This document shows positions 1 to 64,000 of a stretch of DNA of 64,000 bases, one piece after another; within the stretch, counting starts at the first letter, position 1; every line of letters starts with the position of its first letter. Source of the DNA: an uncultured Selenomonadales bacterium (GTDB lineage Bacteria; Bacillota; Negativicutes; Selenomonadales; Selenomonadaceae); contig OMYB01000003.1 of assembly GCA_900315155.1 (NCBI GenBank), positions 1 to 64,000 on the forward strand, read 5' to 3'. Under the pieces are notes generated by a model that saw only the letters and a program-made list of their open reading frames with translations, ran no database searches and was not told the origin of the DNA. Both the position numbers and the translations under genes were made by a program.

Positions 1-1
1 T

Positions 2-26
2 CCCCGAAAACGCAATGTTTTCGGGG
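2..26 (-). terminator. Hairpin downstream of the PIWI-RE operon
   Basis: A perfect 10-bp inverted repeat (CCCCGAAAAC / GTTTTCGGGG) with a 5-nt loop lies 8 nt past the stop codon of the PIWI-RE gene. It is placed as an intrinsic terminator. The U-tract expected on the minus strand would fall outside the window, so this cannot be confirmed. Confidence 0.55.
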
Positions 27-34
27 ATTCCCCA

Positions 35-2641
35 TCACCAGGTTTTATGCTGGTTCGTTATGTTTTTGTCATTTGTCAAGTCGGGGTGTGAACTGTAACG
101 GATATATTCCTTCAGCTTTTCTCCCAAATGCAAAGGCAAGGGCAGAGCCAGTGGCTTTTCATCGTAAGCTATGGCGTGAGTGCCAAGAGCAACCGTTTGG
201 CTGAGCCAGGGAATGGGATCATCCCCAGGTTGGAGGAGGGCTGGATAGATTTCAATCAGGTCTTTGTTCGCAAAACGCTTCGTAGGATTGTCCACAATAC
301 TATTCTTTGTTGTTGCCGTATACTGGGGATCGTTTGGCCGCTGTCCGATAACATAGAAGCAGTGTCCGGATTGAAAAAGTCCGGATGCTGCATGCATAAC
401 ATCCTCTGAGTCCCTCGCAATGTATTCAGGGACTTCACCAGTACGGCGCAAACGCATAACGCGAATATTGGATTTATTGAAGTTCATACCACACAACTCG
501 GCAAGGTGGTAGTAAGGAAGCGAATCGACCTGGGCCTGACGCTGAATCTGGCGGTTTGACAGTTCAGGACAGAGATCATAGTTCCCCCGTTTCCATTCGA
601 TGTAGACCAGACAATCCCGCTCGGCATAATCCCGCTTCCATCTCTGCAGGCATTGACCAAATTCCTGTGTGGTTTTCTCGGCCTGCTGCTTCTTATTCTC
701 TCCCCACTGTACTGGTATGCATCGCACATTAAAATCTGGCTGCCAGCTTGCCTGTGCGAGACGAAGACATGCCTCTGCATACGGGATAGGCCGATTTTGC
801 CAAAGCCGACATTCCACCATGACGCTGCCACGCTCATAATCCACGAGGACATAAACCGGCAGCTGGACCGTCTGCCGCTTTCCCTGAATCGGATGGAGCG
901 GATTCAGAAGGACTGCTCCAGCCGCAATGCTTTGCAGCGCACTGGTCCGCTTAATCTTATCCCACTGGATTGGCCAAAGAAAGCCTAATGCACGGAACAG
1001 GTCGAAACAGGCATGTGCCATTTTCTCCTCATTCGCCTTCTGCTCCTTCTGTTCTTTAGGGGTCTCTACCTTGTCCATAATACGCCACGGAATCAGGAAC
1101 TGAGTCAAACGGCCGGCACGAGCAAAACCGCTACGCAATGCTGTCAGAGGATCTCCCTGCATAAGGTAATGATCCGGACCAGGCAGGATTACGAGTGCCG
1201 CTGTATAGGCAGGCTTTTCCGTTTTGGGCTGGGTACAGAGATAATCATAGACATCATCGCTGCGCATCTGGATGGATTCCTTCTTGTTATCCTGCATCGG
1301 CAGAGCCAAATCATTCCACTCATGCATCGTAAGAGAAACGGACGCATTCGGCTCGATATAGCGCAGGAGACGGCTCTGCAATGCTTCCGCACAATCTTTA
1401 TGAGCATGCTGATACCAGATTTCGAAATGAATATCCCTACCCGTGCAGTCCAGCAAACGTTGTTGGAATGCTGCCTTATCGGAAGGTTCAGCTCCGTCCT
1501 TAAAAGATGGCGGAATAGCGGCTGGTAATTTCCGGGCCGCATGAAGTTTTAGGCTGCTGATTCTAGAGATACGTGTGAGGGTAATTGGCTTGGGATCAAC
1601 GATATCCTGCAGTTGCTCACCAAGCCAGTCATGGATTTCCGCCAAATCCTTCAGGCTGACACCTGTCCCAGCCTTGTGTTTGTTGAATCCATTGTGCTCA
1701 TAACCGTTCTTGTACAAAAATGTAATCGGATTCGTCAGGGTGAATCCCATCTCCGGATTTTTGATGAGCGTACCAGCTTCTGGAAGTTCCCACTCATGAT
1801 GCTGCAGGCGTAGAAGGTCCTCCATGGTCTCATCCCATTGCACGGCGTTTTTCTTCCATTCGAGAGGAATCTTCAGCATGCGGTTCCCCGGCATCCAGAC
1901 GTGCCCGTTGATTCGCTGTGGCAAAAACGGCTCTTTCCGCGTACCATTGATCCAGCGGTGACGGGAACAGTGAAAGACAAGCTGACAAGTATTCTCTGGT
2001 GGAACAGTCTGCAGAGAAAACCGGATTCCCAAGGACCACCGCTGATCGCCATCTGACTGGATAGCAGAAATCAATTCAGACTCACTATTCGACGTACCTG
2101 CAAAATTAAGCTGCAAAGGAATGCGATTCAGCACCAGAGTCTTTCCCTGCAGTTTTTGCAGGATCTGCAGATGAAGTGCCCGCCATGCAATGTCTCTTGC
2201 CTGACCATCTGCATCGATGAGGGAAGCAGAGAACGGCTCAGTAATAAGGTCGTCCGTGCGCAGGTTATCTGCCATTTCCTTTAGTTCCTGCTTTTTCCGT
2301 TCCATGCACGGTGATTTTTTCAAGCGTCTCGTGCAGTCTACCCGCACCCATGCCTTGACCGTATACAGGATTTCCTGTCGCATCGCATCCGTGAGCGGAA
2401 CCAGCGAAACAAGCCAATCAGATTGACTTCTGCTACTCCATTTTGCATGAAGATTGGACATACTGAGGTTCAAGAACTTGTTCAGGGAATAGAGGGGCAG
2501 ATTCTGTATCCCCTCCGGCAGAATTTCATACAGCCGATCCATCCATGGTGCAGGAAACGGTGTACGATAAAGAGTGATTTCTTCCCGTGGACGTGGCCGA
2601 AATGCCGTCGTGTAAAAAATCGTATCGTTATTCTTAGGCAT
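35..2641 (-). CDS. pPIWI-RE family protein (prokaryotic PIWI with conserved R and E)
   Basis: This protein of about 868 residues is the last gene of a three-gene operon behind a REase and a DinG-like helicase, the arrangement described for the pPIWI-RE family. The N-terminal half corresponds to the X/DUF3962 and MID-like parts; the C-terminal third is the RNase H-fold PIWI module (DUF3893-type), with blocks VLVDYERG, VYIEWKRGNYD and KDLIEIYPALL. The family is predicted to bind guide or target nucleic acid and to act on RNA-DNA hybrids of invading elements. The GTG at 2659 overlaps the helicase stop, but the AAGGAG sequence just after it lies 9 nt before the ATG at 2641, so 2641 is the preferred start. 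The family call rests mainly on the gene triad plus these blocks, because PIWI-RE proteins diverge strongly in sequence. Guide type and activity cannot be read from sequence. Confidence 0.82.
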   Translation of the reverse strand: MPKNNDTIFYTTAFRPRPREEITLYRTPFPAPWMDRLYEILPEGIQNLPLYSLNKFLNLSMSNLHAKWSSRSQSDWLVSLVPLTDAMRQEILYTVKAWVRVDCTRRLKKSPCMERKKQELKEMADNLRTDDLITEPFSASLIDADGQARDIAWRALHLQILQKLQGKTLVLNRIPLQLNFAGTSNSESELISAIQSDGDQRWSLGIRFSLQTVPPENTCQLVFHCSRHRWINGTRKEPFLPQRINGHVWMPGNRMLKIPLEWKKNAVQWDETMEDLLRLQHHEWELPEAGTLIKNPEMGFTLTNPITFLYKNGYEHNGFNKHKAGTGVSLKDLAEIHDWLGEQLQDIVDPKPITLTRISRISSLKLHAARKLPAAIPPSFKDGAEPSDKAAFQQRLLDCTGRDIHFEIWYQHAHKDCAEALQSRLLRYIEPNASVSLTMHEWNDLALPMQDNKKESIQMRSDDVYDYLCTQPKTEKPAYTAALVILPGPDHYLMQGDPLTALRSGFARAGRLTQFLIPWRIMDKVETPKEQKEQKANEEKMAHACFDLFRALGFLWPIQWDKIKRTSALQSIAAGAVLLNPLHPIQGKRQTVQLPVYVLVDYERGSVMVECRLWQNRPIPYAEACLRLAQASWQPDFNVRCIPVQWGENKKQQAEKTTQEFGQCLQRWKRDYAERDCLVYIEWKRGNYDLCPELSNRQIQRQAQVDSLPYYHLAELCGMNFNKSNIRVMRLRRTGEVPEYIARDSEDVMHAASGLFQSGHCFYVIGQRPNDPQYTATTKNSIVDNPTKRFANKDLIEIYPALLQPGDDPIPWLSQTVALGTHAIAYDEKPLALPLPLHLGEKLKEYIRYSSHPDLTNDKNITNQHKTW

Positions 2642-2655
2642 GTATTGGTTCTCCT

Positions 2656-5600
2656 TCACATCATCTGCAGCGCCGTCAGGAACGGTTCATACAGATTTTT
2701 CATGATAACACCATATTCCGGGTTGCTGCACTCCCGCTCCAAATAGGAACGTAACGCTGCGATGGTATCAAAACCATCTTTTGTCCTTTTATGGAAAGCC
2801 CCGTCAACAAAGTAAACATAAGGCGCTTCGCGATCAAAGTCACGGATGCGGCAGAGACGTCCGTAAATCTGCAAAATCAGGACAAATAAGTCCGCAATGA
2901 CATCTTTCCGATACTCCGGGTCATCGATATCACTCAGCGGTGTACTGCAACATTTCTCGAGATGGTACCATTCCTGGACTGCTCCATCGCGGATGTCCTT
3001 TGAGGTCTGGTACACATCCTCGACAGGATTGTTACGCATACGATGCATCATTTTTCCGTTTAACTTAAGCTGAATTTGCTCAAGATCATTCGGATTGGTC
3101 ATCGGACGCGTCAAGAAAAATACGCTGGTAAAGCTGGCATGACCACTTTCCTCCACAATGTTGTAGCCTCGTGCAATGAGCACGGCCGGCGCAACGAGGA
3201 TACGCGCTTTATGTGCTGAGAAATACGGCAGGTCTCCCAGGATGAGTTGCGACTCTCCAACAGCCTCCCGACTAAGGGCGGCAACACTATCCTTCCCGCC
3301 GAAATCACGCAATTCAGGGCAATGGCAAAGTATTTCACGGATGAGCTTTGCCTGCTGATAGCTATTTACGATCAGCAGGATTTTCCCCGTGCGCTTCTGT
3401 AGATTTTCTACCATAGCGGGCAAAGCGTCCATCGCCAGTTGCTTCAGGATTTCCATGCGGTCATCCCGATCATAACTGCCAGAAAAACGGTGTGGATTTC
3501 CGGCTGCCAGATCGATGAAGCAGGCATTCCGCAGAAAAGCTGGAATTTTGGGAGCAGACTGGAGTAAATAGTCGACCGGGGCCTCCACATGGTAGGTCCA
3601 CGAGCCGGGAAGAAAGCTTGTTCCAGAGAGCAGAACGATAGAGGCTCCACGAGGATTTCCCTGTTTATCAACACGCAGCTGCGGTGCCCGTGTCAGCAGA
3701 GTGCGCCCCAGAGCATAGTGGCGAAACAGCAGCAAATTATCCTTTGGATGGACGCGCCGGATACCAAACAAATTGCCAAGCAGGGCGGATGGGAAGAACG
3801 CCTGCTGCCGCACGAAACGGGTCCGCAGGAAATTCAGCAATGGCTCATCTCCATGCCCAAGAAGTCCTGCTTCCCCCAACGTATCGTTGATACGGAGGAG
3901 CAGCGCATCGAAATAAGCGAGTGGGATAAGTACGCGCAATCTTTTCTCGATTTTTTCCCGCTTCTCTTTGTCATTCCAGGCATCATAGTCCTTTTTCCTA
4001 TTGGCCGCTTGCTTTATGCTTTTTTCTGCCTGCACCTCACTTTGGATGCGCTCCATATAGTGGCTTATCGCGGTGTTGTAGTCCACACCGGATTCGTAAG
4101 ATTGTCTGGACCCACTCCACGATAACTGCATGAGGTTGTTCAGTTCCGATGTTCCAAGATGATGAAAGACCAGATTCTTGAGTTCTTCAAGGACGATATC
4201 CGGCAGATAAGGCTCCAATGTGTGCAGGACAGTCCAAGAACTGAACGTATCGGGAAAAAGATGCTTCACCGTCCCTTGTAAATCGTTTAGTGCCTGAATA
4301 ATCCGAAGGTTAATCTGTGAAGAACGGATGGCTATTTCGTGCTGAGATTGCGCCCAATCATCCTGAATAAGCAAATTATTGTCCATTTCGTAGAATGCTT
4401 TCTCCGAAGGCGCGCGCTGACTCAGGAAATCGTTGAAGGAAACCTGTGGCGTAAAAAGCTCATCGAGCTGCGTTTGCATCGCATCGCATTCATCCGCGAA
4501 AATAACATCAAAATCAAGCAAAGCATGTTCCAGGAACAACCGGCGATCAGCTGTACGCATATATACGAGTCCAGCCAGTGTTGTCACAACGATTTGGCTC
4601 TGCTGTGCTTCCCGCGCCATGCGCATGACCGAGCATGTATCATGGAAGGGACACGTGTAATAGGTTTTCTTCTCTTTCGCCCCATGCAGGCGATGGCACG
4701 GTGGTGTCTGGTCCGGACAATCACTAGAGAGATCGAATCCCTCAAGCAGGCAGATGGTATCCAGATAACGTGACATATCTGCATCGAGAAAGTCATCCCC
4801 ATCCTTCAGCAGCTGTTGAACATATTTCTCCCGATTGCGGATACCAATAAGTGGCGAACAGGAGATGGACAGAGAACGAAAGAAGCGCGTCATCTCGATG
4901 ACATGCGCAGCTGTATCCTGCAGGATAACGATGCGAAGTCCGCGCTCAGCAAGCAGGTAGGCCGAAGTACGCAGGAATATCGTCTTACCTGCTCCAACCA
5001 TACCAACGATATGCGTGCATCCCTTGAGATGGATTTCATCTTCTTTTCGCAGTTCATTATCCTGCACGGCCAGGACCGGATTTTCTTGCAGAACTTTGAT
5101 GGCAGGGTCCTTGGGACGAATAGAGCGGATTTTTTCTGCTGCCTGCAACAGTTCCTGCCGCGAGAACGAAATGATTTTCCGTTCTGGATTTGCTGCTGAT
5201 ACGGAAGATGTATCCGTCAATGGCATTTTCCAATCCTCAGCAACCCATTTGAAGGTAACCTGAGGCAGATTTCCTTTATTCACCAGACGCTTCGTCCAGC
5301 TCGCCTCTCCGTCTGGAAACGCTTTCCGTGGGCTCTCCTTCTCCTGGTCAAGCAGCAGAAAGGCACGGTACTCCTTCAAGCGATTATCAGCTGACCACTC
5401 GATGTTCTTATTACGAACAAGAACCCCCTTCTCTTCATCATAATTATAGAGACGTATGGTCTGAAATGCCTCGTGCTGATACCATTGCCAGCAATTCTCC
5501 CACGTCGTGCGTGAACGGAACGGGCGAAGTACCAGCGTCGCCTGCTGGATAAGATAAAGATCCGGTGTCCGTGCCGGATGCCCCATGAGATAATATCCAG

Positions 5601-5775
5601 TAAAAAGAAAATACCCCTGCCTCGGATCATGGTGCGGACAGAAATGATGCAATACGGATAGGGCAAGTTCAAAACGGATGAACATGTTATCCGTACACCT
5701 TTTCAGTTTGTAGTGCTGAATGATCTTCTTTACTTGCAGGCGAGGGAAAGATGGAAATGGATTTGATTCAGACAT
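2656..5775 (-). CDS. DinG/XPD-like superfamily 2 helicase of the pPIWI-RE system
   Basis: A 1039-residue protein whose N-terminal ~240 residues resemble the accessory domain found before the helicase in pPIWI-RE loci. The helicase core follows: Walker A GMVGAGKT near residue 258; four cysteines at about 353, 360, 375 and 381 in the position of the XPD/DinG [4Fe-4S] cluster; and a DECD box (FADECDAMQ) near 428 in place of DEAH. C-terminal motifs include LLSGTSFLPG and a late IYGRLCRIRDFDR block like motif VI. It should be a 5'-3' DNA or R-loop unwinding enzyme by family analogy. Start 5775 has a strong GGAGGTG 7 nt upstream. It overlaps the upstream REase gene by 8 nt and its stop overlaps the alternative GTG of the PIWI-RE gene, so translation is probably coupled. 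Confidence 0.85.
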   Translation of the reverse strand: MSESNPFPSFPRLQVKKIIQHYKLKRCTDNMFIRFELALSVLHHFCPHHDPRQGYFLFTGYYLMGHPARTPDLYLIQQATLVLRPFRSRTTWENCWQWYQHEAFQTIRLYNYDEEKGVLVRNKNIEWSADNRLKEYRAFLLLDQEKESPRKAFPDGEASWTKRLVNKGNLPQVTFKWVAEDWKMPLTDTSSVSAANPERKIISFSRQELLQAAEKIRSIRPKDPAIKVLQENPVLAVQDNELRKEDEIHLKGCTHIVGMVGAGKTIFLRTSAYLLAERGLRIVILQDTAAHVIEMTRFFRSLSISCSPLIGIRNREKYVQQLLKDGDDFLDADMSRYLDTICLLEGFDLSSDCPDQTPPCHRLHGAKEKKTYYTCPFHDTCSVMRMAREAQQSQIVVTTLAGLVYMRTADRRLFLEHALLDFDVIFADECDAMQTQLDELFTPQVSFNDFLSQRAPSEKAFYEMDNNLLIQDDWAQSQHEIAIRSSQINLRIIQALNDLQGTVKHLFPDTFSSWTVLHTLEPYLPDIVLEELKNLVFHHLGTSELNNLMQLSWSGSRQSYESGVDYNTAISHYMERIQSEVQAEKSIKQAANRKKDYDAWNDKEKREKIEKRLRVLIPLAYFDALLLRINDTLGEAGLLGHGDEPLLNFLRTRFVRQQAFFPSALLGNLFGIRRVHPKDNLLLFRHYALGRTLLTRAPQLRVDKQGNPRGASIVLLSGTSFLPGSWTYHVEAPVDYLLQSAPKIPAFLRNACFIDLAAGNPHRFSGSYDRDDRMEILKQLAMDALPAMVENLQKRTGKILLIVNSYQQAKLIREILCHCPELRDFGGKDSVAALSREAVGESQLILGDLPYFSAHKARILVAPAVLIARGYNIVEESGHASFTSVFFLTRPMTNPNDLEQIQLKLNGKMMHRMRNNPVEDVYQTSKDIRDGAVQEWYHLEKCCSTPLSDIDDPEYRKDVIADLFVLILQIYGRLCRIRDFDREAPYVYFVDGAFHKRTKDGFDTIAALRSYLERECSNPEYGVIMKNLYEPFLTALQMM

Positions 5776-6955
5776 GGTGTTTCACCTCCCTAATCTGTTT
5801 CCTGAGTTGTTTTAGCGTACAGCATTGCATCTTCACGCCATCCGGCAGATACTCGTCAAAGTCATGTAAATGCCTTTCAACATGGCGACAGTATCCAGGA
5901 TGCTCACGCTCTGCTGCATCAGGAATGACATAGATATTTCGTGAGCAATCTCCATCCAGTAGAAAATTGCCCTCGTCAATCTGCTGGCACAGCCCCTCAG
6001 CAAAGTGATAATCTTTCGCATCAATGGCCCAGTGCTCCGTTCCGACGGTCAAACGCAGGTCATAACGGTCCATCTTCGGCCAAAGATCATAAGCAATCCC
6101 AAGATCTCGACAGGCCATAGCAATATTTTTCTCAAGCAAACCCGGAATCGCAATATATCGCATGACGCCTCGCTTCAATCGGTACATATTCATAAGTTTC
6201 TTCTCCTCTGGTATACGTCCACGCAGGTTATGGCGATGCGTACAGCAATGGTACCCACCCCGATTTCGCGTCATAGGCCAGCCACAATCCGGACAGATAC
6301 CATAGACCCCATCTGGCAGCCTCTCATAGGCTGCATTCAGAAGCTCTGCAAAACTATCCCGCTCATCATCAGCATCCAATAGAACCGACCTCCATCCATC
6401 TCCCGAAAGCATAGGATGCTCGATGATAAAGCGCCTGCCTTTCACGTAATACGACGGACTATCTTCATCCAGCAAAAGCTGAAAAACCTGCCCCTCCTCC
6501 AGCCCAGCCAGAACATCTTTTTCCAGATTCTCATGCACATAGTCCTGTGCTTCCTGCGTAAGATAGAACTGCTTCTTTTTCTGATGGAGACGGACGAGCT
6601 GTAAATCCCCCCAGTATTCCTTCCATCGTTTCAACTGTCCCAGGCCCAAATTTCCTCTTTCTGTATTCCATCCTTCCAGCCACTCGCCAAAGGGTCGATT
6701 GGCATAATGTGTCAGGAAATACGTGATATCCATTTGGTCAAAGATGGATGAATCCTGCGTATAGCGATACCGGAGCAGCATGAACAGGCTGATTCCCTGC
6801 CGGAGTTCCTGTCGTCCCTGACGCTGCCGCTTTTGAATCTGTTCTTCGTCGAGCGCCACAAAATCCTGTGTCTTTATCAGATACAGTCCATGAGCCGACA
6901 ATCCTAAAGCTTTCCGCAAAGCCATATCATCATTTCTCTTCGTAAAATTCTCCAT
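5768..6955 (-). CDS. Zinc-ribbon PD-(D/E)XK endonuclease of the pPIWI-RE system
   Basis: First gene of the triad. Numbering from the in-frame ATG at 7009, a zinc ribbon is formed by CPDC at 239-242 and YHCCTHRH around 253-260. The C-terminal third carries a restriction-endonuclease fold: LEKNIA (E near 293), YDLRL (D near 317) and HWAIDAKDY (D330-x-K332), consistent with a D...DxK catalytic centre. The N-terminal ~190 residues look like helical, possibly DNA-binding, sequence. This matches the REase that accompanies pPIWI-RE and DinG-like genes, where it is the predicted effector. The start is uncertain. The ATG at 7009 has no visible ribosome binding site; the ATG at 6955 has a weak AGAAAGG. 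A possible -10 (TACAAT) is at 7045-7050. The minus-strand gap to the next gene upstream is short and otherwise empty. Confidence 0.78.
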   Translation of the reverse strand: MENFTKRNDDMALRKALGLSAHGLYLIKTQDFVALDEEQIQKRQRQGRQELRQGISLFMLLRYRYTQDSSIFDQMDITYFLTHYANRPFGEWLEGWNTERGNLGLGQLKRWKEYWGDLQLVRLHQKKKQFYLTQEAQDYVHENLEKDVLAGLEEGQVFQLLLDEDSPSYYVKGRRFIIEHPMLSGDGWRSVLLDADDERDSFAELLNAAYERLPDGVYGICPDCGWPMTRNRGGYHCCTHRHNLRGRIPEEKKLMNMYRLKRGVMRYIAIPGLLEKNIAMACRDLGIAYDLWPKMDRYDLRLTVGTEHWAIDAKDYHFAEGLCQQIDEGNFLLDGDCSRNIYVIPDAAEREHPGYCRHVERHLHDFDEYLPDGVKMQCCTLKQLRKQIREVKHHV

Positions 6956-7145
6956 ATCAAAACCGGCCTTTCTACTGACACGGGTGAGGGGAAATGCCTC
7001 TCTTCCCATACATGAACCATAGCATCATCATTTGGTATGGTTCTATTGTACAGCCTTTTCCCCGATATCGAGGTACACGAATAGGGAGATTTTCCGGCAT
7101 AAACCATACGATTTGTGGTTTCCGTTTTTCCTTTTTGCAGGTATC

Positions 7146-7169
7146 AAAAAAAGCCGGCTTTTCGCCGGC
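7146..7169 (-). terminator. Intrinsic terminator of the EAL/GGDEF gene
   Basis: GCCGGC-GAAAA-GCCGGC on the minus strand followed by seven T residues, 15 nt past the stop codon at 7184. A textbook rho-independent terminator. Confidence 0.85.
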
Positions 7170-7183
7170 ATATTTTATAAAAA

Positions 7184-10100
7184 TTATGCGTCTGCGTCGC
7201 CGTAGCAGGTCTGGTTGCGGCCTGCTTTCTTGGCGCGGTAGAGGTTCTCATCCGCCCGGGTCACCAGTGCATTGATCTCCTCGCGCGTCTTCGGAGTGCC
7301 AAAAGCGACGCCGCAGGAGGTGTGGATGGGCAGCGTAATGTCGATGATCTGCCGCGACGCGAGCGAGGTGCGGAACAGCGTATCATTCTCTTTGACTTCC
7401 TCCATCGAGGTGCAAGTCCCGATGACGAGGAACTCATCGCCGCCGTAACGGTAGCAGCGCGCCAGGCCATACGTCTGATCGAGGGCATGGCTGACGATGC
7501 GCAGCGTCTCATCGCCGTAGCGATGCCCGTACGTATCGTTGAAATCCTTGAAATGGTCGATATCCATCATCTGAACGAAAATGTGATGCCCGGCCATATG
7601 ATCGAGATCCGTATCGAGCGTGCGGCGGTTGCGCAGGCCGGTCAGGGCATCTCGTTTCGCCGCCTGCTCGAGGCTCATGAGTTTGTCGCTGAGTGCCGTC
7701 ACATCGGAGAAGATGCCGTAGAGTCCCGTGATCTTTCCCTGCGTGAAGACGGGGTTTGCAAAGAACAGGACACGGCGGACCTGTTCGTTCACACGGATGG
7801 ACAGGGGTACCTGCACGGACTTTCCTTCCCGGAGGACGAGCTGTTCGAGTGCCTCGTATTTCTCCTCATCGACAACGCGTCCCATTTCCCGCGACGTCTT
7901 GCCGATGAGCTGCTGGAACGTCGTCCCGTAGAAATGCAGGAAACGCTGGTTTGCACCGACGAACACGCCATGCTCATTCATCCAGAACATGCTGATATTC
8001 GCCCCGTCGACACTGCGCATGACCATCTTGCGGTTATCTTCCCGGGATGGATAAAACTTGCTGAGCCAATCGTCATTCTGCTTGCCGAGGACCGCCGTAT
8101 CCGCGAGGAAAGCGCGGGTATCTTCACAGATGGCGATGAGTTTCAGGCGGACCGTCCAGTGATATTTCTGCGTTGCATAATAATACGATGTCATATCGCC
8201 GATGTGCTTCAGTTCCTCCTGGGCGTTCCACAGGTGGATCATGTTCTCATCTTTCGCATGTACCTCCATCCACTGTGCATCCTCGGATGGGGGCGTCCCG
8301 ACCTGCCGGAACCATTGCTCCGAATTCGGCGACAGATACAGCGTCTGGATTTCATCCCCCCGTATCGCAAAAACCGAGGCGGAGATGGAATACTGCAGCG
8401 ACTCGCCCGGTACCGATTTTTGATAAGCCAGTACGTTGACGCGGCCGATATCGCGGTAAAAATGGAACTCATCGATGGTCTCGAACTTTTCTTCCGGATA
8501 GACCTTCGCAATCTCGTCATCCGTATAGTAAAGCTCCTGTTCCCCGCCCGGCGCCTCGATGAGAAAACAGCCGATAGACTTCAGGTAGGCCTTGCTGCTT
8601 TTCTCGCGGACACCGGCAGCGAGCGGCGTGATGCCGACGGAGACGAGCGAGTTTGCCGTATCCTTGAGGAAGATGCGCGCCTTTTCGCTCGTGAAAGCAT
8701 CGTCATCCAGCACAAGTTCCACATAATCCAGCATGAAATCCTTCAGGAACAGCATCGTGCTGCTGCTGAAAAAGCTCTGCTCGACATTCATGGCAATCTG
8801 ATAGCCATCCTGATGGAAGGCCTCGAGCGCCCGCTTGCTTTCGTCCGGCGTCTTCATCACGTCGAACCCGCGGAATTTCAGGATGAGCATCTGATGCGGG
8901 ATCGCGTGGGCGCGCAGGAGCTCATTCAGTTCCTCATGGAAATGCGGATCGATGAAGGTGCGCGGCGAAATCTCGATCATCGTTGGCACGCAGTTGAAGC
9001 GCTCCTGCATGAGCCGTTCCATCTGCGTCGCCACGATGCCCGCCATGAAACGGTCGAGCTCATGGATGAGGCTGGAGTCATCGAGCGCACTCGTCAGCAG
9101 ATTCCGATCGAAACGGCCGCGTTCCGGGTCGTTCCACTCCGGGCATGCCTCAGCGAGGGCGATCTTATGGCAGAGCTGGTCCTCGTACAGTTTATACCCC
9201 AGGCGGATGAAGCCCTCATGCACGGCAGAGGTATACGTATCGAGGATATACTGCTGGGCCTCTCCGCTCAGGAAGCGCGGCACAGACTCGCTGCGCATGC
9301 GGTTGGCATCGGCAAAGAGGCGGCTCATGGTCTCGAGGTCCATGAGGATGACAAAGAAGATATCGCCGTACTGCTGATGGTGGATGAGATGCCCCGCATT
9401 CAGCAGGACTTTCTCGCTGCCGTCTTTGCACAGGACATGGTAGACGACATAGTCGCGATGCCGGTTGACCGTATCGCTGATCTGATTCCAGACGGACTTC
9501 TCGACCCGATCGATATCATCCGGGTGCACCATCGTGTGGAAACTGCCCTTCGTCAGCTTCAGAAAATCATCCATGTCGCCGCAGCCGAACAGCCGGATGC
9601 ATTCCTCATTCGCATAAAAGATGCGCTCATCCCCGTGCGCCTGATAGATGAGCACGGCACCCGGAACGCCGTCGGCGAGGTCTTCGAAATTAAACTCGGC
9701 CGCCATGTTCTCGATGCGGAACGACGTAATGAGGAATGCCTTCCGCCCGCCCTGCGACGTGATGAGCTGGCTGCGCAGCTTGCCCGGGAACGAGGCATCG
9801 TGGAAATATCCCTCGGCAATCTCGCCGCGCACGCGGAGCTGGCTCGTCGTATCGCGCAGCGTCTGATAGACTTCGAGGAGGCCCTGGTCGTTCTGCTTGT
9901 TGACCTCTGCCTCCGTCCGCACGCCGCGCTCGCGCAGCCAACGCTTGCCTGTCTCGTTCGTATACAGCGTCCGGAGGCCGCCCTCCTCCCACAGGAGGAT
10001 CGTGACCATCTTCGGGCTTTCGGAGGGTTCGAACCCTTTGCCGATATACGGATCGGCCTTGAAAAGAACGTTGACGAGGGATAGCTCTTTGAAGAACTCG

Positions 10101-10918
10101 TGATCCTCCTCCGTCTCCATGCCGATATCCTTTTCCTTCAGCGTCTGTTCGAGCGTCCCGATGGGTTCCGGCCTGGCGATGTAGTAGCCCTGCAGATAGT
10201 AGCAGCCCGTATCGACGAGCAGATCCATCTGGCGTTTTGTCTCGACGCCTTCCATGATGCAGTGGATACCGAGCTTCTTCGACAGGTCGACGATATCCGA
10301 GAGGACATCCTTCGTCCCGTCCGTCGATTTTTGGAGGAAACGCCGGTCGATCTTCATGAAATCAAAATCGAAATGCTGGAGGGCGTTGAGGGAATTGTAT
10401 CCGCTGCCGAAATCATCCAGCCATACCCGGTAGCCGTCCTCATGGAATGCGGCAATATGCCTGCGGATAGCATCCTCATGTTTCACCAGTGCTGTCTCGG
10501 CGAGCTCGAAGGAAATCGCACCATGCGGAACTTCGTAACGGTCGACGAGCGCATTCACGCGTTCGTGGAAATCCGGGATATCCAGGTCCTTGCGGGAAAG
10601 GTTGATCGATGCGTACATCGCCCCGCCTTGTTTTCTCCGGCGCTGGATCTCCCGGCAGGCCTGTTCCAGGACAAAGAGATCGATTTTATAGAGAAGATAG
10701 GCATTCTCCAGGACGGGCGTGAACTCATCCGGGGCCATGAGCCCCAAGGCAGGATCAGCCCACCGCGCCAGCGCCTCGAACGCAAAGACGTTCCGGCTCA
10801 GGGCATCATAGATTGGCTGATAATAAACCCGGATCCACCCATTTGCAACCGCTTCATCCACATGAGAGACGAGATAGGCATTCTTCTCGTCTGCCTGGAA
10901 CATACCGTTTTCTTTCAT
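7184..10918 (-). CDS. Very large EAL-PAS-(degenerate EAL)-PAS-GGDEF c-di-GMP protein
   Basis: A 1244-residue protein without an evident membrane segment. An N-terminal EAL phosphodiesterase domain (about 20-265) keeps the expected residues: FEALARW, SINLSRK, FELAETAL, DDFGSGY, MKIDRRF, EGVET and LQGYY. The middle has PAS-like segments and a second EAL-like stretch around 570-820 without the catalytic motifs. The C-terminus (about 1089-1244) is a GGDEF cyclase domain with an intact GGDEF at 1159 but no RxxD I-site five residues upstream, so product inhibition is not expected. The EAL-first, GGDEF-last order is the reverse of the common arrangement. Start 10918 has only a weak GGAAG. It is divergent from the EAL/GGDEF receptor at 11102 across a 183-nt spacer. 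Confidence 0.88.
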   Translation of the reverse strand: MKENGMFQADEKNAYLVSHVDEAVANGWIRVYYQPIYDALSRNVFAFEALARWADPALGLMAPDEFTPVLENAYLLYKIDLFVLEQACREIQRRRKQGGAMYASINLSRKDLDIPDFHERVNALVDRYEVPHGAISFELAETALVKHEDAIRRHIAAFHEDGYRVWLDDFGSGYNSLNALQHFDFDFMKIDRRFLQKSTDGTKDVLSDIVDLSKKLGIHCIMEGVETKRQMDLLVDTGCYYLQGYYIARPEPIGTLEQTLKEKDIGMETEEDHEFFKELSLVNVLFKADPYIGKGFEPSESPKMVTILLWEEGGLRTLYTNETGKRWLRERGVRTEAEVNKQNDQGLLEVYQTLRDTTSQLRVRGEIAEGYFHDASFPGKLRSQLITSQGGRKAFLITSFRIENMAAEFNFEDLADGVPGAVLIYQAHGDERIFYANEECIRLFGCGDMDDFLKLTKGSFHTMVHPDDIDRVEKSVWNQISDTVNRHRDYVVYHVLCKDGSEKVLLNAGHLIHHQQYGDIFFVILMDLETMSRLFADANRMRSESVPRFLSGEAQQYILDTYTSAVHEGFIRLGYKLYEDQLCHKIALAEACPEWNDPERGRFDRNLLTSALDDSSLIHELDRFMAGIVATQMERLMQERFNCVPTMIEISPRTFIDPHFHEELNELLRAHAIPHQMLILKFRGFDVMKTPDESKRALEAFHQDGYQIAMNVEQSFFSSSTMLFLKDFMLDYVELVLDDDAFTSEKARIFLKDTANSLVSVGITPLAAGVREKSSKAYLKSIGCFLIEAPGGEQELYYTDDEIAKVYPEEKFETIDEFHFYRDIGRVNVLAYQKSVPGESLQYSISASVFAIRGDEIQTLYLSPNSEQWFRQVGTPPSEDAQWMEVHAKDENMIHLWNAQEELKHIGDMTSYYYATQKYHWTVRLKLIAICEDTRAFLADTAVLGKQNDDWLSKFYPSREDNRKMVMRSVDGANISMFWMNEHGVFVGANQRFLHFYGTTFQQLIGKTSREMGRVVDEEKYEALEQLVLREGKSVQVPLSIRVNEQVRRVLFFANPVFTQGKITGLYGIFSDVTALSDKLMSLEQAAKRDALTGLRNRRTLDTDLDHMAGHHIFVQMMDIDHFKDFNDTYGHRYGDETLRIVSHALDQTYGLARCYRYGGDEFLVIGTCTSMEEVKENDTLFRTSLASRQIIDITLPIHTSCGVAFGTPKTREEINALVTRADENLYRAKKAGRNQTCYGDADA

Positions 10919-11101
10919 GGCTTACCGCTTCCATACATAATTGCATAATTCAACGTAATTCCATTTCGACGCATCCCCTGATAAATCCTTTTCCTTTTGA
11001 AAAAAAGGCTCAGAAGAAAAGGTTTTTGTCAAAAAATATGGAATATTAGCAGTATGAACCGTTTATTGCATCGCAAACCTATTGAAAAGGTGGGATAACC
11101 T
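10919..11101. promoter_or_regulatory. Divergent promoter region between two c-di-GMP genes
   Basis: A 183-nt AT-rich spacer between divergent genes must hold both promoters. AAAGGTGGG about 8-10 nt before the ATG at 11102 is a clear ribosome binding site. No near-consensus -35/-10 pair stands out. Confidence 0.4.
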
Positions 11102-13570
11102 ATGCAGAAAATCCGGAAACGTGTCTTCTCCCTGACCCGTGTGATTCTCTGTATTACAGCCGCCGTCCTGTTTGCCTGCGGCTTCTATATGATATTCATG
11201 CAGTACCAGGACAGCCAGTCACACATGGAGAACATCGCCGAGCAGTCCCTCCAGGATGCCGGCAAAAGCCGCATCCTGTTCCTCTCCTCCTATTCGGAGA
11301 CCCATTTCTCCGTGCCGCTCCAGTGGAAGGGCATCACGGAAGGTTTCAACGGAACGGGCGTCGTTGTCGATACGGAGTACATGGACACAAAGAACCATCC
11401 GGATCGGGCCAGTATCCAGCGCTTCACCGACATGCTTGCCGGGAAACTGCAGACAACCTCCTATGATGCCCTGATTGTCGGCGACGACGCTGCACTGGAA
11501 TTCGCGGACGAGCATCGCAGCGATCTGTTCCGCCATATGCCAGTCGTCTTCCTCGGCATCAGCAATGTCGACTATGCAGAGAGAGTCCATCAGGAAGGCT
11601 GGGCAACCGGCATTCCCGAGAAAAACGATTATACGGCCATTTTCCGCACAGCCGGACGGCTTTTCCCCGACTGCCGGAAATTTGTCTGCATCGTGGATCA
11701 TACATCCGTCGGCATCGGCGACTTCAACCAGCTGCAGAAGATCATACCATCCTTCCCGAACTACACCTTCGAGATCATGAATACCTCCGCGCTCACGAAG
11801 TCCGAGCTCATTGACCAGCTCCGGGCGATCGACAACGGTTCCATCATCGTGGAGCTTGACGCCTTTGAGGACAAAGACGGAAATGTCTACACCATCGATG
11901 ATATCTGCCGTCTCATCGCAGACAATTCCAGTCGTCCGCTCTTCCGCGGCTCGACGGGTGGTGTTGGCAACGGTGCGCTCGGCAGCGGTTTCCTCGATTT
12001 CGAGGCCTTTGGCCGTCAGGCTGCCGGCATGACCATGGCCATCCTGAACGGGAAGAATCCGGCGGATATCCCGATCATCGACGAGATGACGACGAGCTAC
12101 GTATTTGACCAGAAACAGTTGGATAAGTTTCAGCTGAGACTCGACGACCTGCCGCCCAACTCGGTACTCGTCAACAAGCAGCTCCCCTTCTGGATGCAAT
12201 ATCAGAACATCCCGCAGCCGGCGCTCCTCATCCTGCTCGCGTTCGTCTGCATCATCGTCGTTCTGGCTCTCAGTATGATCCAGCTCATACGCACGTCGAG
12301 GCAGCTGCGCGAGAATGAGCGGCGGCTGCAACACGAGCTCTACTACGATGAGCTCACCTCCCTCATCAGCCGCAGAGGCCTGTTCAAGCTCGATAAGCCC
12401 CCCTACCGGTCAGCCGCCGTGCTCAACATCGACGATTTCAAATTCATCAACGAGCATTACGGCCACAAATTCGGCGACAAACTGCTGCAGATGCTGGCCG
12501 AGCGTCTTTCCTCCATCAGCGGTGCACGGGCGGTCCGCGTCAGCGGCGATGAGTTCTTCCTGCTGTTCCGAGACAACATCATGGAACAGCAGGAACGCGT
12601 GAAGCGCATCGTCTCCGACCTGCAGGAACCCTATACCATCGAAAACATCCAGATCGATATCAGCATTTCCTTCGGCTTTGCCGCACGCAAGGATGCGGAA
12701 TCCCTCGAGGACCTGCTGACGATGGCGGAACTCGCCATGTATCACGGCCGCGACAGCCACGGGCATCGTGATTTCCAATTCTACGACGAAAAGATCCGTG
12801 AGACCATCGACCGCAAGGAGGCCCTGCATCAGGATCTGAAGAAAGCCGTCCAGGAAAAATCGTTCAACGTCCTCTATCAGCCGCAGGTCATCACGGATAC
12901 GAAGGAAGTCTACGGATACGAGGCACTCTGCCGCTTCCCCAACAACCGATACTATCCGGACCAGTTCATCCCCGCCGCTGAGGAAAGTGGCCTCATCATC
13001 AATCTCGACCGCATCGTGACCGAGAAAGTCATCGAGCAGCTCGCGAAGTGGAAAGCCGACGGAAAGAAACTGCCTGTCGTATCCATCAACTACTCCGCCC
13101 GCCAGCTGAAAGACGCCTCCTATGCCACGTTCCTCGACGACCTCCTGACCCGCCACGGCATCCCCGCCGACCGCGTCAAGATCGAGATTACGGAGAGCAG
13201 CATCTTCTCTTCGGAAGAACGCAGCGAAGAGTTCTTTAAAGAAATGCATGAGCGCGGCATCGATATCGCCCTCGACGATTTCGGCACGGGTTATTCCTCC
13301 ATCACGGCGATGACGAAGCTCCCCGTCGATTTCGTGAAGTTCGACAAATCCCTCATCGACAACTACCTCAAGGAGGGAAAAGTCACGTTCCTCACCGACA
13401 TGATTTCCATCGTCCACGACCTCCGGAAGCAGATTGTCGCCGAAGGCATTGAAACCAAAGAGCAGTACGAGCTCGCCAAAAAGATCGGCGTCGACCAGAT
13501 TCAGGGCTACTATTTCGACAAGCCTCTCTCTGGCGACGCCGCCATCGACGTATCGTATCAGGATAAATAA
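11102..13570 (+). CDS. Membrane c-di-GMP receptor with ABC-substrate-binding sensor, GGDEF and EAL domains
   Basis: An 822-residue protein with an N-terminal membrane segment (about 12-34), an extracytoplasmic domain of about 330 residues resembling ABC_sub_bind periplasmic proteins (RILFLSSYSE near 55; YDALIVGDDAALEF; PVVFLGISN), a second membrane segment at about 374-398, then GGDEF and EAL domains. The cyclase signature reads SGDEF near 480 instead of GGDEF, so cyclase activity is doubtful. The EAL domain looks complete (YEALCRF near 605, SINYSAR, KIEITESS, LDDFGTGYSS, EGIETKEQ, IQGYY) and is likely an active phosphodiesterase. A small ligand, perhaps an amino acid, may be sensed; the ligand is unknown. 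Confidence 0.87.
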   Translation: MQKIRKRVFSLTRVILCITAAVLFACGFYMIFMQYQDSQSHMENIAEQSLQDAGKSRILFLSSYSETHFSVPLQWKGITEGFNGTGVVVDTEYMDTKNHPDRASIQRFTDMLAGKLQTTSYDALIVGDDAALEFADEHRSDLFRHMPVVFLGISNVDYAERVHQEGWATGIPEKNDYTAIFRTAGRLFPDCRKFVCIVDHTSVGIGDFNQLQKIIPSFPNYTFEIMNTSALTKSELIDQLRAIDNGSIIVELDAFEDKDGNVYTIDDICRLIADNSSRPLFRGSTGGVGNGALGSGFLDFEAFGRQAAGMTMAILNGKNPADIPIIDEMTTSYVFDQKQLDKFQLRLDDLPPNSVLVNKQLPFWMQYQNIPQPALLILLAFVCIIVVLALSMIQLIRTSRQLRENERRLQHELYYDELTSLISRRGLFKLDKPPYRSAAVLNIDDFKFINEHYGHKFGDKLLQMLAERLSSISGARAVRVSGDEFFLLFRDNIMEQQERVKRIVSDLQEPYTIENIQIDISISFGFAARKDAESLEDLLTMAELAMYHGRDSHGHRDFQFYDEKIRETIDRKEALHQDLKKAVQEKSFNVLYQPQVITDTKEVYGYEALCRFPNNRYYPDQFIPAAEESGLIINLDRIVTEKVIEQLAKWKADGKKLPVVSINYSARQLKDASYATFLDDLLTRHGIPADRVKIEITESSIFSSEERSEEFFKEMHERGIDIALDDFGTGYSSITAMTKLPVDFVKFDKSLIDNYLKEGKVTFLTDMISIVHDLRKQIVAEGIETKEQYELAKKIGVDQIQGYYFDKPLSGDAAIDVSYQDK

Positions 13571-13594
13571 ACAGGGCGTCTTCCACGCCATAGA

Positions 13595-13626
13595 AAAAGC
13601 CGCAGGTTTATGCTCCTGCGGCTTTT
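13595..13626. terminator. Bidirectional terminator
   Basis: A perfect 12-bp stem (AAAAGCCGCAGG / CCTGCGGCTTTT) with an 8-nt loop between two converging genes. A-rich on the left and T-rich on the right, so it can serve both strands. Confidence 0.85.
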
Positions 13627-13657
13627 CTTATCCCCGTGCAATGGGTTTTCTTATCGT

Positions 13658-15403
13658 TTATGCTTGCGGAATGGGCTTCATCTGCCACGTGCCGTCACCG
13701 GCGAGATGGAGCTCGTCCTCGTGCTGAGCGAAAAGCGTCGAGCGGTGGCCGACGCTGATGATGCTCATCTCCGGCAGGCGGCTGCGGAGCAGCGCGTAAA
13801 GCTCCTGCTCACGCGGCTCGTCGAGGGCCGACGTGGCCTCATCGAGGAAGAGCCACTGCGGGCTCACGAGGAGCACGCGCGCGAAGGCGAGGCGCTGCTG
13901 CTCACCGAGCGAAAGGATGCGGCTCCAGTCATCGATGCGGTCGAGTTCCTTAGTGAGCTTGCTGAGGCCGACGGCCTCGAGCGCATCGCGCAGGCGCTCA
14001 TCCGTGCCCGCCGTGGTCTGCGGATACGCCAGCGCATTTCTCAGGCTGCCGAGCGGCAGATACGGGCGCTGCGGCAGGAACAGCACGCGGCTCCTCTGCG
14101 GCAGCTCGACACGGCCTTTGCCGTACGGCCAGATGCCCGCGAGCGTGCGCAGCAGCGTGCTCTTTCCGCAGCCCGAAGCGCCCGTGATGAGCACGTGGCT
14201 GCCCTGTGGCAGTGTCACCGTGCAGGCACGCAGCAGCATGCGGCCATCCGGCAGCTCGACGGCGAGGTCCTCGAGCGCGAGCTCGCTACTCGCACCCTCC
14301 TCGTGCGCGACACCGCTCTCGACCTGGGCGACCTCCTCCATGTGCTGCGTGAAGCCATCGAGTCGATGGACGACGGCGGCGAGCTGGGCGATCGTGTCGT
14401 AGGAATTGACGAAGTACGAGAGCGCATCCTGCACGCGCCCAAAGGCCGAGACCGTCTGCATGAGGCCGCCGAGCGCCATGGCACCGCCGAAATAACGCGG
14501 CGCAGCGAGCACGAGCGGCACGATGATGGCGAGCTGGCCATAGCCGTTGACGTAGAAGTTCAGCAATTTCGTCCGGCGCATGAGCTGCCAGAAGTTCTGC
14601 ACCACCTGCGCGAAGCGCTCGTGGAAGCCCTTTTTCTCCGGTGCCTCGCCGCGGTAGAACGCAATGCTCTCGCTGTTTTCCCGCACGCGCATCATGTTGA
14701 AACGGAAATCTGCCTCGTAGCGCTGCTGGTCAAAATCGAGACGGATCAGCTTGCGGCCGACGAGATGCGCGAGGCCCGTGCCGATGACCGAGTAGATGAG
14801 CGAGAACCAGAACATGTAGCCATAGATGACGAACTCCTGGCTACCGACCGGCACCGTGAGGACACCGGAGAGCTGCCAGAGCACGACGCTGAACGCGCCG
14901 AGTGTCGTGAGCTCTTTCAGGAATCCCACGAGCAGCTGCAGCGACAGCGAGACGAACTGGTTGATATCCTCGCTGATACGCTGGTCCGGGTTATCCGTGT
15001 CGCTCTTGAGTACCTGCAGGCGGTAGTAGTTCTGGTTCGCCATCCATTTGCCCAGGTACCGGTCTGTCATCCAGACACGCCATTTGATCTGCAGCATCTG
15101 ACGCAGGTAGATGGCGTAGACGGCGATGAGGATATAGAGGAAGGCCAGCCCCGTGAACTCGCCGACGAGCGGCCAGAAACTGTCGTAGGCATACTGCTGC
15201 AGCGCGTTGTAGAACACGTTGTACCAGTCGTTGATGCGCACGAGCAGGTAGACGGCGGCGAAATTGAGCAGGATGACGACGCCGAGCAGGCCGCGTGCCT
15301 TCCACTTCTCCTCGGAGTTCCAGTACCCCTTGAACAGGTACCAGAGTGCATGGAAAAATTTTCGTTTCGAACTTTGTTTCGACAAGATATGCAATAGACT
15401 CAC
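13658..15403 (-). CDS. SbmA/BacA/YddA-like ABC transporter (fused permease and ATPase)
   Basis: A single polypeptide with an N-terminal ABC_membrane_2-type domain (about six helices, with the SbmA/YddA-type stretch NDWYNVFYNALQ and the conserved ISEDINQF) and a C-terminal ATPase: Walker A GASGCGKST, signature LSLGEQQR, Walker B WLFLDEATSALDE. Members import or export peptides, cobalamin-like compounds or antimicrobial peptides; the substrate here is unknown. The open frame reaches 15469, but that part overlaps the upstream gene by 59 nt in another frame and looks non-native. A GTG at 15403 (AAGGGG about 15 nt upstream) or a TTG about 9 nt further in, preceded by AGGTGAG, is a better start. 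Probably one operon with the gene at 15411. Confidence 0.82.
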   Translation of the reverse strand: MSLLHILSKQSSKRKFFHALWYLFKGYWNSEEKWKARGLLGVVILLNFAAVYLLVRINDWYNVFYNALQQYAYDSFWPLVGEFTGLAFLYILIAVYAIYLRQMLQIKWRVWMTDRYLGKWMANQNYYRLQVLKSDTDNPDQRISEDINQFVSLSLQLLVGFLKELTTLGAFSVVLWQLSGVLTVPVGSQEFVIYGYMFWFSLIYSVIGTGLAHLVGRKLIRLDFDQQRYEADFRFNMMRVRENSESIAFYRGEAPEKKGFHERFAQVVQNFWQLMRRTKLLNFYVNGYGQLAIIVPLVLAAPRYFGGAMALGGLMQTVSAFGRVQDALSYFVNSYDTIAQLAAVVHRLDGFTQHMEEVAQVESGVAHEEGASSELALEDLAVELPDGRMLLRACTVTLPQGSHVLITGASGCGKSTLLRTLAGIWPYGKGRVELPQRSRVLFLPQRPYLPLGSLRNALAYPQTTAGTDERLRDALEAVGLSKLTKELDRIDDWSRILSLGEQQRLAFARVLLVSPQWLFLDEATSALDEPREQELYALLRSRLPEMSIISVGHRSTLFAQHEDELHLAGDGTWQMKPIPQA

Positions 15404-15410
15404 CTGAAAT

Positions 15411-16073
15411 TCAGTTTTCCCCTTCTGCCGGGGTATCCGGGATCGCGAGATTGTCGCGGATGGCGCCAATTTCCTCCGCGATGAACAGTCCCGCCGGTGC
15501 CTCGCGGTTCATGATCGACTGCAGCGTGCGGCTCTGCTCCTCCTGATTGTCGGAGCGCAGATTGGCGGGGTCTGCCGCGGCCTTCGTCAGGGCGATCGTA
15601 CGGTACTGCGCATCACTGTAGGCACGCGTCTTCTCGAGCATCGTCGCCGTGCTGTCATAGCAGCCATCGTTGAGGTCTTTCGGCGGCTCCAGCTTCGCGA
15701 CATGGTCATGCAGGCGCTGGTTATCCTTCTCGAGCTGCTGCAGGCGCACATACGTGGTCTGGATGCTGATGTTATCCTCCTTGAAATTTTCGAGGATATG
15801 GTGGTAGCGCTGCCAATGATTGTCGAGCTGCTCGACATCGCGTTGGTAATCCTTGAACCACGCTGCAAAGATCTCCTGCTGCTGCTGTTTCTCGTAGCGT
15901 TCCTGCTCCGAGAGCGGCGCGGGCGGCTCAGGGCGCGGATAGACGGCCCACGAGACCGCCCCCAGCGCGGCGAGCACCGCCACGAACGCCCAGAAATGCC
16001 GCTTGCGCGGGACATAATGGTGCAGCAGGATCAGCAGCACCACGATGACCGACACAAGGAAATAAAGCCACAT
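15411..16073 (-). CDS. Membrane-anchored coiled-coil protein of unknown function
   Basis: A 220-residue protein with two hydrophobic segments at the N-terminus (about 2-18 and 28-44), then a proline-rich hinge (PRPEPPAPL) and a long charged, Gln/Glu-rich helical region (about 55-140) likely to form coiled coil. The C-terminal part ends PAEGEN. I do not recognise the family. An excellent GGAGG sits 9-10 nt before the ATG at 16073. It directly precedes and slightly overlaps the open frame of the SbmA/YddA-like transporter, which suggests a partner or accessory role, but this is inference. Confidence 0.75.
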   Translation of the reverse strand: MWLYFLVSVIVVLLILLHHYVPRKRHFWAFVAVLAALGAVSWAVYPRPEPPAPLSEQERYEKQQQQEIFAAWFKDYQRDVEQLDNHWQRYHHILENFKEDNISIQTTYVRLQQLEKDNQRLHDHVAKLEPPKDLNDGCYDSTATMLEKTRAYSDAQYRTIALTKAAADPANLRSDNQEEQSRTLQSIMNREAPAGLFIAEEIGAIRDNLAIPDTPAEGEN

Positions 16074-16122
16074 AGACGGGCCTCCTTTTCTTCATTTCAT
16101 GCCAATGCATCTATTGTAGCAC

Positions 16123-16158
16123 AAAAAAGCCGTCACGGCACGCAGTCGCAACGGCTTT
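16123..16158 (-). terminator. Terminator of the amino acid permease gene
   Basis: Stem AAAGCCGT / ACGGCTTT around a 17-nt loop, followed on the minus strand by a run of six T residues, immediately after the stop at 16163. Confidence 0.7.
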
Positions 16159-16162
16159 GTTT

Positions 16163-17554
16163 TCATGGTAAAAGATTCGTCCCAAAAGCGGCCCCCTTCA
16201 CGCGCTGATAGTGCAGGCGGAGGCGGTAGAGGAACATCGGGATGACGAGCATCGGGACGCCCGCGTAGAACGCCACGCGCAGCTCCGGGTCGAAGAGCAT
16301 GACCACGAGGCAGATGACCTGCGACCAGATGCCGAAGAGCGTCACGTACGGGAACAGTGGCGTCTTGTATTTGAGCACGCCCTCCGTCCCCTCGGCGATA
16401 TGCTTCTGGCGGGAGCGGTACTGGCTCCAACAGATGGAGATCCACGCCATGGCACCCGTGAGGCCCGAGACGGCCAGCAGGTAGGTGTAGAGCTCCGACT
16501 CCGGGTCAAACGCATAGAGCAGGATGACGAGCCAGCAGCCCATGATGGACAGTACGATGGAATGGCTCGGCACGCCGTTGCGGCTCAGATGGCCGAGCGT
16601 GTGCGGTGCCATATCCATTTTCGCGAGGCCGTAAAGCGCGCGCGCCGCACCGTAGAGACCGGAGTTCGAGCACGAGATGGCCGCCGAGAGGACGACAAAG
16701 CCGAAAAGCGCGGCGAACTTGTCGAGACCGTACTGCGCGACAGCCGTCGCAAAAACGCTGTCGTCGAGGCCGGCCTGATCCCACGGCAGGATCGAAATGA
16801 GCAGGGCAATCGGGATGATATAGAGCCCGATGATGCGCCACGTCGTATTGCGCACGGCGACCGGGATGCTCTTGGCCGGGTTCTCGCACTCACCGGCGGC
16901 GAGGCCGATGATCTCCGTCCCCTGGAAATTCACGAGGATGATGACCATCGTGAGGAAGATGCTGCCGAAACCGTTCGGCGTGAAACCACCGCTGCCGAGC
17001 AGGATGGACGTGCCGATATAGCCCGCCCCGCCAACGACGCCGAGCGCGATGAGCCCCGCGACAACAGAGAATGCGATGAGCGCGACGATCTTGATGAGCG
17101 ACAGCCAGAATTCACACTCGCCGAATTTATCGACGTGGAACAGGTTGATGAGCGTAATCAAAAGGCCGAACAGGACGGACCACCATAGCTGGCCGACCTC
17201 GGGAACGAAGTTGTTCATGATGATGCCCGCCGCGATCATCTCGGACGGGACATAGGCAATCCAGTTCAGCCAGTAAGCCCAGCCGACGCCGCACGCCCAG
17301 GTCGAAGAGATATGTTCCCTCGCATAAGTGACGAACGACCCGGAGACCGGCTTTTCCACAGCCAGCTCCGCCAGGCAGAGCATGACGCACATCACGATGA
17401 TGCCGCCAAACAAGTACGACACGATAGCAGCCGGACCCGCCTTCTCCAGGACGTATCCGGTGCCGAGGAAATATCCGCTGCCGATAACTCCGCCGAGTGA
17501 CATCAGCTGGAGCTGCCGGTTCTTCAGCCCTCTGTTCATTTTTCCCTCGTTCAT
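16163..17554 (-). CDS. Amino acid permease (APC superfamily, AAT-type)
   Basis: A 463-residue polytopic membrane protein with about twelve hydrophobic segments. The N-terminal motif NRQLQLMSLGGVIGSGYFLGTG is the conserved TM1 signature of the amino acid transporter (GabP/LysP/AnsP-like) family. Other family landmarks are SGSFVTYAREHISSTWACGVGWAYWLNW and FQGTEIIGLAAGECENP. It is predicted to import an amino acid with protons; substrate specificity cannot be judged. The ATG at 17539 (MNRGLKNRQ, with GAGGG 4-5 nt upstream) may be the true start instead of 17554. Single gene with its own terminator. Confidence 0.85.
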   Translation of the reverse strand: MNEGKMNRGLKNRQLQLMSLGGVIGSGYFLGTGYVLEKAGPAAIVSYLFGGIIVMCVMLCLAELAVEKPVSGSFVTYAREHISSTWACGVGWAYWLNWIAYVPSEMIAAGIIMNNFVPEVGQLWWSVLFGLLITLINLFHVDKFGECEFWLSLIKIVALIAFSVVAGLIALGVVGGAGYIGTSILLGSGGFTPNGFGSIFLTMVIILVNFQGTEIIGLAAGECENPAKSIPVAVRNTTWRIIGLYIIPIALLISILPWDQAGLDDSVFATAVAQYGLDKFAALFGFVVLSAAISCSNSGLYGAARALYGLAKMDMAPHTLGHLSRNGVPSHSIVLSIMGCWLVILLYAFDPESELYTYLLAVSGLTGAMAWISICWSQYRSRQKHIAEGTEGVLKYKTPLFPYVTLFGIWSQVICLVVMLFDPELRVAFYAGVPMLVIPMFLYRLRLHYQRVKGAAFGTNLLP

Positions 17555-17746
17555 GGCCTTAATAACACAACCTTCCCGATGCTGCTTCTTTTTGTGATTT
17601 GTATAGCCTCTGCCATCCGCAACATCTCATTTATTCGAATCAATTTTATTCGTCTGATTCCTGTTCTTCAAGAATACTACAAACGGGGAGAAATTACTAC
17701 TGTTTTTTTCGCCTCCGGGCAACTTTTTTTCTGGGCCCTGTTCCTG

Positions 17747-17752
17747 TATAAT
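17747..17752 (+). promoter_or_regulatory. Probable -10 box of the YigZ-family gene
   Basis: TATAAT 35 nt before the ATG at 17787. The region 17 bp further upstream is a T-run with only weak likeness to TTGACA. The rest of the 17555-17786 gap shows nothing else clear. Confidence 0.45.
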
Positions 17753-17786
17753 ATAGAAAGAAATCCACACAGAAAGCAGGAGAAAC

Positions 17787-18437
17787 ATGGAAGAATACCG
17801 CACCATCGCTGAGACGGACGACTCCGTCGAGACGCTCTATGAGATACAGAAATCCAAGTTCATCACGCACCTCCGCCACGTCGAGTCGGAGGACGAGTCG
17901 CGCGCGTTCATCCTCGCGATGAAGAAACGCTACTACGACGCGCGGCACAACTGCTCGGCCTGGGTGCTCGGCCCAGACGCGCGCCTGCAGAAGTCGAACG
18001 ACGACGGCGAACCAGGCGGCACGGCGGGCAACCCGATTCTCGAGGCCATCAAGAAAAACGGGCTCACGGATATCGTCGTCGTCGTCACGCGCTACTTCGG
18101 CGGTATCAAGCTCGGCGCGGGCGGCCTCATCCGCGCCTACAGCCACAGCGCCGTGCTCGGGATCGAGGCCGCGCACCAGATCGCCATGACGCCCTATCAG
18201 GAGCTGCGCGTGACCGTAGACTACAGCCTGCTCGCGGGCGTCGAGAACTACCTGCGAAAAGCGGGCATCACCTGGGGCGAGCCCTCCTACGCCGAAAACG
18301 TCACGCTCCCCCTCCACGTCGAGCCCGCGAAACTCGACACCGTGCTCACCGGCCTCACCGACCTCACGAGTGCAAAGTTCACATACGAAAAAGGAGACGA
18401 GGTGCTCGTCCCCGTCCCCGTCCCCATAAAGAAGTAG
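17787..18437 (+). CDS. yigZ: YigZ/IMPACT family protein (UPF0029)
   Basis: 216 residues, the usual length for YigZ. The N-terminal domain carries the family signature: KSKFITHL, RHNCSAW, DDGEPGGTAGNPIL and VVVTRYFGGIKLGAGGLIRAYS. The C-terminal domain (from about 140) is the ferredoxin-like DUF1949 part. The biochemical role is not established; IMPACT relatives regulate Gcn2 in eukaryotes and bacterial members are proposed to bind nucleic acid. AGGAG lies 5-6 nt before the start. It converges with metY, leaving 37 nt without an obvious terminator. Confidence 0.92.
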   Translation: MEEYRTIAETDDSVETLYEIQKSKFITHLRHVESEDESRAFILAMKKRYYDARHNCSAWVLGPDARLQKSNDDGEPGGTAGNPILEAIKKNGLTDIVVVVTRYFGGIKLGAGGLIRAYSHSAVLGIEAAHQIAMTPYQELRVTVDYSLLAGVENYLRKAGITWGEPSYAENVTLPLHVEPAKLDTVLTGLTDLTSAKFTYEKGDEVLVPVPVPIKK

Positions 18438-18474
18438 AGAAATAGAAAAATCGTAACCTAGCGAATCCGTACGT

Positions 18475-19716
18475 TTAAGCCTCCGGCGATGGCTCTTTCG
18501 ATGCCTCGAGCGCCTGGGCAAAATCCTCCTGCAGATCCTCGAAATCCTCTAGGCCGACGTTGATGCGCACGAGATCGTCCGTCACGCCCGCATTCGCCTT
18601 CTCCTCCCCGCGCGAATGGATGAAGATCGTCGAGGCCGGATGGATCACGAGCGTGCGCGCATCGCCGATGTTCGAGACGTTCAGCGCATAGTGCAGACTG
18701 TTGATGAAGCGGAATGCCCGCTCCTTCGTGCCGAGGCGCAGCGTCAGCATCGCGCCGTAACGGCCGCCGAACTGTGCCTTTGCGAGCGCATGCTGCGGAT
18801 GCCCTGGCAGTCCCGGATAGTTCACCACATACCCGCGCCCCGCGAGATCTTCCGCGAGGCGTTTTGCGTTGTCGCAGATGCGGTCCATGCGCAGGGCCAG
18901 CGTATCGAGGCCGATGCCCGTGAGGTACGCGTTAAAAGGCGCCATGCAGCCGCCGTAGTCCGTAACCATGCGCTGGCGCATGCGCACGACAAAGCTCATG
19001 GGACCAAAGGAAAACTCGCGGAACTTCGGGAACTGCTCCGCGGACCATTTGAATCTGCCGCCGCTCACGACGATGCCTCCGATGGAGTTGCCGTTGCCGT
19101 TGAGCGCCTTGGACGTCGAGTGGATGACCACATCCGCGCCGAGTGCGAACGGCCGGCAGAGATACGGCGTCGTGACCGTATTGTCGACGAAAAGCGGGAT
19201 GCCGTGGGCATGTGCCACGTCCGCCAGGCCCTGGATATCCGCCACGTCGAGCTTCGGATTGCCGATGGTCTCGACGTAGATGAGCTTCGTCTGCTCCGTG
19301 ATGAGCGGCTCGAATGCAGCGGGCTCGTTCGACGGGGCATAGCGCACGCCGATGCCATAGCTGCCGAGGTCGCGGAAAATCGAGCTCGTGCCGCCGTAGA
19401 GGCCGCCCGAGGCGAGGATTTCATCGCCCGTCTGCACGACGTTCAGCACGGCCTGCGTGACGGCAGCCATGCCCGAGGCGCATGCGACGGCACCGATGCC
19501 GCCCTCGAGCGCGTTTATGCGCTGCTCAAACGCCGCAATCGTCGGGTTTCCCACGCGCGTATAGACAAAGCCGGGCTTTCGTCCGGCAAAGATTTTCTCC
19601 ATATCCTCAGCGGTCTGCTGGCAGAACGCCGAGGTCTGGTAAAGAGGCTGCGTGACACATCCGGTCGCCGCATCGGGCGCAAACCTGCCATGCAGCAGCT
19701 GCGTCGTAAACCTCAT
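18475..19716 (-). CDS. metY: O-acetylhomoserine sulfhydrylase-type PLP enzyme (MetY)
   Basis: 413-residue member of the Cys/Met metabolism PLP family. Landmarks: TTQLLHGRF, PLYQTSAF, ALEGGIGAVACASGMAA, FVDNTVTTPYLCRPFALGADVVIHSTSK (PLP lysine in HSTSK) and IHPASTIFIHS. It should make homocysteine from O-acetylhomoserine. It is the last gene of an operon with a ThiS-like carrier, an E1-like enzyme, a JAMM protease and a siroheme sulfite reductase, the set shown in Wolinella succinogenes to deliver sulfur as a protein thiocarboxylate, so the sulfur donor is probably the carrier and not free sulfide. Its ATG overlaps the TusA-like stop by 4 nt. Confidence 0.9.
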   Translation of the reverse strand: MRFTTQLLHGRFAPDAATGCVTQPLYQTSAFCQQTAEDMEKIFAGRKPGFVYTRVGNPTIAAFEQRINALEGGIGAVACASGMAAVTQAVLNVVQTGDEILASGGLYGGTSSIFRDLGSYGIGVRYAPSNEPAAFEPLITEQTKLIYVETIGNPKLDVADIQGLADVAHAHGIPLFVDNTVTTPYLCRPFALGADVVIHSTSKALNGNGNSIGGIVVSGGRFKWSAEQFPKFREFSFGPMSFVVRMRQRMVTDYGGCMAPFNAYLTGIGLDTLALRMDRICDNAKRLAEDLAGRGYVVNYPGLPGHPQHALAKAQFGGRYGAMLTLRLGTKERAFRFINSLHYALNVSNIGDARTLVIHPASTIFIHSRGEEKANAGVTDDLVRINVGLEDFEDLQEDFAQALEASKEPSPEA

Positions 19717-19964
19717 GCTTCCAGCCCTGCTTTCTTTACGAGAAGATCATACGTACCGTCGTCATTCTGGCTGACGGAGAGTACCTTGTGGCCCTCATCT
19801 TTCAGGCTGCGCGGCACGTTCTGGATTGGCTCGCCGTCGTTGAGATGCACGGCGAGCACCTGTCCGTCCCCCAGCTCCTCCAGCGCCATTTTCGTCTTGA
19901 CAAACGTAATCGGACACACGACATCCGTGATGTCGATGCTATCATCTGCCTGGATCTCACTCAT
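19713..19964 (-). CDS. TusA/SirA-family sulfur-carrier protein
   Basis: 83 residues. The TusA-type active-site motif appears as VVCPITFVKTKMALEEL with the single conserved cysteine near residue 17 (CPIT here in place of CPxP). The rest fits the compact two-layer fold with a C-terminal LSVSQNDDGTYDLLVKK strand. TusA-like proteins relay persulfide sulfur. It overlaps both neighbours by 4 nt (sulfite reductase upstream, metY downstream), tying it to sulfide delivery. It is not one of the Wolinella Hcy proteins as I recall them, so its place in the relay is an inference. Confidence 0.88.
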   Translation of the reverse strand: MSEIQADDSIDITDVVCPITFVKTKMALEELGDGQVLAVHLNDGEPIQNVPRSLKDEGHKVLSVSQNDDGTYDLLVKKAGLEA

Positions 19965-20821
19965 CGTACTTCCTCCAATGCTGCCTTGAATTTCTCCCAG
20001 CCGACGCGCTCCAGCGTGATGCCGAAGCGCTCACTCGGCTTGCCGTATTCCGTATAAAAAGCCAACGTCCGATCGACGACTTTGAACAGCGTATCCTCAT
20101 CGTAGAGGATCGGCAGGACGTGCTTGCCGATGCGGATGTGGGAGCCGTACGTGCCGCCGAAAGACAGGACGAAGCCCGGCTCGCCCTCCCAGGAGTCTGT
20201 CGGGCAGCTCTTGATGCACTTGCCGCAGTACACGCATTTTTCCTCGTCGAGCACAACTTTCTTATTTGCCTTGTCGACCGTGATGGCCTGCGCGGGGCAG
20301 ACCGCCTGGCAGACGCCGCAATACGTGCAGAGGTTCTCGTTCCATTTCGGCTCGACGCCGCCCTTGATGCCGAGGTCATTCTCCTCCGTCTTCAGGCAGT
20401 TGTTGTAGCAGCCCGTGAAGCCGAATTTGAACTTGTGCGGGAACTCGCGGCCAGCGTAGCGGTCGTCGAATTTCTGCGCGAGACCGAGCGTATCGATCCA
20501 CGCCGACGGGCAGGTCGCACTGCCCTGGCAGGCCGTAATCGTGCGCACGCGCGGGCCGCAGACGCCGACGTGGACGCCGCCCTTCGCGAGCTCCGCCTTG
20601 ACCGTATCGATCTGCTGCAGCCGGATGAACGGAATCTCGATGCCCTGACGGGCCGTGAGATGGATATAGCCCTTGCCGTATTTCTCGGAGACCTCCTGGA
20701 TTGTCTTCAGCTGCGCCGCGGTAAAATGGCCGCCGACGGATTTCAGGCGCATACAGAAACAGTCTTTCTGCTTCTGGCGCATGAGGCCGCCCTTCTTCAA
20801 TGCTTTATAATCTACTGCCAT
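19961..20821 (-). CDS. Small siroheme [4Fe-4S] sulfite reductase with two ferredoxin clusters
   Basis: About 286 residues. An N-terminal nitrite/sulfite reductase half-domain (KDCFCMRLKSVGGHFT) leads to the siroheme-[4Fe-4S] cysteines in CQGSATC and GCYNNC. Two 4Fe-4S ferredoxin motifs follow, CTYCGVCQAVCP and CVYCGKCIKSCP, between the cysteine region and the C-terminus. This is the short anaerobic, DsrAB/Fsr-like type that reduces sulfite to sulfide with low-potential electrons. The open frame starts at 20845, but the ATG at 20821 has AGGAGGG 8 nt upstream and is preferred. Within the operon it supplies sulfide for thiocarboxylate formation on the HcyS-like carrier. Confidence 0.88.
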   Translation of the reverse strand: MAVDYKALKKGGLMRQKQKDCFCMRLKSVGGHFTAAQLKTIQEVSEKYGKGYIHLTARQGIEIPFIRLQQIDTVKAELAKGGVHVGVCGPRVRTITACQGSATCPSAWIDTLGLAQKFDDRYAGREFPHKFKFGFTGCYNNCLKTEENDLGIKGGVEPKWNENLCTYCGVCQAVCPAQAITVDKANKKVVLDEEKCVYCGKCIKSCPTDSWEGEPGFVLSFGGTYGSHIRIGKHVLPILYDEDTLFKVVDRTLAFYTEYGKPSERFGITLERVGWEKFKAALEEVR

Positions 20822-20851
20822 GGCTCTCTCCCTCCTGATTGACACAAAAAT

Positions 20852-21277
20852 TTATCCGATTTCCGGACGGATGCGCAGGTCCTCTTTCGTGACCTCTTTC
20901 TCCCTGCTCACGTGAAAACTGTTCAGCACGGGCTCGCCGCCCTCGAGCGACAGGATAAAGTAACTGGCCTTCGTGTCGAAGGCGAGGCGCTTATCCTCTT
21001 CGCTCGGACGCGAGGGGCTCGCGGGGTGGCTGTGCCAGTTGCCGAGCAGCTGCCAGCCCTGTGCACGCATCTCCTTCACGGCCGCGAACTGCTCCTTCGG
21101 GTCGAGAGAGAAATGCTCCTCGCTGTGGTCCGTATTCGTGAGATACCAGACCTTCCGGACGATTTTCTCGCCGTTCTCGATCGTGCCGCCCAAGAGCCCG
21201 CAATCCTCCACAGGAGCCACCGAACGGGCATGCCGAACCATTTCAACGTAATCGGTTGTCTTTAACTGTACTACCAT
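20852..21277 (-). CDS. JAMM/MPN metalloprotease, HcyD-like
   Basis: About 141 residues, a stand-alone JAMM domain. The zinc site is visible: E in VEDCGLLGG, then HSHPASPSRPSEED, which fits HxH-x7-S-x2-D. In Wolinella HcyD removes a C-terminal extension from the sulfur carrier HcyS and later frees homocysteine from the carrier adduct; Mec in Mycobacterium does the same for CysO. The neighbouring carrier here ends GGGCK and so needs such trimming. The frame is open to 21292, but the ATG at 21277 has GGAGG 8 nt upstream. A short gap with the repeat CTCAACTC separates it from the E1-like gene. Confidence 0.88.
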   Translation of the reverse strand: MVVQLKTTDYVEMVRHARSVAPVEDCGLLGGTIENGEKIVRKVWYLTNTDHSEEHFSLDPKEQFAAVKEMRAQGWQLLGNWHSHPASPSRPSEEDKRLAFDTKASYFILSLEGGEPVLNSFHVSREKEVTKEDLRIRPEIG

Positions 21278-21318
21278 CCATGAGGCCTCCATTTTTATTG
21301 ACTCTCAACTCCCAACTC

Positions 21319-22140
21319 TCAACTCTTGCTAAGGTCGCAGGCCGGCTGCTCGTAATCGACGAGCTCCGTGACCGTCGGATGGTCGCCGCAAACCGCACAG
21401 TTCGGGTTGCGGGGAATCTTCACCTTGCGGAACGTCATCGAAAGTGCATCGTACGTCAGCAGATAGCCTGTGAGCAGCTCGCCGATGCCGAGGATGTATT
21501 TCAGCGCCTCCGTCGCCTGCAGCGTGCCGATGACGCCGCCCATGACGCCGAGCACGCCGGCCTGGCGGCAAGTCGGGATCGCATCCTTCGGTGGCATCTT
21601 CGGGAATACGCAGCGGTAGCAGGGGCCCTGCCCCGGCACGTACGTCATCGTCTGGCCCTGGAACCGGATGATGCCCGCATGGGAGAACGGCTTCTTCTCG
21701 AGCACGCACGCATCGTTGATGAGGAACTTCGCCGGGAAGTTATCCGTGCCATCGATGATGAAATCGTAATCCTGGTCGCGAATGATATCGCGGATGTTCT
21801 TCGAGTAGACCATCTCATGATAGGTATGCACCTCGACATCCGGGTTCATCGCGTGGATGGTCTCCTTGCCCGACTGGACTTTTGGCTTGCCGACGTCCGG
21901 CGTGCTGTGGATGATCTGGCGCTGGAGGTTCGATAGGTCGACGACATCCGCATCGACGAGACCGATTGTGCCGACGCCTGCCGCTGCGAGATACATCGCA
22001 GCGGGAGCCCCGAGGCCGCCCGTGCCGATGACGAGTACCTTGCTCTGGAGGATTTTCTCCTGGCCTTTGCCACCGACCTGTTTCAGGATGATGTGCCGCG
22101 AATAGCGGTCGATCTGCTCATTGGTCAAGGTACTTTTCAT
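21319..22140 (-). CDS. ThiF/MoeB/HesA-type adenylyltransferase, HcyF-like
   Basis: 273 residues. E1-like fold with the nucleotide loop VIGTGGLGAPAAMYLAAAG near residue 37, the D of DGTDNFPAKFLIND, the SHAGIIRFQGQ core, CYRC and CAVC zinc cysteines, and a candidate catalytic cysteine in PTCRQAGVLG. It adenylates the C-terminal glycine of a ThiS/MoaD-like carrier so that sulfide can form the thiocarboxylate. Its ATG overlaps the carrier stop (ATGA), as expected for an E1-carrier pair. Thiamine or molybdopterin roles are possible for the family, but the operon points to homocysteine. Confidence 0.9.
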   Translation of the reverse strand: MKSTLTNEQIDRYSRHIILKQVGGKGQEKILQSKVLVIGTGGLGAPAAMYLAAAGVGTIGLVDADVVDLSNLQRQIIHSTPDVGKPKVQSGKETIHAMNPDVEVHTYHEMVYSKNIRDIIRDQDYDFIIDGTDNFPAKFLINDACVLEKKPFSHAGIIRFQGQTMTYVPGQGPCYRCVFPKMPPKDAIPTCRQAGVLGVMGGVIGTLQATEALKYILGIGELLTGYLLTYDALSMTFRKVKIPRNPNCAVCGDHPTVTELVDYEQPACDLSKS

Positions 22141-22346
22141 TTGCAGCCGCCTCCCATGAAATACAGGAACTCAATCTCGTCGCCTTCCTGGACGACCGTG
22201 CTGTCGAATCCGCTGTGGTCGACGAATTCGCCATTTCGCTGCACCGTGACGTACTCGGGCTGGTCGGCCTTGGCGACGATGAGCAGTTCCGTGAGATTGA
22301 TCGGCTTCTCGAGCTCGAGCGGCTCTCCGTTGACGGTTACTTTCAT
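22137..22346 (-). CDS. ThiS/MoaD-like sulfur carrier with C-terminal extension, HcyS-like
   Basis: 69 residues with a beta-grasp pattern: MKVTVNGEPLELE, an alanine-rich helix, YVTVQRNGEFV, then EGDEIEFLYFMGGGCK. Ordinary ThiS and MoaD end in Gly-Gly; here Cys-Lys follows the glycines, so the functional glycine end must be exposed by proteolysis. HcyS of Wolinella likewise carries a removable extra residue. This is the first gene of the operon, 73 nt from its promoter's -10, with the JAMM protease two genes downstream. GGAGG-like AGGAGGT lies just upstream of the start. Confidence 0.88.
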   Translation of the reverse strand: MKVTVNGEPLELEKPINLTELLIVAKADQPEYVTVQRNGEFVDHSGFDSTVVQEGDEIEFLYFMGGGCK

Positions 22347-22418
22347 GGGAATACCTCCTGTAATGGTTGCTGTTTTAAATCATACTAATTTTATATGTTA
22401 TGTATAAGATTTATTCGT

Positions 22419-22447
22419 ATCTTACACCCTCGTGTGAGAAATGTCAA
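22419..22447 (-). promoter_or_regulatory. Promoter of the hcyS-metY operon with embedded operator-like element
   Basis: On the minus strand TTGACA (22447-22442), a 17-bp spacer and TAAGAT (22424-22419). The spacer holds TCACAC...GGTGTA, part of a dyad TCTTACAC-CCTC-GTGTGAGA in plus orientation. Seventeen of 24 positions match the equivalent segment of the promoter at 28395-28423. Confidence 0.85.
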
Positions 22448-22454
22448 CACGAAA

Positions 22455-22489
22455 GAAAAAAAATCCGCAAAATCTTCAAATTCTGCGGA
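22455..22489 (-). terminator. Terminator of the sulfate uptake / APS reductase operon
   Basis: Stem TCCGCA / TGCGGA with a long, partly paired loop, followed on the minus strand by nine T residues. It lies 33 nt past the stop of the ferredoxin gene and just before the next operon's promoter. Confidence 0.8.
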
Positions 22490-22521
22490 CTTCTGTAATT
22501 TTTTACGTTGAATATATCCTG

Positions 22522-22833
22522 TTAATAGGCATTTGCCTGTCTCTTGTTCACAGTGATACCTTTTACCTGCCCATCCGGCAGATGCAGTTCCCAGGTCAAT
22601 GTGTCAGGCTTGTCCTTGGCATAGAGCCGTCCGCCCGTGCCGCCGAGTCCCGCCGCCAAATAAAAGCTGATGGCATCCACGGGGCAGGCCTTGACGCAGG
22701 CCGTACAGCCCCAGCAGTCGCGGCTATCGCGGATGGAGGCTTTCTTGTCGTGCACGACGAGCAGATTGCCGGGGCAGGCCTCCGCGCAGCGGCCGCAGCC
22801 GATGCATTTCCCTTTCTCGATGGCGATGCTCAT
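22522..22833 (-). CDS. aprB: AprB-like ferredoxin subunit of APS reductase
   Basis: 103 residues with two [4Fe-4S] motifs, CIGCGRCAEACP and CWGCTACVKACP, followed by a tail rich in beta strands (LTWELHLPDGQVKGITVNK) that resembles the AprB C-terminal extension wrapping the alpha subunit. Its ATG overlaps the stop of the AprA-like gene by 4 nt. It should pass electrons to the flavin subunit for reduction of adenosine 5'-phosphosulfate to sulfite and AMP. The context is assimilatory (sulfate importer upstream, homocysteine synthesis downstream). Confidence 0.87.
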   Translation of the reverse strand: MSIAIEKGKCIGCGRCAEACPGNLLVVHDKKASIRDSRDCWGCTACVKACPVDAISFYLAAGLGGTGGRLYAKDKPDTLTWELHLPDGQVKGITVNKRQANAY

Positions 22834-24515
22834 CGCACTGCCTCCTTTCCTGCGTGGACGAGCGGCCGGTAGAGGATGCGGACCTCGCCATGCTCATAGA
22901 CCGAGTTGACATACTCCTCGAAATGCGGATCAACGTCCGGATGGTCGAGGTTCTCCGCAAAGCAGTGCCAGCGTGTCTCCCTGCGTGCGAGCAGGTGCGC
23001 GATGAGCACGCGGCAGACGAGCAGGCGCTCGCGCAGCTCGAAAATCTTCATGAGGCCGTAGCCATCTGAGGCTCGCAGGTTCTCGCTGAGATTCGCGAGG
23101 CGGCGGATATGCTGGTCGGCCATGTGGAGCTGGTGCTCCGTATAGCGGTACCCGGCCGTGATGCCGCCCGCGTTCTCATCCATGACCTGCTGCATGGCCT
23201 CCTCGAGGTCATCCGTCGTAAAGAGGCTGGCGTTCTCTGCCTCCGCGCCGTCCCGCACGAAATAATGCGCGAGCACTTTCTGTGCTTCGCGAGCATCCGC
23301 CTGTGCCTGTGGGTGCCGCCGCGCATACGCCGCTGCGCTCTGCGCCGCGATCCTGCCCTCGACGAACGCGCCCGTGACGTATTTCTGCGGACAGCCGCCC
23401 GCGACATCGCCTGCGGCAAAAAGCCCCGGCACGGTCGTCGCGCGGCCGTTATCGATCCAGTAACCGCTCGCCGTATGGCCGCCGACGACGTATGGCTCCG
23501 TGCCCTCGACCTCGACATCGGCCGTTCTGGGACCGAGGCCCGTCTCCCACCAGCGCATCGTCTGGCTCGGCGCCATGTTCAGATAGGCGCGTTCGAGGCT
23601 CTCCTCCTGCTCCTCCGTGATCGTATGCGTCTCGAGGGCGCACGGGCCACGCCCCGCGAGGTTCTCGCTCACGACGGCATACAGGCGTTCCGACGTCGTA
23701 TTGCCGTATTTCGCCTGATACTTCTCCCCGCGTGCATTGACCTGCGCCGCGCCGACGCCCTGCGCGAGCGTGCCCGTCGGCGCGATCGTATCCTTGCACC
23801 GCAGCGCGATGAAACGCATCTCAAACGTCGTCATCTCCGCGCCCGCGCGCAGCCCCATGGCATAGCCCGTCCCCGTGTTGAACGGGCAGTACCACATCGT
23901 ATGGCGAGCCGCGCCCGGATGGTTCGGGCGGTAGAGGCCCGCGGCACCACCTGTCGTGCAAATGACCGCACCGGCCGAGAAGATATAGGCCGCATCGTCG
24001 TTCACACCGATGCCCCAGGCCCCGTTCACGCGCCCGTCCTCCGCTTTCAGCAGATCGACGACATCCACATGCTCGACGACCGTGACATGATCGGCCAGAC
24101 GGACGGCATGCGCGAGAATCGGCTTGATGTTCTCGCCGTTGATCTTGATGTTGCGCCAGCCGCGCGGCACGTAGTTCCCCTGCTCATCCTTCAGGATGAC
24201 GAGGCCAAGCCGCTCGATTTTGTGCGTGACCTCGTTAAGTCCCTCCGACATGCTGAGGAGCAGGTCCTCGCGCACGATGCCCGCCGCGTCCTTGGCCACG
24301 TAGTCCACGTAGTCCTGTGGCGTATGCCCCGGCGTGATATAGGCGTTCAGTGCATTCACGCCCGCCGCGAGGCAGCCGCTGCGCTCGATGCCCGCCTTGT
24401 CGACGAGCAGGACGGACAGCCCTGGATGCTCCTCCGCGAGCGTGATGGCCGCAAAGCAGCCCGCCGCTCCGCCGCCGATGATGAGCACATCGGCCTGTTT
24501 CTCGATGGTTTTCAT
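22830..24515 (-). CDS. aprA: AprA-like flavoprotein, adenylylsulfate reductase alpha subunit
   Basis: 561-residue FAD protein of the fumarate reductase/AprA superfamily. The FAD dinucleotide motif is ADVLIIGGGAAGCFAAITLAEE at the N-terminus. AprA-type landmarks follow: RSGCLAAGVNALNAYI, PRGWRNIKINGENIKPILA, TGGAAGLYRPNHPG and GGHTASGYWIDNGRAT with the late GDVAGGCPQKYVTGAFVEGRIAA. It pairs with the ferredoxin gene it overlaps and follows the sulfate importer, which supports APS as substrate. ATP sulfurylase, needed to make APS, is not in the window. Confidence 0.86.
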   Translation of the reverse strand: MKTIEKQADVLIIGGGAAGCFAAITLAEEHPGLSVLLVDKAGIERSGCLAAGVNALNAYITPGHTPQDYVDYVAKDAAGIVREDLLLSMSEGLNEVTHKIERLGLVILKDEQGNYVPRGWRNIKINGENIKPILAHAVRLADHVTVVEHVDVVDLLKAEDGRVNGAWGIGVNDDAAYIFSAGAVICTTGGAAGLYRPNHPGAARHTMWYCPFNTGTGYAMGLRAGAEMTTFEMRFIALRCKDTIAPTGTLAQGVGAAQVNARGEKYQAKYGNTTSERLYAVVSENLAGRGPCALETHTITEEQEESLERAYLNMAPSQTMRWWETGLGPRTADVEVEGTEPYVVGGHTASGYWIDNGRATTVPGLFAAGDVAGGCPQKYVTGAFVEGRIAAQSAAAYARRHPQAQADAREAQKVLAHYFVRDGAEAENASLFTTDDLEEAMQQVMDENAGGITAGYRYTEHQLHMADQHIRRLANLSENLRASDGYGLMKIFELRERLLVCRVLIAHLLARRETRWHCFAENLDHPDVDPHFEEYVNSVYEHGEVRILYRPLVHAGKEAVR

Positions 24516-24542
24516 GGCTCGCCCTCTCTCTGCTGCCCGCGA

Positions 24543-25613
24543 TCAGATGACCACGGAATTCTCCTGCTTCGCCCGGTTCTCCAGGACAGCCGTCTCACCA
24601 CCCGCAAAGCTGCAGATGCGATGAATGAACACCTTCGCGGTATCCCCCTCATGCAGGGGCGGCTTTTCGAGGCTCCTCAGCCCTTTGAGCCGCTGCCCCT
24701 TCACCTCGATGTCGATTTCCGCACTGTTGCCGCGGAAATACACGCCGCGCACGATGCCCGTCTCTGCGGACAGTGGCATGGGCAGCTCCGCGTCGTTCCG
24801 CCCGATCTCGAGGAACTCCGGCCGGATGATGCCCTCATGCGCGCCCTCGGTCGTGCCGTTCGCAAAGCCCTTGAAAATCGTGTAATCCGGCACGTGCACC
24901 GACTCGCCGATGAAGTCCGCCACGAATGGCGTACGCGGGTGCTGATAGATCTCCACGGGCGTTCCCGCCTGCTCGACATGCCCACGGTGCGTGATGATGA
25001 TGTCATCGGCGACCTCAACGGCCTCATCCTGGTCGTGCGTGACGAAGATGCTCGTGATGCCCAGCTGGTGAATCGTCTGGCGCAGCCATTGGCGCAGTTC
25101 CTTGCGGACCTTCGCATCGATGGCCGCAAACGGTTCATCGAGCAGCAGCAGCTCCGGCTCCGGTGCCAGGGCGCGGGCAAAGGCCACGCGCTGGCGCTGC
25201 CCGCCCGAGAGCTGCATTGGATAGCGATGGTCGAAATCCTTCAGCCCGATGAGCTCGACGAGTGTATCCACGCGCTCCTGAATCTTTTTCTTCGGCACAT
25301 GCTGGATTTTCAGGCCGAACGCGATGTTTTCCCGCACCGTCTGATGGCGGAACAGTGCGTAATTCTGAAAGACAAACCCGATGCCGCGCTTACCCGGCGC
25401 CAGGTCGTTCACGCGCCGCCCGCCGATGAGGATATCGCCGCGATCCGGCGTCTCGAGCCCCGCGATCATGCGGAGGATCGTCGTTTTCCCGGAGCCGGAT
25501 GGCCCGAGCAGGCCGATGAGACGGCCCTTTTCCACGGTCAGGTTCACATCGCGGGAAGCCTGGAACGAGCCGAAGGATTTCTCGATGTGACGGAGTTCTA
25601 CTTCAATGGGCAT
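24543..25613 (-). CDS. cysA: Sulfate/thiosulfate ABC transporter ATPase
   Basis: 356 residues: Walker A GPSGSGKTT near 38, signature LSGGQRQRVAFARAL, Walker B LLLLDEPFAAID, switch histidine in IFVTHDQDEA, and a C-terminal TOBE-like region (about 235-345). It belongs to the CysA branch of CUT1-like importers. Overlaps the CysW stop by 11 nt. The order Sbp-CysT-CysW-CysA is the classical one for sulfate import. Confidence 0.92.
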   Translation of the reverse strand: MPIEVELRHIEKSFGSFQASRDVNLTVEKGRLIGLLGPSGSGKTTILRMIAGLETPDRGDILIGGRRVNDLAPGKRGIGFVFQNYALFRHQTVRENIAFGLKIQHVPKKKIQERVDTLVELIGLKDFDHRYPMQLSGGQRQRVAFARALAPEPELLLLDEPFAAIDAKVRKELRQWLRQTIHQLGITSIFVTHDQDEAVEVADDIIITHRGHVEQAGTPVEIYQHPRTPFVADFIGESVHVPDYTIFKGFANGTTEGAHEGIIRPEFLEIGRNDAELPMPLSAETGIVRGVYFRGNSAEIDIEVKGQRLKGLRSLEKPPLHEGDTAKVFIHRICSFAGGETAVLENRAKQENSVVI

Positions 25614-26433
25614 GTTGTGTCCCCCTTTTCGCGCGCCATTCGATGAGGTTTCTCAGGATCAGGATCACGATCGCCATGAGAACCAGAATGGATGCGACGG
25701 CAAACGCCGCCGTAAAATTATACTCGTTATACAGAATCTCGATGTGGAGCGGGAGTGTATTCGTCTTGCCACGGACATGCCCGGACACGACGGAAACCGC
25801 GCCGAACTCGCCCATCGCGCGCGCCGTGCACAACGTAATGCCGTACAGGAGCGCCCACTTGATGTTCGGCAGCGTGACGTAGCGGAAAATCTGCCAGCCG
25901 CTCGCCCCGAACGTCGTCGCGGCCTCCTCCTCGCTCGTGCCCTGCGCCTCCATGACCGGCACGAACTCCCGCGTGATGAATGGGAACGTGACGAAGATTG
26001 TCGCGAGGATGATGCCCGGCACCGCGAAGACGATTGCGATGTGCTCCGCCCGCAGGTAAGGATACAGCGGACTGATGCGCCCGAACAGCATGACGAAGAA
26101 CAAACCGGCAACGACAGGGGAAATGGCAAACGGCAGATCGATGCACGCGCTGAGCAGGGATTTGCCGCGAAACGCGTACTTCGTCAGCAGCCACGCGGAG
26201 GCAAGGCCAAAAAGCGTATTGCATACGACGGCGAGAACCGTCGCCTCCAGCGTGAGATACAGAGCCTTCACGGCAAATGGCTCCGTGATGGCCCGCTCAT
26301 ACGCCGCAAAGCCTTTGGCCAGTGCTTCGCTTGCTACGAGGATGAGCGGCAGGACGAGCATGACCACGAGAAAGAGAACCGCGAGCCCGATGAGGCTCCA
26401 CGCGAGGATACCTTGTTTTTTCTGCATCGTCAC
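25603..26433 (-). CDS. cysW: Sulfate ABC transporter permease CysW
   Basis: 276-residue inner-membrane protein with about six helices and the permease EAA loop reading EEEAATTFGASGWQIFRYVTLPNI. The C-terminal motif GEFGAVSVVSGHVRGKTNTLPLHIEILYNEY is typical of CysW. Its ATG overlaps the CysT stop by 4 nt. Confidence 0.92.
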   Translation of the reverse strand: MTMQKKQGILAWSLIGLAVLFLVVMLVLPLILVASEALAKGFAAYERAITEPFAVKALYLTLEATVLAVVCNTLFGLASAWLLTKYAFRGKSLLSACIDLPFAISPVVAGLFFVMLFGRISPLYPYLRAEHIAIVFAVPGIILATIFVTFPFITREFVPVMEAQGTSEEEAATTFGASGWQIFRYVTLPNIKWALLYGITLCTARAMGEFGAVSVVSGHVRGKTNTLPLHIEILYNEYNFTAAFAVASILVLMAIVILILRNLIEWRAKRGTQHAH

Positions 26434-27254
26434 ACCCCCTGTTTGTGCATGCGGTAACGCTGATAGCCATGCAGCATCAGCAGGATGGCAAACGACAGAG
26501 CCATCATCACGATGGCGATGGCCGCAGCCGCCTGATAATCAAACTCCTCGAGCTTCGCCATGATGAGCAGCGGCGCGATTTCCGTTTCATACGGGAGGTT
26601 GCCCGCGATGAACACGACGCTGCCGTACTCGCCGATGCCCCGGGCAAACGCCAGGGCTGTCCCCGAGAGGAGCGGCGAAAGGAGCTCGGGCAGGATGACC
26701 TGCCGGAACGTCAGCCAGGGCGACGCACCGAGCATCATCGCCGCCTCCTCCAGTTCCCGGTCGAGATCCCGGAGCACTGGCTGCACACTGCGCGGCACGA
26801 AGGGAATGCCGACAAAGATGAGCGCAATCGTGATACCGAAGACGGAAAACGCCGACGGGATGCCGATGCCGTAAAAGAACGAACCGAGCCAGCCGTTCTC
26901 CGCATACAGGGTCGTGAGCGCGATGCCCGCGACCGCCGTCGGCAGGGCAAACGGCAGGTCTACGAGGCCGTCCAGGATGCGCTTGCCCGGGAAATCGTAC
27001 CGGACGAGAACCCAGGCGAGCAGCAGGCCGAACACCGCATTGATAAGAGCCGCCGCGAGAGCCGTGCCAAAGCTGATCCCATAGGCATGGAACACGCGGT
27101 AATCCGTCACGACACCGAGGAACTTCTCCCATCCCATGCCGCTCGAATACAGCAAAAAGGCTGCGAGTGGCAGGAACAGGATCAGCGAAAGGTAAAAACA
27201 TGTGACGCCGAACGTAAAGGAAAACCCCGGTATCACCTTTTTTGCTGCAACCAT
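26430..27254 (-). CDS. cysT: Sulfate ABC transporter permease CysT
   Basis: 274-residue inner-membrane protein with six predicted helices and the EAA-type loop ELEEAAMMLGASPWLTFRQVILPEL. The segment GIGEYGSVVFIAGNLPYETEIAPLLI is the CysT/CysU counterpart of the CysW signature. GAGGTG lies 5 nt before the start. It forms the importer channel together with CysW. Confidence 0.92.
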   Translation of the reverse strand: MVAAKKVIPGFSFTFGVTCFYLSLILFLPLAAFLLYSSGMGWEKFLGVVTDYRVFHAYGISFGTALAAALINAVFGLLLAWVLVRYDFPGKRILDGLVDLPFALPTAVAGIALTTLYAENGWLGSFFYGIGIPSAFSVFGITIALIFVGIPFVPRSVQPVLRDLDRELEEAAMMLGASPWLTFRQVILPELLSPLLSGTALAFARGIGEYGSVVFIAGNLPYETEIAPLLIMAKLEEFDYQAAAAIAIVMMALSFAILLMLHGYQRYRMHKQGV

Positions 27255-27297
27255 CCAAACACCTCATAGCAGAAACGAGGACGAAACGATAGGCGGA

Positions 27298-28326
27298 TTA
27301 TTTCTGGTAAATCTGGTCGAACGTGCCTCCATCGGCAAAATGCTCTTTCTGTGCCTTCGTCCATCCGCCGAAAGCCCCGTCGATTGTCACCAGTTTCAGG
27401 CTGGGGAACTGACCGGCGTATTTCGCGGCGATTTCTTCATCGCGCGGACGATAAAAGTTCTTCGCGGCGATTTCCTGGCCCTCTTTCGAATACAGATACT
27501 GGATATAGGCCTCGGCTACCTTGCGCGTCCCCTTTTGGTCGACGACCTCATCGACGATCGCGACGGACGGCTCGGCCAGGATGCTGATGGACGGGGCGAC
27601 GATCTCGTACTGATCCGGTGCATCCTTGACGGAGAGCAGGGCCTCGTTCTCCCAGGCGATGAGGACATCGCCCTGACCGCGCTGGACAAACGACGTCGTA
27701 GCGCCGCGCGCACCGGAATCCAGGGCAACGACATTCTGGAACAATTTCTGGATGAATCCTTTGATCTGATCCGTATCGCCGTGGTATTTCTCGGATGCAT
27801 ACGCCCAGGCTGCGAGATAGTTCCAGCGCGCGCCGCCCGACGTCTTTGGGTTCGGCGTGACGACCTGGACGCCATCGCGGACGAGATCATCCCAATCGTG
27901 AATGTTCTTCGGATTACCCTTGCGGACGAGGAACACGATCGTCGACGTATACGGTGCCGAGTTGTTCGGGAACTTCTGCATCCAATCCTTGTTGATGAGG
28001 CCGGTCTGCGCGATTTCATCCACGTCATACGCGAGAGCCAGCGTCACCACATCGGCCTCCAGTCCCTCCCGGACGGAACGCGCCTGCTTGCCAGAGCCGC
28101 CATGCGACTGGCTGAACGTGACATGCTCACCGGTATCCGACTCCCATTTCTGGGCAAATTTCTCGTTGAATTCCTGATAGAGCTCACGCGTCGGATCATA
28201 CGACACATTGAGGAACTCCTTGCCATCCGCACTGTCGGACGCCGCCGTACCGCCGCCGCAGCCCGTAAACACCCCCGCTAAGATGAGTAGGCCTGCTGCC
28301 GCTGCCAAAATGCTTTTCTTCTTCAT
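27298..28326 (-). CDS. sbp: Sulfate-binding lipoprotein of the ABC importer
   Basis: 342 residues. A lipoprotein signal peptide (KKKS, hydrophobic core, lipobox LAGVFTGC with Cys near 23) is followed by a type II periplasmic binding fold. Sulfate-family landmarks: [67 protein letters not shown] and [18 protein letters not shown] is 8-9 nt before the ATG. It is the first gene of the operon, about 69 nt from its promoter's -10. Confidence 0.93.
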
Positions 28327-28394
28327 CGTACTCTCTCCTTTCGTGAGTTCATTAACATATCTTTCCGATATGTTTTATAAAAACTATGTGTGTA

Positions 28395-28423
28395 TCATAC
28401 ACCTAGTTGTGATATATGTCAAG
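28395..28423 (-). promoter_or_regulatory. Promoter of the sulfate uptake / APS reductase operon with operator-like element
   Basis: Minus strand: TTGACA (28423-28418), 17-bp spacer, TATGAT (28400-28395). The spacer contains TCACA and GGTGTA in the same places as the promoter at 22419-22447. A common repressor binding site is inferred. Confidence 0.85.
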
Positions 28424-28493
28424 TAATCCGACAAAAATATTACACGATGATTTTTCCCAGTGCAGCATTGTCCATCGCCGTAAGATTTGGGCA

Positions 28494-28525
28494 CAAAAAA
28501 GCGGCTCCCAAAAGGAATCCGCTTT
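28494..28525 (-). terminator. Terminator of the Fur-family gene
   Basis: AAAGCGG / CCGCTTT stem with an internal TCC/GGA pairing, followed on the minus strand by a T-run, 28 nt past the stop codon. Confidence 0.75.
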
Positions 28526-28552
28526 ATCGAGACAGGCCTCCCCGACCTGACG

Positions 28553-29044
28553 TTATTCTTCTTTTTCTGTTTCCGCTTTGGCCTTTTCCTCGGCGAGCTC
28601 GCGCTGGCAGTCCTCGCAGTAGCCAAAGAACTTCAGCTGATGATCGTGCACGTGGAAACCCGTCTGCTTGCGGATTTCCTTCTCCAGCGGTGCCGTCAGC
28701 GGCGAATGGAATTCCATGACCTTGCCGCAGCGCAGGCAGATGAGGTGATGGTGCTGATGCGGCGAGTCCGGCGTCGACTGATTCAGCTCATACCGGTTCA
28801 CCCCATGCAGCTCGATGGAGGACAGTACGCCTAGCTCCGTGAGCAGGTCGAGCGTACGGTAGACGGTCGCCAGGCCGATGCTCGTCTCCTGCTGCAGGCG
28901 CAGCGCATCGTAGATCTCCTCCGCACTCAGATGCTCATGCGGATGCTCGGCAAAGATATCCAGGATCTTACGGCGCTGCGGCGTCATCTTCTTGTTCTTG
29001 CGTCCCAGTACGCCCTTCAGATTATCTGCCTTGTTGTCTATCAT
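28553..29044 (-). CDS. Fur/PerR/Zur-family metalloregulator
   Basis: About 163 residues. The winged helix has the family pattern KMTPQRRKILDIFAEHP and SIGLATVYRTLDLLTELGVL. Metal sites are visible: HQHHHLICLRCGKVMEF (His-rich plus CxxC) and a second CEDC near the C-terminus, giving the structural Zn(Cys)4. The C-terminal tail is acidic/lysine-rich. Whether it answers to iron, peroxide or zinc cannot be told; the full HHHLxCxxCG set fits Fur best. The frame is open to 29077, but the ATG at 29044 has AGGCGG 8 nt upstream and is preferred. Transcribed alone toward its terminator. Confidence 0.88.
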   Translation of the reverse strand: MIDNKADNLKGVLGRKNKKMTPQRRKILDIFAEHPHEHLSAEEIYDALRLQQETSIGLATVYRTLDLLTELGVLSSIELHGVNRYELNQSTPDSPHQHHHLICLRCGKVMEFHSPLTAPLEKEIRKQTGFHVHDHQLKFFGYCEDCQRELAEEKAKAETEKEE

Positions 29045-29134
29045 GGAAAAACCGCCTCTCATGCGAATTTTTTTCATCGAAAGCAGTCAATTGATAATCT
29101 AAGTGATTCCTGCTTTCAATACCCTATATATGCA

Positions 29135-29167
29135 ACAAAGACTACTCCTCAATGGAGTAGTCTTTGT
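29135..29167. repeat. Perfect 14-bp inverted repeat
   Basis: ACAAAGACTACTCC and its complement GGAGTAGTCTTTGT flank a 5-nt loop. It lies in the leader upstream of the Fur-family gene and has no clear U-tract on either strand. It may be a terminator-like hairpin, a regulatory stem or an operator. Confidence 0.7.
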
Positions 29168-29250
29168 CCTGTCTGTCATAGGTTTATCATTCTTATTATA
29201 TCGCACTCATACCATAAATGCAAACCATTTTGCCACCCCGGTGTAAGTTC

Positions 29251-29394
29251 TTACGCGTGCGAATGCGGCTCATAAGTCTGCTCAAACACCTCGCGCAGCA
29301 GCCATTTCTTGAAGCTCTCATTTTCTTTGAACGCACGGTAGAGTTCCAACAGCCCCCTATATTGGCCTGAGCTGATATCTTCTGCTTTATACAA
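29251..29394 (-). pseudogene. Possible C-terminal gene remnant
   Basis: A short minus-strand frame without an ATG encodes 47 residues ending REVFEQTYEPHSHA, with GLLELYRAFKENESFKKWLL before it. The composition is protein-like and recalls the C-terminus of restriction-type helicase subunits, but I cannot assign it. It begins inside a promoter -10 box, so it is not expressed as written. The gap between 29045 and 29418 otherwise holds only the promoter at 29394 and the repeat at 29135. Confidence 0.3.
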
Positions 29395-29422
29395 TTATAG
29401 AAGAGCATTTTAAGGGCGTCAA
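29394..29422 (-). promoter_or_regulatory. Near-consensus minus-strand promoter
   Basis: TTGACG (29422-29417), 17-bp spacer, TATAAT (29399-29394) on the minus strand, overlapping the stop codon of the small unknown gene. It points toward the Fur-family gene, which would give a leader of about 340 nt, or toward an unrecognised small RNA. Confidence 0.65.
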
Positions 29423-29898
29423 GCATGGTTATGAATACGGATGGGCTCTCCAGGGTCAACCCAGATGATATCCTCTTCCACCTGCCAGAAAGATTTTCCA
29501 TTAAAGATTGGCGCTTGCAAGAATCGTTTCTTCAACAAATCCATATCTTTATCCGTATCTTCATAAGCACGATGGCAGTCAAGCAAACGATTGGCTTCGT
29601 CACGATATTCCCGATACCATTTTCCATCTTCGCAGTCTGCTCTCCAGCAATCCACAAAAAATGTTGTCTCCTGTGTTTTGCTGTCTGTACAGCCCTCACA
29701 CCAGTATACATAGCCGCGATAGTATAACTCTGCTTCCATATACCAGCCAGTATCAAGGAACTGCTCTAAATTGCCGTTTTTCATAAGCCATACACCTCCA
29801 GATGTCGCGAACGCTTTCCTGCGTCCGAACGTCTTGGAAAACGCCGTCTCCGACGAGCCGCCCACACGAACAAACGTCAGTTCTTCATGCCTTGCCAC
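29419..29898 (-). CDS. Small unknown protein at the end of the restriction island
   Basis: Up to 159 residues. No family was recognised. The protein is rich in acidic and aromatic residues with several cysteines (YWCEGC, FVDCWRADCEDG) and ends FWQVEEDIIWVDPGEPIRIHNHA; it appears soluble. Two starts are credible: a GTG at 29898 preceded by AGGGAGG and overlapping the GIY-YIG gene by 14 nt, or the ATG at 29784 preceded by GGAGG 10 nt upstream, which would give 121 residues beginning MKNGNLEQFLDTGWY. Its location as the last gene of the type I restriction operon suggests an accessory role, but this is only context. Confidence 0.55.
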   Translation of the reverse strand: MARHEELTFVRVGGSSETAFSKTFGRRKAFATSGGVWLMKNGNLEQFLDTGWYMEAELYYRGYVYWCEGCTDSKTQETTFFVDCWRADCEDGKWYREYRDEANRLLDCHRAYEDTDKDMDLLKKRFLQAPIFNGKSFWQVEEDIIWVDPGEPIRIHNHA

Positions 29899-31183
29899 CA
29901 GGCTCACCTCCCTTTTCCTGCACCTTCCCATGGATGGACACGCCATCGGGGTAAAGCCATCCAATATAACCATTCGCGGAACGCCCTAAGATGCAGCAAG
30001 CTGCTCCGGACAGGCTCTTGAAATGGACATCTGCGAGAAACGTCCCGTCTGCAAGCTTCCCCTCGTTCACGAGCATCATCCGCATCTTCCGAACATAGTC
30101 TGGGCAGCCTTTCGTCTCCTCTTTGATGTACTGTGACCCTTTGAGCACCGTGAATCCGCTCCCGCCCATCTTCCCTATCGCTCGGACTTTGTTTCCACGG
30201 ATGTGAAGGATCTCTGCCGATGTTGCTTCCTTCGCGGGAGAAGCCGCTTTCGTTTTCGGCTTAGCCTTTTTCTTTTTGCTTGCGGCCTTCGGTACATCGA
30301 CCGTGTCCAATGCGCTAAGCGGGATGCCCTGCGCGTTTTTCCACTCATTCGGCCCGCTCGTATTTTTGCCGCAGACGAACGTCGAAGCAAACGACGGGCT
30401 GCCAAAGCAGAGATCTTCCTGCAAGACATCGTCCGCGCCGATGCTGACCGCATATTGTTCCCGCGCTTTACGGACATTCGCGGGGACGTACGAGGCGAGC
30501 TTCGGATAAATATAGCTCCCCTTGAGCACCCAGAATCCTTCTGCCGTCACCTTGCCGATGGCCCGCCACGGTTTCGGCTTGTTGCGCGTCAGATACAGCA
30601 GGCCATCCTCCCCACTCTTCACCTTCTCCGCATCCGAAGACGGCAGGGGAATGAACGCTTTATGTCCGAGCGCCGGCAACATAAGCTTCACGTTGATGAT
30701 GAACTCTTCGAGCAAGTCACGAATCTGTTTTGACAAAGACGATTTCGTCGGCGTGTTGCCGTTTTTGACGATGTACCGATTGGCGTCCGTCGCAATCGTA
30801 TAAAAACGATGCTCGAGATATTTCACACGCCCCTTTTCGAGCGTGCCGTCCGATGTCAAAAAGATAACGGCCTCCGTCCAATAGCTGTCTTTCTCAAACG
30901 TATGCGGCTGGAGCAAGCGCTTCTGGACATCTTCGGCCTCGCCGACGTAAATGAATTGCCGCCCGGTCTCATCATCTTTTCCGAACAGGAAATATACGCC
31001 CGGCGTATTGAGTTCCGGCAAATCCTCGCACTTCTTCAAATCTCCGCGCGGGATTTTGAATCCGATGCCGTTCCAATTCGACAACGTTGCCTGCCATCGG
31101 CCCTCTTCCGTGCCGTCCATCAGATACAGATTGATGGTCTTCCCCAGCGTAGGCACACGTTCCGCCTCCTCATTCCATTTCAT
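29885..31183 (-). CDS. GIY-YIG nuclease-domain protein with DUF4357-type repeats
   Basis: About 432 residues. The GIY-YIG core is at roughly 60-150: PGVYFLFGKDD, FIYVGEAEDVQKRLLQPH and the E of YLEHRFY. Two similar C-terminal units follow (about 200-290 and 325-420), each with a K(V/M)..GFxVLKGS motif and an ending such as FASTFVCGKNTSGPNEWKN or SGAACCILGRSANGYIGW, typical of DUF4357. A lysine/alanine-rich linker (KKKKAKPKTKAA) joins them. Such proteins often lie beside type I restriction genes, as here immediately after hsdR; their function is not settled. The frame opens with GTG-ATG; the ATG at 31183 is taken. Confidence 0.82.
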   Translation of the reverse strand: MKWNEEAERVPTLGKTINLYLMDGTEEGRWQATLSNWNGIGFKIPRGDLKKCEDLPELNTPGVYFLFGKDDETGRQFIYVGEAEDVQKRLLQPHTFEKDSYWTEAVIFLTSDGTLEKGRVKYLEHRFYTIATDANRYIVKNGNTPTKSSLSKQIRDLLEEFIINVKLMLPALGHKAFIPLPSSDAEKVKSGEDGLLYLTRNKPKPWRAIGKVTAEGFWVLKGSYIYPKLASYVPANVRKAREQYAVSIGADDVLQEDLCFGSPSFASTFVCGKNTSGPNEWKNAQGIPLSALDTVDVPKAASKKKKAKPKTKAASPAKEATSAEILHIRGNKVRAIGKMGGSGFTVLKGSQYIKEETKGCPDYVRKMRMMLVNEGKLADGTFLADVHFKSLSGAACCILGRSANGYIGWLYPDGVSIHGKVQEKGGEPGGKA

Positions 31184-31189
31184 CACATA

Positions 31190-34100
31190 TCATACTTCTT
31201 GATGTTGCTTATAGTTCTCCGCCTGCTCAAGCACTTTGTGGAACACTTCGTCGTTCCACTCGGGCGGATAATGGTGTTCGTAGAGCAGCACGATGAGGTC
31301 CATGCGCAGGCTGCTCTTGATGTCTTCGCGAGAGGCCCAGTCGACGACGCTGACTTTCGTGTCGACGAGCCGCTTGATTTTCTTCGCAAGCGTCTTGCAG
31401 TCCTCATCCGGGTACTCGAATGCGTGCTCGTCGCGCACGCGCACGAGGATATCGTAGAACGCCTTTTCCTCGAACGTGATGCCCTCGTCCGCGACTGACG
31501 CGCGATCGGTCTGCATCTGCCGCAGGATGTCCATGAGCTCGTCGGAGAGGTTGTCGACGAAATCCGTCACGACGGCGCTCGTGAAGACGAGATGATCGCG
31601 ATGGTTGTACTGGTCGACCACTTTTTGCAACATTTCTTGGAAATCTTGCGCTTTCAACCGGTTCGTGCGGCGGTAGGCGCGGATGGCGCGGCTCACGAGC
31701 TTCAGGAGCGCTTGGAATCGCGTCATCGGCAGACGGATGGCCTGCACCTGCGCGAGGAAATCGTCGCTGAAAATATCGACGGACGTGTCGGTGGAAAGGA
31801 TGTCCTCGACGCCCGTGCAGGAAATAGCGTCCGCGACCATCTTCTCCACGACGCGGTTCATCGTCTCGGCATCCGGCACGTGCGGCTTCGTTGTCTTGTA
31901 GATGATGGAGCGCACAGCGAGATAAAACTCGGATTGCTGCGTCTCTTCGTCCGTGAGGCGACCGGACGGCTGGCCAATCGCAAATGCACCTTTCAGCCGC
32001 CGCGAAACCGCCATGTAGCGCCGTTGGCGCTCCTCCTGCTGCTGCACGAAATCCGCCGCCGCGCCGAGCGTCTGGAGCCGCACGAGCGGGTCGCCGCCGA
32101 AAAACGGTGTCGCGTCGAAACCCGTCAGAAGGTCTGCGAGAAGCGCGAGCTGGTTGCGCAAGATGGCGAGCGTCATGTCGAGTTCGTCGACGGGGCTTTC
32201 CAGCTTGCCGCCGTACTGCTTCAGCGCCTCCATCATATTCTTTTTGATGCCAATGTAGTCCACGACGAGGCCGCGGTCTTTGCCGTCGAAGATGCGGTTC
32301 ACCCGCGAGATCGTCTGGATGAGCGTATGGCGCTGGAGCGGCTTGTCGATGTACATGACGGCAAGCGACGGCACATCAAATCCCGTGATCCACATATCGA
32401 CGACGATGGCGATGCGGAAATGCGACGCGACGAGCTTGAACTGCGCGTCGAGCATCTGCCGGTACGGCTTCGTCCCGCACGCTGCATAGAGGCCGGGTGC
32501 GTCATCCTTGCCGCGTGTGGCGACGAGATTCACCTTCGGCAATGCTTTCAGCGGCTGGAGCTCCTCGGGCGTGAGCGCCGCCTCGTCATCGGCACGGCGC
32601 GGCACGCCCCAGTCCGGCCGCAGCGCGAGGATGTCCTGCAAAAGCGCATACGCGATTTCCCGCGTAGAGCAGACGACCATCGCTTTCTGCACGACCTTCG
32701 GCTTTTGTGCGCAGAGGTCTTCGTAGTGATGCACGATGTCGGCCGCGACGCGCCGCAAGCGCTCCGGGTCGCCGAGGATGACGGAGAGGCGCGACATCGC
32801 CCGCTTACTTTCCTCGATCTGCTCAGGCGAAGAGCCCGCCTCGGCGCACCGCTGGTAAAAGGCATCAATCTCACGGGTCTTTTCGTCCGACAGATTCACA
32901 CGGGCGAGGCGCGGCTCGTAGGCGATGCGCACGGTGATGCCGTCATCGCTCGCCTCCTTCATCGTATAGCGATCCACGACATCGCCAAACACCGCCATCG
33001 TCGCATCGATGGGCGTGCCGGTGAAGCCGGCGTACGTCGCGTTCGGGAAGCTGTCGCGCAGATACTTTGCAAAGCCGTACCGCGTCTCGAGGCCGTGCCC
33101 CGTCTGCACGAGATGCTCGCCGACGCCCGTCTGCGTCCGGTGCGCCTCGTCGGAGATGCAGAGGATGTTGCTGCGCGTCGAGAGCAGCCCGATGTCCTCG
33201 CAAAACTGCTGGATCGTCATGACATACACGCCGCCCGCCGGCCGCTCATGGAGTTCGGCGCGCAGCATGGCACGGGACGTGATGCGGCGGACATTCTCGT
33301 CATGGAGGAACGTCTTCGCCGTGACAAAGAGCTCCGTCGTCTGCTTAGCGAGATCGTCGCGGTCGACGATGACGAGCACGGTCGGATTCTGGAAACGCGC
33401 GGCGTCGCGCAGCAGTACGAGGCGCGCGAGGAACAGCATGAGGATGGTCTTGCCACAGCCCGTCGCGCCGAAATACGTGCCGCCCTTGCCGTCGCCCGCC
33501 GGCCGCAGCGCCCGCCCGATGCTCGCAAACATCCGGTTCGCGCCGAAGAACTGCGGATAGCGGCAGACCATGGCCTGCGCTTTCGTGCCATCGGGATAAA
33601 AGACGAAATCGCGCAAGATAGCGAGCAGGCGGTCTTTCGCAAACGCGCCCTCAATCATGGTGAAGAGCGAGGAAACACCATTCGCGACGGTATCGTGCTC
33701 ATTCGCTTTGTTCCATGCGTAGTAATAGACGTACGGCGTGAAAAGCGTGCCGAGCTTCGTGTTCGGCCCGTCGCAGAGCATGGAAAGCGCCGTGTATTTC
33801 ATGAGCTCAGGGATGTCGCGCTCGTAGCGCACGTGCACCTGCCGCCAAGCATCGGCGAGCGTCGCGTTCTCGCGGATGGCGGATTTGAACTCGCAGATGA
33901 CGAGCGGGATGCCATTGACGAAGAGCAGCGCATCCGGCCGCCGCTCCGCCTCGCCATCGCGTACGGTGAACTGGTTCACGACACGGAAGCGATTGCGCTC
34001 GACGTGGTCGAAATCGAGAAACGCGACATGGACATACGGTGCGCTCGCATCGTCCCGCGCAAAGTCAAAGCCCTCCGTCACCATGCGGAACACGGTGCGG

Positions 34101-34372
34101 TTCGCCTCGTAAAGCGGTGACGGCGCGACACCGCGCAAGCACTGGATGAGCCGCGCGGTCTCCGCCTCGGTGAAGTGGTCGGGCGCATACACGTCCGCGA
34201 GGAACGCCCGCAGGTCGTCTTCGATCAGCACGTCCCGCTCGTCCGTCCGTGCGATGGCGTCGCCCGGCGTGTATTCGTAGCCCTGCGCCTGAAACAGCTG
34301 CAAAATCGCCTGCTCGAGCTCGGCCTCGGTGAACGCACCGGCCGCAAAATGAACGTCCTGCATCTCCGTCAT
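31190..34372 (-). CDS. hsdR: Type I restriction enzyme R subunit
   Basis: 1060 residues. An N-terminal PD-(D/E)XK nuclease domain has RPDALLFVNGIPLVICEFK near 145-165. The SF2 translocase follows: Walker A FGATGCGKT near 300, DEAH in CISDEAHRTQTG near 403, GFTGTPID, and motif VI-like QTISRVNR. A C-terminal helical region (EIVEKMVADAISCTG and beyond) would dock to the methylase. It cleaves unmodified DNA after translocation. It is downstream of hsdS by 4 nt and precedes the GIY-YIG gene. Confidence 0.95.
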   Translation of the reverse strand: MTEMQDVHFAAGAFTEAELEQAILQLFQAQGYEYTPGDAIARTDERDVLIEDDLRAFLADVYAPDHFTEAETARLIQCLRGVAPSPLYEANRTVFRMVTEGFDFARDDASAPYVHVAFLDFDHVERNRFRVVNQFTVRDGEAERRPDALLFVNGIPLVICEFKSAIRENATLADAWRQVHVRYERDIPELMKYTALSMLCDGPNTKLGTLFTPYVYYYAWNKANEHDTVANGVSSLFTMIEGAFAKDRLLAILRDFVFYPDGTKAQAMVCRYPQFFGANRMFASIGRALRPAGDGKGGTYFGATGCGKTILMLFLARLVLLRDAARFQNPTVLVIVDRDDLAKQTTELFVTAKTFLHDENVRRITSRAMLRAELHERPAGGVYVMTIQQFCEDIGLLSTRSNILCISDEAHRTQTGVGEHLVQTGHGLETRYGFAKYLRDSFPNATYAGFTGTPIDATMAVFGDVVDRYTMKEASDDGITVRIAYEPRLARVNLSDEKTREIDAFYQRCAEAGSSPEQIEESKRAMSRLSVILGDPERLRRVAADIVHHYEDLCAQKPKVVQKAMVVCSTREIAYALLQDILALRPDWGVPRRADDEAALTPEELQPLKALPKVNLVATRGKDDAPGLYAACGTKPYRQMLDAQFKLVASHFRIAIVVDMWITGFDVPSLAVMYIDKPLQRHTLIQTISRVNRIFDGKDRGLVVDYIGIKKNMMEALKQYGGKLESPVDELDMTLAILRNQLALLADLLTGFDATPFFGGDPLVRLQTLGAAADFVQQQEERQRRYMAVSRRLKGAFAIGQPSGRLTDEETQQSEFYLAVRSIIYKTTKPHVPDAETMNRVVEKMVADAISCTGVEDILSTDTSVDIFSDDFLAQVQAIRLPMTRFQALLKLVSRAIRAYRRTNRLKAQDFQEMLQKVVDQYNHRDHLVFTSAVVTDFVDNLSDELMDILRQMQTDRASVADEGITFEEKAFYDILVRVRDEHAFEYPDEDCKTLAKKIKRLVDTKVSVVDWASREDIKSSLRMDLIVLLYEHHYPPEWNDEVFHKVLEQAENYKQHQEV

Positions 34373-34376
34373 CTCC

Positions 34377-35507
34377 TCAAGCTCGCGCCGCTTCGTCCAT
34401 CGCCCCGCGAATGAGGATGGGGCAAAGGTGCGCGAGCTGCGATTTCAAGCGCTCAGCAAGCTGCTGGCGCTTGCGGTATACGCTGTAAAGATTTGCGAGC
34501 GCACGTTGTTTCTCCTGCGATGGAACAGCAATTCCAAGATTCAACAGCGTATCTTCCGCGATGCCGCCTCGTACGGTTCCATCACTAAAGAAAGCAATCT
34601 TGCGGTCCACTTGTTCGCGCGACAACCACATCAGCACATATTCTGAAAGAATGGAATCATCCACGCGAAACACGAAATACGCAGGGCTCACCAAAACATC
34701 CTCATCCGAAAAATTCAGGGCAACAGGCAAGCCGCCATCACGTCCGGTATGCATCGGATTGCACGCCAGTTCTCCATGTTGAACGACCTTATAACTGAGC
34801 AACGATTTTTCTGCGACTTTCGCGACGGACGGCATGAATGTTTTCTTCAGATTAACGCCGTAGATTTTCTTAAGTCTTCCGCTACTATTCCGACGGTCAA
34901 TATCTGTCAGATACGTTCGCAACGATGCAACGTGTTCTTCCTTCTTGATGCTGTCGAGCGTCGCGTCGATGACCGTTTTCAAATCCTCGCGCCCGCGTTC
35001 ATAGCTCTGCTGATTCGCGAAAATCGCGCGATAGACGGCAACATATTTCTGTTGCACGTCGAGCGGCGGGAGCTCGATCTCCACGGCACACATATCGTCC
35101 CAGTTGAAGAACTCCGTCGCGCTGCCCCACGAATGGACACGCACATAACGGTCAAACTCATCGCGGCAGAAAAACATATAGAGGTATTCCGCTGACAAGA
35201 TGCCTCGCGCCGATTCACGCACACGGAACGCCACGTAATCATTCGTGAAGATATAGGCGCGATCGGTATCATTGAACGCCATGCCGAGCCGCTCGCCGTT
35301 GCGCGTCGTGCGGCGATTGAAGACGAACTCGCCCGGTTCGATGATATAGAATGGCGCCAACGAACGTGAGGACATATCCGCTTTCGTTGCAATCATGCCC
35401 TTCGTATTCGAGACGCCGCGCACATCGTCCACGCCATAGTCCAGTTTCGTATTTTGACGGAAGACCTGCTCAATGAGCTCGCCCAGCCGGTACTTATGCA
35501 ATCCCAT
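34377..35507 (-). CDS. hsdS: Type I restriction-modification specificity subunit
   Basis: About 376 residues with two target-recognition domains separated by helical spacers. Landmarks: FNRRTTRNGERLGMAFN and GSATEFFNWDDMCAVEIELPPLDVQQKYVAVYRAI for the first half, and VSPAYFVFRVDDSILSEYVLMWLSREQVDRKIAFFSDGTVRGGIAED with LNLGIAVPSQEKQRALANLYSVYRKRQQLAERLK for the second. It decides the DNA sequence recognised, which cannot be predicted here. The ATG at 35507 (MGLHKYRLGEL) with a G-rich GGGGGA just upstream is preferred over the longer frame to 35570, which overlaps hsdM. Confidence 0.92.
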   Translation of the reverse strand: MGLHKYRLGELIEQVFRQNTKLDYGVDDVRGVSNTKGMIATKADMSSRSLAPFYIIEPGEFVFNRRTTRNGERLGMAFNDTDRAYIFTNDYVAFRVRESARGILSAEYLYMFFCRDEFDRYVRVHSWGSATEFFNWDDMCAVEIELPPLDVQQKYVAVYRAIFANQQSYERGREDLKTVIDATLDSIKKEEHVASLRTYLTDIDRRNSSGRLKKIYGVNLKKTFMPSVAKVAEKSLLSYKVVQHGELACNPMHTGRDGGLPVALNFSDEDVLVSPAYFVFRVDDSILSEYVLMWLSREQVDRKIAFFSDGTVRGGIAEDTLLNLGIAVPSQEKQRALANLYSVYRKRQQLAERLKSQLAHLCPILIRGAMDEAARA

Positions 35508-37116
35508 ACCCAATCCCCCGGAACGCGTCGACGAGCATCGCCTGTGATTCCTTTTCCTCGCGCACGACATCGCGCATCATCCCCTGAATCTCCGCCATCT
35601 CCTTCGCGTAGTCGATGTCAAGATCGTGGTCGACGAACGTCAGGTACGTGCTCGGCGTGAGAACGTATCCGTGCTGCGCGATTTCCTCGGATGTCACGGA
35701 GCGGCAGAGCTCCGGAATGTTTTCCACGAGGTCATTTTCGTAGGGCACCGCGCTTTGCCAATGATGGAAATACGTCTGGACTTCGTGGATTTCCTCGTCC
35801 GTCAGCATGACTTTCTTTTTCTTCTGCCCCTTGTCGATGACCGTCTCTTCGATGTGCTTGTTCCACGTGCGCAGATCCATGAAAAACACCTTGCCGCGCC
35901 GGTCGCGCAGCTGCCGGCCGTCGCGCTCGCACGCGCCCTTGTTCATGCTGACAATCCAGAGCGTCACGGAAATATCCGTCGTGTAGAACATATCACGCGG
36001 CAGGACGATGATCGCTTCGACACGATCTTGCTTGATGAGTTCCTTGCGAATCTCCGCCTCGACGCCCGTCGCATTCAGTGCCCCGTTCGAGAGCAGGAAG
36101 CCCGCAACGCCGTGCGTGACATCGAGCTTCGAGAGGATGTGAAGAATCCACGCATAGTTCGCGTTCGAGGCGGGCGGCATCGGCCAGCCCGTGAAGCGCG
36201 GGTCTTTTTTCTCCCCCGTCTGCGTCGCCGTCTGCCAGTCTTTCAAATTGAACGGCGGATTCGCCATCACGTAATCCACTTTGGCATCGGGATGCTGGTC
36301 CTTTTCAAACGTCGACATCGGCTGCTCGCCGAGATTGCACGCAATGCCGCGGCTCGCGAGATTCAGCCGTGCCAGCTGCCACGTCGCAGGATTGCTCTCT
36401 TGTCCGAGAATAGAGACCTCCGTGCGGTTCCCGTGATGCGCATCGACGAATTTCATCGATTGCACGAACATCCCGCCCGAGCCGCAGCACGGGTCGTACA
36501 CGCGGCCGCGATACGGCTCGATGAGCGCGGCGATGAGCTTGACGGCGGACGCCGGCGTGTAGAATTCGCCGTCTTCCTTCTTGCCCGAGGCCGCGTAGAT
36601 GCGCAGGAAGTATTCGTAGACGCGCCCGATGAGGTCATCTTCTTTCATGCGGTAATTGCTGATCTTGTCCACTTCATCAATCAGCGACTTCAGCTTGCTG
36701 CTCGCCGCGCCAAGGCTCGCGTAGAGATTGTGCTGGAGTGCTCCTTTGAGCGCCGCGTTGCTGCGCTCGATGTCGCGCATGGCGTTGTCGAGCTTCACCG
36801 CGATGTCGTTGTCGGACGCGTGCTGCCGGAGGTACGACCAGCGGCACGTCTCCGGCAGGTAAAAGACATTCTTCGACGCATACGACGCCGGCTGCTCGCG
36901 CAGGATCGTGAGAAGCTCCTCTGGTTTTTCTGCGTACTCGACGCCGATCTCCTCGCGCCGTGCGAGGAATTTCTCGCCTGCGAATTTCAAGAACACGAGC
37001 CCGATGACCGCATCGCGGTTCTTTTCGAGGCTGCCGATGCCCCTGAGCGCCACGCGGCAGTTCCACAGCACCGTCTCGAGCGTCACGGCTTTTTCTTTTT
37101 TCTTCTTCGCTGCCAT
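35494..37116 (-). CDS. hsdM: Type I N6-adenine DNA methyltransferase subunit
   Basis: 540 residues. Helical N-terminal domain (about 1-150), then the SAM-binding motif VYDPCCGSGGMFVQ near 207 and catalytic NPPF in VMANPPFNLKDW near 285. The C-terminal part includes VIVLPRDMFYTTDISVTLWI. It methylates adenine at the HsdS-specified site and forms the restriction complex with HsdR. It follows the DUF262 gene by 19 nt. Confidence 0.95.
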   Translation of the reverse strand: MAAKKKKEKAVTLETVLWNCRVALRGIGSLEKNRDAVIGLVFLKFAGEKFLARREEIGVEYAEKPEELLTILREQPASYASKNVFYLPETCRWSYLRQHASDNDIAVKLDNAMRDIERSNAALKGALQHNLYASLGAASSKLKSLIDEVDKISNYRMKEDDLIGRVYEYFLRIYAASGKKEDGEFYTPASAVKLIAALIEPYRGRVYDPCCGSGGMFVQSMKFVDAHHGNRTEVSILGQESNPATWQLARLNLASRGIACNLGEQPMSTFEKDQHPDAKVDYVMANPPFNLKDWQTATQTGEKKDPRFTGWPMPPASNANYAWILHILSKLDVTHGVAGFLLSNGALNATGVEAEIRKELIKQDRVEAIIVLPRDMFYTTDISVTLWIVSMNKGACERDGRQLRDRRGKVFFMDLRTWNKHIEETVIDKGQKKKKVMLTDEEIHEVQTYFHHWQSAVPYENDLVENIPELCRSVTSEEIAQHGYVLTPSTYLTFVDHDLDIDYAKEMAEIQGMMRDVVREEKESQAMLVDAFRGIGYGIA

Positions 37117-37135
37117 GTAAATGATAATCCCCCAC

Positions 37136-38893
37136 TTATTTGATGCCGTAGCTCTCTTTCAAGCGGCGCATGATTTCTTCATGATTATCCGTCAAATCCT
37201 GGAGCGTCCACGTTTTGTGCTTCTGATAGATATTGACCGAATTGGAAAAGAGCTCGATATTGTTGTCGAAATAACGCTTTGCCTTGTCGGCGTAATCGAG
37301 GTTGCTCAGCGACGAATTTTTCCGCCGTGAGAGCAGCATGAGATTGCCGAGCTTGTTCGTCCACTCGTCGCGTTCCTCTTCCGTGAAGTCCTTCGCCCAC
37401 TGGCTGTCCGGACGAGGATTCTGCGGCAAGATATGTTCAATCGATACCGTTGATGGCACGCTGAACAATTCCGTATTGCCATGGTAAAGCAAGTCGATTT
37501 TCAGCATGATGTACTTCGCATGCTTCTTGCTGTAGATATTACTATTGAGCGCCGCAATCAAATCCTCCGCAGAAAAATCAAATACCTGCGAGGCAAGCAC
37601 ATCGGCCGGCGTGGCACTCTTGTCGATCATCTGCAAGACTGCATTCATGTTCTCGACACGCTGCGTCGGCGATTCCCCCGTGATGATGTCGGCAGAAAAC
37701 TTGGCATCCAGCTTGCGCAGGAACACATAAAATTTATCGTAGCCGAATTTCCGATAGTAGTCCAAGACCGGCGCCATCCAGAAGTCCGAGTAAAGGGTTT
37801 TCATCAAGATCAAGAGATTTTGGATGGCAATTCCATCACCACTATAATTCGTGTCGAAAATTTCCTTGTAGTATTCGAAATACTTGTCGATGTATTCGAA
37901 GGTATCCGACCCACGCTTCAAAAGCGGCGCCTGAAATTCATATTCCTTGGTCGCACGGTTATAGACCCGCCCGGCATAGATACCGTCATCAAACTCTTTC
38001 AACAGGTTATACAGCTGCCGCTTCTTCATCAAAATCATGCGGATTTGCGAAAGGAAGTTGTCGAAATTCTCCGCGAAGTATGATTCCATCTCTTCCCATT
38101 CGCGTGCGTACTGCTGCTGTTGCCGCTCATCGTGGACTTCTTTTAAGTTTTCGGCTTTCAGAATGTCGCAGTTTGAAAGCTTGACGCCGCGATTGTTGAG
38201 CACCGTGAACATCTGGAAGGCATCCTGCAAATTTTCGGACGAAACATAGATCAAGAGTACGTGCATGAACATGAAAGCCGCATACTGATCCAACGAATCC
38301 AGATGCTTCTGCAAAAAGGTATGCACTTCATGGAATGCCCCAGCCATGTTGCGAATCGAAACATTTCGATGCTCATCATCACGGATTTTTGGAAAGAGCT
38401 CCGCATCTTCCGTGGTCGAGCCTTCCACCTGTGCATAGTGGTCGATGAACTTTGCGACTTCGCTGCGGATGCCGAAGACCAGCCGCATGCGTTCGGGGAT
38501 ATTCTTGTACGGATTCTCGCGCTGGAAAATCTTCTCCTTGCAGGTCTCCACCAGCAGGTTATTCTTCTGCTTCATCGCCAGATCGCGAATCACCATCCAG
38601 AGAATATACAGCGTGGTCAAGCGCTGCTGTCCATCGAGCACATCATATTCGTCATATTTCACCGAAGTCTGCGAGCCTTGTGTCTGTGCTGATTTGCGAT
38701 TCCGATTGAGCACGAGCGTCCCCAGAAAATACTGCGAGTCCTGATGCTTTTCCGATTCCTCAAACGTATCTTCCAAAAGCTCCCGAACTTTGTCTTCATC
38801 CCAGACATACGCACGCTGGTATTCGGGGATACGAAACCACATCTGGAAGATTTCGTCCAGTATCATCTTTTCGCTGTCAATTTTCTGCGCCAT
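37136..38893 (-). CDS. DUF262-DUF1524 protein (GmrSD-like) fused type
   Basis: About 585 residues. The N-terminal DUF262 domain shows FRIPEYQRAYVWDEDK and the ParB-like nucleotide motif YDVLDGQQRLTTLYILW near 85. The C-terminal DUF1524 domain has an HNH-like SIEHILPQNP near 486 and NKLGNLMLLSRRKNSSLSN. Together these mark the single-chain version of GmrS-GmrD, modification-dependent restriction enzymes. It heads the hsdMSR operon, so the locus can attack both unmodified and perhaps glucosylated phage DNA. The ATG at 38893 has AGGAG 10 nt upstream; the longer frame to 38917 has none. Confidence 0.85.
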   Translation of the reverse strand: MAQKIDSEKMILDEIFQMWFRIPEYQRAYVWDEDKVRELLEDTFEESEKHQDSQYFLGTLVLNRNRKSAQTQGSQTSVKYDEYDVLDGQQRLTTLYILWMVIRDLAMKQKNNLLVETCKEKIFQRENPYKNIPERMRLVFGIRSEVAKFIDHYAQVEGSTTEDAELFPKIRDDEHRNVSIRNMAGAFHEVHTFLQKHLDSLDQYAAFMFMHVLLIYVSSENLQDAFQMFTVLNNRGVKLSNCDILKAENLKEVHDERQQQQYAREWEEMESYFAENFDNFLSQIRMILMKKRQLYNLLKEFDDGIYAGRVYNRATKEYEFQAPLLKRGSDTFEYIDKYFEYYKEIFDTNYSGDGIAIQNLLILMKTLYSDFWMAPVLDYYRKFGYDKFYVFLRKLDAKFSADIITGESPTQRVENMNAVLQMIDKSATPADVLASQVFDFSAEDLIAALNSNIYSKKHAKYIMLKIDLLYHGNTELFSVPSTVSIEHILPQNPRPDSQWAKDFTEEERDEWTNKLGNLMLLSRRKNSSLSNLDYADKAKRYFDNNIELFSNSVNIYQKHKTWTLQDLTDNHEEIMRRLKESYGIK

Positions 38894-38940
38894 AGCGAGC
38901 CCGCTCCTTGCAATCATAGAGAATTGAATTTTATTGTTTT

Positions 38941-38946
38941 ATTATA
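38941..38946 (-). promoter_or_regulatory. Probable -10 box of the restriction operon
   Basis: TATAAT on the minus strand, 48 nt before the DUF262 start. The -35 region (TGGAAG at 17 bp) is weak. Confidence 0.45.
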
Positions 38947-39041
38947 ACATGGATTGCCGCTTCCTTCCACGTTTTAGGCACTAAATCTCCGCGCAAGCAC
39001 AAAAAAGGTTACTGTTCACACCCTGACTGGATAGAAAAAGC

Positions 39042-39093
39042 CCTGTGCGCTATACTGGGATCACCAAGCAACCATCACAGTAATACGCACAGG
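39042..39093. repeat. Imperfect 16-bp inverted repeat, possible mobile element end
   Basis: CCTGTGCGCTATACTG and CAGTAATACGCACAGG face each other over 20 nt with 13 of 16 positions paired. It sits next to gene remnants in an otherwise gene-free stretch (38947-39103) and could be an insertion sequence end or terminator. Confidence 0.4.
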
Positions 39094-39103
39094 ACTCACT
39101 ACA

Positions 39104-39346
39104 TCATCCCAGCCATTCATCCGTCAAATTCAAGCCATATTGCCTTGCCAGTTTATCTTTCTTCTCTGCCATACTGGCATTTGAGCGGAACACCAGCCGC
39201 AAAAGCTCTATGAGCTTGTTGCCAGTGCGATGATTGCCCAGGTAGATCAACGTAATGTTGATAAGGTCATAGTTTTGATCCGATCCATCGAATTCATCTG
39301 CTCTACCTTATACTCTTGCAAGGTCATAAGCTGTCTCCATGCATCC
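39104..39346 (-). pseudogene. Remnant of a PD-(D/E)XK transposase/Rpn-like nuclease
   Basis: Reading the minus strand gives YDLINITLIYLGNH, GNKLIELLRLVFRSN and ARQYGLNLTDEWLG before a stop. This resembles the C-terminal end of the transposase-associated nuclease family (NDLINIT..IYLGNH...EKK..L...YGL.LT-E). In the same frame an upstream TAA (about 39323) interrupts METAYDLARV. There is no start codon or N-terminal domain, so it is a dead fragment. Family assignment is by resemblance only. Confidence 0.45.
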
Positions 39347-39356
39347 CTTGATATCC

Positions 39357-39662
39357 TCAACCTGCGCTAATTCCCAGTTCCTGACGCAAGGCTGACTGCA
39401 GTAACTTCGAAAAATTGATTTTTCTGGCAACTGCCATATCATTCATCCATTTAGGAATGGACAACGTCTTCTTTACTGACTGCTGAAAATGCGTACGGGC
39501 ATATTCGACTACATCGACAGACACCAGATTAACGAAAACAGCCCCCTCGGGGTATTCATCTTCCGGATCATCTTCAGAAACCACCTTGCGGCTCAAATCT
39601 TTTGGCTGCTTATGAAACGGTATGGTGACTTTGCCACTTTTTTCAGGATGCTTGTAATATCC
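39357..39662 (-). pseudogene. Collapsed HicA-HicB toxin-antitoxin remnant
   Basis: One open minus-strand frame begins right after a TAA and reads GYYKHPEKSGKVTIPFH, the core of a HicA toxin (xYKHPxKxGKVTIPxH), and then runs without a break into a HicB-like antitoxin C-terminus: VEYARTHFQQSVKKTLSIPKWMNDMAVARKINFSKLLQSALRQELGIS. The HicA N-terminus and final helix and the HicB N-terminal domain are missing, so an in-frame deletion appears to have fused the two genes. A 79-residue HicB tail could still be made from a TTG at 39596, but no good ribosome binding site was seen. Confidence 0.6.
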
Positions 39663-39710
39663 TTATTTTAGCATAGATACGCACAGAAAAAAATACAAAA
39701 CTCCGTTCAT

Positions 39711-40255
39711 CTACAAGCGCGAGGAGCACAGGGCTGCCATGGGGACGGTCAGGACGACGCCGATGCCGCCGGAGAGGCCCTGCATCAGGATGATGTCGAG
39801 GCCGTTGGAGTTCAGCAGCTGCAGCATGGGGAGGTCGTAGACGTAGTCGATGACCCAGGTGCCGAGGGAGCCGCCGAAGACGGCTAGGATGAGTGTGGCC
39901 GCCATCGTGCCCATGACGTCCTGTCCCACGCGCAGGACGTGAGCTCCCCCGCCCGGCTCGTCATGACGATGACCGCCATGCCTGGCTCGCAGACCGTGCC
40001 GAACAGCAGGCCATTCGGGCAATGCGCTTCCGACGTCGTGCCGTCGCCCCGCCGGATGGTGACGACCTGATCGCCGATGCGGCTTCCATTTTCCTGCAAA
40101 TTATCGCGAAGTATCTCCGTGACGGTCGCGCGTTCGAAGGTGCGGCCATCCGTATTGACGAGCTGCGGCTTCTCGACATTGTTGAGTTGCAGGAAGCATG
40201 CGGCGAGCACGACGATGCCGAGGACGAGCAGCGCGCGTTTGACAAGCGATTTCAT
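39711..40255 (-). pseudogene. YibE/F-family membrane protein, internally deleted
   Basis: The first ~100 codons give a normal YibE/F N-terminus (MKSLVKRALLVLGIVVLAACFLQL, RATVTEIL, GDQVVTIRRGDG) with AAGGAG 5 nt before the ATG. Near 39915-39960 the frame changes and the rest encodes only the family's C-terminus: VGQDVMGTMAATLILAVFGGSLGTWVIDYVYDLPMLQLLNSN and QGLSGGIGVVLTVPMAAL. The central ~200 residues with most membrane helices are absent. The family is about 370-400 residues, so this copy is non-functional. Confidence 0.7.
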
Positions 40256-40274
40256 AAAAACTCCTTTTCGCACA

Positions 40275-40306
40275 AAGCTGCCTCCCGCTTTTGTGGGAGG
40301 CAGCTT
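40275..40306. terminator. Hairpin between the phosphoesterase and YibE/F genes
   Basis: A 12-bp perfect stem AAGCTGCCTCCC / GGGAGGCAGCTT with an 8-nt loop. The minus-strand U-tract is only three residues long, so termination may be weak. Confidence 0.6.
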
Positions 40307-40330
40307 ATTTTATGCAGCTGTGCCGCTGGA

Positions 40331-41679
40331 TCAGTCTTTGACGATGCGATACGTCTCGTCGATGGGCTTGCCTGTCTCGGCATCATACGTATCGATGGAG
40401 AACGTCGTCTGCGTGATGTGGATGACGGAGTACGTCGGACGCCAATGAGGTTGTGGTGCTGGCCCTGCTGGCCGGCGACTTTATACTCTGAAAAGTCCGC
40501 GTGCTGCTTGCCGTCGCCGGAAATCTGGTACGTACGGGCATACGTATGGTCATGGCCCTGCAGGACAACATCGATCTTGTTCGCGTCGTAGATCGGTGTC
40601 AGCTGCGTGCGCAGCAGGATACCATCGGAGTCCGAGTGATCCTTGCCGCTACCGTAGATGTCCTGATGCATGACAACGATGCGCCATTTCGTATCCGGAT
40701 GTGCCTTGATGGCTTTCTTTATCAGCGCCTCATGGTCAGCCGCGTTGTAGTTGTTGGCATTGATCATGATGAAAAGCGCATTGCCATAGGTGTAAAAATA
40801 GCCATGGCCGGCCTTTGTCGGATTGGCTTCTTCCGTAAACGGATTTGGTACGTTGAAATGGTTCTGGTAGCCGATCGTCATGCTGTCGTGGTTGCCGATG
40901 CTCGTGGCCTCCGGCAGGCTGCGCAGCGCTTTCACGGACAGATAGCCCGCATACTGCATTTCCTGCAGCTGCACTTTCGCATCGGACTGATCCTCTGCTG
41001 GTTCATTGATTTGGTCGCCCGGAGAGACGAGGAAATTGATTTCTGGATGCTGTGCCAGCGCGCTATTCAGCGTCTTGTTCCAGTTGTACGCATCGTTGCG
41101 CGCGGCGAGCTCGCCATCCTGCTTGTTGCCCTCAGATGACGTCTGTCCCTTTGACGCGCCGATCTGCGGGTCGCCGACGTACATGAACGAGAAATCATCT
41201 GGATTGCCCGTCTTGAACGACTGGACACCCTGCCAGGTGCCATCCACGTTCACCTGGTAGTAGTACGTCGTATCCGGCTGCAGACCGCGCACGGTCACCT
41301 TGTTCGCATAATACTGCGTGCCGCTGACAACCGTGCCTGCTTTTGACGTACCTTTCCATTCCGAGGCCTTTGACATGTCAGCGTTTTCCGAAATACGGAT
41401 GAGGGCATGCTTTGGCTGCTCTTTCGAGTACCATCCGAAATTCATCTGCGACGCATCCTTGCCCGGTGCCATGGAGACCTGCTCGAAATCCGTCTTGATG
41501 GATTCCCAGCTCGTCTTCCACTGTTCCCACGTCTGATCGCCCGCCTGCGTCGCGACAATAGCCTTTGGCGTCAACGAGGCATCGTTCCAATGCTCTGTCG
41601 CAGCAAAAGCCGTCGTTGCCACGCAGAGCGTCAGGCAGACTGCAGCGGCCAGGCGTTTCTTGTTCTTGTAGAACTTCAT
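40331..41679 (-). pseudogene. Secreted metallophosphoesterase (purple acid phosphatase-like) with C-terminal frameshift
   Basis: Signal peptide (MKFYKNKKRLAAAVCLTLCVATTAFA), a fibronectin-like N-terminal domain (ITVRGLQPDTTYYYQVNVDG-type) and a calcineurin-like phosphoesterase with all metal motifs: YVGDPQIG, VSPGDQIN, GNHDS, VVMHQDIYG and LQGHDHTYAR. The main frame then reads nonsense-like RRTPSSTSRRRR after NLIGV and ends at 40252. One base inserted in the CC at about 40437 would instead give PTYSVIHITQTTFSIDTYDAETG and a stop at 40331, the expected family ending. Only about the last 33 residues are affected, so partial function or a sequencing error is possible. The enzyme would hydrolyse phosphoesters in the periplasm. 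Confidence 0.75.
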
Positions 41680-41740
41680 GATGTAAAAGACCTCCTACCA
41701 TTATTTCGTCATCGATGAAACCATAACTCATCGACTTCAC

Positions 41741-41781
41741 TTTACCACAGCATCGCGTCGCGCCTGTTACGCTGCGGTAAA
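41741..41781. repeat. Inverted repeat upstream of the phosphoesterase gene
   Basis: TTTACCACAGC and GCTGCGGTAAA match at 10 of 11 positions around 19 nt. It could be an operator for the phosphoesterase promoter (start at 41679). The stretch 41680-41909 holds no gene; apart from this repeat nothing stands out. Confidence 0.45.
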
Positions 41782-41909
41782 GTTTCTGTTACCCCTCATG
41801 TTGGGATGCCTTGCGGGACTTGTTTGAGAAATTTCGATTGGTTATCGCACGTCCTACTTGCAACGCCTTGGTGTAAAACAGTTCTCGGTAAGGGGGGTGA
41901 AATATCAAA

Positions 41910-42012
41910 AAGAGACCTGTATCCTAAATAATGCACAAACTAGGAAAAGGCAGGTCTCTTATGAAATCTAGTGTAACAGAAATGATGGAAATAATGAAGG
42001 AGGCAAATTCCC
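41910..42012 (+). mobile_element. Truncated 5' end of an insertion sequence (family unassigned)
   Basis: AAGAGACCTG and CAGGTCTCTT form a 10-bp inverted repeat 31 nt apart, followed at once by an ATG (41961) opening MKSSVTEMMEIMKEANS, which looks like a transposase N-terminus. After about 17 codons the frame passes into antisense of a PPOx-family gene, so the element is cut off near 42012. No matching right end was found. Confidence 0.45.
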
Positions 42013-42138
42013 GTTTTCGAGCATCTGGAACGAAAGCGGCCGCGTCTTCGGCTGCTCGCCGTCCTCCGTGGCGAGGAAGAACGTGCCTGCCTTGCCAAGA
42101 AATTCATGGATGCCTTCGATGCCTTTGATCTCGCTCAT
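42013..42138 (-). pseudogene. N-terminal fragment of a PPOx (pyridoxamine 5'-phosphate oxidase)-like protein
   Basis: Begins MSEIKGIEGIHEFLGK with AAAGGAG before the ATG at 42138 and continues AGTFFLATEDGEQPKTRPLSFQMLENG, the flavin-binding start of a PPOx-family protein (about 130-150 residues normally). It breaks off where the insertion sequence remnant begins. Confidence 0.6.
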
Positions 42139-42149
42139 GATGTTTTTCT

Positions 42150-42348
42150 CCTTTGCTGATGGCAGCATGTCTCCATGGACATCCTCGGCACGCTCCGTCA
42201 TGATGCGGAGCCCCTGCGCATTCTTGACGAGGCCGCCTTCCAGCGACACATACCGTACCGTCGTCTCCGGCAAGCGTTGCAACGCTTCGACCGGCCCGAT
42301 GAAATCCATTGCCGTGAAATCATCAAATAGGAATACTTCAATCTGCAT
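42150..42348 (-). pseudogene. N-terminal fragment of a DJ-1/PfpI-family protein
   Basis: MQIEVFLFDDFTAMDFIGPVEALQRLPE is the typical first strand-helix of DJ-1/PfpI proteins, with GGGGAG 8 nt before the ATG at 42348. After about 58 residues (ERAEDVH) the family sequence ends and the frame runs on into the PPOx fragment, so most of the gene including the nucleophile cysteine is deleted. Confidence 0.6.
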
Positions 42349-42355
42349 AAACATC

Positions 42356-42397
42356 ACTCCCCTTCGATACGATGATTTTATCATATCGAAGGGGAGT
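42356..42397. repeat. Perfect 14-bp inverted repeat over the DJ-1 fragment's leader
   Basis: ACTCCCCTTCGATA and TATCGAAGGGGAGT flank 14 nt that contain TGAT...ATCA, so the whole 42-bp segment is close to a palindrome. It includes the ribosome binding site of the DJ-1-like fragment. It may be an operator or a hairpin controlling translation. Confidence 0.65.
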
Positions 42398-42534
42398 TGA
42401 AAATGTTATCAACTGTTTCTTTTCAACAAATCGTCATGCCACGGAATGCTCAGCGGATTCGCAGGCTTGCGAGCAAGGCGAACGTGCAGACGGCGATAGC
42501 CTGTTGATATTCCGCCACTCGTTCCGGCAACGGC

Positions 42535-42639
42535 TTATGCAGTTCCCCTTAGGATGTCCATGATGGTAATGTGCAAATCCTGTGGCGGGTAGGCATAAAG
42601 CGCCGGCTCGACAGCCTGCAGCTTTTGTAGTGCCGCCAT
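42535..42639 (-). pseudogene. Fragment of a 2H phosphoesterase (RNA ligase-like) protein
   Basis: MAALQKLQAVEPALYAYPPQDLHITIMDILRGTA then a stop. The PxxDLHITIMDIL block is the first HxTx motif of the 2H family. The second HxT motif and the rest are missing. Its ATG overlaps the upstream gene's TGA by one base, suggesting former coupling. The stretch 42398-42534 has further broken minus-strand coding (AEYQQAIAVCTFALLASLRIR) that I cannot assign. Confidence 0.5.
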
Positions 42640-42986
42640 CAGACAGCCTGCGTGTGGAAGAATTCCTCGACCATGCGGTCCCAGCCCATGTCGTAGACAT
42701 TCTGCTCACCGCACTCGGTCTGGTACGCAGCGAGGGCGAACATCATAAGGGAATCGGCGACGTAGCCATCGTCGTCCATGCCGACCTCAGCGAAGTTCTG
42801 ATGGAGCTTGCTCACGATGCTCTGCAGACGATCCTCGGGCATCGTATCCAGGATGTCGTACATGGCGTCGCAATACTCACGCGTGTCTTTTTTGAACATG
42901 TCGGGATTTGCCTTACCATCGTCGATGATGGAACGGATACGGCTCAAAGCGATCATGCGAATCTTGCTTGCGTAGAAGTCTAACAT
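42639..42986 (-). CDS. Conserved-looking protein of unknown function
   Basis: 115 residues, mostly helical: MLDFYASKIRMIALSRIRSIID, DMFKKDTREYCDAMYDILDTMPEDRLQSIVSKLHQ, and a C-terminal DSLMMFALAAYQTECGEQNVYDMGWDRMVEEFFHTQAV. No family was recognised and no membrane segment is present. The ATG at 42986 has AAGGATG 7 nt upstream. It was followed by a 2H phosphoesterase gene that is now broken. Confidence 0.7.
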   Translation of the reverse strand: MLDFYASKIRMIALSRIRSIIDDGKANPDMFKKDTREYCDAMYDILDTMPEDRLQSIVSKLHQNFAEVGMDDDGYVADSLMMFALAAYQTECGEQNVYDMGWDRMVEEFFHTQAV

Positions 42987-43114
42987 ATACATACATCCTT
43001 TCTCTTGAACGTGGTTATATCCTACCACGATGTTACAGTTATTGCAATAGTTTTACCATGTATACATACAAAGTGTAATGCGTATTGTATACACGAAGGG
43101 CAATTTCCACGTAG

Positions 43115-43154
43115 AAAGAGCCATCCCATGTTGTCTTTCCATGGAATGGCTCTT
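43115..43154 (-). terminator. Hairpin downstream of serA
   Basis: AAAGAGCCATCCCATG pairs imperfectly with CCATGGAATGGCTCTT, 38 nt past the serA stop. The minus-strand tail TTTCTAC is only a weak U-tract. Confidence 0.6.
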
Positions 43155-43191
43155 ATTGGCTTCGAAAGGATGAATTTTTCTTTTGTAACGG

Positions 43192-44775
43192 TCAGATGGC
43201 GTAGAAGTTGACGAGTTTCGCATCAAAGATGCCGTCGAGCGCCTTCAGGGCACCGAGCAGTTCTGCCGGGATGTCGTTGTCGACCGTGAGGATCATGAGG
43301 TTCGTGCCCTCTTCCTCCGTCTTGCCGACCTCCATCGCCGAGATGTTGATGCCGTTATTGCCGAGCAGGCTGCCGATCGTGCCGATGACGCCCGGTTTGT
43401 TGATATGCGGGCACACGAGCAGACGCGCATGCGGATCGACATCCACGCGGAAGTCGTCGATGCGGACGATACGGCCATCGTTGCCGAACAGCGTACCTGC
43501 AACGACGAAATCTTTCTTACCCGTGCTGACCTTGACCGTGATAAGGTTTGCATAGTCACCGGCATCGGCCTTCTTGACCTCGGAGACCTTGACACCGCGT
43601 TCCTTGGCGAAGCCCGGAGCGTTGACGTAGTTGACTTCGCTCTCCATGATCGGATTGAGCATGCCTTTCAGCACGGCCGTCGTGAGAAGCCCCGTATTGA
43701 CCTGCGTAATCTCGCCCTGATAGGTGACCTCGAGATCCTTGACCGGAGCCGCGACAAGAGACGTGACCATGCCGCCGAGGCGCTCAGCCAGCGTGAGGTA
43801 CGGGCTGATGACCTTCATGACCTGCGGGGAAACCGGAGCCATGTTGACAGCCGTTGCGACCGGCTTGCCATGCAGGCAGGCCTCGATGCCCTCAGCCACA
43901 TCCATCGAGACGCGGACCTGTGCCTCAGCCGTGCTCGCACCCAGATGCGGCGTAAGCGTGAGATTCGGAGCCGTGAGGTACGGATGGTCGGCGCCGAGCG
44001 GCTCGCTCGTGTAGACATCGATGGCAGCTGCTGCGACGATGCCCTGCTTCAGAGCCTCAGCGAGGTCTTCCTCGACGATGATGCCGCCACGTGCACAGTT
44101 GATGAGGCGGACATTCGGCTTCATCTTCTTCATCTGCTCCATGCCGATCATGCCCTTGGTCTCCGGCGTCAGCGGCATATGCACCGTGATGAAGTCCGCG
44201 TTCTCGATGACTTCGTCCAGCGTGCAGACCTTGACATCCATAGCCTTGGCGCGTTCTTCATTGATATACGGATCATAGGCGATGACGTTCATCTCGAAGG
44301 CCTGTGCGCGCTTGGCGACGCCGGAACCGATGCGCCCCATGCCGATGACGCCCAGCGTCTTACCGCGCAGCTCGACGCCGACGTACTTCTTGCGGTTCCA
44401 CTCACCCTTGTGCATGGTCTCGTTGGCGACCGGGATATTGCGGGACATCGCAAGCATCATGGCCATCGTGTGCTCCGTGGCAGCGATTGTGTTGCCGCCC
44501 GGAGAGTTGATGACGATAATGCCCCTTGCCGTTGCAGCCGGGATATCGATGTTGTCGACGCCGACACCGGCGCGGCCGATGATCTTCAGGTTCTTGGCAC
44601 GCTCGATGACCTCTTTCGTAACCTTCGATGCGGAACGCACCATGAGCGCATCGAATTCCGGGATAATCTCCAGGAGTTCCTCCGCCGGGAGTTTATCCTT
44701 GACGACAACCTCAAAATCCTTCTTCAAAAGCTCGATACCTTTCGGGGAAATACCATCTGCTGCTAAGACCTTCAT
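43192..44775 (-). CDS. serA: D-3-phosphoglycerate dehydrogenase
   Basis: 527 residues, the long form with catalytic, nucleotide-binding, allosteric-substrate and ACT domains. Visible: MVRSASKVTKEVIE, NAD loop GVIGMGRIGSGVAKRA, CARGGIIVEEDL with the active-site Arg, and H in LTPHLGASTAEAQ. The C-terminal ACT domain reads KPGVIGTIGSLLGNNGINISAMEVG. First step of serine synthesis, likely inhibited by serine through the ACT domain. The ATG at 44775 with AGGAG 10 nt upstream is chosen over a TTG at 44802. A T-box leader lies upstream; serC is divergent. Confidence 0.95.
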   Translation of the reverse strand: MKVLAADGISPKGIELLKKDFEVVVKDKLPAEELLEIIPEFDALMVRSASKVTKEVIERAKNLKIIGRAGVGVDNIDIPAATARGIIVINSPGGNTIAATEHTMAMMLAMSRNIPVANETMHKGEWNRKKYVGVELRGKTLGVIGMGRIGSGVAKRAQAFEMNVIAYDPYINEERAKAMDVKVCTLDEVIENADFITVHMPLTPETKGMIGMEQMKKMKPNVRLINCARGGIIVEEDLAEALKQGIVAAAAIDVYTSEPLGADHPYLTAPNLTLTPHLGASTAEAQVRVSMDVAEGIEACLHGKPVATAVNMAPVSPQVMKVISPYLTLAERLGGMVTSLVAAPVKDLEVTYQGEITQVNTGLLTTAVLKGMLNPIMESEVNYVNAPGFAKERGVKVSEVKKADAGDYANLITVKVSTGKKDFVVAGTLFGNDGRIVRIDDFRVDVDPHARLLVCPHINKPGVIGTIGSLLGNNGINISAMEVGKTEEEGTNLMILTVDNDIPAELLGALKALDGIFDAKLVNFYAI

Positions 44776-44857
44776 ACCTTGTTCGCTCCTCTTTCTTACC
44801 AATAACTACATGGAATGCAAATAAGCGATATTGGCGGGACGGGGGTAAAATGGGTAT

Positions 44858-45110
44858 AAAAAAAGCCTCGATCCCAACCTATGGGACGAAGCATATTGTT
44901 CCGTGGTGCCACCCAAATGATACACGGCTCTGCCGCATACCTCTCATCTGGCTGTATCGGGCTCACCCGTCCGGCTCTTCACCGGCCGCTCCCAGGCGGA
45001 ACGCATCACTCATGCCGCCAGCTCCCACCAGCCGCTGGCTCTCTATACCCCTCGACGGGGCGGTCAATCCTGCGCGCTTCCTGTTCATCGCGTTGCCTAT
45101 TCGCTTGTTA
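44858..45110 (-). ncRNA. T-box leader of serA
   Basis: The leader begins about 7 nt after a strong promoter and contains the invariant T-box sequence GGGTGGCACCACGGAACA (minus strand, 44914-44897) followed by a terminator (44892-44865) and seven T residues. Upstream are typical stem I elements (AGAGAGCC and GGTGGGAG). Uncharged tRNA pairing with the T-box bulge would prevent termination. A Ser codon AGT at 45010-45008 is a possible specifier, fitting serA, but I did not fold the RNA. Confidence 0.88.
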
Positions 45111-45116
45111 TTGACC

Positions 45117-45145
45117 ATTATATGCTGAAAGCGCAAAAACGTCAA
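45117..45145 (-). promoter_or_regulatory. Promoter of the serA T-box transcript
   Basis: Minus strand TTGACG (45145-45140), 17-bp spacer, TATAAT (45122-45117). Confidence 0.85.
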
Positions 45146-45182
45146 GTGTATTTCTCTCCGAAACAGAATTTAATTTTTCCGC

Positions 45183-45211
45183 TTGATTTTCCGCTTTTTT
45201 CGCGCTATGAT
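45183..45211 (+). promoter_or_regulatory. Promoter of serC
   Basis: TTGATT (45183-45188), 17-bp spacer, TATGAT (45206-45211). The -35 boxes of the serA and serC promoters are 37 bp apart, so a shared regulator is possible. The leader before serC is about 80 nt with no obvious riboswitch. Confidence 0.7.
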
Positions 45212-45300
45212 ATAACAAAATGGGTAGTGTACACATTGTATGGACGTTTAGAGAGATTTTGCAAATATTGTTGCAAATCGTCAACAGGAGGTTTTACACG

Positions 45301-46398
45301 ATGTCATTAGAAGCAGGCCGCGTTTATAATTTCAACCCGGGTCCGGGTACGATGCCGCTGGATGTTCTCAAGGAAGTTCAGGCTGAGTTCCTCAACTTCA
45401 AGGACAGCGGTGAGTCCATCGTCGAGATCAGCCACCGCGCTCCCCAGTACGCGGAGGTTCACGCGAAGGCAAAAGCAGACATCAAAGAGCTCATGGGGCT
45501 CGGCGATGATTATGAAGTGCTCTTCATGACGGGCGGTGCCAGCACGCAGTTCGCCCTGCTCCCGCTGAACTTCGCTACGAAAGAGCATCCGGGCAGCTAT
45601 GTCCTCTCCGGCAGCTTTGCCGAGAAGGCCTATAAAGAGGCCGTCAACCTCGACCGTGCTGCTGTCGTCGCCTCCAGCAAGGAGACCGGCTATCACCATG
45701 TACCGCAGCAGGATGAGCTGACGATCGATCCGAACGCCGCCTATGTACATGTCTGCTACAACAATACGATCTACGGCACGGAGTACCATTACGTACCCGA
45801 TACGAAAGGCGTTCCCCTCTTCGCGGATATGTCCTCCGATATGCTTTCCCGCCCGGTCGACTTCCAGAAATTCGACTTCATCTATGCCGGCGTCCAGAAA
45901 AACCTCGGCCCGGCCGGCGTAACGCTCGTCGTCGCGAAGAAATCCTTCCTCGAAAAGAGCCCGGAGAAACTGCCGACGATGTTCAAGTACAGCACGTTCC
46001 TCAAGAAGGATTCCCTGTTCAACACGCCACCGGCTTTCTGCATCTACTTCGTTGGCAAGGTTGCTGCCTGGATCAAAGCGCAGGGCGGCCTGAAAGCCAT
46101 GGAAGAGCGCAACACGAAAAAAGCCGCGCTCCTCTACAACGCCATCGATGCGTCCAATGGCTTCTACGCCGGCCACGCCGACAAGGTCAGCCGCTCGAAC
46201 ATGAACGTCACGTTCCGCCTGCCCAGCGAAGACCTCGAGAAAAAGTTCATCGCCGAGGCGGCCGAGAAGAAGCTCTGCGGCGTCAAAGGCCACCGCAGCG
46301 TCGGCGGCATGCGCGCATCGATCTACAATGCCATGCCGTATGAAGGCGTCGAGCTCCTCGCCGACTTCATGGAAAAATTCCGCAAGGCAAACGCATAA
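45301..46398 (+). CDS. serC: Phosphoserine aminotransferase
   Basis: 365 residues, normal SerC length. Landmarks: YNFNPGPGTMP, ISHRAPQY, FMTGGASTQFALLPLN, FADMSSDMLSRPVD, and the PLP lysine in FIYAGVQKNLGPAG; C-terminal RSVGGMRASIYNAMPYEGVE. Converts 3-phosphohydroxypyruvate to phosphoserine with glutamate. AGGAGG lies 9 nt before the ATG at 45301; the open frame extends upstream to 45220 but without a ribosome binding site. Together with serA it gives two of the three serine synthesis steps; no serB is in the window. Confidence 0.96.
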   Translation: MSLEAGRVYNFNPGPGTMPLDVLKEVQAEFLNFKDSGESIVEISHRAPQYAEVHAKAKADIKELMGLGDDYEVLFMTGGASTQFALLPLNFATKEHPGSYVLSGSFAEKAYKEAVNLDRAAVVASSKETGYHHVPQQDELTIDPNAAYVHVCYNNTIYGTEYHYVPDTKGVPLFADMSSDMLSRPVDFQKFDFIYAGVQKNLGPAGVTLVVAKKSFLEKSPEKLPTMFKYSTFLKKDSLFNTPPAFCIYFVGKVAAWIKAQGGLKAMEERNTKKAALLYNAIDASNGFYAGHADKVSRSNMNVTFRLPSEDLEKKFIAEAAEKKLCGVKGHRSVGGMRASIYNAMPYEGVELLADFMEKFRKANA

Positions 46399-46422
46399 AA
46401 GAACAGAACCGCGTAAAAACAT

Positions 46423-46468
46423 AAAAGCCGTTATCTCTGGCAAGGTTTTGCCAGGGATAACGGCTTTT
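46423..46468. terminator. Bidirectional terminator between serC and the cyclase gene
   Basis: 13-bp outer stem AAAAGCCGTTATC / GATAACGGCTTTT plus an inner CTGGCAA / TTGCCAG stem, A-rich left and T-rich right. Confidence 0.85.
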
Positions 46469-46485
46469 GTGATGTTATGTTTGCT

Positions 46486-47466
46486 TTACGGCAGGATGCT
46501 GTGCGTGTCGCGGCCGCGGGATTTGGACTCGTAGAGCGCTTGGTCGACGCGGCTGTAGACACTTGGAAAATCCTCATTGGGGTGAACCATGACGCCGCCG
46601 ACACTGATCGTGCCCTGGCAGCCCACGCGGTCCGGCGTGAGCATATGGCGGGCGGCCTTGTTGAGACGAATGCAGAACCCATCGAGAAAGGCTTCATCCG
46701 GGATTTCCGGCAGATAGATGCAGAACTCATCGCCACCGAGACGCCCGAGCAGATCCGACGAGCGCGTAACCTCCTGCAAAGCCTTGACAAGGTGCCGGAG
46801 CACCTTATCGCCCGTTTGATGACCATAGGTATCATTGATGCCCTTGAAATGGTCGATGTCGAGCATGACGAAGGCGCCCTTCCCCTCCGGATGGTCACGC
46901 AGGCCCGTCTCGACGAGATACCGTATCGTGCCGGAATTGTAGACGCCTGTGAGCCCATCGAGCTCGGCACGCGAGCGCAGAGCCTTCTCTGCACTGACCT
47001 CCTCGGTAACGTCGGCAAGCAGGCCGACAATGGAAATCAGATGCCCCTGATTGCTGCGGAAGGCATGGTTCTGCACGCGGTAAACGGCGTGCTCACCATT
47101 CGTACGCGTGAACTCGATCTGCGTCACGCTGTCCGGATCGGCATGGATGACCTGCTGGATACAGCGCAGGCCGCGCCGCATCTTCTTATCCTTTGTACGC
47201 TCCATGATCCAGGAAAACTGATACATGTGATTCGGCAGGCCTAAAAGTTTCGCGCACTGCTCGGACAACATCATTTCATCGCCATCGACGAAATACTCGA
47301 ACAGGTACATATTCGTAGCCTGGAGCACCCACCAGTAACGGTCATGCGTGTTGCGGATCAGCTGTTTCTCATGCCAGATTTCCGCCACAGCCATCATCAG
47401 CAGCATGCCGAGGATGACTGCGGCCAGCCATCCGCTTGCTGCAAACTCCTGAATCATTGGGGACAT
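46486..47466 (-). CDS. Membrane-anchored PAS-GGDEF diguanylate cyclase
   Basis: 326 residues. One N-terminal membrane segment (about 12-30), a PAS domain (about 45-155), then a full GGDEF domain: DGLTGVYNSGTIRYL, MLDIDHFKGINDTYGH, and RSSD followed five residues later by GGDEF. That RxxD is the inhibitory I-site, so product feedback is expected, unlike in the two large c-di-GMP proteins. The first codon of the open frame is GTG at 47469; the ATG at 47466 with GAGAGAAGAG upstream is used. Neighbours are the DUF4127 gene upstream and serC converging. Confidence 0.9.
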   Translation of the reverse strand: MSPMIQEFAASGWLAAVILGMLLMMAVAEIWHEKQLIRNTHDRYWWVLQATNMYLFEYFVDGDEMMLSEQCAKLLGLPNHMYQFSWIMERTKDKKMRRGLRCIQQVIHADPDSVTQIEFTRTNGEHAVYRVQNHAFRSNQGHLISIVGLLADVTEEVSAEKALRSRAELDGLTGVYNSGTIRYLVETGLRDHPEGKGAFVMLDIDHFKGINDTYGHQTGDKVLRHLVKALQEVTRSSDLLGRLGGDEFCIYLPEIPDEAFLDGFCIRLNKAARHMLTPDRVGCQGTISVGGVMVHPNEDFPSVYSRVDQALYESKSRGRDTHSILP

Positions 47467-47494
47467 CACTGCATCTCTTCTCTCCGGTTATTTT

Positions 47495-49132
47495 TTATTT
47501 CTTCATCGTAAAATACTGTGGTTCCACATGCGGCCCATGGAGGATATCGGACTCGAACATGCGGTTCCACGGGAATGTGACTTCGATCTCCTCGAGCGAC
47601 TCCATCGGCGGGAGGTTGTCTTCGACGAAGCGCGTCATCATGCGCGTGGAACGGTATTTCACCGCATCCATCTTGCCATCGAGGCTGCCGTAGAAGCCAT
47701 CGCCGCGCAGCCAGGTGAGCTGACGGGCCATCGTATTGCGCACGTTGGCCTGATAAGCCCAGTCATCGAGATAGCGCGTGACCAGAAGGTCATCGACCGC
47801 CTCCGGTTTCATGTGTTTGATGAGCATGCCTTCGCCGATGACAAAACCCGTACTGTTCGTAGCCGTGTTCCAGCCGGCATAGGCATGGATCTTGAATAGC
47901 AGGCCGCGGTCCTTCAATTCCTTCATGAGCGCATTATCCGAGCCATTCGCATAGGCGATATCCGCGATAGCTACCGGATACCCTGCCGCAACGCAATCAT
48001 TGACGATGTCGGCAAAATATTTCGTGCCATCACGCGGCGTGCCGTCATTGGCACGGTCGTTAGCCTCACCGGTCTTGCCATTCGGATTCGTATTGACGAG
48101 CAGCACGAGGTCGGCTTTCTCCGGGCTGCGCACGGCCATGCCGCCTGCAGCGGCAATCGCCGAAGCGATGGAGTCACGGATCGGTTCATCCGAGTATGAC
48201 GGCACCGTAAATTCGCCGCGTCCCCAGTTGTAGCGCGTATAAACGAACGGCATTTCCTTGCGCATATCGTTGATGGACCGCGTCAGCATGAGCATGCCGA
48301 TCTCATCGATGCCTGCCATAGCCTGGAACTGCGTCTTGCCGAGGTCTTTGCCTTCCTCAGCGAGGTGGCGGCTCTCCATATGCGTCTGAGAGTACGGCGC
48401 ATTATCGTCGCGTCCCAGTACATAGTAGCTGAACACGTTATCACGCGTCTGGCGGATGAATTCCTCATTGGCCGCGAAGTTCTTCGTGCGGCGGCCGAGC
48501 CAATCCTGCAGGGATTTCTGCGGGATGAGCTTTTCGAGGAAACTGTACTCCTTCTTCTCCCGGCGCGTGAGGCCTTCGACCTCCTGCTTATCCTTCAGCA
48601 CCGTATAGCGGAAGATATCGGCACCGTAGTTGCGGTAATACTCCGGCTCCTCATGGCCGGATGCCTCGCCCGTGCGCGGCGTCCGCATGATAGAGCCGAA
48701 CGCATACAGCTTCAGCTTCGGAAACTCCTTATGGAACGTGCGGAAACGTTTCGCGCGATCCAGCACCTGCTCCTGCGTGTAGGTATGCTTGCGCGAGCCA
48801 ACGAGGCTGCCGTAGAGCATAGAATCCGATGAGATAACCGCTGCGTCGGCGCCCTTGGCGTTCTCCTCCAGCCACGTCCAAAGCGCATCCGGATTGCCAA
48901 GATTATCGCGGCTGCCGAGCATATCGGTCGGCGGAACGATAACATCGTAGCCCAGTTTCTCCACGACAGCAGCCGTCTGCTTATCCGAGATAGGACGATT
49001 GTCGTGCGGAATATAGATGATCTTCTGCGGCCCTGCCGGTTCCTTGTGGCGTGCAGACGCCACAGGCACAGCGACGAGTGCCACACAGAGAATAGTCAAT
49101 ACGATCGTAAATCTGCTTTTGAGGAAATGCAA
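47495..49132 (-). CDS. Exported DUF4127 family protein
   Basis: 545 residues with a signal peptide (FTIVLTILCVALVAVPVASA). Recognisable DUF4127 features: KIIYIPHDNRPIS at the mature N-terminus, PPTDMLGSRDNLGNP, ISSDSMLYGSLVGSRKH, GIDEIGMLMLTR and the late FPWNRMFESDILHGPHV. The function of the family is unknown; conserved Asp/His residues suggest a hydrolase or nuclease-like fold acting outside the cytoplasm, which is only a guess. It lies 15 nt after the unknown gene at 49148 and probably shares its transcript. Confidence 0.85.
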   Translation of the reverse strand: MHFLKSRFTIVLTILCVALVAVPVASARHKEPAGPQKIIYIPHDNRPISDKQTAAVVEKLGYDVIVPPTDMLGSRDNLGNPDALWTWLEENAKGADAAVISSDSMLYGSLVGSRKHTYTQEQVLDRAKRFRTFHKEFPKLKLYAFGSIMRTPRTGEASGHEEPEYYRNYGADIFRYTVLKDKQEVEGLTRREKKEYSFLEKLIPQKSLQDWLGRRTKNFAANEEFIRQTRDNVFSYYVLGRDDNAPYSQTHMESRHLAEEGKDLGKTQFQAMAGIDEIGMLMLTRSINDMRKEMPFVYTRYNWGRGEFTVPSYSDEPIRDSIASAIAAAGGMAVRSPEKADLVLLVNTNPNGKTGEANDRANDGTPRDGTKYFADIVNDCVAAGYPVAIADIAYANGSDNALMKELKDRGLLFKIHAYAGWNTATNSTGFVIGEGMLIKHMKPEAVDDLLVTRYLDDWAYQANVRNTMARQLTWLRGDGFYGSLDGKMDAVKYRSTRMMTRFVEDNLPPMESLEEIEVTFPWNRMFESDILHGPHVEPQYFTMKK

Positions 49133-49147
49133 AAAACCTCTCCCTTC

Positions 49148-49834
49148 TTAATCGATAGCGTCAACGGCCAGCGCAAGCAAAGCACGCTGAACCGCAGGTG
49201 GAACGTGGAGCTCCGTCTGGAAATCGATGCCGCCGTCTTTCGGCACAGCACCCTTGACCTCAATCATATCGAGCAGCCTTTGTCCCTGGAATGTCGTCCT
49301 GCCGAACGCAGACTCCGCGAGCACCTGGCTGCCGTCGATACGCACGCGGTTTCCGTGTATCTTCACAGGGATATCCTCCGGCACGTCGAGATTGCCGACG
49401 AGCCGCTGCGCCATGCCAAGTGATATCCGCGAAAACATCCAGCTCATAAGTCCGTGGTCCCGGATATTCTTGCTGCGCACATGGTAGACGATATAGGATT
49501 TGTCTCCCTCATGCACGAATTCGTCGATCGTGCCGGAAAGCTCAACGGTTCCCACTTTTTTCGTGTCCGCCGCGATATTCATGCGGCCGTTGTCATGCGA
49601 GGCAATCGTGAGTTTCTTCACCGGACCATCTCCGTTGATCTTCTTCGCGATGGCCTCGTTGATGAGTGCATCAGACACAAAGAGATGTCCTTGCGCGATT
49701 TCACGCAAGGTCTCTTTATCCCAGGTATCGCGCAGAACGCGGAACGCCGGGCCATAGTCGGTGACGACGCTCTGCATGCCGCTCCAGTCTATAGAAGCTG
49801 CCGTGTCCACCACGGCAGCAGGCATGGGGATCAT
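49148..49834 (-). CDS. Protein of unknown function, possibly lipid-binding-like
   Basis: 228 residues with an alternation of short beta strands (KKLTIASHDNGRMNIAAD, KVGTVELSGTIDEFVHEGD, KSYIVYHVRSKNI, IPVKIHGNRVRIDGSQVL). The pattern recalls DUF2993/LmeA-type proteins that bind lipids, but no diagnostic motif was seen and I do not claim it. The N-terminus is mildly hydrophobic without a clear signal peptide. Only 2 nt separate it from the DUF2225 gene upstream. Confidence 0.65.
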   Translation of the reverse strand: MIPMPAAVVDTAASIDWSGMQSVVTDYGPAFRVLRDTWDKETLREIAQGHLFVSDALINEAIAKKINGDGPVKKLTIASHDNGRMNIAADTKKVGTVELSGTIDEFVHEGDKSYIVYHVRSKNIRDHGLMSWMFSRISLGMAQRLVGNLDVPEDIPVKIHGNRVRIDGSQVLAESAFGRTTFQGQRLLDMIEVKGAVPKDGGIDFQTELHVPPAVQRALLALAVDAID

Positions 49835-49836
49835 AC

Positions 49837-50547
49837 TTATCGCTTGCCTTTCTTGTCTTCCGTCGGGGTGCCGCCCTTCTGGTCTTCGCGGATGTCCAGC
49901 CAGAGTTTGCGCGCCATGTTGTAGACCTGCGGGTCTTCGGAGCGGATACCCTGGTTGCCGACGATACGCGAAAGGTACTGCGTCGTCTTTTCGAAGTCGT
50001 GCAGGCGGTAATAGATGGCTCCAATGAGGTAAATGACGAAGTTATCCGTCTTGCCATTGATGGGATAGCGCTCCTTCATGAGTGAAGTGTCATAAAGGTC
50101 CGCCGCATCTTTCAGCGCCTTCTCCTCTTTATCCCGCTCGCCCGATGAGCGATAGACCCATGCGAGCTCGAGCATAAGCCCGGCCTGCCTCTCATAGCTC
50201 TGATGCAGGAGCTGCGCATAGAAGATCGCCAGTTTAAACGAGGCAACGGCATCGGGTACCGTACGCTCTTCCTGAAACGACAGATTCATCTGCCGTTTCG
50301 ACAGGAAATCCTGGATAATCTGCTTATGACGCTTTGGCATCGGTGCGAGGAACGTGCGCTCCTCAGCGGCGAACCCGCAGTGCTCGCAGAACCAGATCGT
50401 ATAGAAATAGGGATTGAAATCCTTGTAATGGATGCAGAAATCCTCATCCATACTCTCCTTGAGGAGCTTCGATTTCGTCTTCACGACGCGCGTCGATTCT
50501 CCGCATACCGGGCATGTTTTCGAGACAACGAACGTATACTTCCCCAT
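49837..50547 (-). CDS. DUF2225 family protein with zinc-ribbon and TPR-like region
   Basis: About 236 residues. N-terminal Cys pairs KTCPVCGE and FCEHCGFAA form a zinc ribbon typical of DUF2225; the C-terminal two-thirds are TPR-like helices (YAQLLHQSYERQAGLMLELAWVYRSSGERDKEEKALKDAADLYDTS). Some such proteins are placed near surface or signalling genes, but the role is unknown. The ATG at 50547 has GGGGAGG 6 nt upstream; the frame extends to 50772 but without signal. First gene of a likely unit with the next two. Confidence 0.82.
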   Translation of the reverse strand: MGKYTFVVSKTCPVCGESTRVVKTKSKLLKESMDEDFCIHYKDFNPYFYTIWFCEHCGFAAEERTFLAPMPKRHKQIIQDFLSKRQMNLSFQEERTVPDAVASFKLAIFYAQLLHQSYERQAGLMLELAWVYRSSGERDKEEKALKDAADLYDTSLMKERYPINGKTDNFVIYLIGAIYYRLHDFEKTTQYLSRIVGNQGIRSEDPQVYNMARKLWLDIREDQKGGTPTEDKKGKR

Positions 50548-50620
50548 AAACATCCTCCCCGAGACGTTTTCCACGTTCTCCAATAGAAATAGCATACCAC
50601 AACAAGATAAAATTGTGAAG

Positions 50621-50659
50621 AAAAAAAGAGCTTCCCACCCCTTATGGGACGGGAAACTC
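50621..50659 (-). terminator. Terminator of the glycogen operon
   Basis: Stem GAGxTTCCCxxCCC / GGGxxGGGAAxCTC with a short loop, followed on the minus strand by seven T residues, 37 nt past the stop at 50696. Confidence 0.75.
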
Positions 50660-50695
50660 AGAACAGGGAACAGGGTACTTGGAATGTACCATGAT

Positions 50696-53600
50696 TTACG
50701 ATTTTTGAGCCTCCGGCAGACGGCCGAAACGACCGGCAAGTACGCGGAGTTCCGGTGCCTCACCTTCGGCACGCATAAATTCTTCCGGCTTCAGGCACCA
50801 GCCCCAGTTGAGACCGACCGTACCCGGTGTATTCATGCGATGGCGTTCGTCGAGCGCCAGGATATCCTGCATCGGGATAATCGCTATGCGGGCATTCGAT
50901 CGGTAAGCAAATCCGATGAGGCCGCGGCAGACATCGGCCGGGCGTTCCGGATTGGCGCCGACGAGATCAGCAACGGAAGCACGCGTCGCATCATCGAGTT
51001 CCTGCGTGTACCAGCCCACCGTCGTGTTGTTATCGTGCGTACCCGTGTAGATGATGCTGTTCTCGGGTGCAACGAAACCCATGCGGTGCTGCTCATTGAA
51101 ATGCAACATGAACTGCAGGACTTTCATGCCCGGGAATCCACAGTCGTCGCGGAGCTTTTCGACTTCATCCGTAATGATGCCGAGGTCCTCCGCCACGATA
51201 GGCAGGTCGCCGAGTTCTTCCTTCAGGGCATCAAAGAGTGCCTTGCCCGGGCCTTTCACCCAGTGACCGTTGATCGCGGTATCCGCTTTCGCATCGACGG
51301 CCCAATACGCTTCGAAACCGCGGAAATGGTCGATGCGCACGATATCGACGAACTCATAGAGCTTGCGCAGGCGGGCTTTCCACCAGCGGAAACCATCCTT
51401 CTCCATGGCGGCCCAGTCATAGTGCGGGTTGCCCCAGAGCTGCCCCGTCGCACTGAAGTAGTCCGGCGGCACACCGGCCACCGTCTTTGGCGAGCCATCC
51501 CCGTTGAGCAGGAACTGCTGCTGGTTAGCCCAGACATCGGCGCTGTCGTACGAAAGGAAGATCGGCACATCGCCCAGCAGGCGGATGCCATGCTCACTCG
51601 CATAGTCATGCAGCTTCTTCCACTGCATGTGGAAGATATACTGCCCGAACTTCACGAGGCCGATGGGCTCCTCGAGGCGGGCCGTAAGTTCTTTGAGTGC
51701 CTGCGGATCACGGGAACGGACAGCTGATGGCCACTCATTCCATGAGCGGTTGCGGAACTCTTTCTTCGCTGCCTTGAACAGCGCGTAGTCATCGAGCCAC
51801 CATGCCTCTTCCTCGCAGAAGGCCTGGAAGTCCCCCTTGTCCTTCACCGTCCGGCTGTATCTCGCCCATGCCTTACGCAGGCATTTCTGCTTGAACTCCG
51901 TAGCACGCGGATAATCCACGAAGGAACCGCGTGACTCAAACGGGATGCGCGCTTCCGCCGGATTCAGCCAGCCGCGTTCGAGCAAATCATCGATATCGAT
52001 GAGCAGCTCGTTGCCGGCGAAGGCTGACGGGGACTGATACGGCGAGTTGCCGAAATCGAGCGGACCGATGGGAAGCATCTGCCAGACCGACTGGCCAGCC
52101 GATACGAGGTAATCCACAAAGCGGAATGCTTCCTTGCCCAAGCCTCCGATGCCATATTTCGACGGCAGGGAAGTCGGATGCAGAAGGATACCGGCCAGAT
52201 GCTCATAGGTATACGGGAGGTCCTGACGCTGCAGGACGTATGCCTTGAGTGGCGGAACGGATACGGTGATATGGCCGTTAACGACCTTCCATCTCTCTCC
52301 GTCATCCGGATGGAGTGCATCCACGAAGGCTCCCTCCGCGAAGTCGCTGACGTCGAGCGTAACCTCTTTCTTCTCTTCCCGGCTGCGGTTTGCCACATAG
52401 ATGAAGGCTTCATCTTTTGCCTCGGCGCCGAAGACGTCGTGTCCATCCTCGATGACACGGGCGTAGGCCATGACATCCCCATGCGCGTAAAGCGGCAGGA
52501 TAGCACCTGTCTGCAGCACTGTATGCTCGTTGCGGAGCTTCACGAGTGCCTTGACGGTATCCTCGATGTACGTATCTTTATGATCCCAGGTATACGGGCG
52601 GCGGTTATACGGATCCTTGAATCCCTGCATGCCGATTTCATCCCCGTAATAGATGCTCGGGACGCCCGGATACGTCATCTGCCAGCCGATCGCCATGAGC
52701 AGGCGGGCCATACCGAGATTATACTGATCCGTAGACATGCGGAACCGCGACTGCTCCACCGCCGGCATGCCATCGTAGTACGGTGCTTCACCGAGGATGG
52801 TGATGGCACGTGCACGGTCATGGCTGCCGATGAGATTCATCATCGCATAGTAGTTTTCCTTCGGATAGTTCTCACGCAGGCTGCGGAAACGGCGGGCGCA
52901 GAGCTCCGGGTCGACGCTGCCTGTGAGGAAATCGAAAAGGTACTGGCGGAACGGATAGTTCATCGCCGAATCCATTTCCTGGCCGCAGAGGTACTCGCGC
53001 GCAACGCCGTAGGCAATCTTGTGTGAGCAGTCCTCCCAGACCTCGCCGATCATCACGGCATCCGGGTCGGTGTGTTTGAGCTCTTTGTAGAACGCCTGCG
53101 AGAACGTGGCGGGCAGCTCATCGATGACGTCGAGGCGCCAGCCGCCGATGCCTGCCTTCATCCAATGATGGAGCACGCTGTCCGCATCGTTGATGATGAA
53201 GTCCATATAGGACGGGGTCGTCTCCGTGACATTCGGCAGCGTATTGAAATTCCACCAGCAGTCGTATTCATACGGGTAATGACGGAAATTATACCACGAA
53301 TAGTATGGCGATTCCGGCGACTGGAACGCGCCGATGCTGTCATACTCTCCCTTCCGGTTGAAATACCGGCTGTTGCTGCCCGTATGGCTGAATACGCCAT
53401 CGAGCAGGATGCGGATTCCCTTTTTCTTCGCTTCCTGGACGAGTTCGCGGAACTCCTCGTTCGTGCCAAGCACCGGATCGATTTTCTTGTAATCGCCCGT
53501 ATCGTAATGATGATTGCTCTCAGACTCAAAGACCGGATTCAGGTAGATGACCGAAATGCCGAGCTCTTTCAGATGATCGAGCTTCGACCGGATGCCCTTG

Positions 53601-54184
53601 AGGTTGCCGCCAAAGAAATCATAGGCGACAATCTCCTTCGTATCCGGATCCTTGTAGTAGCAGGGGTCGTCCTCCCAATCCATATGCATGACGGCGCCCT
53701 TTTTCCCGACAATCTGATCACCGACGCGGCAGTAACGGTCCGGAAAAATCTGGTACATGACACTGTGCTTAAACCAATCCGGCGTCTTTGCTCCCTTATT
53801 GAATACCGTAATCTGGAACGATGGCGGCTCATGGGGATAGATCTGCCCGCGGCCTCCGAGCTGCTCCGGATTATTGCCATAATAGCAGATGCCATCTGCG
53901 AGGGACAGGATGAAATAATACCAGAGCAGACAGCCTTGAGGCGGCATGGTCACCCATGCACAGAAATCATGATCTTCTTGTTCCGGATTGGGGTGTTCTT
54001 CCTTGAGGGTAATCAGCTTCTCGCCCTGACGGTCCTGCCATAATCGCAGCAGCACGCCCTTGATCTCTTCCTTCGTCTTGAGATGGATGTTGATCTTGAT
54101 GCGGCTGCCAGCTTCGGCAGCACCGACTGGATTGCGGAAGAAGATATCCTGGGAGTTATGCAGGGCATGATCGTTGTCCAGCAT
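50696..54184 (-). CDS. Fused GH13 alpha-amylase and GH77 4-alpha-glucanotransferase
   Basis: About 1162 residues. An N-terminal carbohydrate-binding-like domain precedes a GH13 barrel (about 145-640): nucleophile D in GGWRLDVIDEL near 350, acid/base E in MIGEVWED near 379, and transition-state D in GSHDRAR near 453. A GH77 amylomaltase (MalQ) follows (about 665-1155): LLHPTSLPSKYGIGGLG, D in VRIDHFRGF near 951, E in AEDLGIITDE near 996 and THDNN near 1047. One chain would thus open and rearrange alpha-glucans, acting in glycogen breakdown with GlgP. AAGGA lies 7 nt before the ATG at 54184. Last gene of the operon. Confidence 0.92.
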   Translation of the reverse strand: MLDNDHALHNSQDIFFRNPVGAAEAGSRIKINIHLKTKEEIKGVLLRLWQDRQGEKLITLKEEHPNPEQEDHDFCAWVTMPPQGCLLWYYFILSLADGICYYGNNPEQLGGRGQIYPHEPPSFQITVFNKGAKTPDWFKHSVMYQIFPDRYCRVGDQIVGKKGAVMHMDWEDDPCYYKDPDTKEIVAYDFFGGNLKGIRSKLDHLKELGISVIYLNPVFESESNHHYDTGDYKKIDPVLGTNEEFRELVQEAKKKGIRILLDGVFSHTGSNSRYFNRKGEYDSIGAFQSPESPYYSWYNFRHYPYEYDCWWNFNTLPNVTETTPSYMDFIINDADSVLHHWMKAGIGGWRLDVIDELPATFSQAFYKELKHTDPDAVMIGEVWEDCSHKIAYGVAREYLCGQEMDSAMNYPFRQYLFDFLTGSVDPELCARRFRSLRENYPKENYYAMMNLIGSHDRARAITILGEAPYYDGMPAVEQSRFRMSTDQYNLGMARLLMAIGWQMTYPGVPSIYYGDEIGMQGFKDPYNRRPYTWDHKDTYIEDTVKALVKLRNEHTVLQTGAILPLYAHGDVMAYARVIEDGHDVFGAEAKDEAFIYVANRSREEKKEVTLDVSDFAEGAFVDALHPDDGERWKVVNGHITVSVPPLKAYVLQRQDLPYTYEHLAGILLHPTSLPSKYGIGGLGKEAFRFVDYLVSAGQSVWQMLPIGPLDFGNSPYQSPSAFAGNELLIDIDDLLERGWLNPAEARIPFESRGSFVDYPRATEFKQKCLRKAWARYSRTVKDKGDFQAFCEEEAWWLDDYALFKAAKKEFRNRSWNEWPSAVRSRDPQALKELTARLEEPIGLVKFGQYIFHMQWKKLHDYASEHGIRLLGDVPIFLSYDSADVWANQQQFLLNGDGSPKTVAGVPPDYFSATGQLWGNPHYDWAAMEKDGFRWWKARLRKLYEFVDIVRIDHFRGFEAYWAVDAKADTAINGHWVKGPGKALFDALKEELGDLPIVAEDLGIITDEVEKLRDDCGFPGMKVLQFMLHFNEQHRMGFVAPENSIIYTGTHDNNTTVGWYTQELDDATRASVADLVGANPERPADVCRGLIGFAYRSNARIAIIPMQDILALDERHRMNTPGTVGLNWGWCLKPEEFMRAEGEAPELRVLAGRFGRLPEAQKS

Positions 54185-54214
54185 AGTTGATTCCTTCCTT
54201 CTTTCCTTTTCCAT

Positions 54215-54246
54215 AAAAAACAGGTGGCAGCACCGTCTGCCACCTG
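54215..54246 (-). terminator. Internal terminator/attenuator after glgA
   Basis: A perfect 10-bp stem CAGGTGGCAG / CTGCCACCTG with a 6-nt loop and six T residues on the minus strand, between glgA and the GH13-GH77 gene. It may lower expression of the last gene. Confidence 0.75.
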
Positions 54247-54265
54247 CCATGCCGATAACGATGCC

Positions 54266-55702
54266 TTAAGCCTCAACGAGCTGCCCGTAGAGCTTCTCGT
54301 AGGCCTTGGCGGATTCCTTCCAACTGTAATCGGCCTGCATTGCATTCTGAACAAGCTGATACCACTCGGCGAAGTTGCCATGAGTAGCCAGTGCACGTTT
54401 CAGTGCATACATCATTTCATGAGCATTGTAATCCTTGAAGGTGAAGCCGACGCCTTCCTTCGTGACCTTGTCATACGGGATGACCGTATCCTTCAGGCCG
54501 CCCGTCTCGCGGACCACCGGAATCGTGCCGTAGCGCATGGCGATCAGCTGACCGATACCGCACGGCTCGTAATTCGACGGCATGAGGAAGATATCGGCAC
54601 CGGCATAGATGCGCTGAGCGAGCTGGTTCGAGAACCGGATATTGGCGGATACCTTCTTCGGGAAACGCCAGGCGAGACCTTTGAACCAGTCCTCATAGCG
54701 TTTCTCACCCGTGCCGAGCAGGACAAACTGGATATCCTCATGCTGGAGGATTTCATCCATCATGCGCACAATGAGATCCATGCCCTTCGCCTCGACGAGG
54801 CGGGATACGAGGGCAACGACCGGCGTGCGGCGCTCTTCCGGCAGGCCGAGCAGGCGCTGGAGCTGTACCTTGTTGTCGATCTTGCGGTCGACCGTGCCGG
54901 CATCGTACGTCTCGAAGATGTTCTTGTCCGTGCGCGGATTGTAGACATCATAGTCGAGACCGTTGACGATACCATACAGGTCATCTTTGCGGCTGCGGAG
55001 CAGGCCATCGAGATGCTCGCCGAAATACGGATACTGGATTTCCTGCGCATACGTCTTGGAAACCGTGGAAACATAATCGGCGTAGATGATACCGCCCTTC
55101 ATGAAGTTGACGGCATCGTAGAATTCGAGGTCGCCGTTGTTGAAATACTTCCAATCGAGACCGAGGATATCCGGCATGATGTCCTTCGGGAACACGCCCT
55201 GATACTTGAGGTTATGGATCGTGTAGAGCGTCTTGATGTTCGCATAACGCTCATCATCCATATGCTCAAGCTTCAGGAATACGTTGACGAGACCCGTATG
55301 CCAGTCGTTCGTGTGGATGACATCCGGCCAAAAGTCCATGGCCGGCAGCAGGTTCAGCACGGCGCGGCTGAAGAAGGAGAAACGCTCCGCATCATCGTCA
55401 TAGCCATAGAAGCCATCACGGCGGAAATACTCTTCGTTATCGACAAAGTAGAACGTCACGCCGTTGTAGTTGAGCATGTCGAGCCCGACGTACTTATCGC
55501 GCCAGGATACCGGCAGCTCGCCATCATAGACGTGCGTCATCTGCGCGCGAATCTCTTCCGGAATCATGCCATATTTCGGCATGATCACACGGATATCCAC
55601 GCCTTCCTCTTTGAGGGCTTTCGGCAGGGAACCGGCCACATCGGCCAGACCGCCTGTCTTGGCAAAGGGAACTGCTTCAGATGCTACAAATAAAACTTTC
55701 AT
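54266..55702 (-). CDS. glgA: Glycogen synthase (ADP-glucose)
   Basis: 478 residues, GT5 family. N-terminal MKVLFVASEAVPFAKTGGLADVAGSLPKAL contains the KTGGL ADP-glucose binding motif; HTNDWHTGLV, AGADIFLMPSNYEPCGIGQLIAMRYGTIPVVRETGGLKDTV mark the C-terminal GT-B domain. Extends alpha-1,4 chains from ADP-glucose. It lies 33 nt after glgB in the operon. Confidence 0.96.
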   Translation of the reverse strand: MKVLFVASEAVPFAKTGGLADVAGSLPKALKEEGVDIRVIMPKYGMIPEEIRAQMTHVYDGELPVSWRDKYVGLDMLNYNGVTFYFVDNEEYFRRDGFYGYDDDAERFSFFSRAVLNLLPAMDFWPDVIHTNDWHTGLVNVFLKLEHMDDERYANIKTLYTIHNLKYQGVFPKDIMPDILGLDWKYFNNGDLEFYDAVNFMKGGIIYADYVSTVSKTYAQEIQYPYFGEHLDGLLRSRKDDLYGIVNGLDYDVYNPRTDKNIFETYDAGTVDRKIDNKVQLQRLLGLPEERRTPVVALVSRLVEAKGMDLIVRMMDEILQHEDIQFVLLGTGEKRYEDWFKGLAWRFPKKVSANIRFSNQLAQRIYAGADIFLMPSNYEPCGIGQLIAMRYGTIPVVRETGGLKDTVIPYDKVTKEGVGFTFKDYNAHEMMYALKRALATHGNFAEWYQLVQNAMQADYSWKESAKAYEKLYGQLVEA

Positions 55703-55735
55703 ATCTACTATTCTCCCTTTCCACCGGAATCGTTC

Positions 55736-57865
55736 TTATTCCGCACCAGCTGCAGCCTGTCTGGCCGTGGCTTTCCTGCGTGTCGTACGTTTCCTGGTTG
55801 TCGTGTTTTTTGCCGTTGTTTTCTTTGCCGCCGTCGTACGCGTTGTCCTGCGGCGCGTCGGCTTCTTTACCGCAGCTTCTCGCTGTGCTTCCTCACGTTC
55901 TGAGGTCTCATGCCCCTGCGCCTTTACCCGTTTTTTTTCCTGCGGAGCCTTCTGGCCGGCACCGTGGCTGCCCTTCACGCGCAGGTAAATCGTCGCGAGA
56001 GGGGGAATCGTGAGGACGAGCGACTGATTGCGGTCATGCCACGGCTTGTCCTCCGTAAGGAGATCGCCCGTGTTCTCTACACCGCTGCCGCCGAATTCCT
56101 CGGCATCCGAATTGAACACCTCGACGTACGTGCCCTTCTGTGGGACGCCGATGCGATAGCCATGACGGACCTCCGGCGTAAAGTTGCAGACAACGACGAT
56201 GTAATCCGACGGATCCTCCGCCTTGCGGACAAAGGAAATGACGCTGTTCTCGTTATCATTGCAATCGATCCACTGGAAACCATTCCAGTCGAAGTCGACA
56301 TCCCAAAACGGCTTGTTCTCGTTGTAGAACTTGTTGAGTTCCTCGGAGTAATGCTGCATCTTCGTATGCATGGGGTATTTTTCCGGGAGATGCCAGTCGA
56401 GGCTGTCGTCATACTTCCACTCGATGAACTGTCCAAACTCACCGCCCATAAAGAGCAGCTTCTTGCCCGGATGGGACATCCAGTAGGCGAAGAACGTGCG
56501 CAGGCCGGCAAATTTCTGCCAGTAGTCACCCGGCATCTTGCTGATCAGCGAGCACTTGCCATGCACGACCTCATCATGCGAGAGCGGCAGCACGAAATTT
56601 TCGCTGAAGGCATACATGAGCGAGAACGTAACCTTATCATGGTTCCACTTGCGGTAGATCGGATCGAGCGACATGTATTTGAGCATATCGTTCATCCAGC
56701 CCATGTTCCACTTATAGTTGAAGCCCATACCGCCCATGCTGACCGGCTTCGAGATCATCGGCCATGCCGTCGATTCCTCGGCGATCATGAGTGCCTGCGG
56801 ATGGTATTTGAATACCGTCTCATTGAGTTTTTTCAGCAGATCCATCGCTTCGAGGTTGCCCGTGTCACCGTATTTATTCGGCGTCCACTCGCCGTCCTCG
56901 CGGCCATAGTTCAGGTAAAGCATATTCGCGACAGCATCGATGCGCAGGCCGTCGATGTGGAACTCCTCCATCCAGAACAAGGCGTTCGAAATGAGGAAGC
57001 TCTGCACCTCCGTGCGGCCGTAATCGAAATTCGTCGTGCCCCAGCCTTTGTTTTCGGCCAGCTGCTCGTTGTCCGACTCGTAAAGATTCTGGCCATCGAA
57101 CATGCGCAGGCCCTGGTCATCCTTGCAGAAATGCCCCGGCACCCAGTCCATGATGATGGAGATACCGTTCTGATGCGCCTGGTCGACGAGATAACGGAAG
57201 TCATCCGGCGTGCCATAACGGCTCGTCACAGCATAGAATCCCGTAATCTGGTAGCCCCACGACCCATCGAAAGGATGCTCGCAGAGCGGCATGAACTCGA
57301 TGTGCGTGTAATGCATCTTCTTGACATACGCGATGAGCTGATCCGCGAGTTCGCGGTAGGAGAGATATTCTCCCTCCGGATTCCGCTTCCAGGAACCGGC
57401 ATGCACCTCATACGTCAGCATCGGCCGGCCATAACTGGACAGCAGCTGTTTCTGCTGCTGCCAATCCGCATCGTGCCAGGTATAGTGGTTCATATCATAG
57501 AGACGCGAAGCGGTCTGCGGTTTCTTCTCAGCGAAGAAGCCATACGGATCGGCCTTCATGATATGCGGGCCGCCCCACTGCGGCTCAATCGCATATTTAT
57601 AGACGGCACCCTCCTCGAGCCCCGCAACGAAACCCACCCAGATCTCACCGTCGCGGCCCCGCACCATGGGATCCACACGGGTATCCCAGTTGTTGAAGTC
57701 GCCAACGATACTGACAGATTTCGCATGCGGTGCCCAAACGGCAAAGCGCACGCCCTTTTTGCCGTCCTGTTCCACGAAATGCGCTCCGAGCATCTCGTAG
57801 GCATGATAGTTCGTGCCTTGGTGGAACAGATACAGGTCAAATTCACTCAGATCCGATGTTTTCAC
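55736..57865 (-). CDS. glgB: 1,4-alpha-glucan branching enzyme with a basic repeat tail
   Basis: 709 residues. CBM48 (about 20-125), then the GH13 branching core: YTHIEFMPLCEHPFDGSWGYQ, nucleophile D in GLRIDAVANML near 310, E in LMIAEESTAWP near 362, and PLSHDEVVHGKCSL. The canonical protein ends near residue 632 (IPPLATIYLRVKG). An extra tail of about 75 residues follows: first charged, then Lys/Arg/Thr/Ala-rich with AAKKTTAKNTTTRKRTTRRK, like histone H1-type tails. It makes alpha-1,6 branches in glycogen. It lies 26 nt after glgP. Confidence 0.95.
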   Translation of the reverse strand: MKTSDLSEFDLYLFHQGTNYHAYEMLGAHFVEQDGKKGVRFAVWAPHAKSVSIVGDFNNWDTRVDPMVRGRDGEIWVGFVAGLEEGAVYKYAIEPQWGGPHIMKADPYGFFAEKKPQTASRLYDMNHYTWHDADWQQQKQLLSSYGRPMLTYEVHAGSWKRNPEGEYLSYRELADQLIAYVKKMHYTHIEFMPLCEHPFDGSWGYQITGFYAVTSRYGTPDDFRYLVDQAHQNGISIIMDWVPGHFCKDDQGLRMFDGQNLYESDNEQLAENKGWGTTNFDYGRTEVQSFLISNALFWMEEFHIDGLRIDAVANMLYLNYGREDGEWTPNKYGDTGNLEAMDLLKKLNETVFKYHPQALMIAEESTAWPMISKPVSMGGMGFNYKWNMGWMNDMLKYMSLDPIYRKWNHDKVTFSLMYAFSENFVLPLSHDEVVHGKCSLISKMPGDYWQKFAGLRTFFAYWMSHPGKKLLFMGGEFGQFIEWKYDDSLDWHLPEKYPMHTKMQHYSEELNKFYNENKPFWDVDFDWNGFQWIDCNDNENSVISFVRKAEDPSDYIVVVCNFTPEVRHGYRIGVPQKGTYVEVFNSDAEEFGGSGVENTGDLLTEDKPWHDRNQSLVLTIPPLATIYLRVKGSHGAGQKAPQEKKRVKAQGHETSEREEAQREAAVKKPTRRRTTRTTAAKKTTAKNTTTRKRTTRRKATARQAAAGAE

Positions 57866-57891
57866 GGAAATATACCCCCTTGCCGTATGCT

Positions 57892-60357
57892 TCAGGAAAT
57901 GATGACCGGTTTAATCTGCCAGATTTCGTTTGCATACTCGTCGATCGTACGGTCCGAAGAGAACCAGCCAGAGTTTGCGATATTGACGGCCGAAGAATGC
58001 AGCCACTCATAACGCTTCTCGTAGCGGTTATAGATCTCCTCATGCGCATCGACATAAGCATTGAGGTCTTTGAGGATGAAGAATTCATCGTTGCTGTGCT
58101 GGATATCATCGAAGATGGCACGGAAATCGCCATACGGGCCGTCGAGAAGCTGGTTCATGACGAGGCGTGCCGTCTCGTTGTTGTTGTACTCATCCCAGGC
58201 AGAATAACCGCCATGGGCATAGAAGTCAAGCACCTGCTCCGCACGCAGACCGAAGAGCACGAAGTTATCGTCTCCGCCGACAGCGTCGCGGATCTCGACG
58301 TTTGCACCATCGAGCGTACCGAGCGTGACAGCACCGTTCATCATGAACTTCATGTTGCCCGTGCCGGATGCCTCCTTCGAGGCCGTCGAAATCTGCTCAC
58401 TGACATCGGCCGCCGGGTAGACGATCTCACCGATGGATACGCCGAAGTTCTCGATGAAGACCACTTTCAGGCGGTCGTTCGTCTCCGGATCGTTGTTGAC
58501 GACATTGGCTACGGCGTTGATAAGGCGGATCGTCTCTTTCGCGATATAGTAGCCCGGCGCAGCCTTGCCGCCGAAGAAATACGTCGTCGGCAGCATCGTG
58601 TAATCCTTATCCGTCTTCAGTTTGTGATACTGATACATGATATGGAAGATGTTCATGAGCTGGCGCTTGTAGGAATGGATGCGCTTGACCTGGATATCGA
58701 AGATGGAATCCGGATCCAGGACAATGCCATTATGCTCTTTCACATAATCCGCCAAAGCGGCCTTGCGGATACGCTTGACCTTACCGAGCTCGGAGAGGAA
58801 CGGCTTGTCGTTGACGAAGTCGTTCAGCAGGTCGAGCTGCTCCGGATGACGGTGCCAACGGCGGCTGCCGATCGTATCATCGATGAGGCTGGCCAGCTCC
58901 GGGTTTGCGCCCATGAGCCAGCGGCGGTGCGTGATACCGTTCGTCTTGTTGTTGAACATCTGCGGATGATATTCGTAGAAGTCATGCAGCGTCGTCTGCT
59001 TCAGGATACCCGTATGGATCTTGGCGACACCGTTGACGCTGTGGCTGCCGACGACGGAGAGACGAGCCATGTGCACCATGCCATCCTGGATGATGGACAG
59101 GGCACGCACCTTGCCCTCGTCGTCCGGATAACGGTCGCGGACCTCGAGGAGCCAGCGGCGGTTGATCTCGTCGATGATCATATAGATGCGCGGCAGCAGC
59201 GGACGGAACATGTCGATTGGCCATTTCTCGAGGGCCTCCGGCAGGATCGTGTGGTTCGTATAGGCGATGGTGTTCTTCGTGATGGCCCATGCCTCGCTCC
59301 ACTCCAGGCCTTCCTCATCGACGAAAATGCGCATGAGCTCGGCGACGCAAAGTGCCGGATGCGTATCGTTGATATGGATGGCGATCTTCTTGGCGAAGTC
59401 GTGGATGTCCATGCCCGTCTTCTTATAATGGCGGACAATGCTCTGTACGCCGGCGGAAACCATGAAGTACTCCTGGATGAGGCGCAGGCGGCGGCCCTCT
59501 TCCGTACTGTCATCCGGATAGAGGAAGCGTGTGATGGACTCGACCCAGCGTCGGTAATCCTCACGCTGACGGATCTGCTCCTGGTTCAGGTAGCCATAGT
59601 CGGAGAAATCGCGGTTGACCTCTGCATTCCACAGGCGCAGCGTGTTGACCGTATTGTTGTGGTAGCCGACGATAGGCACATCATACGGGACAGCCATGAT
59701 GATCGTCGGGTTCTCATAGACGAGTTTCAGGCTGCCATCCGGCTGCTCTTTCATGTAGGCATTACCGTTGAACTTGACGTCGATGGCCTTATCCGGCTTG
59801 CGATACTCCCAGGCAAAGCCGTTCTTCAGCCAGTTATCCGGGATCTCGACCTGATGGCCGTCGATAATCTTCTGCTCGAACAGGCCGTACTGATAACGGA
59901 TGCTGCAGCCATGCCCCGGCAGGCGGTGCGCTGCAAGGGAATCGATGAAGCAGGCTGCGAGACGGCCGAGGCCGCCGTTGCCGAGGCCTGCATCCGGCTC
60001 CTCGTTGAACGTGTCCGAAAGGGACAGGTCAAAGTCACCGAGAGCTTCCTTGACGACCTCATCGATGCCGAGGTTCATGAGGTTGCTCTTGAGCAGGCGG
60101 CCCATGAGGAACTCGATGGAGAAATAGTAGGCCTGCTTCTCCTGACGCTCCGCATAAGCTTTGTTCGTCTTGATCCAGTTATCCGAGATGAAGGTCTTCG
60201 CTACAGCAGCGACCGTCTGATAAATCTCGTTCGAGGTCAGCTCGTTGATCTCACGGCCCCACATGATGTGTGCAGCCTGGACGAAACGGGTCTTCATAGC
60301 CTCCTTGGCTTTCTCGAACTCGCGGCTCTTCTTCTGATCTTTCTTTTCCTTTGCCAA
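57892..60357 (-). CDS. glgP: Glycogen/maltodextrin phosphorylase
   Basis: About 821 residues, GT35. Landmarks: YFSIEFLMGRLL, GLGNGGLGRLAACFIDSLA, HPALCVAELMRIFVDEEGL, KRIHSYKRQLMNIF, and the PLP-region EASGTGNMKFMMNGA with the lysine near 672. Releases glucose-1-phosphate from alpha-1,4 chains. The open frame runs to an ATG at 60381, but GGAGG is located 10 nt before a TTG at 60357 (MAKEKKDQKK), which is the probable start. Confidence 0.95.
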   Translation of the reverse strand: MAKEKKDQKKSREFEKAKEAMKTRFVQAAHIMWGREINELTSNEIYQTVAAVAKTFISDNWIKTNKAYAERQEKQAYYFSIEFLMGRLLKSNLMNLGIDEVVKEALGDFDLSLSDTFNEEPDAGLGNGGLGRLAACFIDSLAAHRLPGHGCSIRYQYGLFEQKIIDGHQVEIPDNWLKNGFAWEYRKPDKAIDVKFNGNAYMKEQPDGSLKLVYENPTIIMAVPYDVPIVGYHNNTVNTLRLWNAEVNRDFSDYGYLNQEQIRQREDYRRWVESITRFLYPDDSTEEGRRLRLIQEYFMVSAGVQSIVRHYKKTGMDIHDFAKKIAIHINDTHPALCVAELMRIFVDEEGLEWSEAWAITKNTIAYTNHTILPEALEKWPIDMFRPLLPRIYMIIDEINRRWLLEVRDRYPDDEGKVRALSIIQDGMVHMARLSVVGSHSVNGVAKIHTGILKQTTLHDFYEYHPQMFNNKTNGITHRRWLMGANPELASLIDDTIGSRRWHRHPEQLDLLNDFVNDKPFLSELGKVKRIRKAALADYVKEHNGIVLDPDSIFDIQVKRIHSYKRQLMNIFHIMYQYHKLKTDKDYTMLPTTYFFGGKAAPGYYIAKETIRLINAVANVVNNDPETNDRLKVVFIENFGVSIGEIVYPAADVSEQISTASKEASGTGNMKFMMNGAVTLGTLDGANVEIRDAVGGDDNFVLFGLRAEQVLDFYAHGGYSAWDEYNNNETARLVMNQLLDGPYGDFRAIFDDIQHSNDEFFILKDLNAYVDAHEEIYNRYEKRYEWLHSSAVNIANSGWFSSDRTIDEYANEIWQIKPVIIS

Positions 60358-60465
60358 ATTGAACACTCCTCCGGAGTACATAAAAAATAATAGAACAAGC
60401 CACGGCGAGGGCAGCCATGCCTCATTGCAGGCCCGGATACCCTTGCAGCGGCTTGTTCCCGGTTA

Positions 60466-61569
60466 TCAGATGACGACGTTCTTCTTCACGATGAGCGGGT
60501 AGTTCGGTGCACCCTTCAGCCACTTCTCTTTCGTGATGACGACGTTTTTATCGCAAATGACATTCTCGACGAGAGCGCCATCCTGGATATCGCATTTCTG
60601 CATAATGATGGAATTCTTGATGGTAACGTCCTTGCCGACGGTTACGCCACGGAACAAAATACTGTTCTCGACCTTGCCGCGGACGATACAGCCATTGGCG
60701 AGCAGCGAATTCTTGACATCCGCTGTCTCCTTGTACTGTACAGGCACGGCGTCCTTGACCTTCGTGCTGATCGCGTTCTTGCCCATGAAGAGCTCCTCCC
60801 ACACCTCTGGCTGCAGGATATCCATGCTTGCCTTGTAGTAGGAGGCTGTCGAGTCCACATGTGCCACATAGCCATCATGCTCGTACGCGTAAATCGTGTA
60901 GTCGCCAGCGCGTTTCACGAACGTATCCATGCGGAGATCTTCACCGCCATGCTCGTAACTGTAGCGGACCATCTCGATGAAGATGCGTTTCTCGATGAGC
61001 ACGATGCCCATGGAGACTTTTTCGCCGTCATACACGTTCTTCTTGACGGAGATATCTTCGACGAGGCCATTTTCAGCGGTCTCGAGGACGACGCTCTCGC
61101 CCTCCTGCTGACCGGATACCGTGTGATAGACCAGCGTGATGTCCGCTCCCGTGTTCTGGTGGAACCGCAGGAGTTCATCATAGTCCATGTTATAGACGAA
61201 ACTGCCGTTGGCGAGGAGGACGTACTTCTGTGAATGATGCTCAAAGAAATCCAGATTGTAGTAGAAGTTCTTCAACGTGCCCTTGCGGGATGGATCCGCG
61301 GACACGGACGGCATGTAGAACAGACCATCATGACGGCGGGCGAGATCCCAGTCTTTACCGGAACGCAGATGGTCCAGCAGGGAGCGGGGGTTGCTCGGCA
61401 GCATGACGCCGACATTGATGATGCCGGAATTCACGATGCTCGAAAGGGCAAAGTCAACCAGGCGGTAACGCCCGGCAAACGGAACCAGTTCCACACTGCG
61501 GCGCTCAGCCAGTTCACGGATAAAGCCGTTGTCTTCCTGAAGGTTCAGGATTCCCATTACATTCTTCAA
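60466..61569 (-). CDS. glgD: Glucose-1-phosphate adenylyltransferase regulatory-type subunit
   Basis: 367 residues. Nucleotidyltransferase fold with GlgD-type divergence: KNVMGILNLQEDNGFIRELAERRSVELVPFAGRYRLVDFALSSIVNSGI lacks the GGxGxRL loop of GlgC. The C-terminal half is a left-handed beta-helix (VENSILFRGVTVGKDVTIKNSIIMQKC). In related bacteria GlgC and GlgD form one ADP-glucose pyrophosphorylase. It follows glgC by 26 nt. Confidence 0.94.
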   Translation of the reverse strand: MKNVMGILNLQEDNGFIRELAERRSVELVPFAGRYRLVDFALSSIVNSGIINVGVMLPSNPRSLLDHLRSGKDWDLARRHDGLFYMPSVSADPSRKGTLKNFYYNLDFFEHHSQKYVLLANGSFVYNMDYDELLRFHQNTGADITLVYHTVSGQQEGESVVLETAENGLVEDISVKKNVYDGEKVSMGIVLIEKRIFIEMVRYSYEHGGEDLRMDTFVKRAGDYTIYAYEHDGYVAHVDSTASYYKASMDILQPEVWEELFMGKNAISTKVKDAVPVQYKETADVKNSLLANGCIVRGKVENSILFRGVTVGKDVTIKNSIIMQKCDIQDGALVENVICDKNVVITKEKWLKGAPNYPLIVKKNVVI

Positions 61570-61595
61570 TTCAATTCACTCCCATCTCACTGTCA

Positions 61596-62750
61596 TCAGC
61601 CAGCCTGCTTCGAACCTGCCTCCGGCTGTACCGTCTCGCCTTCAGCGACGACCGTCACGGCGCCTTCCTCACCCGTGACCGCAGCATGGTCGGAAATCGT
61701 GCAGTTCTGTGCCACGATCGCATAATCGACGACCGCGCCTTCTCCGATGACCGTGGACGGCATGACGACGGAATTCGTTACCTTTGCCCCTTTGGCGATA
61801 CGGACGCCAGGGAAAATTACGCTGTTCTCGACCTCGCCGAGGACCATGGAGCCCTCGCTGATCATCGAGTTCTTGACCTTCGCATCCGGGCCGACGAAAT
61901 GAGGCGGCATGGACGGGTTGGAGGAATAGATCTTCCAATCGCCGTTCAGATCAAAGGGCGGCTTGTCCTGCAGCAGGTCCATGTTGGCCTGCCAAAGGCT
62001 CTCGATCGTTCCGACATCCTTCCAGTAGCCTTCGAAAGCATAGGAGAAGAGACGTGCCTTGTCTTTCAGCATCTTCGGGATGATGTTCTTGCCGAAGTCA
62101 TGTGCCGAAGTCTCATCCTTCGCATCGTCAAGGAGGTATTTCTCAAGGAAGTCCTTGTTGAAGATGTAGATACCCATGGAAGCGAGGTTGCTCTTCGGTT
62201 TTGCCGGTTTCTCCTCGAACTCCTCAATGCGGCCCGTCTTATCCGTGTTCATGATGCCAAAGCGCGGTGCCTCATCCCAGGGGACCTCGATGACGCCGAT
62301 CGTCGCCTCTGCCTTGTTCTGCTTATGCGACTCCAGCATCCAGGAATAATCCATCTGATAGATATGGTCGCCCGACAGGATCAGCACATAGTCCGGATCC
62401 GCTGCATCGATGAAGTTCAGGTTCTGGTAGATGGCATCTGCCGTGCCGCGGTACCAGTCTGCCCCCTTCTCTCTTGCATACGGCGGCAGGATAAAGACGC
62501 CGCCTTCTTTCTTATCCAGATCCCAAGCACTGCCCGATGCAAGGTAGTTGTGGAGCTCGAGCGGACGGTACTGCGTCAGGACACCGACGCGGTCGATTCC
62601 CGAGTTCGCGCAGTTACTGAGTGGGAAATCGATAATACGGTATTTACCGCCGAACGGCACTGCCGGCTTTGCGATCTTCTTCGTCAGGGCGCCAAGGCGG
62701 CTACCCTGTCCACCGGCCAGAATCATTGCTAAGCACTCTGTCTTTCTCAT
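61596..62750 (-). CDS. glgC: Glucose-1-phosphate adenylyltransferase catalytic subunit
   Basis: 384 residues. [16 protein letters not shown] (nucleotide loop), [45 protein letters not shown] and EEKPAKP are all present, followed by a C-terminal beta-helix. Forms ADP-glucose, the committed step of glycogen synthesis. First gene of the operon, with AGGGGGG 7 nt before the ATG. A TATAAT lies 18-23 nt further upstream on the minus strand (about 62768-62773) as a possible -10. Confidence 0.96.
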
Positions 62751-63022
62751 AAAAATCCCCCCTGGATTATATCAGGCATCCACCGCCACGCCCCTTATCT
62801 CCGTGCCGGCAGATAACAAAGATTACTTCCTCATCAACTTCTATGCTATGGAATTTTCCTTACTTTATTGTTTCGATATGAAGAAAAATTATCCTCCCCT
62901 TCTCTGTAAATTTTCTTGTATTTTTTCGAAAATTCTTCCAGGCTCCTCGTCCATCCGACGAAAATCCGAAGCAATTCAAGGATACCATTCAGACACCGTC
63001 CTTTCGCAAACGGTTTCTGAAT
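62751..63022. other. AT-rich gap upstream of the glycogen operon
   Basis: About 270 nt without a credible gene. It should hold the glgC promoter; a minus-strand TATAAT at about 62768-62773 is the only promoter-like match and its -35 is poor. No riboswitch or repeat was recognised. Confidence 0.4.
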
Positions 63023-63056
63023 AAAAAACGGCATCCGCTGCTTTCACAGGAATGCC
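63023..63056 (-). terminator. Terminator overlapping the end of the small membrane protein gene
   Basis: GGCATTCC / GGATGCC with one bulged base and a 12-nt loop, followed on the minus strand by six T residues. The stem includes the last codons of the gene ending at 63044. Confidence 0.6.
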
Positions 63057-63382
63057 ATAATCAGGGCTCCGGCACCGGCTGCGATGCTGAAGCCATACAT
63101 CATATTGCTCAGAGGTACGGCATACCGTCCGTTTCCCTCCCGGACGAGAGGGCGCAGAAGGTATGCGAGGAAGGCCGCGCAGAACAAGCTGAGCGGCACA
63201 TCCCAGGTCGCTAGACCATAGAGCAGCAAAGCGGCAGCCAAAACAGCTCCCGTCGCTTCCCCGCGTGTCAGGCCCGGCTTTTTCGGTTGGGGATGCAGCA
63301 GCGGATCGTGTGCTGCACGGCTCAGTGGCAGACCGAACTCGTCCCGGTCATCGCCCTCCTCGTGAAACCAACGATAATACAT
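63044..63382 (-). CDS. Small membrane protein of unknown function
   Basis: About 112 residues: a hydrophilic N-terminus (MYYRWFHEEGDDRDEFGLPLSRAAHDPLLHPQPKK), then three hydrophobic segments (about 46-62, 64-78 and 92-112), ending GAGALIMAFL. No family recognised. AGGAG lies 9 nt before the ATG at 63382; the longer frame to 63535 overlaps the amidase gene and is rejected. It follows the amidase by 17 nt and likely shares its transcript. Confidence 0.72.
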   Translation of the reverse strand: MYYRWFHEEGDDRDEFGLPLSRAAHDPLLHPQPKKPGLTRGEATGAVLAAALLLYGLATWDVPLSLFCAAFLAYLLRPLVREGNGRYAVPLSNMMYGFSIAAGAGALIMAFL

Positions 63383-63399
63383 ACTGCTCATCTCCTTCC

Positions 63400-63993
63400 T
63401 TAATACATACCCCGCGCCCCCGCAATGATTTCGGTCAGACGTGCGTAGAGATTGGCACCAGGACAAGCCGTCGCATTGTAGTCCCTGTGTCCGAAGATCG
63501 TCCGCGGCCCCGGCAGAATCCCGTAATACCGGCAAACCGCCGCCACAAGGCGCTGTGCCGAATCCATCTGGGCATCCGTCGGCTCGGCAATCTCGAAGTT
63601 CCCTACGATGTTGATGCCGATCGTGTGGTTATTCTGTCCATAGCAGTGCGCACCGATCGTCCCCATCGGCCTCCCCTGTTCGATGGTTCCATCCTTACGA
63701 ATCAGGAAATGATACCCGATGCCCGACCAGCCATTGGCCAGGTGCCACTGATGAACCGTCTCCGCCGATACATCCGCATCCGTATTGCCGATATGGTGGA
63801 TAATCACCGCATCCGTCCTGCTCCGGTTCGTGAGCGAGCGAAAGTCTAAGTTCGTCTGCCGCACGGCAACGCCGGGAAGCTCTTGCCCCGTGTTCCAGGA
63901 CGCTTCTGCCATACGCTGCAGCGCAAACTCCGGCATGACCGCCAGCCCCGCACCGAGGGAAAAAACATTTCGTAAAAAATCTCTGCGTTTCAA
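63400..63993 (-). CDS. N-acetylmuramoyl-L-alanine amidase (Amidase_2/PGRP fold) with Tat-like signal
   Basis: 197 residues visible. KRRDFLRNVFSLGAGLAVMPEFALQ looks like a twin-arginine signal. The zinc amidase domain follows: VIIHHIGNTDAD, WSGIGYHFLIRKDGTIEQGRP, AHCYGQNNHTIGINIVGNFE, and GHRDYNATACPGANLY with the last zinc His and Cys. It cleaves the amide bond between muramic acid and the peptide in peptidoglycan. The first visible codon is TTG at 63993; the true start may lie beyond the window, so the gene may be partial. Confidence 0.88.
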   Translation of the reverse strand: MKRRDFLRNVFSLGAGLAVMPEFALQRMAEASWNTGQELPGVAVRQTNLDFRSLTNRSRTDAVIIHHIGNTDADVSAETVHQWHLANGWSGIGYHFLIRKDGTIEQGRPMGTIGAHCYGQNNHTIGINIVGNFEIAEPTDAQMDSAQRLVAAVCRYYGILPGPRTIFGHRDYNATACPGANLYARLTEIIAGARGMY

Positions 63994-64000
63994 AAGAATC

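Follow-up and report, generated by a model that had tools for sequence, protein, structure and literature searches.

A basic C-terminal tail on the glycogen branching enzyme of Selenomonadaceae and its possible link to nucleic acid

Introduction

Basic protein segments that contact nucleic acid are described in several settings. Histone H1-like HC2 is a free nucleoprotein, and Myxococcus CarD has a DNA-binding tail of the AT-hook/HMGA type, the core of the AT-hook being RGRP. Polycations, for their part, bind any polyanion. The bacterial branching enzyme GlgB (GH13; TIGR01515/PRK12313) is the closest described relative of the protein studied here, which is the same up to residue ~630 and then adds a basic tail of 80 residues.

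A branching-enzyme homologue of plants, MKIP1, has been recruited to RNA splicing and is listed among plastid nucleoid proteins; it is reported to have lost its enzyme activity and to work via a 150-aa insertion that binds MatK (PMC13172542). In many bacteria, slippage occurs readily at runs of nine A, and Thermus dnaX is reported to yield two products in this way (PMC1088944). In the open PubMed Central literature we found no report of a basic or AT-hook tail on GlgB, of slippage in glgB or of AT-hooks on lumazine synthase, and the words glycogen, branching and Selenomonas are absent from the main text of a paper on frame transitions in prokaryotes (PMC3711429).

The window, i.e., the whole stretch of DNA that was analyzed, comprises 64,000 nucleotides of contig OMYB01000003.1 from the 2.49-Mb genome of an uncultured Selenomonadales bacterium (GCA_900315155.1). 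Genera and loci of relatives are referred to by our own labels.

Results

The window GlgB is a normal branching enzyme followed by a basic tail

A glycogen operon lies on the minus strand around glgB. Judged by their sequences, we take the genes upstream of it to be glgC (61596-62750), glgD (60466-61569) and the directly preceding glgP (57892-60381), and the next gene, 33 nt past the glgB stop, to be glgA (54266-55702). The operon ends with a 1184-aa ORF (50696-54250, minus strand) that presumably joins an amylase-type half to a 4-alpha-glucanotransferase-type half. Neither glgP nor glgA of the window encodes a tail.

The glgB reading frame (55736-57865, minus strand) starts with GTG, encodes 709 aa and is uninterrupted. 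Its product contains the Pfam domains CBM48, Alpha-amylase and Alpha-amylase_C and scores above the curated cut-offs of the NCBIfam models PRK05402, PRK12313 and TIGR01515, the latter two matching residues 4-632 with 939 bits (cut-off 577) and 894 bits (cut-off 464), respectively. The branching-enzyme domains of the Pfam and NCBIfam profiles end at residues 629-632, and alignments to solved GlgB structures end at residue ~630. In an alignment of 14 GlgB sequences D310, E363, D431 and H430 are invariant; we assume the first three to be the GH13 catalytic Asp, Glu and Asp, and judged from this alignment the catalytic residues look intact. The protein is thus normal as an enzyme up to residue ~630, with the tail lying beyond.

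The tail occupies 80 codons and the stop (55736-55978, minus strand), past the Alpha-amylase_C domain; the codons from 55978 to 55739 read VKGSHGAGQKAPQEKKRVKAQGHETSEREEAQREAAVKKPTRRRTTRTTAAKKTTAKNTTTRKRTTRRKATARQAAAGAE. With 19% Ala, 18% Thr, 15% Lys and 15% Arg and a net charge of +17, it bears out the extra Lys/Arg/Thr/Ala end of GlgB that the preliminary description had claimed, as real, in frame and basic. A run of A8 (55931-55938, minus strand; T8 on the plus strand) lies at the core-tail border, with a stop four codons on in the +1 frame and ten codons on in the -1 frame. The linker contains VKAQGHE (55907-55927, minus strand), which resembles a [VA][KR]GxE motif conserved in the linkers of the relatives. 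As we read the sequence, an acidic/Ala/Gln stretch, TSEREEAQREAA (55871-55906, minus strand), then leads over to a basic Lys/Arg/Thr/Ala segment of 44 residues, VKKPTRRRTTRTTAAKKTTAKNTTTRKRTTRRKATARQAAAGAE (55739-55870, minus strand). A similar layout is visible in several relatives. RGRP is absent from the 80-residue tail of the window.

The tail is predicted to be disordered, with a pLDDT of ~30 and almost no structure in the predicted model. This call is a weak one because the model is poor overall: it was built from 14 sequences, has a mean pLDDT of 62 and falls below 50 in parts of the catalytic domain as well. The basic segment is covered by a match to HC2, and the likeness to histone H1 noted earlier holds for composition (E=0.0056 with the tail alone). 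It does not extend to family membership, as the scores stay below the curated cut-offs of both PF07382 (17.2 against 40 bits) and NF038052 (14 against 135 bits). An origin of the tail by expansion of a DNA repeat was rejected: Lys, Arg, Thr and Ala are each written with a mixture of synonymous codons, and no exact DNA repeat is longer than 9 nt, so that no recent DNA repeat underlies it.

Within the source genome the tail stands out. We surveyed protein ends in 792 kb (32%) of it, covering 659 ORFs of at least 100 aa from a crude caller that includes antisense ORFs. Over the last 50 residues GlgB has the joint highest net charge (+15) at a much lower complexity; the ORF tied with it is, judged by its C-terminus, presumably ribosomal protein S13. 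Among the recognizable non-ribosomal proteins of this portion, none has an end as basic and as simple as that of GlgB, and a genome-wide habit of basic tails was accordingly not borne out in this third of the genome. When the basic segment or HC2 served as query against the genome, glgB was the sole match. The most similar ends in the surveyed part belong to a TolC-like outer membrane efflux protein, whose C-terminal tail is rich in Lys and Ala (L317:15063-16670, minus strand), and to a DEAD-box helicase. The genome also encodes a second, distant branching-enzyme-like protein (G000:C20:74359-76191, L002) with 31% identity and no such tail.

GlgB tails are widespread in the family, variable and under purifying selection

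To compare GlgB C-termini across the family, 143 of 151 genomes were used; two lacked a GlgB match and six (G005, G020, G046, G062, G110, G144) had partial or paralogue matches only. Two of the 143 rows (G007, G035) end at contig edges. GlgB extends beyond its core by 2 to 260 residues, and in 89 genomes by at least 40 aa. With a basic tail defined as at least 40 aa and a net charge of at least +8, 80 of these 89 qualify. All three congeners of the window genome, in contrast, have extensions of 6-21 residues, i.e., lack the long tail. Comparison across the family returned in-frame basic tails in 80/143 genomes and none in the three congeners.

These counts bear on the trivial explanation that the tail is an annotation or assembly artefact, or non-coding DNA read through a local frameshift. 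Tailless congeners and the A8 run at the border would fit such an error. The window tail, however, reads like the basic tails found in frame in the relatives, and glgA begins 33 nt past the stop, a normal operon gap. We regard an artefact as extremely improbable, and the local frameshift that the preliminary description had named as a way to refute the tail is excluded by the relatives' evidence. Its statement that such a tail is unusual on GlgB fails inside the family and stands outside the lineage, where seven of 42 GlgBs from other families of the class have tails of that size and charge. A looser test (30 aa and +6) is passed by 17 of 28 clostridial/Oscillospirales-type loci, which were chosen by similarity, grouped from titles and are a non-random set. 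Among the other glg proteins checked, GlgP showed an extension of 0 aa in 42 cases and GlgA one of at most 8 aa in 18; the basic tail is specific to GlgB among them.

Names were put to genus codes only for titled loci whose tail is the same as that of a family genome: L041 (Selenomonas artemidis) shares the tail of G090 (g9), L038 (Mitsuokella) that of G019 (g17) and L043 (uncultured Anaerovibrio) that of G087 (g21). In L170, the last part of the glgB tail of G063 looks frameshifted relative to close relatives and is still basic and open.

A tail this variable might be a tolerated, weakly selected low-complexity extension that acts as a solubility aid or entropic bristle and has no specific partner. 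Consistent with this, its length ranges widely, its residue order is scrambled and long and not-long tails interchange 12 times on a quick tree of 141 of the 143 rows (360 columns from the GlgB end and the GlgA start, many forks open), with losses in whole genera. Tails therefore come and go. Their residues, on the other hand, are under purifying selection. In 26 defined values from 27 hand-picked close pairs (one undefined), dN/dS of the tail is 0-0.49 with a median of 0.17, compared to 0-0.14 for the adjacent core; alignment of low-complexity sequence can bias dN downward, and several of the pairs are gap-free. The [VA][KR]GxE linker motif was counted in 28 of the 89 tails that reach 40 aa, where shuffling gave 1.6; the window has the near form AQGHE and misses the strict match because Q replaces K/R. 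Since basic charge is also kept in most long tails, and given the AT-hook enrichment and the retained separate ORF described below, a merely tolerated extension appears improbable.

AT-hook cores occur in a subset of tails and in a separate conserved ORF

RGRP occurs 14 times in the 77 tails of at least 60 aa, distributed over 12 tails from five genera, whereas shuffled tails gave a mean of 0.085 and a maximum of two in 1000 shuffles. Several tails have a longer unit, RGRP(K/R)MTEE(E/Q)KA, in common. The presence of AT-hook cores in relatives' tails favors binding to nucleic acid. The remaining 65 of the 77 long tails lack RGRP. An AT-hook is also seen at the N-terminus of a ~585-aa protein in genus g25 (L244, L248, L256, L261; KKRGRPRKTEAEK).

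A search of the family with the longer unit led to genus g13, where GlgB itself ends bluntly and an AT-hook ORF lies directly 3' of glgB in 13 of 66 genomes (L160:715-936, minus strand; L262-L273 and L278). The work on frame, alignment and dN/dS covered 11 of the 13 and left aside G190 and G189, of which G189 sits at a contig end. All 11 placed copies use the +1 frame, and in each of them this frame runs on without a stop past the end of glgB. An ATG is found 14-44 nt ahead of the end of the glgB stop codon in eight copies and at +10 in another; a tenth has a TTG at +1, and in G112 no start is clear. Their alignment shows an invariant RGRP and a strong second motif, [VF]G[EKD]EPN[RK]R. Differences are dominated by the third codon position (1646 against 859 and 744), and dN/dS does not exceed 0.38 in any of the 26 pairs, out of 55, for which it is defined. 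The AT-hook module therefore exists as a separate conserved ORF.

With the small ORF as query, 300 genomes of the class gave ten matches: six such ORFs, three in-frame GlgB tails and one tail of RibH (lumazine synthase). One copy tested from between glgB and glgA matched no Pfam or NCBIfam family, and no stand-alone AT-hook ORF was found in the source genome of the window (best E 0.57). A phage origin of the small ORF was rejected, there being no match to phage records and only a weak one to PHROG (E 0.034). A related tail, in frame with GlgB, is present in genus g2, which neighbors g13 on the tree. Taken together with the small-ORF data, this makes it most likely that the tail split off from GlgB, was kept as a small gene of its own and was later lost in a sub-clade.

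Reading of RibH C-termini in 30 genomes yielded short AT-hook-type tails with RGRP, KGRP, RGRRP or RGRK in ten, all from g13 (RibH C-termini at L397-L409). GlgB is thus not the only metabolic enzyme in the lineage to bear a tail of the AT-hook type. None of the seven genomes among these 30 that have the small ORF has such a RibH tail; as the two features sit in different sub-clades, this exclusion perhaps reflects coincidence or history rather than function.

Not all of these data point to nucleic acid. Instead, the tail could serve as an electrostatic scaffold for glycogen metabolism whose targets are acidic partner proteins, polyphosphate, other polyanions or phosphorylated glucan, and which gathers GlgB on granules or governs particle size. 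In favor of this, most tails lack an AT-hook. The restriction of the tail to GlgB among the glg proteins checked and its patchy origin on GlgB in the class and in clostridial/Oscillospirales-type loci also fit, since an extension that keeps arising on one enzyme suggests a role particular to branching. A role at polyanions or granules is thus the main rival, because most tails are hookless and similar GlgB tails arise elsewhere. Against it stand the AT-hook cores, which exceed chance by far in part of the tails, are invariant in the stand-alone ORF and have no obvious use on a granule, and we consider it rather unlikely, if a serious candidate.

A poly-A run marks the core-tail border in genus g9

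In genus g9 (GC 0.54-0.62), a run of A10 lies exactly 65 nt into the tail in eight of 14 genomes (L119, L120, L126, L127, L129, L131, L140, L142). Of the others, one each has A9, A8 and A7, and three have no run. In all eight A10 cases a stop follows five codons on in the +1 frame and eight codons on in the -1 frame, the +1 stop being TAA or TGA and built from different codons. No further run of at least eight A or T was found in 68.5 kb of g9 loci, and tri-lysine is encoded by AAAAAAAAA in eight of nine border cases as opposed to none of 16 elsewhere.

Across the 77 tails, A9 or longer occurs 13 times in the first 100 nt, compared to 2.9 in codon-shuffled tails (maximum of 9 in 300), and not at all further on, where 3.5 were expected; the excess is largely due to g9, a single genus. 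In individual synonymous shuffles the run was significant (P 0.003-0.033) only in the four g9 genomes tested and in one g21 genome. Long runs in g24, in g15 and in two of three g21 cases (P 0.13-0.54) as well as the A8 of the window (P=0.155 alone) were not significant. In g13, five of the 11 genomes with a placed small ORF also have a run of A8-A9 just 5' of the glgB stop, where slippage would join the tail to GlgB rather than cut it off.

From its position and the nearby stops, the A10 of g9 might serve to switch GlgB from a tailed to an untailed form and back. The pattern fits RNA slippage, ribosomal frameshifting and phase variation in the DNA alike; replication slippage, as in phase variation, gives the same picture as programmed slippage, so both readings fit.

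Discussion

We propose, tentatively and with a confidence slightly short of even, that the tail is a disordered polycationic module that would tether GlgB to nucleic acid, DNA above all. Such an evolved module, intrinsically disordered and joined to an otherwise normal branching enzyme, would bind nucleic acid in the manner of H1/HMGA-type basic tails, and GlgB together with the young glycogen particle might thereby be held at the nucleoid or kept from the free cytoplasm. DNA appears the likeliest partner because the only specific element that recurs, and that survives as a free ORF, is the AT-hook. We infer binding to DNA in the cell from sequence features; for the window tail, which has no AT-hook, binding would have to occur by charge alone, and the effect of the tail on glycogen is likewise conditional on the tether. 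The missing RGRP in the window, the HC2 scores below cut-off and the hookless majority of long tails all speak against a DNA tether. Whatever the function, the loss of tails in many relatives, including all three congeners, indicates that it is dispensable.

A wider reading would be that Selenomonadaceae have an optional DNA-binding GlgB tail, switched by slippage at the poly-A border in g9 and perhaps in the window, or supplied in g13 as an AT-hook protein translated across the glgB stop, with the AT-hook transferred to lumazine synthase in those genomes that lack the ORF. As a whole, this chain of steps is doubtful. If it were true, there would be a direct coupling between the nucleoid and glycogen branching, and the proportion of tethered and free enzyme would be built in. 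Should the tail bind DNA at all, the chromosome would determine at which site glycogen particles are begun or shaped in the bacterium, a link between the chromosome and particle placement for which we found no paper in the open PubMed Central literature. As tailed, untailed, split and slippage-prone glgB genes exist in one family, the question is directly testable.

Compared to known systems, the window tail shares the Lys/Ala/Thr/Arg low complexity of HC2 (PF07382) but sits on an enzyme. The likeness to AT-hook/HMGA-type and Myxococcus CarD-type tails lies in the RGRP flanked by Lys/Arg that is found both in the tails of relatives and in the stand-alone ORF; in those known proteins the hooks belong to regulators or architectural proteins, whereas here the hook is on a storage-polysaccharide enzyme. 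With the A9 of Thermus dnaX, described as a site of transcriptional slippage (PMC1088944), the g9 genes have in common a coding A10 at the core-tail border and thus two possible products, although slippage in glgB is putative and the run in the window is A8 only. MKIP1 resembles the proposed system in that a branching-enzyme fold is tied to nucleic-acid work. It is reported, however, to act through an insertion rather than a basic tail and to have lost its activity (PMC13172542), whereas the catalytic residues of the window GlgB look intact.
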